DNA of 35,449 bases from Peptococcaceae bacterium (GTDB lineage: Bacteria; Bacillota; Dehalobacteriia; UBA4068; UBA4997): positions 1 through 35,449 of the forward strand of contig JAAWKH010000020.1 in assembly GCA_022797295.1 (NCBI GenBank), read 5' to 3'. This document shows positions 1-35,449 of the stretch, one piece after another. Within the stretch, counting starts at the first letter, position 1. Each line of letters opens with the position of its first letter. The position numbers and the translations under genes were made by a program. The notes beneath the pieces were generated by a model that saw only the letters and a program-made list of their open reading frames with translations, searched no databases and was not told the origin of the DNA.

Positions 1-2
1 GC

Positions 3-158
3 ACCGGAGCCAAAGCGCACAGTCTATATCAAAGCTTGTGCCTGCCGCAAACCGGCCTGCCCGCCCATCGCCTGCCGTCAACAAGCCCTGCCAATAGACG
101 CTACTCTAATCAGCAACTAATCGAAGAGTATCAAAAAATCTTGTCTTATCTAAATTAG
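3..158 (+). CDS. C-terminal end of a probable uracil/hypoxanthine-type DNA glycosylase (5' end outside window)
   Basis: An open frame enters from the left edge and ends in TAG at 156-158, 22 bases before the next start codon. The 51 visible residues begin TGAKAHSLY, contain LPSTSPANRRYS and end in a helical segment (NQQLIEEYQKILSYLN). The LPSTSPAN motif, preceded by a G-x-K-A-h-x-L-Y helix, resembles the C-terminal part of the uracil-DNA glycosylase superfamily, in particular the DNA-deoxyinosine (hypoxanthine) glycosylase group that removes deaminated bases. That assignment rests on recall of the motif. The other two forward frames are also open for about 110 bases, so the frame choice depends on the protein-like composition and the motif. 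The catalytic N-terminal part is not visible. Confidence 0.55.
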   Translation, partial: TGAKAHSLYQSLCLPQTGLPAHRLPSTSPANRRYSNQQLIEEYQKILSYLN

Positions 159-180
159 TGTATAGCAAAGGAGAAATATT

Positions 181-2112
181 TTGAAAACTAAAAAATTGCA
201 GCCCATGCTGCTGCTTATCATTGCCATTGTTCTGCTGCTAGCCCTGCCCAACCGGGCCCAAGCTTACATGCTTTATGAAAATCCGCAACGGATTATTTTA
301 AGCGCGCCGGCCAACAACTACACCACCGCCAACGCCAACGTCAGCATTTTGGGAGCCTGCGACTGGACGCAACCGCTTTATATGAACGGTCAGCCGGTCA
401 ACTGCACCGAGCATGGTTTCTTCGCTGTTTATGTCAGTTTGCAACCCGGCGAGAACACATTTAACTTCAGCCAACCAAACGGCAACACCAACAGCGTCAC
501 TATCAAACGCCAAGGCAGCGCTTCCAATGGCAGCGGCGGCTCCGGCAGTTCATTCAGCTGGGAGCGCGTCACCTGGTATGAAACGCCGCTTTGGGGCACG
601 GTGAAAAGCAACAACATCACCCACCGCCGCCAGGCCGATAGCTCACAAAGCCTGCTTAACGCTCTGGCCAAAGGCGCCACCAGCCGGATTATTGGCGAGT
701 ATGGCAGCTACTACTGCCTAGCCGACCGCACTTTCATCTATAAAAGCAATGTAAACCTAATCGCCCAACCGGCCGCCAACCAGATTACCAGCATAACCAT
801 CACCCCGCGCACCGCTCAAAACTGCACCGAGGTCAACTTTAAGGCGGCGGTCAACGCTCTCTACAAAATCGAATCTGAACAAGGCCAGCTGCGCTTCACC
901 CTGTATGATACCAGCAACGCCTGCCAACCGGTTTGGGCTGACAACCCGCTGTTCAGCGATATTCAAATAACCGACCTGCCGGATGAGGGCGCGGTGCAAT
1001 ATGTTTTCAGCATCAAGCCGGACGCTTTCGTCAACGGCTACTATGTGGAATATCGGGAGGGCTACATTGTGCTAGGCCTCAAGCAGCCGCCCCAGCTAAC
1101 CGGCGCCGATTTGCAAGGCGCGGTAATTCTACTGGACGCCGGCCATGGCGGTTCAGACGGCGGAGCCAGCGGCCCGCCCAGCTCTGCCGGCCCCTTGGAG
1201 AAAAACATCAATTTGGTGATTACCAATTACGCCAAAGCTTATCTGGAAAACCGCGGCGCAACTGTAATTATGACTCGCTCTGATGACAGCGAGCTTAGCC
1301 TGGCCGGCCGGGTTAGTCTTATCCTGGAGCATAAGCCGGATCTTTCTATCTCTATCCACACCAATTCCATTGCTGAAACAGCGGATTACACCAGTATCAA
1401 AGGCCTGCGTAGCTACTACACATACGGCACCGCCAAATCCGCGGTGGATTTCATCACCCAAAGGGTTAGCCAATATGCTGGCATGAACCAAACCACGCCG
1501 CAAGTTTCCAATCTGGCCCTCACCCGAATTGAAAACACGCCGGCCCTGCTGCTGGAAAACGCTTTTATCAGCAGCCCAACCGATTATGAAATGATGATTC
1601 AAAGCGAATATCAGCAACGCTTTGGCGAGGCTGTGGGCCAAGCGGCCGCGGAATACATCCTCAGCATTGCCCGGCCCGACGGCGGCTCCTACACCGTCAG
1701 CACCATGGGGCAGGCCACCGCCACTGACCCTGCCAACCGCCCCATCACGGTTTATCTGGACGGCCAGCCTTTAAGCTTCGACGTGGAGCCAATGCTGCAA
1801 AATGATAGCACCATGGTGCCCCTGCGCGTCATCTTTGAGGCCCTGCAAGCCAGCGTCAGCTGGAACAACCAAACCAAGGACCTCACCGCCCGCCACCCGG
1901 CTTCCGACACCAGCATTTACCTGGCTTTAGGCTCGCCGCAAATGGAAATCACCCAGGCCGGCCAAACCCGCAGCGTCACGCTGGCCGCCCCGGCAGCCAT
2001 TGTAAACGGCCGTGTTCTGGTGCCACTGCGCGCCATCTCCGAGGGCTTCGGCTGCTCCGTCAGCTGGGAGGCGGAAAGCCGCGCCGTGGTTATCCGCACC
2101 ATTGAAGATTAA
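181..2112 (+). CDS. Secreted N-acetylmuramoyl-L-alanine amidase (Amidase_3) with copper-amine-oxidase-like C-terminal domain
   Basis: Zinc amidase that cleaves the bond between MurNAc and L-Ala in peptidoglycan, probably at the cell surface. The start is TTG at 181, preceded by AAAGGAG. Residues 1-28 form a signal peptide (KTKK, a long hydrophobic core, then AQA before the cut). Residues 29-310 form a long N-terminal region with a Gly/Ser linker near 115. The Amidase_3 catalytic domain spans about 313-500 and keeps the expected ligands: H322 in LDAGHGG, E340 in LEKNIN, H393 in SIHTNS and catalytic E459 in LLLENAF. Residues 521-643 hold a copper amine oxidase N-terminal-like domain (repeats with VPLR), which in Bacillota often serves as a surface or wall-binding stalk. 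All catalytic residues are intact. Its precise cellular role (cell separation, sporulation or turnover) cannot be read from the sequence. Confidence 0.9.
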   Translation: MKTKKLQPMLLLIIAIVLLLALPNRAQAYMLYENPQRIILSAPANNYTTANANVSILGACDWTQPLYMNGQPVNCTEHGFFAVYVSLQPGENTFNFSQPNGNTNSVTIKRQGSASNGSGGSGSSFSWERVTWYETPLWGTVKSNNITHRRQADSSQSLLNALAKGATSRIIGEYGSYYCLADRTFIYKSNVNLIAQPAANQITSITITPRTAQNCTEVNFKAAVNALYKIESEQGQLRFTLYDTSNACQPVWADNPLFSDIQITDLPDEGAVQYVFSIKPDAFVNGYYVEYREGYIVLGLKQPPQLTGADLQGAVILLDAGHGGSDGGASGPPSSAGPLEKNINLVITNYAKAYLENRGATVIMTRSDDSELSLAGRVSLILEHKPDLSISIHTNSIAETADYTSIKGLRSYYTYGTAKSAVDFITQRVSQYAGMNQTTPQVSNLALTRIENTPALLLENAFISSPTDYEMMIQSEYQQRFGEAVGQAAAEYILSIARPDGGSYTVSTMGQATATDPANRPITVYLDGQPLSFDVEPMLQNDSTMVPLRVIFEALQASVSWNNQTKDLTARHPASDTSIYLALGSPQMEITQAGQTRSVTLAAPAAIVNGRVLVPLRAISEGFGCSVSWEAESRAVVIRTIED

Positions 2113-2162
2113 TAAAAAGAGCGCTTAAAAATGAAAAGACCTGATTAAATTCCCCAAAAAGC

Positions 2163-2191
2163 TTGACTATCCTTAAACAAAGTATTACAAT
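2163..2191 (+). promoter_or_regulatory. Sigma-A type promoter of panB
   Basis: TTGACT (2163-2168), 17-bp spacer, TACAAT (2186-2191), about 80 bases upstream of the panB start. A TATAAT at 2195-2200 is too far from the -35 box to be the main -10. Confidence 0.7.
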
Positions 2192-2209
2192 GAATATAAT
2201 ATTTTGCGG

Positions 2210-2238
2210 CCTGCTCACTTCTGGCATTGATGAGCAGG
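2210..2238 (+). other. Stem-loop in the panB 5' leader
   Basis: CCTGCTCA (2210-2217) pairs perfectly with TGAGCAGG (2231-2238) around a 13-base loop, starting roughly 12 bases after the predicted transcription start. No T-run follows, so it is not a simple terminator. It may stabilise the transcript or be a protein-binding dyad. Confidence 0.5.
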
Positions 2239-2269
2239 TCAGTATCAAAACAAAAGGGGGAAACCCAAA

Positions 2270-3109
2270 ATGAGTGAAAAACAAACCTGGCCCAAAATGC
2301 AGAAGATGAAAGAAGCTGGCGAGCGCATTTCTATGCTCACCGCCTATGATTATTCCAGCGCCTCCATGGCCGAAAAAGCCGGCGTGGATATTCTGCTGGT
2401 TGGCGATTCGCTATCCAACGTAGTTCAAGGCAACGACACCACCCTGCCGGCCACCGTTGATGAGATGATTTACCACACCAAGGCCGTGCGCCGCGGCGCA
2501 CCCAACACCTGCATCATCTGTGATATGCCGTTTGGCAGCTACGAGATTTCCATTGAAGAAGGCGTGCGCAACGCAGTGCGTATCATCAAGGAAACCGGCT
2601 GCGACGGTGTAAAGCTAGAAGGTGGAGCTGAGAGAGCTGAGCTGATTAAGGCTATCACCCAAGCTTCGGTGCCGGTTATGGCTCACATCGGTATGACGCC
2701 ACAAAAGATTGCCCAAATGGGCAGCTTTGCCGTGCAAGGTAAAAGCGTGGAGGCCGCCCAACGCCTGCTGGATGACGCCAAAGCCCTGGAAGCCGCCGGC
2801 GCAGTGCAAGTGCTGATGGAATGTGTGCCCACCCCGCTGGCCGCCAAAATTACCGAAAGCCTCACCGTGCCCACCATCGGCATTGGCGCAGGCAATGGTT
2901 GCACCGGCCAGGTGTTGGTGTGGTATGATATGGCAGGAATGTATGACAAATTTACACCCAAATTTGTTAAAAAGTACATTGAGGCCGGCGCGCTTATCAC
3001 TCAAGCAATGGCTGATTATGTTAAAGAGGTTAAGGAGGGCACTTTCCCTGACGAGGCCCACTCCTTTGGCCTGAAAAATGCCGAGGATATTCTGCCCCGC
3101 CTCTACTAA
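2270..3109 (+). CDS. panB: 3-methyl-2-oxobutanoate hydroxymethyltransferase (ketopantoate hydroxymethyltransferase)
   Basis: First committed enzyme of pantothenate/CoA synthesis. It transfers the hydroxymethyl group of 5,10-methylene-tetrahydrofolate to 2-oxoisovalerate in the cytoplasm. The 279 residues match the usual family length. Characteristic blocks are MLTAYDYSSA near the N-terminus, LVGDSLSNVVQGNDTT (substrate and metal site), PFGSYE, KLEGG, VMAHIGMTPQ and IGIGAGNGCTGQVLVW. The start has an AAAGGGGG ribosome binding site. It has its own promoter at 2163-2191 and a strong terminator at 3125-3157, so it is probably monocistronic. The usual partners panC and panD are not in the window. 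No sign of damage. Confidence 0.96.
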   Translation: MSEKQTWPKMQKMKEAGERISMLTAYDYSSASMAEKAGVDILLVGDSLSNVVQGNDTTLPATVDEMIYHTKAVRRGAPNTCIICDMPFGSYEISIEEGVRNAVRIIKETGCDGVKLEGGAERAELIKAITQASVPVMAHIGMTPQKIAQMGSFAVQGKSVEAAQRLLDDAKALEAAGAVQVLMECVPTPLAAKITESLTVPTIGIGAGNGCTGQVLVWYDMAGMYDKFTPKFVKKYIEAGALITQAMADYVKEVKEGTFPDEAHSFGLKNAEDILPRLY

Positions 3110-3124
3110 AAAATTACCAACATC

Positions 3125-3157
3125 AAAGCCCCTGTCTTAATCTGGCAGGGGCTTTTT
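3125..3157 (+). terminator. Rho-independent terminator of panB
   Basis: AAAGCCCCTG (3125-3134) pairs with CAGGGGCTTT (3146-3155), followed by T residues and a further run of seven T at about 3162-3168. The hairpin overlaps the last codons and the stop of the convergent XRE gene. Confidence 0.85.
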
Positions 3158-3424
3158 GCTATTTTTTTGCTCTTTCCGCGGCGGCACATCTAATGGCATA
3201 TCAATCTGCCAGCCCATTTTCTGCAAATACTCATCGTTACCCAACAAAAAATCGATTGATATATCCAGAAATTTAGCTATCTCAAGCAAAAGTACATAAT
3301 CAGGCTGTCTGGTTCCCTCTTCATAGCGCTGATAAGTTCGTGGAGCAATATCAATGGCCTCCGCCAACTGTTGTTGTGTATATTTTCGATATATTCTTAC
3401 GGCTCTTAATCTGTTAGCAAACAT
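3137..3424 (-). CDS. XRE-family helix-turn-helix repressor
   Basis: 95-residue cytoplasmic DNA-binding protein. An HTH_3/XRE domain occupies about residues 4-62: RLRAVRIYRKYTQQQLAEAI as the first helices, APRTYQRYEEGTRQP as the recognition helix region, and a dimer-like helix ending DISIDFLLG. The C-terminal tail (65-95) is charged and probably disordered. It is divergent from the small gene at 3527. The intergenic region carries a consensus promoter overlapped by a perfect inverted repeat, so the likely role is repression of the 3527/3798 genes and possibly of itself. Its stop codon and last five codons lie inside the panB terminator hairpin. Confidence 0.85.
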   Translation of the reverse strand: MFANRLRAVRIYRKYTQQQLAEAIDIAPRTYQRYEEGTRQPDYVLLLEIAKFLDISIDFLLGNDEYLQKMGWQIDMPLDVPPRKEQKNSKKPLPD

Positions 3425-3445
3425 AATATTTTTCTTTCAAAAAGC

Positions 3446-3474
3446 TTGACATTGTTCAAATTGTACTTTATAAT
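3446..3474 (+). promoter_or_regulatory. Consensus sigma-A promoter of the 3527-3977 gene pair
   Basis: TTGACA (3446-3451), exactly 17 bp, TATAAT (3469-3474). Both hexamers match consensus, which is rare for an unregulated promoter and fits control by a repressor. Confidence 0.85.
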
Positions 3475-3487
3475 ATTAATAAAGTAC
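3463..3487. promoter_or_regulatory. Inverted-repeat operator overlapping the -10 box
   Basis: GTACTTTAT (3463-3471) and ATAAAGTAC (3479-3487) are perfect inverted 9-mers separated by 7 bases and cover the -10 hexamer. Position next to a divergent XRE gene makes it the likely operator of that repressor. Binding itself is inferred. Confidence 0.65.
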
Positions 3488-3526
3488 ACGTCCAAAACGG
3501 TCGCAGCAATATAGGAGAAAAATAAA

Positions 3527-3781
3527 ATGGAAGAAATCACATTAAACGAAGTAGTTGCTCAATATGATAAATTATATAGCAAGGTGGACTCAATCGATAG
3601 CCTTACTTATGCGCTAATGTTAGCTTCCAGCGCTGGCATAGACGCCGATGAATTAACAGGCGCCCTATATTTACTCAATGACACCACAAGATGTACTCGC
3701 GATGAAATGGAAAAAATCAATAAACAAATTTACGAAACCCTTTCGGTAAAAAAGAAAAAACAAAAAGAGAATGAACAATAG
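3527..3781 (+). CDS. Small protein of unknown function, regulated by the divergent XRE repressor
   Basis: 84 residues, acidic in the first two thirds, with a very lysine-rich end (VKKKKQKENEQ). No signal peptide or membrane segment and no domain recognised. The ribosome binding site AGGAGA lies 8-10 bases before ATG. It is transcribed from the consensus promoter at 3446-3474 under the probable operator. The next gene's ribosome binding site begins at its stop codon, so the two are co-expressed. A predicted helical region (LNEVVAQYDKLYSKVDSIDSL) suggests a small helical bundle. Base composition is more AT-rich than the flanking metabolic genes, consistent with an accessory origin. Function unknown. 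Confidence 0.7.
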   Translation: MEEITLNEVVAQYDKLYSKVDSIDSLTYALMLASSAGIDADELTGALYLLNDTTRCTRDEMEKINKQIYETLSVKKKKQKENEQ

Positions 3782-3797
3782 GGAGGGAAACGAAACT

Positions 3798-3977
3798 ATG
3801 TGCAAAGCAATGGAAGACCTCTGGAATGAGGCTGCCAATGAGGGCAAAAAAGAAAGCCAAAGAGAAGCCGCTTTTAGGATGCTGGCTGCCGGAACTTTAA
3901 CCTTGGAACAAATTGCTGAGTTTTCCGGCCTGACGATAGAAGAAGTTAAGCAAATTCAAAAGGAAAAAGCGTCCTAA
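3798..3977 (+). CDS. Small protein resembling the C-terminal tail of Rpn/PD-(D/E)XK transposase-family proteins
   Basis: 59 residues starting MCKAMEDLWNEAANEGKK and ending in GTLTLEQIAEFSGLTIEEVKQIQ. This is the helical tail with a short HTH-like element that usually closes Rpn-family (PD-(D/E)XK nuclease family transposase) proteins; here the nuclease part is absent. ATG at 3798 was chosen because GGGAGGG at about 3781-3787 is well spaced. An in-frame ATG at 3771 lies inside the preceding gene. It is either a free-standing small protein or a remnant. A related tail occurs at 35242-35336. Confidence 0.6.
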   Translation: MCKAMEDLWNEAANEGKKESQREAAFRMLAAGTLTLEQIAEFSGLTIEEVKQIQKEKAS

Positions 3978-3987
3978 ACATTTTAAT

Positions 3988-4029
3988 AAAAAAGTACGCC
4001 CCAGCTAATCAGTTGAGGCGTACTTTTTT
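3988..4029. terminator. Bidirectional terminator between the small-gene pair and the LysR gene
   Basis: A-rich arm ending AAGTACGCC (to 4000) pairs with GGCGTACTT (from 4017), with T-runs on both strands. The - strand LysR stop codon lies at its right edge. Confidence 0.85.
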
Positions 4030-4895
4030 CACCGATAATCCAAATATTTCTTAAACCGCCGCACCGCCAACGGCGCACTTTCCCGGCTGCGCAGGCAAAA
4101 AACAATATCCCGCCAGGCCGGCACCTCCAGCTCCTTAGCCACAATCCGATACGGCACGCGCTGCAAAATCAGCTGCGGCAAAATGCTAATCCCCAGCCCG
4201 CTTTCCACCATCGACATAATCACGTAATCGTCCCAGGTGCTAAAATGCACCTGCGGGCGAATTTTATGCCGGGCCAAAATCTCCGTCACGTCTGAGCATT
4301 CGCCGCTTTCCTGCAACATAAAGGGATATTCCGCCAGGGCCGCCAGCGGAAAACGCTCGCAATCGGCCAGCGGGTGCCCCTCCGGCAATATCACCAGGTG
4401 CTTGTCCCGCTCCAACAGCAAGGTTTCAAGTTCCGGGCTGACGGGCAGACGCAAAAAGGCGCAATCCACTCGGCCCTCCAAAATCCAGCTTTCAATCTCA
4501 TCGTAATCGCCCAGCAAAACCTCATATTCCACATTTGGGTAAGTTTTTTGAAATTCCCGAATAATATTCGGCAACCAATGCGTGGCCACGCTGGAAAAGG
4601 TGCCAATCCGCAACAGACCGCTTTGCAGGCCGTTCAGCTCGTCCACCTCAGTTTGCAGGCGTTGGCATTGCTGCAAAACCGCCTGCACATGCGGCAGCAA
4701 CTTTTGTCCCTCCGCTGTCAGCTGCACGCCGCCGCGGCCGCGCGCCAAAAGGGGCAGGCCCCAATCCCGCTCCAAATCGCCAATCATCCGGCTAATGCCA
4801 GACTGCGAGCACTTCAGCTCTGCCGCCGCCTTGGTAAAACTGCCGTACTCCACCGCTTTCAGCAAAGCCAAATATTTTTGCAGGTTCATATTCAT
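4029..4895 (-). CDS. LysR-family transcriptional regulator
   Basis: About 288 residues, the standard LTTR length. The N-terminal winged HTH is clear (LQKYLALLKAVEYGSFTKAAAELKCSQSGISRMIGDLE), followed by the linker helix and a periplasmic-binding-protein-like effector domain (LRIGTFSSVATHWLPNIIREF onward). I place the start at the ATG at 4895 because GAAAGG sits about 11 bases upstream; a GTG at 4907 would overlap that site. LTTRs usually regulate a neighbouring or divergent gene, but here the upstream neighbour crcB is on the same strand, so the target is unknown. The effector is unknown. Confidence 0.88.
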   Translation of the reverse strand: MNMNLQKYLALLKAVEYGSFTKAAAELKCSQSGISRMIGDLERDWGLPLLARGRGGVQLTAEGQKLLPHVQAVLQQCQRLQTEVDELNGLQSGLLRIGTFSSVATHWLPNIIREFQKTYPNVEYEVLLGDYDEIESWILEGRVDCAFLRLPVSPELETLLLERDKHLVILPEGHPLADCERFPLAALAEYPFMLQESGECSDVTEILARHKIRPQVHFSTWDDYVIMSMVESGLGISILPQLILQRVPYRIVAKELEVPAWRDIVFCLRSRESAPLAVRRFKKYLDYR

Positions 4896-4922
4896 GAACA
4901 AACGCACCTTTCGCCGTTAACC

Positions 4923-4970
4923 AATTTCTACTATTAAATTTCTACTATTATATATTATTATATATTATTT
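4923..4970. repeat. AT-rich tandem repeats upstream of the LysR gene
   Basis: AATTTCTACTATTA occurs twice head-to-tail (4923-4936 and 4937-4950) with no mismatch, followed by TATATTATTA and TATATTATTT (4951-4970). The block lies between the crcB stop and the LysR start and contains TATAAT-like hexamers on the - strand, so it probably holds the LysR promoter and may contain autoregulatory sites. Confidence 0.75.
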
Positions 4971-5351
4971 TCAGGCCACAGAGCGCAGCAGACAAAGCGC
5001 CAGCCACTGCCCCAACAAAATAGCGCCTATGCAAAGCCCCAGCGTCAGCGCAGCATAGGCCGCCGCCAGCAGCCAGTAATGCGCCTGAGCCAAATCCACC
5101 AGCTCCAACGCCAGCAAGGAAAGGGTGGAGAAGCCGCCGCAAAAACCGGCCCGCAGCAGCAAGCCCAGCTGTGGGTCCAGCCAGCTATGCCAATCCAGGC
5201 AGCCGGTGAAAAAGCCCATCAACAGCGCGGCCACCACATTAATGCTCAGCGTCATCAACGGCAAATGACCGCCCACCGGCAACAGGCTCAGCAGATAGCG
5301 CAGCATTGCCCCCAGCGCGCCGCCCAGCCCAACCAGCAAACACTCTTTCAT
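4971..5351 (-). CDS. crcB: Fluoride channel FluC/CrcB
   Basis: 126-residue membrane protein with four hydrophobic segments, as in FluC channels that export fluoride as antiparallel dimers. Family motifs are GGALGAMLRY at the N-terminus, TLSINVVAALLMGFFTG (polar Asn of TM2) and GFCGGFSTLSLLALE (the Phe-box and Ser/Thr region of TM3, with S-T-L-S rather than the commoner T-T-F-S). The ribosome binding site GGAGG overlaps the last codons of thiC, so the gene is translated from the thiC mRNA. No fluoride riboswitch was recognised upstream. Many Bacillota carry two crcB genes for a heterodimer; only one is visible here. Confidence 0.9.
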   Translation of the reverse strand: MKECLLVGLGGALGAMLRYLLSLLPVGGHLPLMTLSINVVAALLMGFFTGCLDWHSWLDPQLGLLLRAGFCGGFSTLSLLALELVDLAQAHYWLLAAAYAALTLGLCIGAILLGQWLALCLLRSVA

Positions 5352-5359
5352 GGCAACTC

Positions 5360-6670
5360 TTAATCCTCCATAATATCCACGGTTTCACCTTTAAGCGCCT
5401 TGTTCATATTCCGCACGGCACACATTTTGCCACACATCGTGCAGGCCTCGTCGCAATCCGGCTGAGAGGTTTCCCGATAACGGCGAGGCTTTTCCGGGTC
5501 AATAGCCAAACGGAACTGTTCCTCCCAGTCCAGCTGGTGCCGGGCCCGCGCCATAGCGTCGTCCCAGGCCCGTGCGCCAGGAATCCCCTTAGCCAAATCC
5601 GCCGCATGGGCAGCAATCCGAGCCGCCACAATGCCCTCCCGCACATCATCCACATCCGGCAGGCGCAGGTGCTCCGCCGGCGTAACATAGCAAAGAAAAG
5701 CCGCGCCGGAGGCCGCCGCCAGCGCACCGCCAATCGCCGCCGTAATATGGTCGTAGCCAGGAGCCACATCCGTCACCAGCGGCCCCAGCACGTAAAAAGG
5801 CGCGTCGTGGCACAGGGTTTGCTCCAGCTGCATATTGGCGGCAATCTGGTCCAGCTGCATATGCCCCGGCCCCTCAATCATCACCTGCACATCCTGCGCC
5901 CAGGCCCGCTTGGTCAACTCGCCCAGCGTAATCAGCTCTTCAATCTGGGCAGCGTCGCCAGCGTCCGCCAGGCAGCCCGGCCGGCAAGCGTCGCCCAGGC
6001 TCAAGGTCACGTCATATTCCCGGCAAATAGCCAAAATCTCATCAAAATACTCAAAAAATGGGTTCTCCTGCCCGGTTGCTTTCATCCAAGCAAACATCAG
6101 GCTGCCGCCGCGGGAAACGATATTCAACAGCCGCGGGTTGCGCTGAAAACGCTCCGCCGTTTGCCGGTTCATCCCGCAGTGAATAGTCATAAAATCCACG
6201 CCGTCCTCCGCGTGCATACGGAACACCGCCAGCCATTCCTGCGCGGTAATCTCCGCCAGCGGCTTGTTATAGTAAACCAGCGCGTCGTAAATTGGCACGG
6301 TGCCCAACATCGCCGGGCATTCCGCCGCCAGCCGCCGCCGAAAGCTGCGGGTGTCGCCAAAGGTGCTCAAATCCATAATCGCCTCCGCGCCCATCTGCAC
6401 GGCGCTCTGCACCTTGGCCAGCTCCACCTCCAAATCCAGGCAATCGCGGGATGTGCCCAGGTTCACATTAATTTTAGTTTTCAGCCTCCGGCCCACGGCG
6501 TAAGGTTTTAGGCATTTGTGCCCCTTGTTGGCCGGCAAGACCGCCCGGCCCTCCGCCAACTGCGCCCGCAGCTCCTCCGGCGCAATGCCCTCGTGTTCCG
6601 CCGCCAAGCGCATTTGCTCCGTAATCAGCCCCTGCCGGGCCGCGTCCATTTGTGTTGTATATTCTGCCAT
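5360..6670 (-). CDS. thiC: Phosphomethylpyrimidine synthase ThiC
   Basis: Non-canonical radical SAM enzyme that rearranges 5-aminoimidazole ribotide to HMP-phosphate for thiamine synthesis. 436 residues, the shorter bacterial/archaeal form without the long N-terminal extension. Recognisable blocks are [43 protein letters not shown] and [17 protein letters not shown]. The C-terminal [4Fe-4S] site is [14 protein letters not shown]410, C413 and C417 in a CX2CX3C arrangement, with a further C406. ATG at 6670 has GGGAGG seven bases upstream; the longer frame beginning TTG at 6685 includes that site. It lies between a lipoprotein gene and crcB. No TPP riboswitch was found upstream. Confidence 0.95.
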
Positions 6671-6691
6671 TGCAATTCCTCCCAATTTGTA

Positions 6692-7252
6692 TTACATATT
6701 AATCTGACCGCCAGTCTGCGGCTCATCTTCAGGTTTATCCTCAGGCTTAATTTCCGGCAAATCGTCAACCTCCGGCAGCTCGTCCCAATTACTCATTGAT
6801 ATGTCTATATCCTCAACCCCGCTCAGCGTCAACTTAAATTGCAAAACCGCGCCGTTTTCGCTTCGCCACTCCAAACGGCTCTGCCCCTCCGGCAATGTTA
6901 GACCGATGTTAAAAGTATGTGGCATATTTATACCTGTCTTGTAAGTAGTTCCCGCCACAGGATATTCGGCGCCATCCTCGCCAACGCGGTATAACATTAT
7001 ATCTCCATCGCAGCTTTCCAGCTTCAGTTCAAATCCCAATCCGGTTTCCGCCGCCGTATTAATGTATAGCAGCGACAAAACATCATCAACGTGCGCTTCC
7101 GCCGTCACAATATAGCTGTCCGGCTGGCTGCCGTCGCTGATAAATTCATTATAGTAATTGCCGGCTTCACCATGGGCAAATTTATCGCTCTGCTCAGCGC
7201 AGCCCGCCAAAAGCAAGCACATAACCGCCAACAACAATACTGATTTTCTCAT
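6692..7252 (-). CDS. Putative lipoprotein of unknown function
   Basis: 186 residues with a lipoprotein signal peptide (MRKSVLLLAVMCLLLAGC, lipid-modified C18), so probably anchored to the outer face of the membrane. The rest appears mostly beta (for example VTAEAHVDDVLSLLYIN and FNIGLTLPEGQSRLEW) and could form one compact sandwich. The C-terminus is Pro/Glu/Asp rich (KPEDKPEDEPQTGG). It lies 21 bases upstream of thiC on the same strand and the two are probably co-transcribed. This may be positional only, as no thiamine-binding family was recognised. The ribosome binding site is GGGGTGAT. Confidence 0.7.
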   Translation of the reverse strand: MRKSVLLLAVMCLLLAGCAEQSDKFAHGEAGNYYNEFISDGSQPDSYIVTAEAHVDDVLSLLYINTAAETGLGFELKLESCDGDIMLYRVGEDGAEYPVAGTTYKTGINMPHTFNIGLTLPEGQSRLEWRSENGAVLQFKLTLSGVEDIDISMSNWDELPEVDDLPEIKPEDKPEDEPQTGGQINM

Positions 7253-7280
7253 ACCATCACCCCTATATTATCCTAAGCAT

Positions 7281-7405
7281 AAAGAGCTGCAAGAGTGGTG
7301 CAGATGTGAGGAGTCAGCTTGTGAGAGGAGGCAGGCGTACTAATAGTACGCCGACGACTTGAACAAGCCGACGACAAAACAGATGCGCTGCTATTGCAGC
7401 TCTTT
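7281..7405. repeat. 125-bp imperfect palindromic element
   Basis: Outer arms AAAGAGCTGCAA (7281-7292) and TTGCAGCTCTTT (7394-7405) are perfect inverted repeats. Inner arms GGCGTACTA (7334-7342) and TAGTACGCC (7344-7352) have exactly the same centre, base 7343. An intermediate pair, GTCAGCTTGT (7313-7322) and ACAAGCCGAC (7363-7372), pairs with one mismatch and a one-base offset. Either strand would fold into one long interrupted hairpin. The right arm encodes the last four residues and the stop codon of the radical SAM gene. It resembles a MITE or REP-type element; no second copy was seen in the window. Confidence 0.75.
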
Positions 7406-8305
7406 CGGCAAACGCAGCTTCAATCCGGCCAATATCGTGTCCGGCTTAAAAGTAAACACACTCCTCATCTCCCCCGCCATACAAAAACCGCACTGGTCGC
7501 AAACGCCAGCTTGCTTGCCAGGGCATTCCGGCAGCCGGGCGCCGTCCGCCAGAATAAAATTGCTCACCCAGCAGTCCTTGGGAAATTGGTTATGCCGCAT
7601 AAGCTTCAAGCCGGAAATGCTGTTCATAATCGGATAATCCCGCCGCTTATAATCAATGATTTGGTCAATCAGCTGTTGGCGCACCTCCCAGGCCAACGCC
7701 ATATGCTCCGTGCCAGGATAGGGCGTGTGGAAATTCAGGGAAATCTGCCGAATATACGGGCTGGCCTTGGCATATTCAATGGTTTCCGCCACAGCCGGAT
7801 AATTCAAAGCGTTGATTGCCATATTAACACTAAGGTTAGGGTGGCCGCAACCGGCCAGGTTTTCCTCCAGCCGGGCGAAAGCGCCCTCGCCACGAATTTT
7901 GTCATGCCAATGGCCCACGCCATCCAGGCTGACCCAAACGGAATCTGCCCGCAGCCCGGCAAAAGGCCGTTGAGCGTTAGTGGTCACGGTGGCGGAGTAA
8001 AAGCCCAGCTGACGGCTCAAATCCAGCAGGTCGTTCAAATCGCGGCCTTGCTCGTCCCGCCAAAGGGTGGGCTCGCCGCCCTCAAAATCCACAAAACGCG
8101 CGCCCAAACGGTGGGAATATTCCAGCTCCTCTTTAATTTGCTGCCAGCTTTTGCTGATACCGCCAGCGTGAGTGCCCTCAGCACAATGCGCACAACGTAA
8201 ATTACAAATATTGGAAACAAAAAGCACCGTCTGCAAAGGCCGCTTTTGGCCTAAAATGCGGGCCCTAAAAAACCACCAGGGCAGATAAAATAATTGCTTT
8301 AGCAT
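7391..8305 (-). CDS. Radical SAM enzyme of unknown substrate with C-terminal cysteine cluster
   Basis: 304 residues. The canonical radical SAM motif CNLRCAHC gives C34, C38 and C41 for the SAM-binding [4Fe-4S] cluster. A GGEPTLW motif and an SLDGVG segment complete the SAM-binding barrel. Near the end, C245 and C261, C269, C272, C275 (ECPGKQAGVCDQCGFC) could hold a second iron-sulfur cluster, as in SPASM-like or twitch-like enzymes, although the spacing is not the classical SPASM one. The N-terminus is hydrophobic (LFYLPWWFF), perhaps for membrane association. It lies 12 bases downstream of the UbiA-family gene and probably acts with it. It does not look like MqnC or MqnE. The last codons are formed by the arm of the 125-bp palindrome. 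Confidence 0.85.
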   Translation of the reverse strand: MLKQLFYLPWWFFRARILGQKRPLQTVLFVSNICNLRCAHCAEGTHAGGISKSWQQIKEELEYSHRLGARFVDFEGGEPTLWRDEQGRDLNDLLDLSRQLGFYSATVTTNAQRPFAGLRADSVWVSLDGVGHWHDKIRGEGAFARLEENLAGCGHPNLSVNMAINALNYPAVAETIEYAKASPYIRQISLNFHTPYPGTEHMALAWEVRQQLIDQIIDYKRRDYPIMNSISGLKLMRHNQFPKDCWVSNFILADGARLPECPGKQAGVCDQCGFCMAGEMRSVFTFKPDTILAGLKLRLPKELQ

Positions 8306-8317
8306 AACCCAAGCCCC

Positions 8318-9331
8318 CTAAGCCCGCGAAATATAAGCCGCCAGCAAGCAGCACAACGCAAAGGCCACCGACAAATTGCGGGCCAGATACCAACGCACCA
8401 TAAACCAATCCAGCTTGCGCTCGCAAATGCCCTGCCAGTTGCCCATCGGGCCAAACCACCACAGCCGCGGGAAACTTGAGCGGGGGTTGCGCAGCCACAC
8501 CTTAACCGAGGCGTAGCAAGCGGCCGCCAGCGGCATTGAAAGCAGCGGCAACAGCCAAGCAGAGGAGATAACCTGAAAAATCGTCAACACCTCAATAATC
8601 GCAAACGGGCCAAAGGTCAGCACAAAGCAGGCCCAACGTTTAGCGTCTGCCGTGGGCAACAAATCAGCCAAGGTTTTCTTATCCGCATAACGGTCCGGAG
8701 CCACATCCAACAGAGAGTGAACATAGCCGATATTAGCCACCAGCAGCCCCATAGCAATCGCCAGCGGCCAAATCATAAAGCTGAGCGTGCCGCAAGCCGC
8801 CAAATATACGCCAAACATCAGCAACGGCCCAAACACAATGCCAATAACCACATCACCCAAACCGTGATAACTCAAACGCAGCGGCGGCGCGGAGTAAAAC
8901 AAACCCAGCAGCAGGCCCGCGCCCACCAGCCATAAAATACCCCAACCGCGGCAAATCAGCACCGGCAGGCCGCACAAACAGGCCGCCGCACCAAAGAAAA
9001 AGCAAGCCGCCAAAAGTTGGCCCACATTGGCCTGCCCGCTGGTCAGATACGGCGTTTTGCCGGTGCGCACCTTTTGGCCAGTCGCCGCCAAACGATCCCG
9101 AAAGCCGCTTTGCAGCTTGCGATAGTCAAAATAATCGTCAAAAAGGTTCAAGCTCAGATGAGCCAGCTCCGCGCCCAGCACCGCCAGCAAACCCAAAAGC
9201 AGGTTAAAGCTCGCCGGCTGCTCGCTGGCCGCCAGCGCCAAAGCCAACAGAGCCGGCAAAAGACTTTGCGGCAAGGCAACCGGCCGCGCATTATTAAACC
9301 AAAATCTTAGTTTGTCCCAAATTTTTTCCAC
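8318..9331 (-). CDS. UbiA-family membrane prenyltransferase (MenA-like)
   Basis: 337 residues with about eight or nine hydrophobic segments. Two aspartate-rich motifs expected for binding prenyl diphosphate with Mg2+ are present: NLFDDYFDY (N62, D65, D66, D69) and LLDVAPDRYADKKT (D209, D213, D217). The pattern is closest to 1,4-dihydroxy-2-naphthoate prenyltransferases (MenA) and their paralogues. The start is GTG at 9331 with GGAAAGGAG upstream. It forms a tight pair with the radical SAM gene. No other menaquinone gene is in the window, so the acceptor could be a quinone precursor or some other aromatic or lipid acceptor. Confidence 0.82.
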   Translation of the reverse strand: MEKIWDKLRFWFNNARPVALPQSLLPALLALALAASEQPASFNLLLGLLAVLGAELAHLSLNLFDDYFDYRKLQSGFRDRLAATGQKVRTGKTPYLTSGQANVGQLLAACFFFGAAACLCGLPVLICRGWGILWLVGAGLLLGLFYSAPPLRLSYHGLGDVVIGIVFGPLLMFGVYLAACGTLSFMIWPLAIAMGLLVANIGYVHSLLDVAPDRYADKKTLADLLPTADAKRWACFVLTFGPFAIIEVLTIFQVISSAWLLPLLSMPLAAACYASVKVWLRNPRSSFPRLWWFGPMGNWQGICERKLDWFMVRWYLARNLSVAFALCCLLAAYISRA

Positions 9332-9360
9332 GATATTAACTCCTTTCCAAAATCAAAAAT

Positions 9361-9693
9361 TTATCCTCTCAGATTTTCTAAAGCGGTGGGGTCGTTTGAA
9401 ATAACCATTCCCACCGTGGAACATTTTTCCAAATCGGCACAATCGCCGCAAGTCGTCACTTCCTTTTTCAGCGCACACTGGCGAATAGCGCAAAGGTTAT
9501 CACAGTACACCGTTTTAATCCCATCAACCCGACATCCCTCACAGTTGATATGTTCAGGCAGAATGGGCGCATTATTTAATTCCGCCCACAATTTTGCCGT
9601 TTTCTCACGCAAAGCTTGGTCGTCATTAAGCGTTGCCAGATAAGCATCGCATCTTTCACAATCCAGCCCGCAAAAGGCAATCATATCTCTCAT
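9361..9693 (-). CDS. DUF3795-family cysteine-rich protein
   Basis: 110 residues starting MRDMIAFCGLDCERCDAY, then paired cysteines (INCEGCRVDGIKTVYCDNLCAIRQC and CGDCADLEKC). This matches the small DUF3795 family of predicted zinc-binding proteins whose function is not known. The start at 9693 is fixed by AGGAGG nine bases before ATG; the longer frame to 9804 runs through AT-rich sequence and is unlikely to be translated. It lies 29 bases downstream of the UbiA gene's start, on the same strand but upstream of that gene, so it may be the first gene of that transcript. Confidence 0.8.
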   Translation of the reverse strand: MRDMIAFCGLDCERCDAYLATLNDDQALREKTAKLWAELNNAPILPEHINCEGCRVDGIKTVYCDNLCAIRQCALKKEVTTCGDCADLEKCSTVGMVISNDPTALENLRG

Positions 9694-9896
9694 AGTTAGA
9701 TACCTCCTAAACAAAAGTAAAATGTCAAAAAAATAAAATTTAAAAGCGGACTTCACATTTACTCCGCTATTGTTTATTATATATGTAGAAAAGCGCGCCG
9801 TCAACCAAAACGCTTACAAAAAAATTTATTTTTTTAGATTTTGTTGTGGCATTTTAGTCCGTTGTCGGGTATTATTAGCAGAAAGGAGGATACTCA

Positions 9897-10427
9897 ATGC
9901 TTTTTGCAGCTGCCGGAAGCGCCACTGGCGAGGAATCGGATTTTGATAAATTGCTGAAACGCAACGCAGAAATGGTTTATAAGCTGGCCTTTGCCCGCTG
10001 CGGCAACGAGGCTGATGCTGACGACATCTTTCAACAGGTTTTTTTGCGTTATCTCACCCGCAAACCCAACTTCGCCAGTGACGAGCACGAAAAAGCCTGG
10101 TTTATTCGCGCCACCATCAACCGCAGCAAAAGCCTATGGGATTCTGCCTTTCGCCGACACACGCAGCCCTTGGAGGAAGCGCCCCTGGCGGACCCAACCA
10201 ACCCCTTTGAGGCTCACGAAAGCCGGGCTGATTTGGCTGCCGCCCTGGCCCAGCTGCCGGCCGATTATCGCACGTTGATTCATCTTTTTTACTATGAGGA
10301 TTTATCAACCGCCCAAATCGCCCAGCTGCTGAAACGCCGGGAAGGCACCGTGCGCCAACAACTAACACGGGCCCGCCGTCAATTACAGGAAATTATGAAA
10401 GGAGACGCCGAATACTTTGACCTTTAA
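9897..10427 (+). CDS. ECF-type RNA polymerase sigma factor
   Basis: 176 residues. Region 2 (FDKLLKRNAEMVYKLAFARCGNEADADDIFQQVFLRYL) binds core polymerase and the -10 element. Region 4 (LAQLPADYRTLIHLFYYEDLSTAQIAQLLKRREGTVRQQLTRARRQL) is the HTH for the -35 element. GAAAGGAGG precedes the ATG. The downstream gene overlaps its end by 11 bases and encodes a membrane protein positioned like an anti-sigma factor, so activity is probably controlled by that partner. The signal is unknown. The first ten residues (MLFAAAGSAT) are atypical, and an alternative later start is possible. Confidence 0.88.
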   Translation: MLFAAAGSATGEESDFDKLLKRNAEMVYKLAFARCGNEADADDIFQQVFLRYLTRKPNFASDEHEKAWFIRATINRSKSLWDSAFRRHTQPLEEAPLADPTNPFEAHESRADLAAALAQLPADYRTLIHLFYYEDLSTAQIAQLLKRREGTVRQQLTRARRQLQEIMKGDAEYFDL

Positions 10428-10959
10428 GGAAGATTACCGTGCCATTTTTGACCAGCTACAGCCCAGCGAACAGCTGCTAGCTGCCACTGCGGCCCTAAAC
10501 AGCCGCCCAAACCCAACGCGGAGCCGGCGCTTTCGGCTGCCCGCCGCGGCCGTCAGCCTTTGCACCATCTGCCTGCTGCTCACCGGCGTTGTTGTCGGTA
10601 GCCTACAGCTAGGCCAACCTTCGGAAAATCAGCAGACAACCCTGCGCACCGCGCAGCAACCGCAGTTGGCCAACAGTCGCAGCATTGACGCACCGAACGA
10701 GCCAACCCAGGAAACCGCTATGCGCTCCCTGCCGGAGCCGCAAATCGCTGAACACAGTGCAAACCAGCAAGGCTTGGCCGCATATCAAAGCCCAGGCAAA
10801 GCCAGTCGCACCAACTGCTATCCGCAAAGTGATACAGCAACCGGCAAAATGGCTTACTTGCCAGCTCCGCCAGCCAGTCTTTGGCTAACCAGCCCCAGCC
10901 TGCCGGTTTACTTTTACCAAACGGTCCTGTGGCTGTCCCACTGGACGCAATTCAAATAA
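10417..10959 (+). CDS. Putative anti-sigma factor, single-pass membrane protein, possibly frameshifted
   Basis: 180 residues, start TTG at 10417 with AAAGGAG upstream, overlapping the sigma gene by 11 bases (translational coupling). A short cytoplasmic N-terminus (KEDYRAIFDQLQPSEQLL) precedes one membrane segment at about residues 45-65 (LPAAAVSLCTICLLLTGVVVG), then a Gln/Pro/Ser-rich outer part. The layout fits an anti-sigma factor. The last 30 residues have unusual composition (LWLTSPSLPVYFYQTVLWLSHW). The neighbouring forward frame stays open from about 10832 to 11004 and reads as a more normal protein end (LPNGPVAVPLDAIQISVS), suggesting a frameshift or sequence error. Confidence 0.65.
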   Translation: MTFKEDYRAIFDQLQPSEQLLAATAALNSRPNPTRSRRFRLPAAAVSLCTICLLLTGVVVGSLQLGQPSENQQTTLRTAQQPQLANSRSIDAPNEPTQETAMRSLPEPQIAEHSANQQGLAAYQSPGKASRTNCYPQSDTATGKMAYLPAPPASLWLTSPSLPVYFYQTVLWLSHWTQFK

Positions 10960-11021
10960 GTGTGAGCATTGCCTCGGTTGGTATTTTGTGTGGTAGGTCA
11001 ATTTGAGGCAAAACAGAAAAC

Positions 11022-11055
11022 GCAAACCCTCCCGGAATTTTCCGAGAGGGTTTGC
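11022..11055. terminator. Bidirectional terminator shared by two convergent sigma/anti-sigma operons
   Basis: GCAAACCCTC (11022-11031) pairs with GAGGGTTTGC (11046-11055), with an inner CGGAA/TTCCG stem. T-rich sequence follows on the + strand, and a weaker T-rich tract on the - strand. Confidence 0.9.
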
Positions 11056-11098
11056 TTATTTTTATTTTACAGCACTTTAAGAAAGAAACATTTTATTT

Positions 11099-12319
11099 TT
11101 AGCGCAGTTGCAATTCCTGCCCCTGATATTTAATGCTGGCAATATCCTCCAGATTTAGCAGTTGATTAAAACTGAAGATAATCTGATGATGGTTAAGCTC
11201 CGCATTGCCGCCGCCCCCGCTGGTTTGCAGCACTGAACCGTCCTGCAAAGTCACCTCAAAGCGATCAAGATCTGCTAGTAAATCGCTTATTTTAATCTCA
11301 ACCGGAGATTCGCTGTAAGGAATCATTTTTTCCGTGCCGTCATCTGCAATCTCCACCGAACCGCCCTGCGGCTCAACATAACCCGCCGGCGGCATGTAGC
11401 CCTCAGGATTGTCCACGTCCACATCCACAATAATCGTGAAAGGCGAAATCTCCAAGGAGCTCACATGCGCGGTTGCCTCGCCCAGCTTAATATCCACATT
11501 CTGCGGCAAAACATCGCTGGTCGGCGTGTAATCCAACACAAAACCCAGCTTCCATTCACCCGGCAACGGTTGGGTGTAATCCATATCCTCAGTGATATAG
11601 CCTTTCAAGCCGCCCAAATTCAGGTCAATCCGCTGCCCTTTCAGGGAAACGTTCGTTTGCAGGCACAACATCATACGCAAATGATTGTCGGCCGGGTCGT
11701 CGTCCGGCAGCTCCTCAAAGTAATAACCCGCGCCGGTGCTTTCAGAGAGGGACACATGAGCCAGTTCCCAAATATAGCTATCATAGTTCAGCACGGTGCC
11801 CTCCGGGGCCACAAAATCCAGCAGCACGTAAACGCTTTGCTTGTCGCCAACCACCTGTTCCACCCTCAATGTTCCGTTTTCATTACTGTCCTGCATATTA
11901 ATTTCCTGGCCGGATTGCTGCGGCAGTTGACCGCTTTCCGCATTGAAGAAGCCCAAAAAGTCTTTATTCAGGGCAAATTCGGCCACCGCCAAGGAGCTCA
12001 TCGCCAGCAGCATCACCGCCGCCAAGCCAAAAACCCACAATTTGCGGCGCGGCACGCCACTGCGCCGGCTTCTGGCCGTGCTCTGGCGGCTTGGCCCATT
12101 CTGTCCGTTCTGCATATGCTGCATTGTTTGGTTCAAAATTCGCTGCTGCTCAACTGCGGAAATCTCCTGCGGTTCCAGCAAATCAGTATTAAAATTGTTT
12201 GGCATAATATATCCCTCCATCAAATGTTGAATAGCAATTTCCTCTTGTAAAATCTCCTCCGCCCCCAAATCGTAATCAGCGGGGTTGTTCATATCGCTCA
12301 CTTTATTCACTTCGCTCAC
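11099..12319 (-). CDS. DUF4179-like membrane anti-sigma factor
   Basis: 406 residues, start GTG at 12319, sharing GTGA with the stop of the upstream sigma gene. A long cytoplasmic N-terminus (1-92, including a helix around AVEQQRILNQTMQHMQ) precedes a basic stretch and one membrane segment (about 93-115, LWVFGLAAVMLLAMSSLAVA). A large extracytoplasmic beta-rich part follows, with a conserved-looking SVYVLLDFVAPEGTVL segment typical of DUF4179 proteins encoded next to ECF sigma factors. The inferred role is to hold the partner sigma at the membrane until an envelope signal arrives. DUF4179 membership is from recall of the architecture. The C-terminal domain after residue 300 is not recognised. 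Confidence 0.78.
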   Translation of the reverse strand: MSEVNKVSDMNNPADYDLGAEEILQEEIAIQHLMEGYIMPNNFNTDLLEPQEISAVEQQRILNQTMQHMQNGQNGPSRQSTARSRRSGVPRRKLWVFGLAAVMLLAMSSLAVAEFALNKDFLGFFNAESGQLPQQSGQEINMQDSNENGTLRVEQVVGDKQSVYVLLDFVAPEGTVLNYDSYIWELAHVSLSESTGAGYYFEELPDDDPADNHLRMMLCLQTNVSLKGQRIDLNLGGLKGYITEDMDYTQPLPGEWKLGFVLDYTPTSDVLPQNVDIKLGEATAHVSSLEISPFTIIVDVDVDNPEGYMPPAGYVEPQGGSVEIADDGTEKMIPYSESPVEIKISDLLADLDRFEVTLQDGSVLQTSGGGGNAELNHHQIIFSFNQLLNLEDIASIKYQGQELQLR

Positions 12320-12888
12320 AGCTCGACACCTCTTTCCATTAAGGTTTTTTTCAAACGCCGCCGGCCTTGATAAAGACGGTTTTCCACCGCTTTAGTTTCC
12401 AGGCCCAAACGGGCGGCTATGTTTTTCACCTGCTCGCCAAAATAGTAACGCAAGATGAAAATATCCCGGTCTGGCTGGGGCATAGCGTCAACGCATTGCT
12501 GCACCAACTGTTTTTGGTCTTTGTCCGCCAACTGTTCGGCTGGGTCGGCCCCGGGAGCGCCGGCCTTATCCTCCGGCGGCAGCTCCTGCCAAACCGTGCG
12601 GCTTAAACGCCGGCCACGGTCCAGGGCCACATGACGGGCAATGCCGCACAAGTAGCTTTTCAGGCTGCGCCCAGCCTCAAATCTTCCCTCCTGGCCCACC
12701 GCTTGGTAAAGCCGCCAAAAAACCTCCGATGTACACTCTTCCACATCCTGCTGGCATTCATTGCCCAGCACCCTGCGCACAACCGCCTGCACCAAGCCGC
12801 CATATTGCTTAATGGCCTCGGCCAGGCCTTGCTCCGGCTGTTGCTGAATCAGCCCCAACAGGCCTTGTTCATAATCTGTTTCCTGCAT
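12316..12888 (-). CDS. ECF-type RNA polymerase sigma factor
   Basis: 190 residues from the ATG at 12888. Region 2 spans about QYGGLVQAVVRRVLGNECQQDVEECTSEVFWRLYQAV and region 4 about AMPQPDRDIFILRYYFGEQVKNIAARLGLETKAVENRLYQGRRRL. The ATG at 12888 has GAGGAGG seven bases upstream. A second in-frame ATG at 12969 also has GGGAGG at good spacing and would add 27 residues (beginning MQEVSKNLSLLW), so two forms are possible. The gene overlaps its anti-sigma partner by four bases. Regulon unknown. Confidence 0.88.
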   Translation of the reverse strand: MQETDYEQGLLGLIQQQPEQGLAEAIKQYGGLVQAVVRRVLGNECQQDVEECTSEVFWRLYQAVGQEGRFEAGRSLKSYLCGIARHVALDRGRRLSRTVWQELPPEDKAGAPGADPAEQLADKDQKQLVQQCVDAMPQPDRDIFILRYYFGEQVKNIAARLGLETKAVENRLYQGRRRLKKTLMERGVEL

Positions 12889-13091
12889 AGCTGCCTCCTC
12901 GCAGTTTGTCTCAGCCCAGCCCTGATCGGCCGACCAAAGCAAGCTCAGATTTTTACTAACTTCCTGCATAGTTGCCTCCCGGTGGTGTGCGAAGCCTACC
13001 ACAAATCTTAAATCTTTTTAGAAGATTTACGCGCGTTTTAATCTTCACCTATTAATTCGTATGAAAATGCAAAATCACTTATGAAATTGGG

Positions 13092-13124
13092 AAAAAAATG
13101 AAGGAGCTATGCAAACATAGCCCC
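13092..13124 (-). terminator. Probable terminator of the M23 peptidase gene
   Basis: On the - strand GGGGCTATG, loop TTTG, CATAGCTCC (one G-U pair), followed after five bases by seven T. It lies about 30 bases past the stop codon at 13153. Confidence 0.6.
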
Positions 13125-13152
13125 CTCAATCAGTTTCTTCTATTAAAATACT

Positions 13153-14511
13153 TTACTTGATATACAGCAACGGGTCAGTGGTGGAACCATTAACAATAAC
13201 CTCAAAATGCAGATGACTGCCAGTGCTTTTGCCAGTGCTGCCCTCCAAGCCAATCTGCTGACCAATTTCCACCTCGTCGCCCTCGCTTACCAAAATGCTC
13301 TGCATATGCGCATATCTGGTCTGCAAACCGTCGCCGTGGCTGATAACCACTTCATTGCCGTAAGTGCCGTGATAACCGGCGGAAACCACCGTGCCCGCTT
13401 TGGCCGCCCAAACCGGGTCGCCCGAATCGCCGTCAATATCCAAACCAGAATGATTGTCCCTACTGCGCGGCCCGTAGTAGGAGCTGATGCGCGTGGCCGT
13501 GGTGGGCCAAATCATGCCCGCCTCCGTGGCCTGGGTTAAGGAACGGGAAGCAGTTTGCACCACAGCGCCCTCCAACACAATCTCCTCCACCGGTTTAACC
13601 AGTGTGTTGGAGCTAATCTCCTGTCGGGCAATCTCCTCGCCGTTAGCCTGCGCCAACTGAATTGTCACCTCACGGCTGCCGTTCACACCAGCCTGCTTAA
13701 CTTTGGTTTGGCCGTAACGCAAGGTGCCGTCCACCTCGTAACTGGTGTCAAAAGGAACTTCCTCCACCTTGGTTTTTTCCAAAACCACCAGCACCGTCAC
13801 CGGGGCTTCCCCCGTCAGGCTGGTGTCTTTCATAGCCAGCTTTGCCTCATCCAAATTGCTCAGCTCGGCCACCAAAACCTCCTGCGGCTGCACCTTAATT
13901 TCCTGCTTAAACTTAACATCCAACACCTGCATGGTGTCATCCTCTGGCAAGTAAGTAAGCTTCAAATTCTCCAGAGCTTCCTTGGCCGTTTGCTCGTCGG
14001 CAGTGAAAACCAGCGGCTGCCCGTCCACCAAAATTGCCGCACCGTTAGTTTTCAGCGTGGTAGTCAACGCCAAGGCATTCAACGCCTTGCTACGGTTCAA
14101 CACCTCCGAGCCCTCTCTGGCCTCCGGCACAACCGTCACCTGCTCAGCAAAAAACACTTCGTTGCCAATCTCCTTGGTCTGCGCCGCCAGATAAGCCGCC
14201 ACAGCGGCATTGGCCTGCTCCTCGTTTTTCATCGCTGCCACTTGCTGGCCGTTCACCAAAATGGCCGCCGGGTTACCAGCCAGCGCAAAGGAAAGAGCCA
14301 CCGCCAAAAGCACCACAGCCGCCAAAGCAGCGCCGCCGGCAATCAACAGCTTGGGCCGTTGTGATAGCGTTTGCTTTAACGCTTGCAAATCTGCTGCGGA
14401 AACTTTGGCCGGTTCCTGCGCATTTTCCTCTGTCATTTCCACTTCTGCCGGGGCAGCCTCGGCAGAAGCCAACATTTCTGATTCATTATTCAAGACATGT
14501 TCGTTTGACAT
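13153..14511 (-). CDS. Membrane-anchored G5-domain and M23 (LytM) wall peptidase
   Basis: 452 residues from the ATG at 14511 (AAGGGAGG four bases upstream; an in-frame ATG at 14532 lacks a ribosome binding site). A cytoplasmic acidic N-terminus of about 50 residues precedes one membrane segment (LLIAGGAALAAVVLLAVALSFALAG). The outside part has an alpha/beta region, a G5 domain (VEEVPFDTSYEVDGTLRYGQTKVKQ with REVTIQL) and a C-terminal M23 zinc endopeptidase domain with NHSGLDIDG, RYAHM and HLHFEV, which supply the His/Asp/His zinc ligands. It likely cleaves peptide bridges in peptidoglycan or, like other G5-M23 proteins, scaffolds an envelope complex. It has its own promoter at 14670-14698 and terminator, so it is monocistronic. 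Confidence 0.9.
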   Translation of the reverse strand: MSNEHVLNNESEMLASAEAAPAEVEMTEENAQEPAKVSAADLQALKQTLSQRPKLLIAGGAALAAVVLLAVALSFALAGNPAAILVNGQQVAAMKNEEQANAAVAAYLAAQTKEIGNEVFFAEQVTVVPEAREGSEVLNRSKALNALALTTTLKTNGAAILVDGQPLVFTADEQTAKEALENLKLTYLPEDDTMQVLDVKFKQEIKVQPQEVLVAELSNLDEAKLAMKDTSLTGEAPVTVLVVLEKTKVEEVPFDTSYEVDGTLRYGQTKVKQAGVNGSREVTIQLAQANGEEIARQEISSNTLVKPVEEIVLEGAVVQTASRSLTQATEAGMIWPTTATRISSYYGPRSRDNHSGLDIDGDSGDPVWAAKAGTVVSAGYHGTYGNEVVISHGDGLQTRYAHMQSILVSEGDEVEIGQQIGLEGSTGKSTGSHLHFEVIVNGSTTDPLLYIK

Positions 14512-14669
14512 AAAGCCTCCCTTACATTTCACAGCTCAGCCGGAACAGACGGGCAAAAAACCAAAACTTTCACCAAAATTGTTCCAAACGCTTACAAATT
14601 TCCGGCCTGGCCGCTTTTTTTGGCCTGATTATTCGCTTTACTGCGAGTGAATCATCTCAAGCTAGCCTT

Positions 14670-14698
14670 ATTATAGCATATTTTAAGCAAAAAATCAA
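14670..14698 (-). promoter_or_regulatory. Sigma-A type promoter of the M23 peptidase gene
   Basis: On the - strand TTGATT (14698-14693), 17-bp spacer, TATAAT (14675-14670). It lies just past the whiA stop and about 160 bases upstream of the M23 start, leaving a long untranslated leader. Confidence 0.7.
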
Positions 14699-14745
14699 GC
14701 CCGCCTGAACTGGCCTTTGGGGACAAGCTGTCAACAAATTCCGGC

Positions 14746-15702
14746 TTACAAATCCTCCGCCAGCTTTTCCAGCTTTTGCAAACGATGATAAAGCCCCGCC
14801 TTGGAGATTGGTTTGGCAAAAAGGCGGGCCAGTTCCAGCAGGGAAAGCTCCGGGTTTTCAAGGCGCAAAGCGGCCGTTTCCCGCAGGCTGGGGGAAAGCC
14901 CCGCCAATCCCTGCGGGCTGTCCGCCAGGCGGCGAATGGCCTGCACCTGCCGCTGCGCCGCGTCAATAGTCTTGTCCGTGTTGGCAGTGTCACAGTTGAT
15001 AACCCGGTTTACATTGTTGCTGGTGTCCTTAATAATTTTCACATTTTCCAGCTGCAACAGAGCTCCGTGCGCACCAATAACATTTAAAAAATCGCTAATT
15101 TGTGCGCTATCCTTACAGTAGGTTAAAAAGCGGCCCTTGCGCTCAGCCAGCTTAAAGGTCAGCGCATATTCCGCCGCCAAGGCCAACAAAAAATGCGCCT
15201 GGGTCATATCCTGGCAGACAATCTCCAAATGATAGCTGCGTTTAGGGTCGCTGACAAAACCGTTGCCCAAAAAAGCGCCGCGCAGATAAGCCCGCCGGCA
15301 GCACTCCGCCGGCAAAGCCTCGGCCACGCTCAGGCCGCCCGGCTTAAAGCTTTGGCTCAGACTCCAGGGGTTGCCGTCCGGGATGCCGCCCATCCGCAGC
15401 AGAATACGTTGCACACCCTCCTGCGGCGGAATTCGCAGCGTGTAAATGCGGCTTTTCTTGAAATGCTGGCTATCGCGCATCAAAATTTCCGCCCGCAGCT
15501 GCCAAAGTTCCTTAACCAGCTTAAAGTAGCGTCGGGCAATGGCCGCGTTGCCGCTGGCCGCCAAAATCCCGGCCTGGCCGCCGGCCGCCAAGCTGATGTT
15601 GCCGCTCATACGCAAAAAGGCCAAAAACTCCGCCTCCCGGCAGCAACGCTTGCTGGTGTTGATACGCAGCAGCTGCTCCTTAACCTCCGCTGTAAATGAC
15701 AT
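14746..15702 (-). CDS. whiA: DNA-binding protein WhiA
   Basis: 318 residues, normal for WhiA. The N-terminal part (MSFTAEVKEQLLRI, then CCREAEFLAFLRMSG) and the middle (YLRGAFLGNGFVSDPKRSYHLEI) form the LAGLIDADG-like fold. The C-terminus carries the HTH (LSPSLRETAALRLENPELSLLELARLF, then PISKAGLYHRLQKLEKLA). NVNRVINCDTANTDKT is a family signature. WhiA regulates sporulation genes in actinomycetes and influences division and chromosome segregation in Bacillus. It is the last gene of the uvrC-rapZ-yvcK-whiA run, 11 bases after yvcK. Confidence 0.95.
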   Translation of the reverse strand: MSFTAEVKEQLLRINTSKRCCREAEFLAFLRMSGNISLAAGGQAGILAASGNAAIARRYFKLVKELWQLRAEILMRDSQHFKKSRIYTLRIPPQEGVQRILLRMGGIPDGNPWSLSQSFKPGGLSVAEALPAECCRRAYLRGAFLGNGFVSDPKRSYHLEIVCQDMTQAHFLLALAAEYALTFKLAERKGRFLTYCKDSAQISDFLNVIGAHGALLQLENVKIIKDTSNNVNRVINCDTANTDKTIDAAQRQVQAIRRLADSPQGLAGLSPSLRETAALRLENPELSLLELARLFAKPISKAGLYHRLQKLEKLAEDL

Positions 15703-15713
15703 CCTTCCTCACC

Positions 15714-16730
15714 TCAAAGCTGCAATTCCGCTTTCAACATCGCCGCCAGCTTAGCCTGGTTATGCTGCCAAACATTCTGGCTGTCCACAAAATCGCCCTC
15801 CAGCAGAGCCACGCCAAAGGCCGCCAGCTTGGCTTGGTCGCATTGCAACGGCGCAGAGCCCCCTTTGGCCAGCTCCGCCAGCAGCGGCGCGCCATACTCG
15901 CCCACGTTGGCAATCACCTTATCCAGCAAATGCCCGCAGCTATTCTGAGCCGCCCGCTGATAATAATGCTCCAGCACTCCAACAGAGCAGCTTAAATCCA
16001 CCGCCGGCATCTCGCCCGGTTCCGTGGCCATATTCGCAATATAGTAAACCTTAGCCGGGCTTTGCTTAATAGCCGCCGCCACTCCCGGCACCAGCAGATT
16101 GGCAACCAAGCTGGAATACATACTACCCGGCCCGATGAAAATATAATCCGCCTCGGCAATGGCCTGCAACACGTCGGGGCAAGCCTGCGGCTTTTCCCGC
16201 CCATCTCTGGGCAGCAGAAAAACCTCCTTAATCTGCCGCTCATCCGCGGCAATCTGGCTTTCGCCCTGCAAGCAGGTGCCATCCTCCAGCAGCGCGCCCA
16301 AAGCCACATCAGCCGTGGTGGAGGGCAAAACCCGCCCCCGAATAGCCAGCAGAGCGGAAAGGCGTTCGGTGGCCGCGGCAAAATCAAGCTCCTCAGCCTG
16401 CATAATCGCCGCCAGCAAAATATTACCCACGTTATGTCCGCTTAAAGTGCTGTCATCCGGGAAGCGATAGCACAGCAGGCGTTCCATATCCGGCTCGCTG
16501 CAACTGAGCGCCACCAGGCAACTACGCACGTCGCCCGGCGGCAACATACCAAAATCCGCCCGCAACTTGCCGCTGCTGCCGCCGTTATCGGTCATCGCCA
16601 CCACGGCAGTAGGCGCGCAACCCAGTCCTTTCAACACCCGCAGCAGATTGGAAAGCCCCGTGCCGCCGCCAATCGCCACAATCCGCAGTTCATCTGCGGC
16701 CCTATGTTCAGTCAAAATCCAAAACCCCAC
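15714..16730 (-). CDS. yvcK: Gluconeogenesis factor YvcK (CofD-like, UDP-sugar binding)
   Basis: 338 residues. The N-terminus has IVAIGGGTGLSNLLRVLKGL, the CofD/YvcK nucleotide-binding motif, followed by AVVAMTDNGGSSGKLR, LPPGDVRSCLVAL and LSGHNVGNILLAA. The C-terminal half has YIFIGPGSMYSSLVANLLVPG and YIANMATEPGEM, all YvcK features. YvcK binds UDP-GlcNAc-type sugars, is needed for growth on gluconeogenic carbon sources in Bacillus and affects wall synthesis. The start is uncertain: GTG at 16730, or TTG at 16715, which would give MTEHRAADELRIVAIGG and fit known family N-termini better. It lies between rapZ and whiA. Confidence 0.94.
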   Translation of the reverse strand: MGFWILTEHRAADELRIVAIGGGTGLSNLLRVLKGLGCAPTAVVAMTDNGGSSGKLRADFGMLPPGDVRSCLVALSCSEPDMERLLCYRFPDDSTLSGHNVGNILLAAIMQAEELDFAAATERLSALLAIRGRVLPSTTADVALGALLEDGTCLQGESQIAADERQIKEVFLLPRDGREKPQACPDVLQAIAEADYIFIGPGSMYSSLVANLLVPGVAAAIKQSPAKVYYIANMATEPGEMPAVDLSCSVGVLEHYYQRAAQNSCGHLLDKVIANVGEYGAPLLAELAKGGSAPLQCDQAKLAAFGVALLEGDFVDSQNVWQHNQAKLAAMLKAELQL

Positions 16731-16778
16731 TCTCTGTTTAGTCTTTCAGCTTAACACTTATCACTTATTCCAATTAAT

Positions 16779-17651
16779 TTACTTATTCAAATCTCGGTGC
16801 CCCACCCGCACGCTGATACCATCCGGCAGCCCGGCCGCCAAAAGCCGGCGGCCCAGCTCCTCCGCAATAGCCACGGAACGGTGCCGCCCGCCGGTGCAAC
16901 CAATACCAATAGCCAGATATTGCTTGCCCTCCGCCAGATAAAGCGGCAGCAACTCCTGCAAAAGCGCAGTGTACTTCTGCAAAAAGCTCTGCGTCACCGG
17001 CCGCTCCAGCACAAAATCCCGCACCGGCGCATCCTGACCGCAAAGCGGCTTTAGCTCCGGCAGATAAAAAGGGTTAGGCAAAAAGCGCACATCCATCACC
17101 AAATCAACGTCAATCGGCAAGCCATACTTAAAGCCAAAGGAAAGCACCCGAACCTGCAAACGCTCCCCGGTTTGGCCCTGGGTCAGCAGCGCCGCCGCGT
17201 GCTCCTTAAAATCCTGCACCCTCAAGCCGCTGCTATCAATAATCACATCCGCCTGCCCGCGGATACCCGCCAACCGCTGCCGTTCCTCCTGAATGCCTTC
17301 CAGCAGGCCGCGCTTGTAGGCCAGCGGATGCCGCCGCCGGGTTTCCTTAAAACGCCGTACCAAAATATCATCAGAGGCCTCAAGAAATATTATTTCGTAT
17401 TTAAGGCCTTTATTCTTCAATTCCTGCAAAACACGGGTTACATCCTGAAAAAATTTGCCGCCGCGCACATCGGCCACCAACGCCACCTTGTCATAATCCG
17501 ATTGCACCTGCAAAATCAGCTCCACAAACTTGCTGAACAGGTTAGGCGGCAGATTATCCACACAATAGTAGCCCATATCCTCCAAAACCTGCACAAAGTT
17601 GGTTTTTCCAGCGCCGCTCATTCCCGTAACTATCTTCAAATCCATGTTCAT
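16779..17651 (-). CDS. rapZ: RNase adapter protein RapZ / nucleotide-binding protein YvcJ
   Basis: 290 residues. A P-loop NTPase domain at the N-terminus has Walker A GMSGAGKT, then NLPPNLF and a Walker B-like region (VALVADVRGG). The C-terminal domain has LSFGFKYGLPIDVDLVMDVRFLPNP and IGIGCTGGRHRSVAIAE, typical of the RapZ/YvcJ family, which binds nucleotides and in Bacillota is linked to competence and signalling. The start ATG at 17651 shares ATGA with the uvrC stop. An ATG two codons later is also possible. Confidence 0.95.
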   Translation of the reverse strand: MNMDLKIVTGMSGAGKTNFVQVLEDMGYYCVDNLPPNLFSKFVELILQVQSDYDKVALVADVRGGKFFQDVTRVLQELKNKGLKYEIIFLEASDDILVRRFKETRRRHPLAYKRGLLEGIQEERQRLAGIRGQADVIIDSSGLRVQDFKEHAAALLTQGQTGERLQVRVLSFGFKYGLPIDVDLVMDVRFLPNPFYLPELKPLCGQDAPVRDFVLERPVTQSFLQKYTALLQELLPLYLAEGKQYLAIGIGCTGGRHRSVAIAEELGRRLLAAGLPDGISVRVGHRDLNK

Positions 17652-19522
17652 TCGCTCCGTTTATGCAAATATTCGTAAAGGCTGGCCGCCGCCCGCCGGT
17701 TCATCGTGTCCACCAGGGCCAACTCATCCTCGCTGGCCGCCATAATCTGCTCCAAGGAGCCAAAAGCGCGCAGCAAAGCCGCCCGCCGGGCCGGCCCAAT
17801 GCCCGGCACATCATCCAGGGCGCTGGCCTTTTGGCCCTTTTCCCGCAGTCTACGTTGATAGGTTATGCCAAAACGGTGGGCTTCGTCACGCACCCGCTGC
17901 AAAAGCTGCAAGCCATGGCTGCTTTTGGGCAGAATAATCGGCTCGGGATCATGCGGCCGATACAACCATTCATCGCTTTCGGCCAGGCCAAACACCGGAA
18001 TAGTATCCAACAAACCCAGCGTTTCCAAAATATCCACCGCCACCGCCAGCTGGCCCTTGCCGCCGTCAATCAGCAGCAAATCCGGCCATTCCGCCATCGG
18101 CGCTTCCTCCAGCCGCAGCTCGCCGTTTTTGAGCTGCTCCCGCTGGCTGAGGCCCCAGCCCATCCGCCGGGCCACCGCCTCCCGCATAGCCATATAATCA
18201 TCGCCGTTGGTTTGCCCCTTAATGCGCATATGCCGGTAAAGCGCCTTGGCCGGCTGACCGCCCAAAAAAGTGACCAATGCCGACACCGTATAGGTGCCCT
18301 GCCAATGGCTGTTATCAAAACATTCAATGCGCCATGGCGGTTTCGGCAGCTGCAAAACGCGCTGCAACTCGTCCAAAGCCTCGCCGCCGGCCGCCTTTTT
18401 GTAGGCCTGCTCCTCCAGCTCCCGGTTCAGCACAATTTCCGCATTATGCCGCACCAACTCCAACAGCCGCTTCTTTTCGCCAATTTTGGGAGCCAGCAAA
18501 TTCACTCGGCCGCCCCGCTTTTGGTTCAGCCAGTCGTTCACCGTCTGCATATCCTCCAACGGCTCGCTTAAACAAATTTCCGGCGGAATAAAATCCACCC
18601 CACTGTAATATTGGCAAATAAACGCCGTCAGCACTCGCTCCGGCGTGGTTTCGCCTCGGTTATCCAAAAAGAAGTGCTCCCGGCCCACCACTTTGCCCTC
18701 GCGCACAAAAAAAACCTGCACCGCCGCCAAACTTTCAGCCTCCGCCATTGCCACCGCCAGCATATCCCGATTATCGCTGCCCGCGTCCATATACTGCTTG
18801 CTCTGCACCAGCTTAATTGCGGCAATCCGGTCGCGCAGCTGGGCGGCCTCCTCAAAACGCAGCTCCTCAGAGGCTTTGTGCATTTGTTCCTGCAAATCCG
18901 CCAGCATACGGCTGCTTTTGCCCTCCAAAAACTGCACCACCTGCCGGCACATCTCCCGGTAGGCCGCCTTATCCACCTTGCCTGTGCATGGAGCCAGGCA
19001 ACGGCCAATATGATAGTTCAAACAAGGGCGTTTCTGTTGCCGAAAACTGCGGTTGGTGCAACGGCGCAACGGGAAAATCTCCCGCAGCAGCTTCTCGGTA
19101 ATGTGCATTGCGCCCGCGCTGACGTAAGGGCCAAAATAGCGGCTACTATCATTTTTAACGGAGCGCACCTCAATCAGCCGCGGGTATTCCTCGCCCAGCG
19201 TCACCGCCAGATAGGGATAGTGCTTATCATCCCGCAGCATAATGTTATATTTGGGAGCGTACTCCTTAATCAGATTGCTTTCCAGCACCAAGGCTTCCAT
19301 CGCAGAGGAAACCACAATCCATTCCAGTTCCTCCACCACCCGCATTTGGGCGGCAGTTTTGGGAGCCAGGCGGCTTTCGTCCTGAAAGTAAGAACGTACT
19401 CGCTGCTTGAGGGATTTCGCCTTGCCCACGTAAACCACCTGACCGTCGGCATCACGCATAATGTACACGCCAGGACTAGCTGGAAGTTCTGCTAATTTTT
19501 CTTTTAATTTTGGGTTTGCCAT
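17648..19522 (-). CDS. uvrC: Excinuclease ABC subunit C
   Basis: 624 residues, full length. UvrC makes both incisions in nucleotide excision repair. Domains in order: GIY-YIG nuclease (about 14-95; PGVYIMRDADGQVVYVGKAKSL), a cysteine-containing region (CLNYHIGRCLAPC), the UVR helix pair that contacts UvrB (about 200-240; ASEELRFEEAAQLRDRIAAI), the RNase H-like nuclease (ECFDNSHWQGT onward) and C-terminal helix-hairpin-helix motifs (LDDVPGIGPARRAALLRAFG). It overlaps rapZ by four bases. A second copy of its first 22 codons lies immediately upstream (19585-19650), apparently left by arrival of the restriction-modification island. Confidence 0.96.
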   Translation of the reverse strand: MANPKLKEKLAELPASPGVYIMRDADGQVVYVGKAKSLKQRVRSYFQDESRLAPKTAAQMRVVEELEWIVVSSAMEALVLESNLIKEYAPKYNIMLRDDKHYPYLAVTLGEEYPRLIEVRSVKNDSSRYFGPYVSAGAMHITEKLLREIFPLRRCTNRSFRQQKRPCLNYHIGRCLAPCTGKVDKAAYREMCRQVVQFLEGKSSRMLADLQEQMHKASEELRFEEAAQLRDRIAAIKLVQSKQYMDAGSDNRDMLAVAMAEAESLAAVQVFFVREGKVVGREHFFLDNRGETTPERVLTAFICQYYSGVDFIPPEICLSEPLEDMQTVNDWLNQKRGGRVNLLAPKIGEKKRLLELVRHNAEIVLNRELEEQAYKKAAGGEALDELQRVLQLPKPPWRIECFDNSHWQGTYTVSALVTFLGGQPAKALYRHMRIKGQTNGDDYMAMREAVARRMGWGLSQREQLKNGELRLEEAPMAEWPDLLLIDGGKGQLAVAVDILETLGLLDTIPVFGLAESDEWLYRPHDPEPIILPKSSHGLQLLQRVRDEAHRFGITYQRRLREKGQKASALDDVPGIGPARRAALLRAFGSLEQIMAASEDELALVDTMNRRAAASLYEYLHKRSE

Positions 19523-19650
19523 AAATTATTTTTACCTAAATTTGTTTTACTAAAATATAGAGAAAAATCTATAAGATTTTTTTTCATAATATAAACACCC
19601 GGGCTGGCCGGAAGTTCTGCTATTTTTTCTTTTAATTTTGGGTTTGCCAT
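19504..19650 (-). pseudogene. uvrC 5'-end duplicate (22 codons plus unrelated tail)
   Basis: The ATG at 19650 opens a 48-codon frame. Its first 22 residues equal the UvrC N-terminus except one Leu-to-Ile change (MANPKLKEKIAELPASPGVYIM). It then runs into AT-rich sequence and stops at 19504, inside the real uvrC. The first 26 bases match uvrC exactly. Later differences are almost all synonymous third positions (CCG/CCA, GCC/GCT, AGC/AGT, CCG/CCT, GGT/GGC, GTT/GTG, TAT/TAC), so the two copies come from diverged alleles rather than a simple recent copy. It is interpreted as a recombination scar and is probably not a functional protein. Confidence 0.85.
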
Positions 19651-19688
19651 ATTATCTCACTATTTATAAAATTACTTAAAAATATAAT

Positions 19689-20891
19689 TCAAACAATACC
19701 CTGTTCTAACTGGTGAATTTTTTCATTTATATATTGAAGCATTTGGCTTTCATAATTATTTATAACAATCATATTATCTGGCACCATATATTTTTTTCCC
19801 CAATCATATTCATAGGTAATCAAAATCATAAAAACACAATGGCGTTTCAAAGAGGCATTATAAAGTAAATTAACCGCCTGCCCAAAGGTCTCGTCCTTTT
19901 TTTGAATTTTTATTGCCGCAGGCGCTGACAAATAATGTTTTTTGGTCAAAGCATCAATGCCTTTATTTCGCTGCACAATATCACAATCAAATTGTTGTAA
20001 AATATTTAACTCCATATTTGATTTTGTTTTATAAACATCCTCTCCCAAAGCCAGCAATTTTGATTGTGTTTTATATGGCTTCACCAATCTTTGACGACAC
20101 AATTCAACCGCTTCAGGATTAACATCCACACCAATATATTTCCTATTCTGCAACTTGGCGGCCACCAATGCCGTACCACTGCCGCAAAAAGGGTCTAAAA
20201 TAACATCATTTTCATCTGTGCTTATCTTTATAATGCGTTCCAATAACTCAACAGGCTTTTGAGTCGGATAACCGGTTCTTTCCTTAGCCTTGGGATTTAA
20301 AAATGGAATTTCCCAAACATCAGCCAGAGGAACCCCCTTTTTTTCACTGGCTGCCATAATCTCTCCATCAGAGTTTCTCTTATATACAGTTTTACCTTGC
20401 GCACCTCGCTCCCGCATCTGTAATATTTGGTCTATATTGGTTGTAGAAGAATAATCGCCATATAATCTATTAAACTTATATTCGTCGGTTTTTGAATAGA
20501 AAAAGATTGTTTGATGAGCCGGAAGCAAACCTTGTTTGGAATTAGACCATCTTTTATAATACCAAATTATTTCACTCCTAAAATTTTTTTCTCCCCAAAT
20601 ATCATCTAAAAGCATGCGCAGATAATGAGAGGCTGAAGTATCACAATGCAAGAAAATACTACCGCTGCTTTTTAGTACACGCTTAATCTCCAAAAGCCTT
20701 TTTTCCATATACTCAATATATTGCACGCGAGAGGGCCAAACATCTGAAAATTCATACCTTATTCCATTAGCAGAGCTAAGAGAATGTTTTCGCTGTGTAT
20801 AAAATGGCGGGTCTAAATATACCATATCAATAGTTTCGGCAGGAATTTGTTTTAATATATTCAAGCAGTCATCATTAAAAATCTTATTCAT
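19689..20891 (-). CDS. Beta-class site-specific DNA methyltransferase of a type II restriction-modification system
   Basis: 400 residues from the ATG at 20891, one base after the endonuclease stop, with GAGG five bases upstream. The catalytic motif IV DPPF (in MVYLDPPFYTQRK) comes first and the SAM-binding motif I (ILDPFCGSGTALVAA) follows, giving the beta-class order of N6-adenine or N4-cytosine methylases. GYPTQKPVELLERI is motif X. After about residue 265 there is an extra 130-residue domain (GIDAL, AAIKIQKKDETFGQAVNLL) not needed for methylation. AT-rich composition contrasts with the neighbours and indicates transfer. It protects host DNA from the adjoining endonuclease. Confidence 0.9.
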   Translation of the reverse strand: MNKIFNDDCLNILKQIPAETIDMVYLDPPFYTQRKHSLSSANGIRYEFSDVWPSRVQYIEYMEKRLLEIKRVLKSSGSIFLHCDTSASHYLRMLLDDIWGEKNFRSEIIWYYKRWSNSKQGLLPAHQTIFFYSKTDEYKFNRLYGDYSSTTNIDQILQMRERGAQGKTVYKRNSDGEIMAASEKKGVPLADVWEIPFLNPKAKERTGYPTQKPVELLERIIKISTDENDVILDPFCGSGTALVAAKLQNRKYIGVDVNPEAVELCRQRLVKPYKTQSKLLALGEDVYKTKSNMELNILQQFDCDIVQRNKGIDALTKKHYLSAPAAIKIQKKDETFGQAVNLLYNASLKRHCVFMILITYEYDWGKKYMVPDNMIVINNYESQMLQYINEKIHQLEQGIV

Positions 20892-20892
20892 A

Positions 20893-21510
20893 TCAACCTC
20901 GGTCATTAGCAATTTGATATAACATTGACAACAAATCCACCCCAGCGAAATCCTTAACATATGCCCAAGCAGCATCTCCGTAATAATAAAAGCCGCCAAT
21001 ACCAGCATAAATTGTTTGTAAAGTTTCCTGAATCCTTCTGGCCTGTTTCCTTTGTGGATAGTAAAACATTAATCTAACAGGCGTGTAACCAGCCTGTTTT
21101 ACAGCCTGAACCCTTGTATGCTCCTTGGTAATATGATCGCCGTCAGTAGTGGCATCTCGCCATTTAATTTCATGCGCAAGCTTCCCAACCAGACAATCTA
21201 TCTCAAAGGTTTTAGGACGGCTTCCCAGCATATTGGGAATTCTAATTTTGCTCGAATCAGGAAACCTACATTTTATACAAGTAAAAACTGCGTCCTCTAA
21301 AAATGCACCCGCATATTTATATAGGAAACGTCCCTTATTCTGATAAATATCAATAAGCTTTCCCTCTTTATCAGAAACACCTAAAACCCTATATATTAAA
21401 TAATGTGCATTATCATCATTTTCCATTTCTGCAATCCGCAAATCAACCTGCTTTTGTAAATTAAAAGCATATCCATCCGCAATTTCTTTGATTAAATTAT
21501 ATAATTCCAT
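20893..21510 (-). CDS. ApaLI-like type II restriction endonuclease
   Basis: 205 residues, AT-rich gene. The central block EIDCLVGKLAHEIKWRDATTDGDHITKEH contains a PD-(D/E)XK-type active site (E/D, then E-x-K). Together with the following LMFYYPQRKQARRIQETL and GFYYYGDAAW segments it recalls the ApaLI-like endonuclease family (recognition GTGCAC in the type enzyme). That assignment and any recognition site are inferred from memory of the family. It is directly followed by the methyltransferase gene, and AGAGG precedes its ATG. No controller (C) protein gene is seen. It lies 23 bases downstream of uvrA and could be transcribed from it. Confidence 0.78.
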   Translation of the reverse strand: MELYNLIKEIADGYAFNLQKQVDLRIAEMENDDNAHYLIYRVLGVSDKEGKLIDIYQNKGRFLYKYAGAFLEDAVFTCIKCRFPDSSKIRIPNMLGSRPKTFEIDCLVGKLAHEIKWRDATTDGDHITKEHTRVQAVKQAGYTPVRLMFYYPQRKQARRIQETLQTIYAGIGGFYYYGDAAWAYVKDFAGVDLLSMLYQIANDRG

Positions 21511-21533
21511 AGATTTTCCTCTATATTTTGCCG

Positions 21534-24419
21534 CTATTGCAGCTTTGCCGCCAAAAACTGCCCCGTATAGCTCTCCGGCACCTGCACAATTTCCTCCGGC
21601 GTGCCAACGGCCACAATCTGCCCGCCTCGGCCACCGCCCTCCGGCCCCAAATCAATAATATGATCGGCGCATTTTATCACGTCCAGATTATGCTCAATCA
21701 CCAGCACCGTGTTGCCGGCCTCCACCAGCCGATTAAGCACCTCCAGCAGCTTTTTAATATCCGCAATATGCAGGCCGGTGGTAGGCTCGTCCAGGATATA
21801 GAAGCTTTGGCCTTGGCTGCGGCGGGAAAGCTCCGCCGCCAGTTTAATGCGCTGAGCCTCGCCGCCGGAAAGAGTGGTGCCGCTCTGGCCCAGCTGGATA
21901 TAGCCCAGGCCAACGTCCTGCAAAACCTGCAACTTGTGAGCCACCCGCGGCACATTGGTGAAAAACTCCGCCGCCTCGTCCACCGTCATAGCCAGCACAT
22001 CGGCAATGCTTTTGCCCTTATATTTAATATCCAAAGTTTCCCGGTTGTAACGCTGCCCCTTGCAGACTTCACAGGGCACGTAAACATCCGGTAAAAAGTG
22101 CATTTCAATCTTGATAATACCATCGCCCTTGCAGGCCTCGCAACGGCCGCCGCTGACGTTAAAGCTGAAACGGCCCGGCTTGTAGCCGCGCATTTTAGCC
22201 TCCGGCAGTTGAGCGTAAAGGTCGCGGATCAGGCTGAACAGCCCCGTGTAAGTTGCCGGGTTGGAGCGCGGAGTGCGTCCAATCGGGCTTTGGTCAATGT
22301 CAATCACCTTTTCCAGATGTTCCAGGCCGGTAATCTGGCGGAATTTGCCCGGTTTGGTGTGGGCTCGGTTCAGCCGGTTGGCCAGGGTTTTGTAAAGTAT
22401 TTCATTGATGAGGGTACTTTTGCCACTGCCAGAAACTCCAGTGATACAAATAAATTTGCCCAGCGGCAGCTCCACATCAATATTTTTCAGATTATTCTCC
22501 GCACAGCCGAAAAGCTTCAGCAGATTACCACTGCCCGGACGGCGCAGCTGTGGCACGTCTATGCGCTGTTTGCCGCTCAGATATTGGCCGGTGATAGATT
22601 TAGTGCAACGCATAACCTGTTGCGGCGTGCCGCTGGCCACCACCTGTCCGCCGTTACGCCCCGCGCCCGGCCCAATATCCACCAGATAATCGGCAGATAA
22701 CATCGTTTCATCATCATGCTCCACCACAATCACGGTGTTTCCCAAATCGCGCAGCCGCTTCAAGGTGGCAATCAGCTGGCAGTTGTCCCGCTGGTGCAAG
22801 CCAATGCTGGGCTCGTCCAAAATATAGAGCACACCCACCAGCGAAGAGCCAATCTGCGTGGCCAGACGAATACGCTGCGCCTCGCCGCCGGAAAGGGTGG
22901 AAGCGGCGCGGGAAAGGGTCAAATAATCCAATCCCACGTTCACCAAAAATTCCAAGCGGGCCCGGATTTCTTTCAGCACCATATGAACAATGCTCTCCTC
23001 GCGCTCGGAAAGCTGCAAACCAGCAAAAAACTGCTTGGCCTCAAAAATCGTCAAATCGCTCAGCTGGTGAATGTTCATTTCCTGCGGCTCGCCCTGCTCG
23101 TCCAGATAAGTCAGCGTCACCGCCAAAACCTCCGGCTTCAAACGCGCCCCATGGCAATCCGGGCAAGGGCTCTCCACCATATACTTTTCAATTTCCTCCC
23201 GAATAAAATCGGAATCCGTTTCCTGATAACGCCGCTCCAGGTTGGTAATCATACCCTCCCACGGCGCATTGACAAATTTCTCCCGGTGGTTGTAATCAAT
23301 ATACTTAAACGACAAACGCTCCTTGCCAGTGCCATACAAAATCAGCTGCATTTGCTCCTGCGTCAATTCGCGCAACGGAGCGTCCAGAGAAAAGCCATAC
23401 TGCTTGGCCAACGCCTCAATAAAGCGGAACCACCAGCCGGAAAAATTTTCGCTCCAATGGGCCAGCGCGCCTTCCCGCAAGCTCAACTCGTCGCTGACCA
23501 CCAGCAGCCCGGCGTCCACCTTCATCCGAAAGCCCAAGCCGGAACAGCTAGGGCAAGCGCCATAAGGATTGTTAAATGAGAACATGCGCGGGGTAAGCTC
23601 GTCCAGGCTAATGCCGCAATCCGGGCAGGCCAGGTTTTTGTTGAATTTCAGCTCCTGTTGCTGACTGATTTCCTGCCCCTCGTCATCGGTGCTGCGTGTT
23701 TCCACCAGCACCAAAAGCTGACCACCGGCCAGCTCCATCGCCGTTTCAATGGATTCCGCCAGCCGCTTCTCCACATCAGGCCGCACCGCCAGGCGATCCA
23801 CCACCACCTCCACCGAGTGCTTCTGCTGCTTATTCAGCGGAATTTCTTCGTCCAAAGTGCGGATTTCGCCATCCACCCGCACCCTCAAATAACCGTCGCT
23901 TTTGACGTCCGCAAACAAACGCTGAAATTCGCCCTTGCGGCCGCTAACCATTGGAGCCAGCAGCTGCAAGCGCGTCCCCTCCGGCAGGGCCAGCAGCGTA
24001 TCCACAATTTGGTCCACCGTCTGCTGACTGATTGGCTTGCCGCACTTTGGGCAGTGCGGCTTGCCCACGCGGGCAAAAAGTAGGCGCAGGTAATCGTGAA
24101 TTTCCGTCACCGTGCCCACGGTGGAACGTGGGTTGCGGTTGGTGGTTTTCTGGTCAATCGCAATGGCCGGGGAAAGCCCCTCAATCACATCCACCGCCGG
24201 CTTCTCCATCTGCCCCAAAAACAGGCGCGCATAGGAGGAAAGGCTCTCCATATAACGCCGCTGGCCCTCGGCGTAAATAGTATCAAAGGCCAGCGAGCTT
24301 TTGCCGCTGCCGGAAAGGCCGGTTATCACCACCAGCTTGTTACGCGGCAACTTAACGTCAATATTCTGCAAATTGTGCTGTCGGGCCCCTTTTACGTAAA
24401 TATATTCTTGCTTTGCCAT
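21534..24419 (-). CDS. uvrA: Excinuclease ABC subunit A
   Basis: 961 residues, full length. UvrA is the damage-recognition ATPase of nucleotide excision repair. The first ATPase half has Walker [13 protein letters not shown] near residue 31, zinc module CPKCGKPI and [28 protein letters not shown], and signature [12 protein letters not shown]. The second half has Walker [12 protein letters not shown], the zinc finger [27 protein letters not shown], a second [12 protein letters not shown] and [12 protein letters not shown]. It is preceded by a good promoter overlapped by a LexA-like dyad. The usual partner uvrB is not in the window (it may lie elsewhere), and uvrC is separated from uvrA by the restriction-modification island. 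Confidence 0.97.
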
Positions 24420-24478
24420 ATTTTGTATACTCCTCTATTTTTGCATTATCACATTTTTTGCTATTTTGTTATTTTATT

Positions 24479-24507
24479 ATTATACCATTTTTCTTCCCCG
24501 AACACAA
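24479..24507 (-). promoter_or_regulatory. Sigma-A type promoter of uvrA
   Basis: On the - strand TTGTGT (24507-24502), 17-bp spacer, TATAAT (24484-24479), about 60 bases upstream of the ATG. Confidence 0.7.
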
Positions 24508-24512
24508 GTACG
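24499..24512. promoter_or_regulatory. LexA-box-like dyad at the uvrA promoter
   Basis: CGAACACAAGTACG matches the Bacillus-type LexA box (CGAAC-N4-GTTCG) in both half sites except one base in the right half. It overlaps the -35 hexamer, a suitable place for SOS repression of uvrA. Not proven. Confidence 0.45.
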
Positions 24513-24535
24513 CAATATTATTTTTCCAGCAAAAC

Positions 24536-24569
24536 AAAACCCCACGGAATGTAATTCCACCGGGGTTTT
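24536..24569 (-). terminator. Terminator of the 24583 gene
   Basis: AAAACCCC (24536-24543) pairs with GGGGTTTT (24562-24569), with an inner GGAAT/ATTCC stem. It lies 14 bases past the - strand stop codon and just before the uvrA promoter. Confidence 0.88.
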
Positions 24570-24582
24570 TATATATTCCATT

Positions 24583-25197
24583 TCATCTGCGAGCAATTTC
24601 CCGTCCCGCTGCGTCCACAATCAACATCTTAGCATACCAACCTGATTCATAAGGCGAAATAACCATTACCGGCCCTTTAGGAATATCAATCGAATTTAGC
24701 AAAGTGTAGGAGTCCTCTTCGCCAGCATAAATCGCCGATTGTCTGCGCCAAAATTCCATCCGCCGAAATTCCTCATCCACGCTCATTATCAATATTTGTC
24801 GAAAGCGCTCCCCGTTGCTTAATTTAGTATGAATCTGCTCATATGCAATTTGCGGCGTAACTTTCATCGCCCCTCTATAGCAATGCCACAAGCGATAAAC
24901 CTCCTTGTATTGCAAAAATTCCAGATAACCAAACTCTGGCTCATCATTCCAGGAATGCGCCAAACAATAGCCCGCAAAAACTTTATCATCCACCTTTTGA
25001 ATGCCCACAATCTGCACATCCTCCGGCTTCGGCGCGTTATCCTGCCGCCTCAGCTCGTGGCAAACCAGTTTAGTGCAAAGCTCCGGCGTAATATCCGCTT
25101 CAGTATAACGCCTTTCTACATTAAAATAGAGCAGCAATGCCAAAATCAACAAAAGCGGCAGCAAAGCGCAAGCCCAATTTTTTATCTGTGTTTTCAT
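24583..25197 (-). CDS. Membrane-anchored protein of unknown function
   Basis: 204 residues from the ATG at 25197. One N-terminal membrane segment (WACALLPLLLILALLLYF) follows a short basic start, suggesting a signal anchor with the rest outside. The outer part has YTEADITPELCTKLVCHELRRQ and a mixed alpha/beta sequence (VQIVGIQKVDDKVFAGYCLAHSW). No family recognised. A GTG at 25230 would give a longer product but has no ribosome binding site and an unlikely N-terminus. It has its own promoter (25246-25275) and terminator. Confidence 0.7.
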   Translation of the reverse strand: MKTQIKNWACALLPLLLILALLLYFNVERRYTEADITPELCTKLVCHELRRQDNAPKPEDVQIVGIQKVDDKVFAGYCLAHSWNDEPEFGYLEFLQYKEVYRLWHCYRGAMKVTPQIAYEQIHTKLSNGERFRQILIMSVDEEFRRMEFWRRQSAIYAGEEDSYTLLNSIDIPKGPVMVISPYESGWYAKMLIVDAAGREIARR

Positions 25198-25245
25198 AAA
25201 ATAGCCCCAACACCATTTCCTAACCGTCACATTTTGTACTATTAT

Positions 25246-25275
25246 ATTGTAACATAAAACACCACCCTAAAACAA
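25246..25275 (-). promoter_or_regulatory. Sigma-A type promoter of the 24583 gene
   Basis: On the - strand TTGTTT (25275-25270), 18-bp spacer, TACAAT (25251-25246). The sequence around and upstream of the -35 box closely resembles the same region of the uvrA promoter. Confidence 0.6.
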
Positions 25276-25331
25276 GCGCACAATATTATTTTCTATGCTT
25301 TTAACATAGCAACGGCCGGATGTTAATATGC

Positions 25332-25366
25332 GTTGCTTGCGGCAACGGGCAGTTTGGGTCTATAAT
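25332..25366 (+). promoter_or_regulatory. Promoter and small dyad upstream of the membrane XRE regulator
   Basis: TTGCGG (25337-25342), 18-bp spacer, TATAAT (25361-25366). GTTGC (25332-25336) and GCAAC (25342-25346) form a short inverted repeat over the -35 box that could be an autoregulatory operator. Confidence 0.5.
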
Positions 25367-25401
25367 AATGATAACAAATGAAAGAAAGGAGGTTACACTT
25401 A

Positions 25402-25911
25402 ATGCTCAACGAAAATATTAAAGCACTTAGAAAATCCAAAGGACTTTCCCAGCAGGAGCTTGCCGTCAAGCTGAACGTGGTGCGGCAAACAGTTTCCAAA
25501 TGGGAGCAAGGCTTGTCAGTTCCTGATTCTGATATGTTAATCTGCTTATCGGAAGCGCTTGAGACACCCACAAGCGCCTTGCTTGGCGAAAACATTATTG
25601 TACCAGAAGTGGACGACTTAAAGGCGATTTCCGCAAAGCTGGAGGTGATAAATTTGCAACTCGCCCAGAAAAAAACCACCAGGCAAAAGCTTCTGCATTG
25701 GTTTCTTATCGTATTGTGCATAGCCACAGCAGCAGTTTTGGCAATCCTATTGGCAATAGAAAGCCCTTATTTGGGGTGGGATTACAGCAACCCTGAAACC
25801 GCCGTTCTCGGAGTGGCATTTCACTCATTTGAATGGCTGTTTATCAGAATCGCGCCGCTAATTCTTATTGGTGCAGGCATTGGCATTTTCTTGACCCAGA
25901 AAAAAGAATAA
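25402..25911 (+). CDS. XRE-family regulator with C-terminal membrane segments
   Basis: 169 residues from the ATG at 25402, fixed by AAAGGAGG nine bases upstream. An XRE helix-turn-helix occupies residues 1-62 (LNENIKALRKSKGLSQQELAVKLNVVRQTVSKWEQG). A short helix (DDLKAISAKLEVINLQLAQKK) follows, then two hydrophobic segments (LLHWFLIVLCIATAAVLAIL and LFIRIAPLILIGAGIGIFL) near 100-125 and 142-165. Such membrane-tethered XRE proteins are common in Bacillota and probably respond to envelope conditions. No target gene is adjacent on the + strand, since it is followed by a strong terminator. It differs from the small XRE protein at 3137. Confidence 0.88.
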   Translation: MLNENIKALRKSKGLSQQELAVKLNVVRQTVSKWEQGLSVPDSDMLICLSEALETPTSALLGENIIVPEVDDLKAISAKLEVINLQLAQKKTTRQKLLHWFLIVLCIATAAVLAILLAIESPYLGWDYSNPETAVLGVAFHSFEWLFIRIAPLILIGAGIGIFLTQKKE

Positions 25912-25961
25912 TACTACAATAGTTTCATGTCCTGATTGACAATTAAGCCGCGCCATGCTAC

Positions 25962-25999
25962 AAAAGAAGAACCCCGATACCCATCGGGGTTCTTCTTTT
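25962..25999. terminator. Strong bidirectional terminator between the XRE gene and trmO
   Basis: Perfect 17-bp inverted repeat: 25962-25978 (ending CCCCGAT) pairs with 25983-25999 (starting ATCGGGG), loop of four bases, with T-runs on both strands. It closes both the + strand XRE gene and the long - strand glycolysis-trmO run. Confidence 0.95.
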
Positions 26000-26003
26000 A
26001 CGC

Positions 26004-26717
26004 TTATGTTTGTTCCAACGCCACCACCCGCAAAACCTCGCCCTGCACCTGAAAGCGCACATTGAAGCCGGCAAAGCTCAGCCCGTAAGTACGCACCTCC
26101 TGCCGGCCAGCGTGATAAGCCGGGCGTGGGTCCTCGGCCAGCACCGCCAGCAAAGCCGGCCTTTTGTCAGGCGGCAGTTGGGCTAGCAGCTCCGGCGCAA
26201 TCTGCACCTGCAAACGGCGGGCCTGCTCCGGCGGCACGGCAAAACCGCCCTGCGCCTGCGGCCGCGCGTCGGCGTAAGGCACGTAAGGCTTAATATCCAG
26301 CAGCGGCGTGCCGTTCAAAACGTCGGCCCCGGCCACCAGCAAAACCGGGCCGTCCTCCTCCTGGGCAATCTCCAGCAAGCGCACAGCAGAAAGGCCAATC
26401 GGGTTGGGGCGGTTGGGGCTGCGGCTGGCAAACACGCCCACCCGCTGATTGCCGCCCAAACGCGGCGGCCGCACCGTTGGCTGCCACTCCCGCTCTCCTG
26501 CCTCACCGCTGGCAAATCCCTCGGAAAACAGCCAAAGCAGCCAAACGTGGGAAAAGCCAGTCAGCCCGCGGAAAGCCTCCGCCCGCCGAAACTCCGGCAG
26601 CAGCACCACGCGGGAGATAACCTCCTCCACCAGGCCGCTTTGCCGGGGCACGCCGAACTTGCCGCCGTAATCGTTGTAAATGTGGCCGATAATCTGCAAT
26701 TTCAATTCATTTTCCAT
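26004..26717 (-). CDS. trmO: tRNA (N6-threonylcarbamoyladenosine(37)-N6)-methyltransferase TrmO
   Basis: 237 residues. TrmO (formerly TsaA/YaeB) adds a methyl group to t6A37 of threonine tRNAs. The N-terminal domain has IGHIYNDYGGKFGVPRQSG, then EFRRAEAFRGLTGFSHVWLLWLF and the family signature GVFASRSPNRPNPIGLSAVRLLEI, followed by DVLNGTPLLDIKPYVPYAD. The C-terminal domain (about 160-237) has AYHAGRQEVRTYGLSFAGFNVRF. Its ATG lies three bases after the stop of a lipoprotein gene. A truncated near-identical copy of its first third lies at 27573-27783. Confidence 0.95.
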   Translation of the reverse strand: MENELKLQIIGHIYNDYGGKFGVPRQSGLVEEVISRVVLLPEFRRAEAFRGLTGFSHVWLLWLFSEGFASGEAGEREWQPTVRPPRLGGNQRVGVFASRSPNRPNPIGLSAVRLLEIAQEEDGPVLLVAGADVLNGTPLLDIKPYVPYADARPQAQGGFAVPPEQARRLQVQIAPELLAQLPPDKRPALLAVLAEDPRPAYHAGRQEVRTYGLSFAGFNVRFQVQGEVLRVVALEQT

Positions 26718-26720
26718 TAT

Positions 26721-27356
26721 CTACAAACTTTCCATAACTTTATACAGCAGCGACAGCAAATCATCTTCCACCAGCTCGTCATGATATTTCTCCACCAGGC
26801 CTTTTATATATTCATTATAGGCCTTATAGGTTTCCTCCTTATGATGTTCTTCCTCCGGAAAATCCGCCATAAAATTATCACGCAAGGCAATTTCTGCATT
26901 TATAACCTGACTGTTAAAAGCAAGATAGTCCAGATAATCCTCCTCTGTCATATGAGTGCGTTCCAGATAATCCTGCGTCCAATCCCAAATGCTCTGCCCA
27001 TTTTCAGCCTTCTGGCTGCTGTCCGGCAAACCGGCATAATATTCCTCCGCCCATTGCCTGCTGTCTGCCCAGGAAAGCGCCAGTCCCTGCCCTTCCGCCT
27101 CCAACAGTTCCGCGCGCATAACTGCCAGCACCGGCAACACATCTTCCGGCGCAATCTCCAAAGGCTTGCCCGCCTCGTCAACTTCTGCAAGTCTGACAAT
27201 CAGGCAATCCAGATCCGCCTGACGGATTCGCTCACCCTGCATAAATTTAGTATCATCACCTGCCCGCAACGCATTCCCATCTGCAGCGCAAGCGGCAAAC
27301 GTCGCCAGCATTAAAATTGCCAGCAGCGCCGTCCAAATCCTCTGCCAAATTTTCAT
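26721..27356 (-). CDS. Lipoprotein with one SurA-N-like helical domain
   Basis: 211 residues from the ATG at 27356 (GGGAG eight bases upstream). Lipoprotein signal peptide ending FAAC (C23). The mature part is helical: IRQADLDCLIVRL, LLEAEGQGLALSWADSRQWAEEYYAGL, HMTEEDYLDYLAFNSQVINAEIALRDNF and IKGLVEKYHDELVEDD. This pattern matches the N-terminal chaperone part of SurA/PrsA-type proteins, and no rotamase domain is present. Each block corresponds to a block in both halves of the 401-residue lipoprotein at 27773-28978, so the two genes are paralogues produced by local duplication. It may assist folding or binding of exported proteins. Confidence 0.75.
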   Translation of the reverse strand: MKIWQRIWTALLAILMLATFAACAADGNALRAGDDTKFMQGERIRQADLDCLIVRLAEVDEAGKPLEIAPEDVLPVLAVMRAELLEAEGQGLALSWADSRQWAEEYYAGLPDSSQKAENGQSIWDWTQDYLERTHMTEEDYLDYLAFNSQVINAEIALRDNFMADFPEEEHHKEETYKAYNEYIKGLVEKYHDELVEDDLLSLLYKVMESL

Positions 27357-27385
27357 TATATCAGCTCCCATTATCTAAGCTTCCA

Positions 27386-27565
<180 letters not shown>

Positions 27566-27572
27566 CCGCTAG

Positions 27573-27783
27573 CGCTGGCAAATCCCTCGGAAAACAGCCA
27601 AAGCAGCCAAACGTGGGAAAAACCAGCCAGCCCGCGGAAAGCCTCCGCCCGCCGAAACTCCGGCAGCAGCACCACGCGGGAGATAACCTCCTCCACCAGG
27701 CCGCTTTGCCGGGGCACACCGAACTTGCCGCCGTAATCGTTGTAAATGCGGCCGATAATCTGCAGAGAAATCTTATTGTCCAT
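27573..27783 (-). pseudogene. trmO 5'-end fragment (truncated TrmO)
   Basis: Starting at ATG 27783, overlapping the end of the upstream lipoprotein gene. It encodes MDNKISLQIIGRIYNDYGG and continues nearly identically to TrmO through FSHVWLLWLFSEGFA (about 70 residues). It then crosses into the eno fragment out of frame and stops at 27523. The SAM-binding signature (SRSPNRPNPIG) and C-terminal domain are missing, so it cannot be an active methyltransferase. Confidence 0.93.
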
Positions 27784-28978
27784 AACCAATCGTCACTTCA
27801 CCCGTCAAATTTTCCGCCAAAAACTGGATCTGTTCCGCGCTCAACAGCTGCGGCTGATACTGCGCCACCAACTCCTCAAAATGCTCGCTCCAGGCTTTTG
27901 TCCGCGCCAAATCATCCGCCAGCACCGCCTGCGGCAAATCGGCCTCAAATTGGGCCTGCAAAGCCTGGCCGGCCTCCTGAATTTGCCGGGAACAAGCGTT
28001 GTTGGTCAAAAGCTCCTCCTCCGTCCAGCCCATATTCTGCCGATATTCCTGCCAAAAATCCCACATCTGCTGCGCCTGCTCCCGCTCCAGGCTTTCCGGC
28101 CCGCCGATTGCCAGCTGCACCTCGTGGTAACGGTCTTCCGCCTTAACTCTGGCAGCGGCAAAATCCGGCAGCAAATCCAACCGCTCGGCCTCCAGGTAAA
28201 TCACCCGTATCCGCAAAAGAGCGTCCAAAACACCGGCCTCCGTAATCGCGTCCGCGGACGCGCCCGGCGTGGCAATCGCAACCTGCCGCGCGTAATCCAC
28301 ATCAGCCTGCGTAATCGGCTGGCCGGCGTTTTTGGCGGCAAAAACCTCCAGACCAGAAACCGCCGGCGGGTTGTCATACAAAGCCGCCATTTCCTCATCC
28401 AGCAGTTGGTCGCGATATTTTTCTACCAAATCTTTCAAATGCTCGGCCGCCGCTGCGTCGGCAATGAGCGTGTCCGCCTGCTCATAAACCGACAAACCGG
28501 CCACAAAATTTTCAATCACCGCCGACTTCGCCATCATAACCTGCTGCGCCTTAGCGGCTTCCTCCAGATATTCCTCTTTTTCCAAACCCATATACTGCAT
28601 GTAATCCTGCAAAGCCTGCCAGGCCTCCTGCGCTCCATGCACGTTCTGTGAATCTGACGACGCATACAGCTCCAAAAACTGATTGTAGTTTTCCTGCGCC
28701 TGCTGCCGCGCCTCCTCCAGGGAGGGCGCTATCCCCAGGCTTTCCGCCTCCAGCAAAACAGCCCGCTCCTCCAGCAAAGCGGTCAGCGCCTCGGCCTGCG
28801 TAACCGTTTCATCTTTAAAGCGCATACTTTGCCAAACCCAATCCAGCTCAGCCTGCGTAATCTTCTCCCCGGCCTCCGCGGGGCCGGCCGCCTGCTCATC
28901 ATTCGCGCAGGCGGCAAGCGCCGCCAGCAGCATAAATACCGCCAGCAGCGCCGCCAATCTTCTATACCAAATCTGCAT
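27773..28978 (-). CDS. Lipoprotein with two tandem SurA-N-like helical domains
   Basis: 401 residues. Lipoprotein signal peptide ending LAAC (C24). The mature protein is an internal duplication. Repeat 1 (about 37-205) has ITQAELD, LLEAESLGIAPSLEEAR, GLEKEEYLEEAAKAQ and LKDLVEKYRDQLLDEE. Repeat 2 (about 220-390) has ITQADVD, YLEAERLDLLPDFAAAR, GWTEEELLTNNACSR and FEELVAQYQPQLLSAE. Each repeat resembles the N-terminal helical part of SurA/PrsA-like folding factors; there is no parvulin domain. It starts 14 bases after the eno stop and is likely cotranscribed with the glycolytic genes. The shorter paralogue lies at 26721-27356. Confidence 0.78.
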   Translation of the reverse strand: MQIWYRRLAALLAVFMLLAALAACANDEQAAGPAEAGEKITQAELDWVWQSMRFKDETVTQAEALTALLEERAVLLEAESLGIAPSLEEARQQAQENYNQFLELYASSDSQNVHGAQEAWQALQDYMQYMGLEKEEYLEEAAKAQQVMMAKSAVIENFVAGLSVYEQADTLIADAAAAEHLKDLVEKYRDQLLDEEMAALYDNPPAVSGLEVFAAKNAGQPITQADVDYARQVAIATPGASADAITEAGVLDALLRIRVIYLEAERLDLLPDFAAARVKAEDRYHEVQLAIGGPESLEREQAQQMWDFWQEYRQNMGWTEEELLTNNACSRQIQEAGQALQAQFEADLPQAVLADDLARTKAWSEHFEELVAQYQPQLLSAEQIQFLAENLTGEVTIGYGQ

Positions 28979-28992
28979 TATTTACACCTGCG

Positions 28993-30300
<1,308 letters not shown>

Positions 30301-31842
30301 CTATTTTATAAGCAAGGAGCGGCCGGTCATCTCCGCCGGCTGTTCCAATTTTAACAATTCCAACAAGGTGGGGGCCAAATCACAAAGTGCGCCGTCCGCC
30401 GCCAAACCGATTTCCCCAGCCTTCGCCAAAGTGCCGGCCGCCGCCAAAATCAGCGGCACCGGGGAAGTGGTGTGCGCCGTCACCGGGTTGCCCGCCTCGT
30501 CCAGCAGCCGCTCCACATTGCCGTGGTCGGCCGTCACCAGCAGGCTGCCGCCAGCAGAGCGCACCGCCTGCACAATCTGCCCCAGGCAAGCGTCCACGGT
30601 TTCCACCGCCTTAACCGCCGCTGGAATAATTCCCGTGTGGCCCACCATATCCGGGTTGGCCAGGTTCAAAATAATCAAATCATATTCGCCGCCGCCAATG
30701 GCCGCCACCACCTGCCGGCAAACCTCCGGCGCGCTCATCTCCGGCTGCAAATCGTAAGTGGTCACTTCAGGCGAGGGAATCAAAATGCGCTCCTCGCCGG
30801 GGTTTGGCTCCTCCAGGCCGCCGTTGAAGAAGAACGTCACATGGGCGTACTTTTCGGTTTCCGCAATGCGCAGCTGCTTCAGTCCCGCCGCCGCGGCCAC
30901 CTCGCCCAGCGTGTTCTGGGGCGGCCGGCGCAAAAAGGCCACCGGCAGATTAAACGTCGCGTCATATTCGGTCATACAGCAGTAATGCAGCTGCGGAAAT
31001 TCCGGCCGGGCAAACTCAGCAAAATCAGCCTCGGTGAGGGCTCGCGTAATCTCCCGCGCCCGGTCGGCCCGGAAGTTGAAGAAAATCACCGCGTCGCCGT
31101 CCAACAAGCGGCAATCCTCAGCCGCTGGCAGATACGGCTCCACAAATTCATCCGTCACCCCAGCGTCATAGCTGGCTTGCAGAGCTGCCGGCAAATCCGC
31201 CGCCCGCGGCGCGTCGGTTTCACCCAACACCAGCGCGCGCCAGGCTCGCTCCACCCGATCCCAACGTTTATCTCGGTCCATCGCCCAAAAACGGCCGCAA
31301 ACCACCCCCGGCTTACCATAGCCGGTTTGGGCAAAATGAGCCAGCAGCTTTTGCAGATAACCCAAACCGCTGGTGGGCGGCACATCGCGCCCATCCAAAA
31401 AGCAATGCACATAAGTTTCCGGCACTCCCTGCTCCTTAGCCAACTGCAACAGAGCCAGCAAATGCTCAAAATGGCTATGCACGCCGCCGTCGGAAAGCAA
31501 GCCCAGCAAGTGCAAGCGGCCTCCCTTGGCCTTAGCCGCCTGACAGGCAGCCAACAGCTGCGGATTTTGAGCAAAATCCCCGTCGGCTATGGCCTTATCA
31601 ATGGCCGTCAAATCCTGGTAAACCACTCGGCCTGCGCCAATATTCAAATGCCCCACTTCGGAATTGCCCATTAACCCCGCCGGCAGGCCCACCGCCAAAC
31701 CACTAGCCGCCAGCTCGGTATGCGGGCAGCCCTGCCAGAGCGCGTCAAAATTCGGCAGCTTAGCCAGAGAAAGCGCATCGCCAGGCAAGCCGGTTTTCAG
31801 GCCCCAGCCATCCAAAATGCAAAGCATAACAGGTTTCTTCAT
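30301..31842 (-). CDS. gpmI: 2,3-bisphosphoglycerate-independent phosphoglycerate mutase
   Basis: 513 residues. Converts 3-phosphoglycerate to 2-phosphoglycerate through a phosphoserine intermediate and two Mn2+ ions. LCILDGWG near residue 11 supplies a metal Asp. S61 in MGNSEVGHLNIGAGR is the nucleophile. Other blocks are HCFLDGRDVPPTSG, NFRADRAREI, KYAHVTFFFNGG, NLANPDMVGHTG and VTADHGNVE. It lies 24 bases upstream of eno and 35 bases downstream of tpiA, so the genes are cotranscribed. Confidence 0.97.
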   Translation of the reverse strand: MKKPVMLCILDGWGLKTGLPGDALSLAKLPNFDALWQGCPHTELAASGLAVGLPAGLMGNSEVGHLNIGAGRVVYQDLTAIDKAIADGDFAQNPQLLAACQAAKAKGGRLHLLGLLSDGGVHSHFEHLLALLQLAKEQGVPETYVHCFLDGRDVPPTSGLGYLQKLLAHFAQTGYGKPGVVCGRFWAMDRDKRWDRVERAWRALVLGETDAPRAADLPAALQASYDAGVTDEFVEPYLPAAEDCRLLDGDAVIFFNFRADRAREITRALTEADFAEFARPEFPQLHYCCMTEYDATFNLPVAFLRRPPQNTLGEVAAAAGLKQLRIAETEKYAHVTFFFNGGLEEPNPGEERILIPSPEVTTYDLQPEMSAPEVCRQVVAAIGGGEYDLIILNLANPDMVGHTGIIPAAVKAVETVDACLGQIVQAVRSAGGSLLVTADHGNVERLLDEAGNPVTAHTTSPVPLILAAAGTLAKAGEIGLAADGALCDLAPTLLELLKLEQPAEMTGRSLLIK

Positions 31843-31877
31843 ATTTAAATATACCTCTTAATATAATACAGCTAAAT

Positions 31878-32663
31878 TTATTTCGGCGGTTCCTTGCAAC
31901 CGGCCAGCACAATCTTGCCAAAAGCGTCCGGGTCAAGGGACGCGCCACCCACCAAAGCGCCGTCCACATTAGGGCAATCCAGCAGCTCGCCAATGTTTTC
32001 CGGGGTCACGCCGCCGCCATAGAGGATGGAAATGTAATCGGCCACATCCCCGGCCCGCTCCCGCAAAACCTGACGGATATAGCCGCAGGCCTGCTCCGCG
32101 TCGGCCGCCGTGGCCGATTGCCCGGTGCCGATTGCCCAAACCGGCTCATAGGCCACCACAATCGTTTCCTGATTATCCCAAAAGGCCAGGCTCTCGTAAA
32201 GCTGCGCCTCCAACCATTGCAGCAGCAAACCGCCGCGGCGCACGCTGATACTTTCGCCAACGCAGACAATCGGGGTAATGCCGGCTTTCACAGCGGCTGC
32301 GCACTTGCGGGAAACCATCTCGCTGCTTTCCTGCAACAGCACCCGGCGTTCAGAATGGCCACAGATTACATATTTAGTTTGAAACTCCTGTAACATCTCA
32401 GCCGAAATTTCACCGGTAAAAGCGCCCCGCTCCTGCCAAAAAATATCCTGCGCGCCCAGCTTCACCTTGGAGTTTAGCCGGCGCAAAGCGGCATAAAGCG
32501 GATGCAGCACCGTAAAAGGGGCGCACACCGCCACCTCAACCAGCTCCTGCTGCGCGGCTCGCTCCGCCGCCTGCGGATAAAAGGTGTTCAGCCAACCCAC
32601 GGCCTCCACCACCGTTTTATTCATCTTCCAGTTTGCCACCAGCATGGTTCTGCGCGTATTCAT
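31878..32663 (-). CDS. tpiA: Triosephosphate isomerase
   Basis: 261 residues from the ATG at 32663, which overlaps the pgk stop by one base (TGATG). Interconverts dihydroxyacetone phosphate and glyceraldehyde-3-phosphate. TIM-barrel signatures: LVANWKMNKT (Asn/Lys substrate site), YVICGHSERR (catalytic His), VVAYEPVWAIGTGQSA (catalytic Glu and loop 6), ILYGGGVTPENIGE and DGALVGGASLDPDAF (phosphate binding). A TTG one codon earlier could also start the frame, but ATG is preferred. Confidence 0.97.
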   Translation of the reverse strand: MNTRRTMLVANWKMNKTVVEAVGWLNTFYPQAAERAAQQELVEVAVCAPFTVLHPLYAALRRLNSKVKLGAQDIFWQERGAFTGEISAEMLQEFQTKYVICGHSERRVLLQESSEMVSRKCAAAVKAGITPIVCVGESISVRRGGLLLQWLEAQLYESLAFWDNQETIVVAYEPVWAIGTGQSATAADAEQACGYIRQVLRERAGDVADYISILYGGGVTPENIGELLDCPNVDGALVGGASLDPDAFGKIVLAGCKEPPK

Positions 32664-33862
32664 CAATCCTCGGCCTCCAGCAACACATCAACACCAGGCA
32701 AACGCCGCCCCTCCAGATATTCCAGAGTGGAGCCGCCGCCGGTGGAAACGTGCGTAATCATATAGCTAACGCCCACCTGGTCAATCGCCGCCAATGAGTC
32801 GCCGCCGCCCACAATGGTGCTACCCTGAGATTTGGCGCAAGCCACCGCAATGGCTTCCGTGCCCTTGGCAAAGTTGGGCATCTCAAACACGCCCATGGGG
32901 CCGTTCCAGATAACCGTGGCCGCGCTGCGAATAATGGCGGAATAGGTGTTAATCGTCTTTTCGCCCATATCCAGAGCCATCCAGCCCTCCGGCACATCGT
33001 CAATGCCCACGTTGCGGCTGCGAGCATTGTTATCAAAGCTGTCGGCCACCACCAAATCCTCCGGCAGCATAATTTTCTTTTCTACATCATTCTGCAAAAG
33101 CTCCCGCACCAGCTCCACATAATCGTCAGAAAGCTTGGAAGCGCCCATCTTGTGGCCCATCGCGTAAAGAAAGGTGTTGGCCATCGCGCCGCCAATCAGC
33201 AGGCGGTCAACCTTAGGCAACAGGTTACGGATAACGCCAATTTTATCGCTAACCTTGGAACCGCCCATAATCGCCACACAGGGACGATACGGAGCCGCCA
33301 AAATTTTGCTCATCATCACTAAATCCTTTTCCAGCAACAGGCCCGAAACCGCCGGCAAAAACTCCGCAATAGCGGAAATGGAAGCATGGGCCCGGTGTAC
33401 GGTGCCAAAAGCATCGTTCACGTAAATTTCGCCCAATTTAGCCAGCTTGGCGGCAAAGCCCTTGTCGTTGGCCTCCTCCTCACGATAAAAACGCAGATTT
33501 TCCAGCAGCAGAACCTCGCCCGGCTGCACGGCTGCGGCCATTTCCTCCGCCTTGGGGCCAATGCAATCGTCGCAGAAATCCACCTTGGTATCCAACAGAC
33601 GTTGCAGCTGCGGCACCAGGTTGGCCAAGGAATATTTCAGGTTGCGCTCGCCCTTAGGCCGGCCCAAGTGGCTCATCAACACCACATGCGCGCCGCGCTT
33701 CAGCAGATAATTGAGCGTGGGCAAAGTGCTGTTCACCCGTGTTAAATCGGTGGGGTTGCCGGCGTCGTCCCGCGGCACATTGAAATCAACCCGCACCAGC
33801 ACCCGTTTGCCACGCACGTCAATATCCCGAATTGTTTTCTTATGATATGTAGCAATAGACAT
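32663..33862 (-). CDS. pgk: Phosphoglycerate kinase
   Basis: 399 residues from the ATG at 33862, fixed by GGGAGG seven bases upstream; a nearer-5' ATG at 33871 abuts that site. Transfers phosphate from 1,3-bisphosphoglycerate to ADP. Signatures: VLVRVDFNVPRDD, HLGRPKGE, LLENLRFYREEE, FGTVHRAHAS, AIMGGSKVSDKIGVI, VIWNGPMGVFEM and the C-terminal nucleotide-binding VGGGDSLAAI. Second gene of the gap-pgk-tpiA-gpmI-eno operon. Confidence 0.97.
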   Translation of the reverse strand: MSIATYHKKTIRDIDVRGKRVLVRVDFNVPRDDAGNPTDLTRVNSTLPTLNYLLKRGAHVVLMSHLGRPKGERNLKYSLANLVPQLQRLLDTKVDFCDDCIGPKAEEMAAAVQPGEVLLLENLRFYREEEANDKGFAAKLAKLGEIYVNDAFGTVHRAHASISAIAEFLPAVSGLLLEKDLVMMSKILAAPYRPCVAIMGGSKVSDKIGVIRNLLPKVDRLLIGGAMANTFLYAMGHKMGASKLSDDYVELVRELLQNDVEKKIMLPEDLVVADSFDNNARSRNVGIDDVPEGWMALDMGEKTINTYSAIIRSAATVIWNGPMGVFEMPNFAKGTEAIAVACAKSQGSTIVGGGDSLAAIDQVGVSYMITHVSTGGGSTLEYLEGRRLPGVDVLLEAED

Positions 33863-33942
33863 GATTTTCATCCTCCCTTATAGCAACAAAAGTACCGGCT
33901 ATACACCTGTTATAACCGATACTTTTGCCCAAAGCTTAATTT

Positions 33943-35151
<1,209 letters not shown>

Positions 35152-35189
35152 ACTATTTTTAAATTTTTTCCAGTTATTTTAAGCAAAAG

Positions 35190-35218
35190 AAAAAAAGCCG
35201 CCCTGGCTAAGGACGGCT
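35190..35218 (-). terminator. Terminator of the - strand remnant gene at the right edge
   Basis: AGCCG/CGGCT with an extended CC/GG stem and a one-base bulge (35196-35218). On the - strand it is followed by a T-tract (complement of the A-run 35190-35196). Confidence 0.8.
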
Positions 35219-35241
35219 CAAACTACAAAAAATCCGGCAAA

Positions 35242-35346
35242 CTACGCGCTTTGCTCTTGTCGTAACTGTTTAACCGCTTTCAGCGTTAAACCAGAATATT
35301 CAGCAATCGCTTCATCTGAAAGCAAGCCTGTGCCCCCTTCCCCCTA
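35242..35346 (-). pseudogene. C-terminal remnant of an Rpn/PD-(D/E)XK transposase-family gene
   Basis: The - strand frame reads GTGLLSDEAIAEYSGLTLKA, then VKQLRQEQSA and stops at TAG 35244-35242. This matches the characteristic tail of Rpn-family proteins and the small protein at 3798-3977 (GTLTLEQIAEFSGLTIEEVK). It is followed by its own terminator. Upstream the frame hits a stop just inside the boundary with the insertion element, so the rest of the gene is missing from this side. Confidence 0.65.
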
Positions 35347-35347
35347 T

Positions 35348-35449
35348 TGTCGGACAGAAAAATAAGTGATAAAATGGAAAGGAAAGGGGAACTAAATAAT
35401 GGAAACTAAAAAACAAAAAGGTATGGCTCCGCCCAGATACGATGAAGCC
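35348..35449 (+). mobile_element. Left end of an IS3-like insertion sequence (runs off window)
   Basis: The sequence TGTCGGACAG at 35348 has the TG start and composition of IS3-group terminal inverted repeats. It is followed after about 40 bases by a short gene start encoding METKKQKGMAPPRYDEA, like OrfA of IS3-family transposases. The element interrupts the Rpn-like remnant. The other end is outside the window, so the family is a best guess. Confidence 0.6.
35399..35449 (+). CDS. N-terminus of a probable IS3-family OrfA transposase (3' end outside window)
   Basis: ATG at 35399 preceded by GGAAAGGGGAA. Seventeen codons are visible (basic METKKQKG, then PPRYDEA). The PPRYDE segment is where IS3 OrfA proteins begin their helix-turn-helix (typically RKYDEEFK). 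Too short for certainty. Confidence 0.55.
   Translation, partial: METKKQKGMAPPRYDEA

Follow-up and report, generated by a model that had tools for sequence, protein, structure and literature searches.

REPs are palindromes, 20-40 bp in length, that carry a GTAG or CGTC tag, of which the GTAG type occurs with RAYT genes; they lie preferentially downstream of genes, and some RAYT-like genes are flanked by long TIRs (PMC3733652). Bacterial MITEs such as ERIC, NEMIS, RUP and Nezha are 70-300 bp long, non-coding, foldable from end to end, located beside genes and mobilised in trans (PMC3733652). In Geobacter, predicted short RNAs form a multicopy family that is intergenic and lies within operons, for instance between dapAB and dapL; in the part of that report considered here, the family is common to two species at one site and is also reported in Desulfotalea (PMC2700814).

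The hairpin analysed here lies at 7281-7405 of the window, i.e., the whole stretch of 35,449 nt under study, which comes from a MAG with an assembly of 1.91 Mb (G000). With a probability of roughly 0.6, it belongs to a family of non-autonomous, hairpin-forming and interspersed repeats of ~105-130 bp that are REP/MITE-like, were moved in trans and were later constrained in place. The family has not previously been named and is best read as new. A literature search with the core sequence strings returned chance matches only. The features of the locus are as follows.

7281..7405, plus strand: complete hairpin element, from a covariance model match at 7279-7406 (130.8 bits), the fold, the repeat family and covariation
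7281..7307, plus strand: left outer and second stem, AAAGAGCTGCAAGAGTGGTGCAGATGT, pairing with 7379-7405
7308..7333, plus strand: left inner arm with GA motifs (GAGGAGTCAGCTTGTGAGAGGAGGCA), facing 7353-7378, with GA opposite GA in internal loops across copies
7334..7352, plus strand: apical hairpin GGCGTACT-AAT-AGTACGCC, then GACGAC; the most conserved core, found in other phyla too
7353..7378, plus strand: right inner arm with GACGAC motifs (GACGACTTGAACAAGCCGACGACAAA), facing 7308-7333
7379..7405, plus strand: right outer and second stem, ACAGATGCGCTGCTATTGCAGCTCTTT, with K-E-L-Q-TAG of the radical SAM gene read from its complement
7391..8305, minus strand: radical SAM gene (PF04055), its 3' end overlapping the element, with the stop TAG at 7391-7393
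6692..7252, minus strand: predicted lipoprotein gene without a Pfam family, co-directional and downstream, starting 28 bp past the element

Like REPs, the element is palindromic, interspersed and mainly found downstream of coding regions, its presence or absence differs between relatives, and a folded single-strand intermediate, which is suspected for REPs, is likewise proposed for it (PMC3733652). Unlike REPs, it is ~125 bp long (about four times the REP length), contains GA/GA loops and has no RAYT association (PMC3733652), and no terminal GTAG or CGTC tag is present in an alignment of 17 good copies. By length, tag and RAYT, the element is therefore not a REP in the defined sense, a class that the original prediction had offered. 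It resembles bacterial MITEs in being 70-300 bp long, non-coding, foldable from end to end and situated beside genes, and mobilisation in trans, as for MITEs, is proposed for it (PMC3733652). Unlike MITEs, it has no constant 15-30 bp terminal repeat, its outer arms vary, no consistent target duplication is seen by eye, and no parent insertion sequence was found for it. The alternative class of the original prediction, a MITE, thus holds for size (within 70-300 bp), non-coding character, interspersion and absence from orthologous sites, but no constant terminal inverted repeat corresponds to a transposase of the carriers, and membership is not supported. With IS200/IS605, the element shares DNA that folds in one particular strand and an orientation bias with respect to replication; it differs in lacking tnpA and in having its folding strand on C-rich (leading-template) sequence. 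On palindrome and habit alone, as given in the part of the report considered here, the central palindrome GRCGTAGCGCTGCTACGCC of the Geobacter family resembles the GRCGTA-n-TACGYC apex of the element (PMC2700814).

The nested palindrome of 125 bp that had been predicted is confirmed. The outer arms (7281-7307 and 7379-7405, 78% complementary), the middle stems and the apical hairpin share base 7343 as their centre, the arms nest, and pairing runs along nearly the whole length so that the sequence folds end to end. Folded as RNA, the plus strand has an MFE of -73.6 kcal/mol vs. a mean of -38.1 for shuffled sequences (z = -10.6; 0 of 200 shuffles), while that of the minus strand is -55.9 kcal/mol (z = -6.5); with DNA folding parameters, the values are -34.7 and -27.9, respectively. 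Two features, the recurrent internal loops with GA opposite GA and the strand asymmetry of folding, go beyond what had been noticed before. A scan of the 35,449-nt window found this single copy and no other convincing match.

Reading of the radical SAM ORF, which ends in ...LPKELQ*, bears out that the final K-E-L-Q and the TAG come from the right arm of the element. Orthologs without the element end in LPN* or LPGR*, i.e., one to two codons past LP. In three relatives (G006, G001 and G007), radical SAM orthologs that are 85-96% identical have no hairpin and run straight into the next gene, the site being empty even in G006, whose protein is 96% identical. Since the site is empty in the three nearest relatives, comparison of the sequences shows that the element was gained at the radical SAM gene in the lineage of the window, where it now provides the last residues and the TAG stop, as the earlier suggestion of an insertion at or near the gene end had it. 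The copy occupies the position expected for the ancestral stop, which it replaces, the exact junction having been read by eye from the alignment. Most copies carry a conserved CTATTG in the right arm (7390-7396 in the window), whose complement, CAATAG, contains a ready TAG. This TAG is the gene stop in ~7 copies from different species, and a stop lies ~16 bases inside the element in seven genus copies, as in the window.

The genus set comprised nine genomes (G000-G008), with G009 representing another genus of the family. A blastn search with a 135-bp query found copies in seven of these nine genomes, with eight further matches in G000, including one to the same palindrome read from its other strand. 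A covariance model built from the alignment of the 17 copies matched 14 sites in G000, 1 in G001, 19 in G002, 3 in G004, 15 in G005, 14 in G006, 4 in G007 and 8 in G008, some matches being one palindrome counted on the opposite strand; seven of the eight sister species thus carry 1-19 matches, and none were found in G003 and G009. These searches substantiate the multicopy and interspersed nature of the palindrome that had been predicted. A gene-specific, single-copy structure conserved with its gene, named at the outset as the outcome that would speak against a mobile element, is ruled out by the further copies and the empty sites of the relatives. At the purC-purB junction, a full-length element is present in G006, G007, G002 and G005, an internally deleted remnant with its outer stem left in G001, and a short scar of near-precise loss in G000, while G004 and G009 have no element. 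These states indicate that copies can persist across species and that loss occurs via deletion within the palindrome. Comparison by eye of filled and empty sites at the radical SAM and purC genes revealed no shared target duplication, clean empty sites being few. In G005, tandem copies in one orientation with a spacing of ~140 bp occur at the purC end and elsewhere (L137, L138 and L218), which we read as the hairpin having been amplified locally. Six loci (L106, L107, L108, L118, L119 and L120) hold a second subfamily, TGTTGATAAATGCTCAGATTTG...CAAAGATGGGCGTTTAGCGACA, that has the most extreme strand asymmetry, with folds of about -54 to -67 kcal/mol for the plus strand and about -25 to -34 kcal/mol for the minus strand.

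Standard pairs fill 95.4% of the paired cells of the 17-copy alignment vs. 81.4% in shuffles, and 28 of 41 pairs have changes on both sides vs. 15.1 in shuffles; none of 500 shuffles matched the real alignment on any measure, and sliding the partner by 1-3 columns lowers pairing to 26-47%. The sequence of the outer arms differs between copies with compensatory changes, and internal loops with GA opposite GA occur regularly along the stem across copies. On the plus strand, there are 77 G.U vs. 13 A.C in this alignment and 228 vs. 44 in a larger set that includes some distant copies. Among eight pairs of putatively orthologous copies, 25 single changes retain pairing only via G.U on the plus strand and three only via A.C, while pairing survives 19 double changes and is lost at 15 positions; these counts represent non-independent events, and one pair (L113/L149) was matched by the length of the neighbouring gene alone. 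Since a G.U pair reads as A.C on the opposite strand, the asymmetry points to the plus strand as the folding strand, and the plus-strand fold is also more stable than that of the minus strand in nearly all genus copies. At orthologous sites, the changes show that folding of the plus strand is maintained by compensatory change. Even in the absence of selection, compensatory changes can arise by template switching at quasipalindromes during replication (PMC8794818). Acting alone, this process would tend to remove the GA/GA loops, yet the loops persist, and it would not obviously explain the excess of G.U either.

Beyond the genus, 13 of 35 genomes matched in a scan at the order level, and a scan of 398 genomes of the phylum found matches at E <= 1e-4 in 33 genomes from 22 of 266 genera. 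The best E outside the genus is about 1e-12, all E-values being rough as the covariance model was only shortly calibrated. The phylum matches share the apical G[GT]CGTA-n-TACG[CT][CT]GA and long arms; one of them (L179) is clearly a mere fragment. A scan with the core pattern identified loci in two MAGs of other phyla, behind pgk in Bdellovibrio and between atpG and atpD in Candidatus Omnitrophota. Both lie within long hairpins in the same orientation to the gene and reach 42 and 50 bits under the covariance model, although part of these scores is built in by the choice of the loci through the core motif. No viral contig had the core pattern and no plasmid matched, which speaks against carriage by phages or plasmids. 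Membership of a known RNA family was rejected, as nothing in Rfam was matched at the gathering score and a relaxed threshold gave chance-level matches alone.

The genus copies most often begin on or beside the stop codon of the upstream gene and in one preferred orientation. A minus-strand stop codon is found within 20 bp, and commonly within 5 bp, of the right end of the element in 33 of 61 genus copies, while the mirror arrangement, with a plus-strand stop at the left end, is found in eight; both counts rest on crude ORF calls. By eye from their C-termini, the neighbouring genes include tuf, flagellin, purC and groEL-like genes, with pgk and atpG outside the genus. The plus strand has a negative GC skew over ~20 kb in 38 of 43 genus loci and is hence the C-rich strand of replication. 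Gene direction and skew are largely confounded in the genus; among sites with oppositely directed neighbouring genes, two (uvrB-like and serC-like) still follow the skew and one does not. Outside the genus, the bias is 26:16 and not significant, so that a fixed orientation is not supported as a phylum-wide rule. In bacteria, the G-rich strand is usually the leading strand, and IS608 targets the lagging-strand template. If G-rich sequence marks the leading strand here, the plus strand would be the leading-strand template, opposite to insertion of the IS608 type.

Several other explanations would account for part of these results. The plus strand could be a structured or small RNA, antisense to the upstream gene at this locus, in which the GA/GA loops serve as protein-binding or folding motifs. 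The tolerance of G.U far above A.C is more natural for RNA than for DNA, and the conserved tandem GA loops and the better plus-strand folds fit as well, as does the annotation of the related-looking Geobacter elements as predicted short RNAs in the part of that report considered here (PMC2700814). The plus strand, however, runs antisense to the two genes that flank the element in the window, as it does to the neighbouring gene of most genus copies, Rfam offers no match, and polarity is fixed to replication rather than to a promoter, and we regard this explanation as unlikely. The structured RNA of the original prediction is neither proved nor excluded, the better-folding strand at the window site being antisense to the adjacent gene. 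A still less probable explanation is an intercistronic hairpin that acts in the upstream gene's sense mRNA as a 3' stabiliser, a processing site or an attenuator. Although the copies lie directly behind stop codons and often between co-directional genes, some are retained across species (purC-purB, tuf and flagellin) and the sense strand retains a fold of about -30 to -60 kcal/mol, the constraint is on the other strand (25 vs. 3 changes), the sense strand consistently folds more weakly, and close relatives sharing the operon have lost the element or lack it. An intrinsic terminator would also call for a T-tract, for which only TTT follows the hairpin in the radical SAM sense, and an element of ~127 nt between co-directional genes departs from what is expected of a terminator. 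The earlier idea of a transcript end thus loses its terminator at the level of sequence, given the missing T-tract and the frequent position between co-directional genes.

It is very improbable that the copies are REP or TIR repeats tied to HUH transposases of the RAYT type, which process a folded single strand. The preference of REPs for sites downstream of genes and the long TIRs flanking some RAYT-like genes (PMC3733652) would agree with such a tie, and RAYT-like genes do occur in many carriers outside the genus. Y1_Tnp was searched in the genus, the two genomes of other phyla and 26 carriers of the phylum, and the loci found were then scanned with the element model and a sliding fold. It is absent from G000-G006 and G008, i.e., eight of the nine genus genomes, including that of the window, while G007 has one IS200 fragment. 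No element bounds the RAYT-like or IS200 loci examined, those of the Bdellovibrio and Omnitrophota genomes included, with the exception of L204, and the copies are about four times as long as REPs and carry no GTAG/CGTC tag. The search for a REP-associated transposase, proposed earlier as a check, therefore turned up none in eight genus genomes and, save for L204, none flanking elements elsewhere, by which a REP with RAYT was rejected. At L204, in genome G235, an element copy is found ~480 bp away from an IS200-type transposase locus, and several IS200 copies that are nearly identical occur in that genome. Retrotransposition through a reverse transcriptase of the carriers was rejected too, as RVT_1 is absent from G000, G005, G007 and G008 and sporadic elsewhere; no resident insertion sequence matching the ends of the element was identified.

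For the preferred reading, a family of REP/MITE-like hairpin repeats moved in trans, we propose that the element moves, or moved, as a folded single (plus) strand on which an enzyme provided in trans acts. Insertions directly after a stop codon would survive, sparing coding and ribosome-binding sequence, and some would supply a new stop, as at the radical SAM gene. The folded plus strand would then keep a role in place, or be repeatedly renewed, and could act either as RNA or as single-stranded DNA; loss would occur through deletion inside the palindrome. We infer the steps of this scheme that go past the gain at this site and the constraint on the plus strand. Against the scheme stand the absence of a candidate mobiliser from our searches, the variable outer ends, which are unlike those recognised by transposases, and an orientation bias that is weaker outside the genus and confounded with gene orientation inside it. 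A bolder version, tentative and on balance doubtful, is that of an old, phylum-crossing family of polar hairpins, in which one strand (with a GUAC-type apex and a tandem GA/GA ladder) is kept folded by selection and placed at gene ends with its direction fixed relative to the replication fork. Such a hairpin would be a replication-coupled signal or substrate at the level of DNA, handled by an enzyme, of the host or of a mobile element, that is widely shared. Most descriptions of small palindromic repeats deal with single genomes; here, a covariance model follows one architecture across 22 of 266 sampled genera, and the core-motif search extends it to two other phyla. It combines strand constraint, placement at stop codons and replication-linked orientation without a known mobiliser, and at the window site the C-terminus of a radical SAM enzyme has been rewritten by the element. 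What moves RAYT-less hairpin repeats, and whether repeats gain a function where they have landed, become testable questions.

Other features of the window include a restriction-modification module at 19689-21510 that is inserted among repair genes, between uvrC-like and uvrA-like genes; it pairs the gene of an ApaLI-like restriction endonuclease (PF09499, E = 5e-91) with that of an N6/N4 DNA methyltransferase (PF01555). The region 26004-27789 resembles a tandem duplication in which one copy is decaying: a TrmO-like gene that is complete (26004-26717) and a near-identical but truncated copy of its N-terminal part (27523-27789) lie on either side of one member of an apparent pair of paralogs (26721-27371 and 27773-28978).
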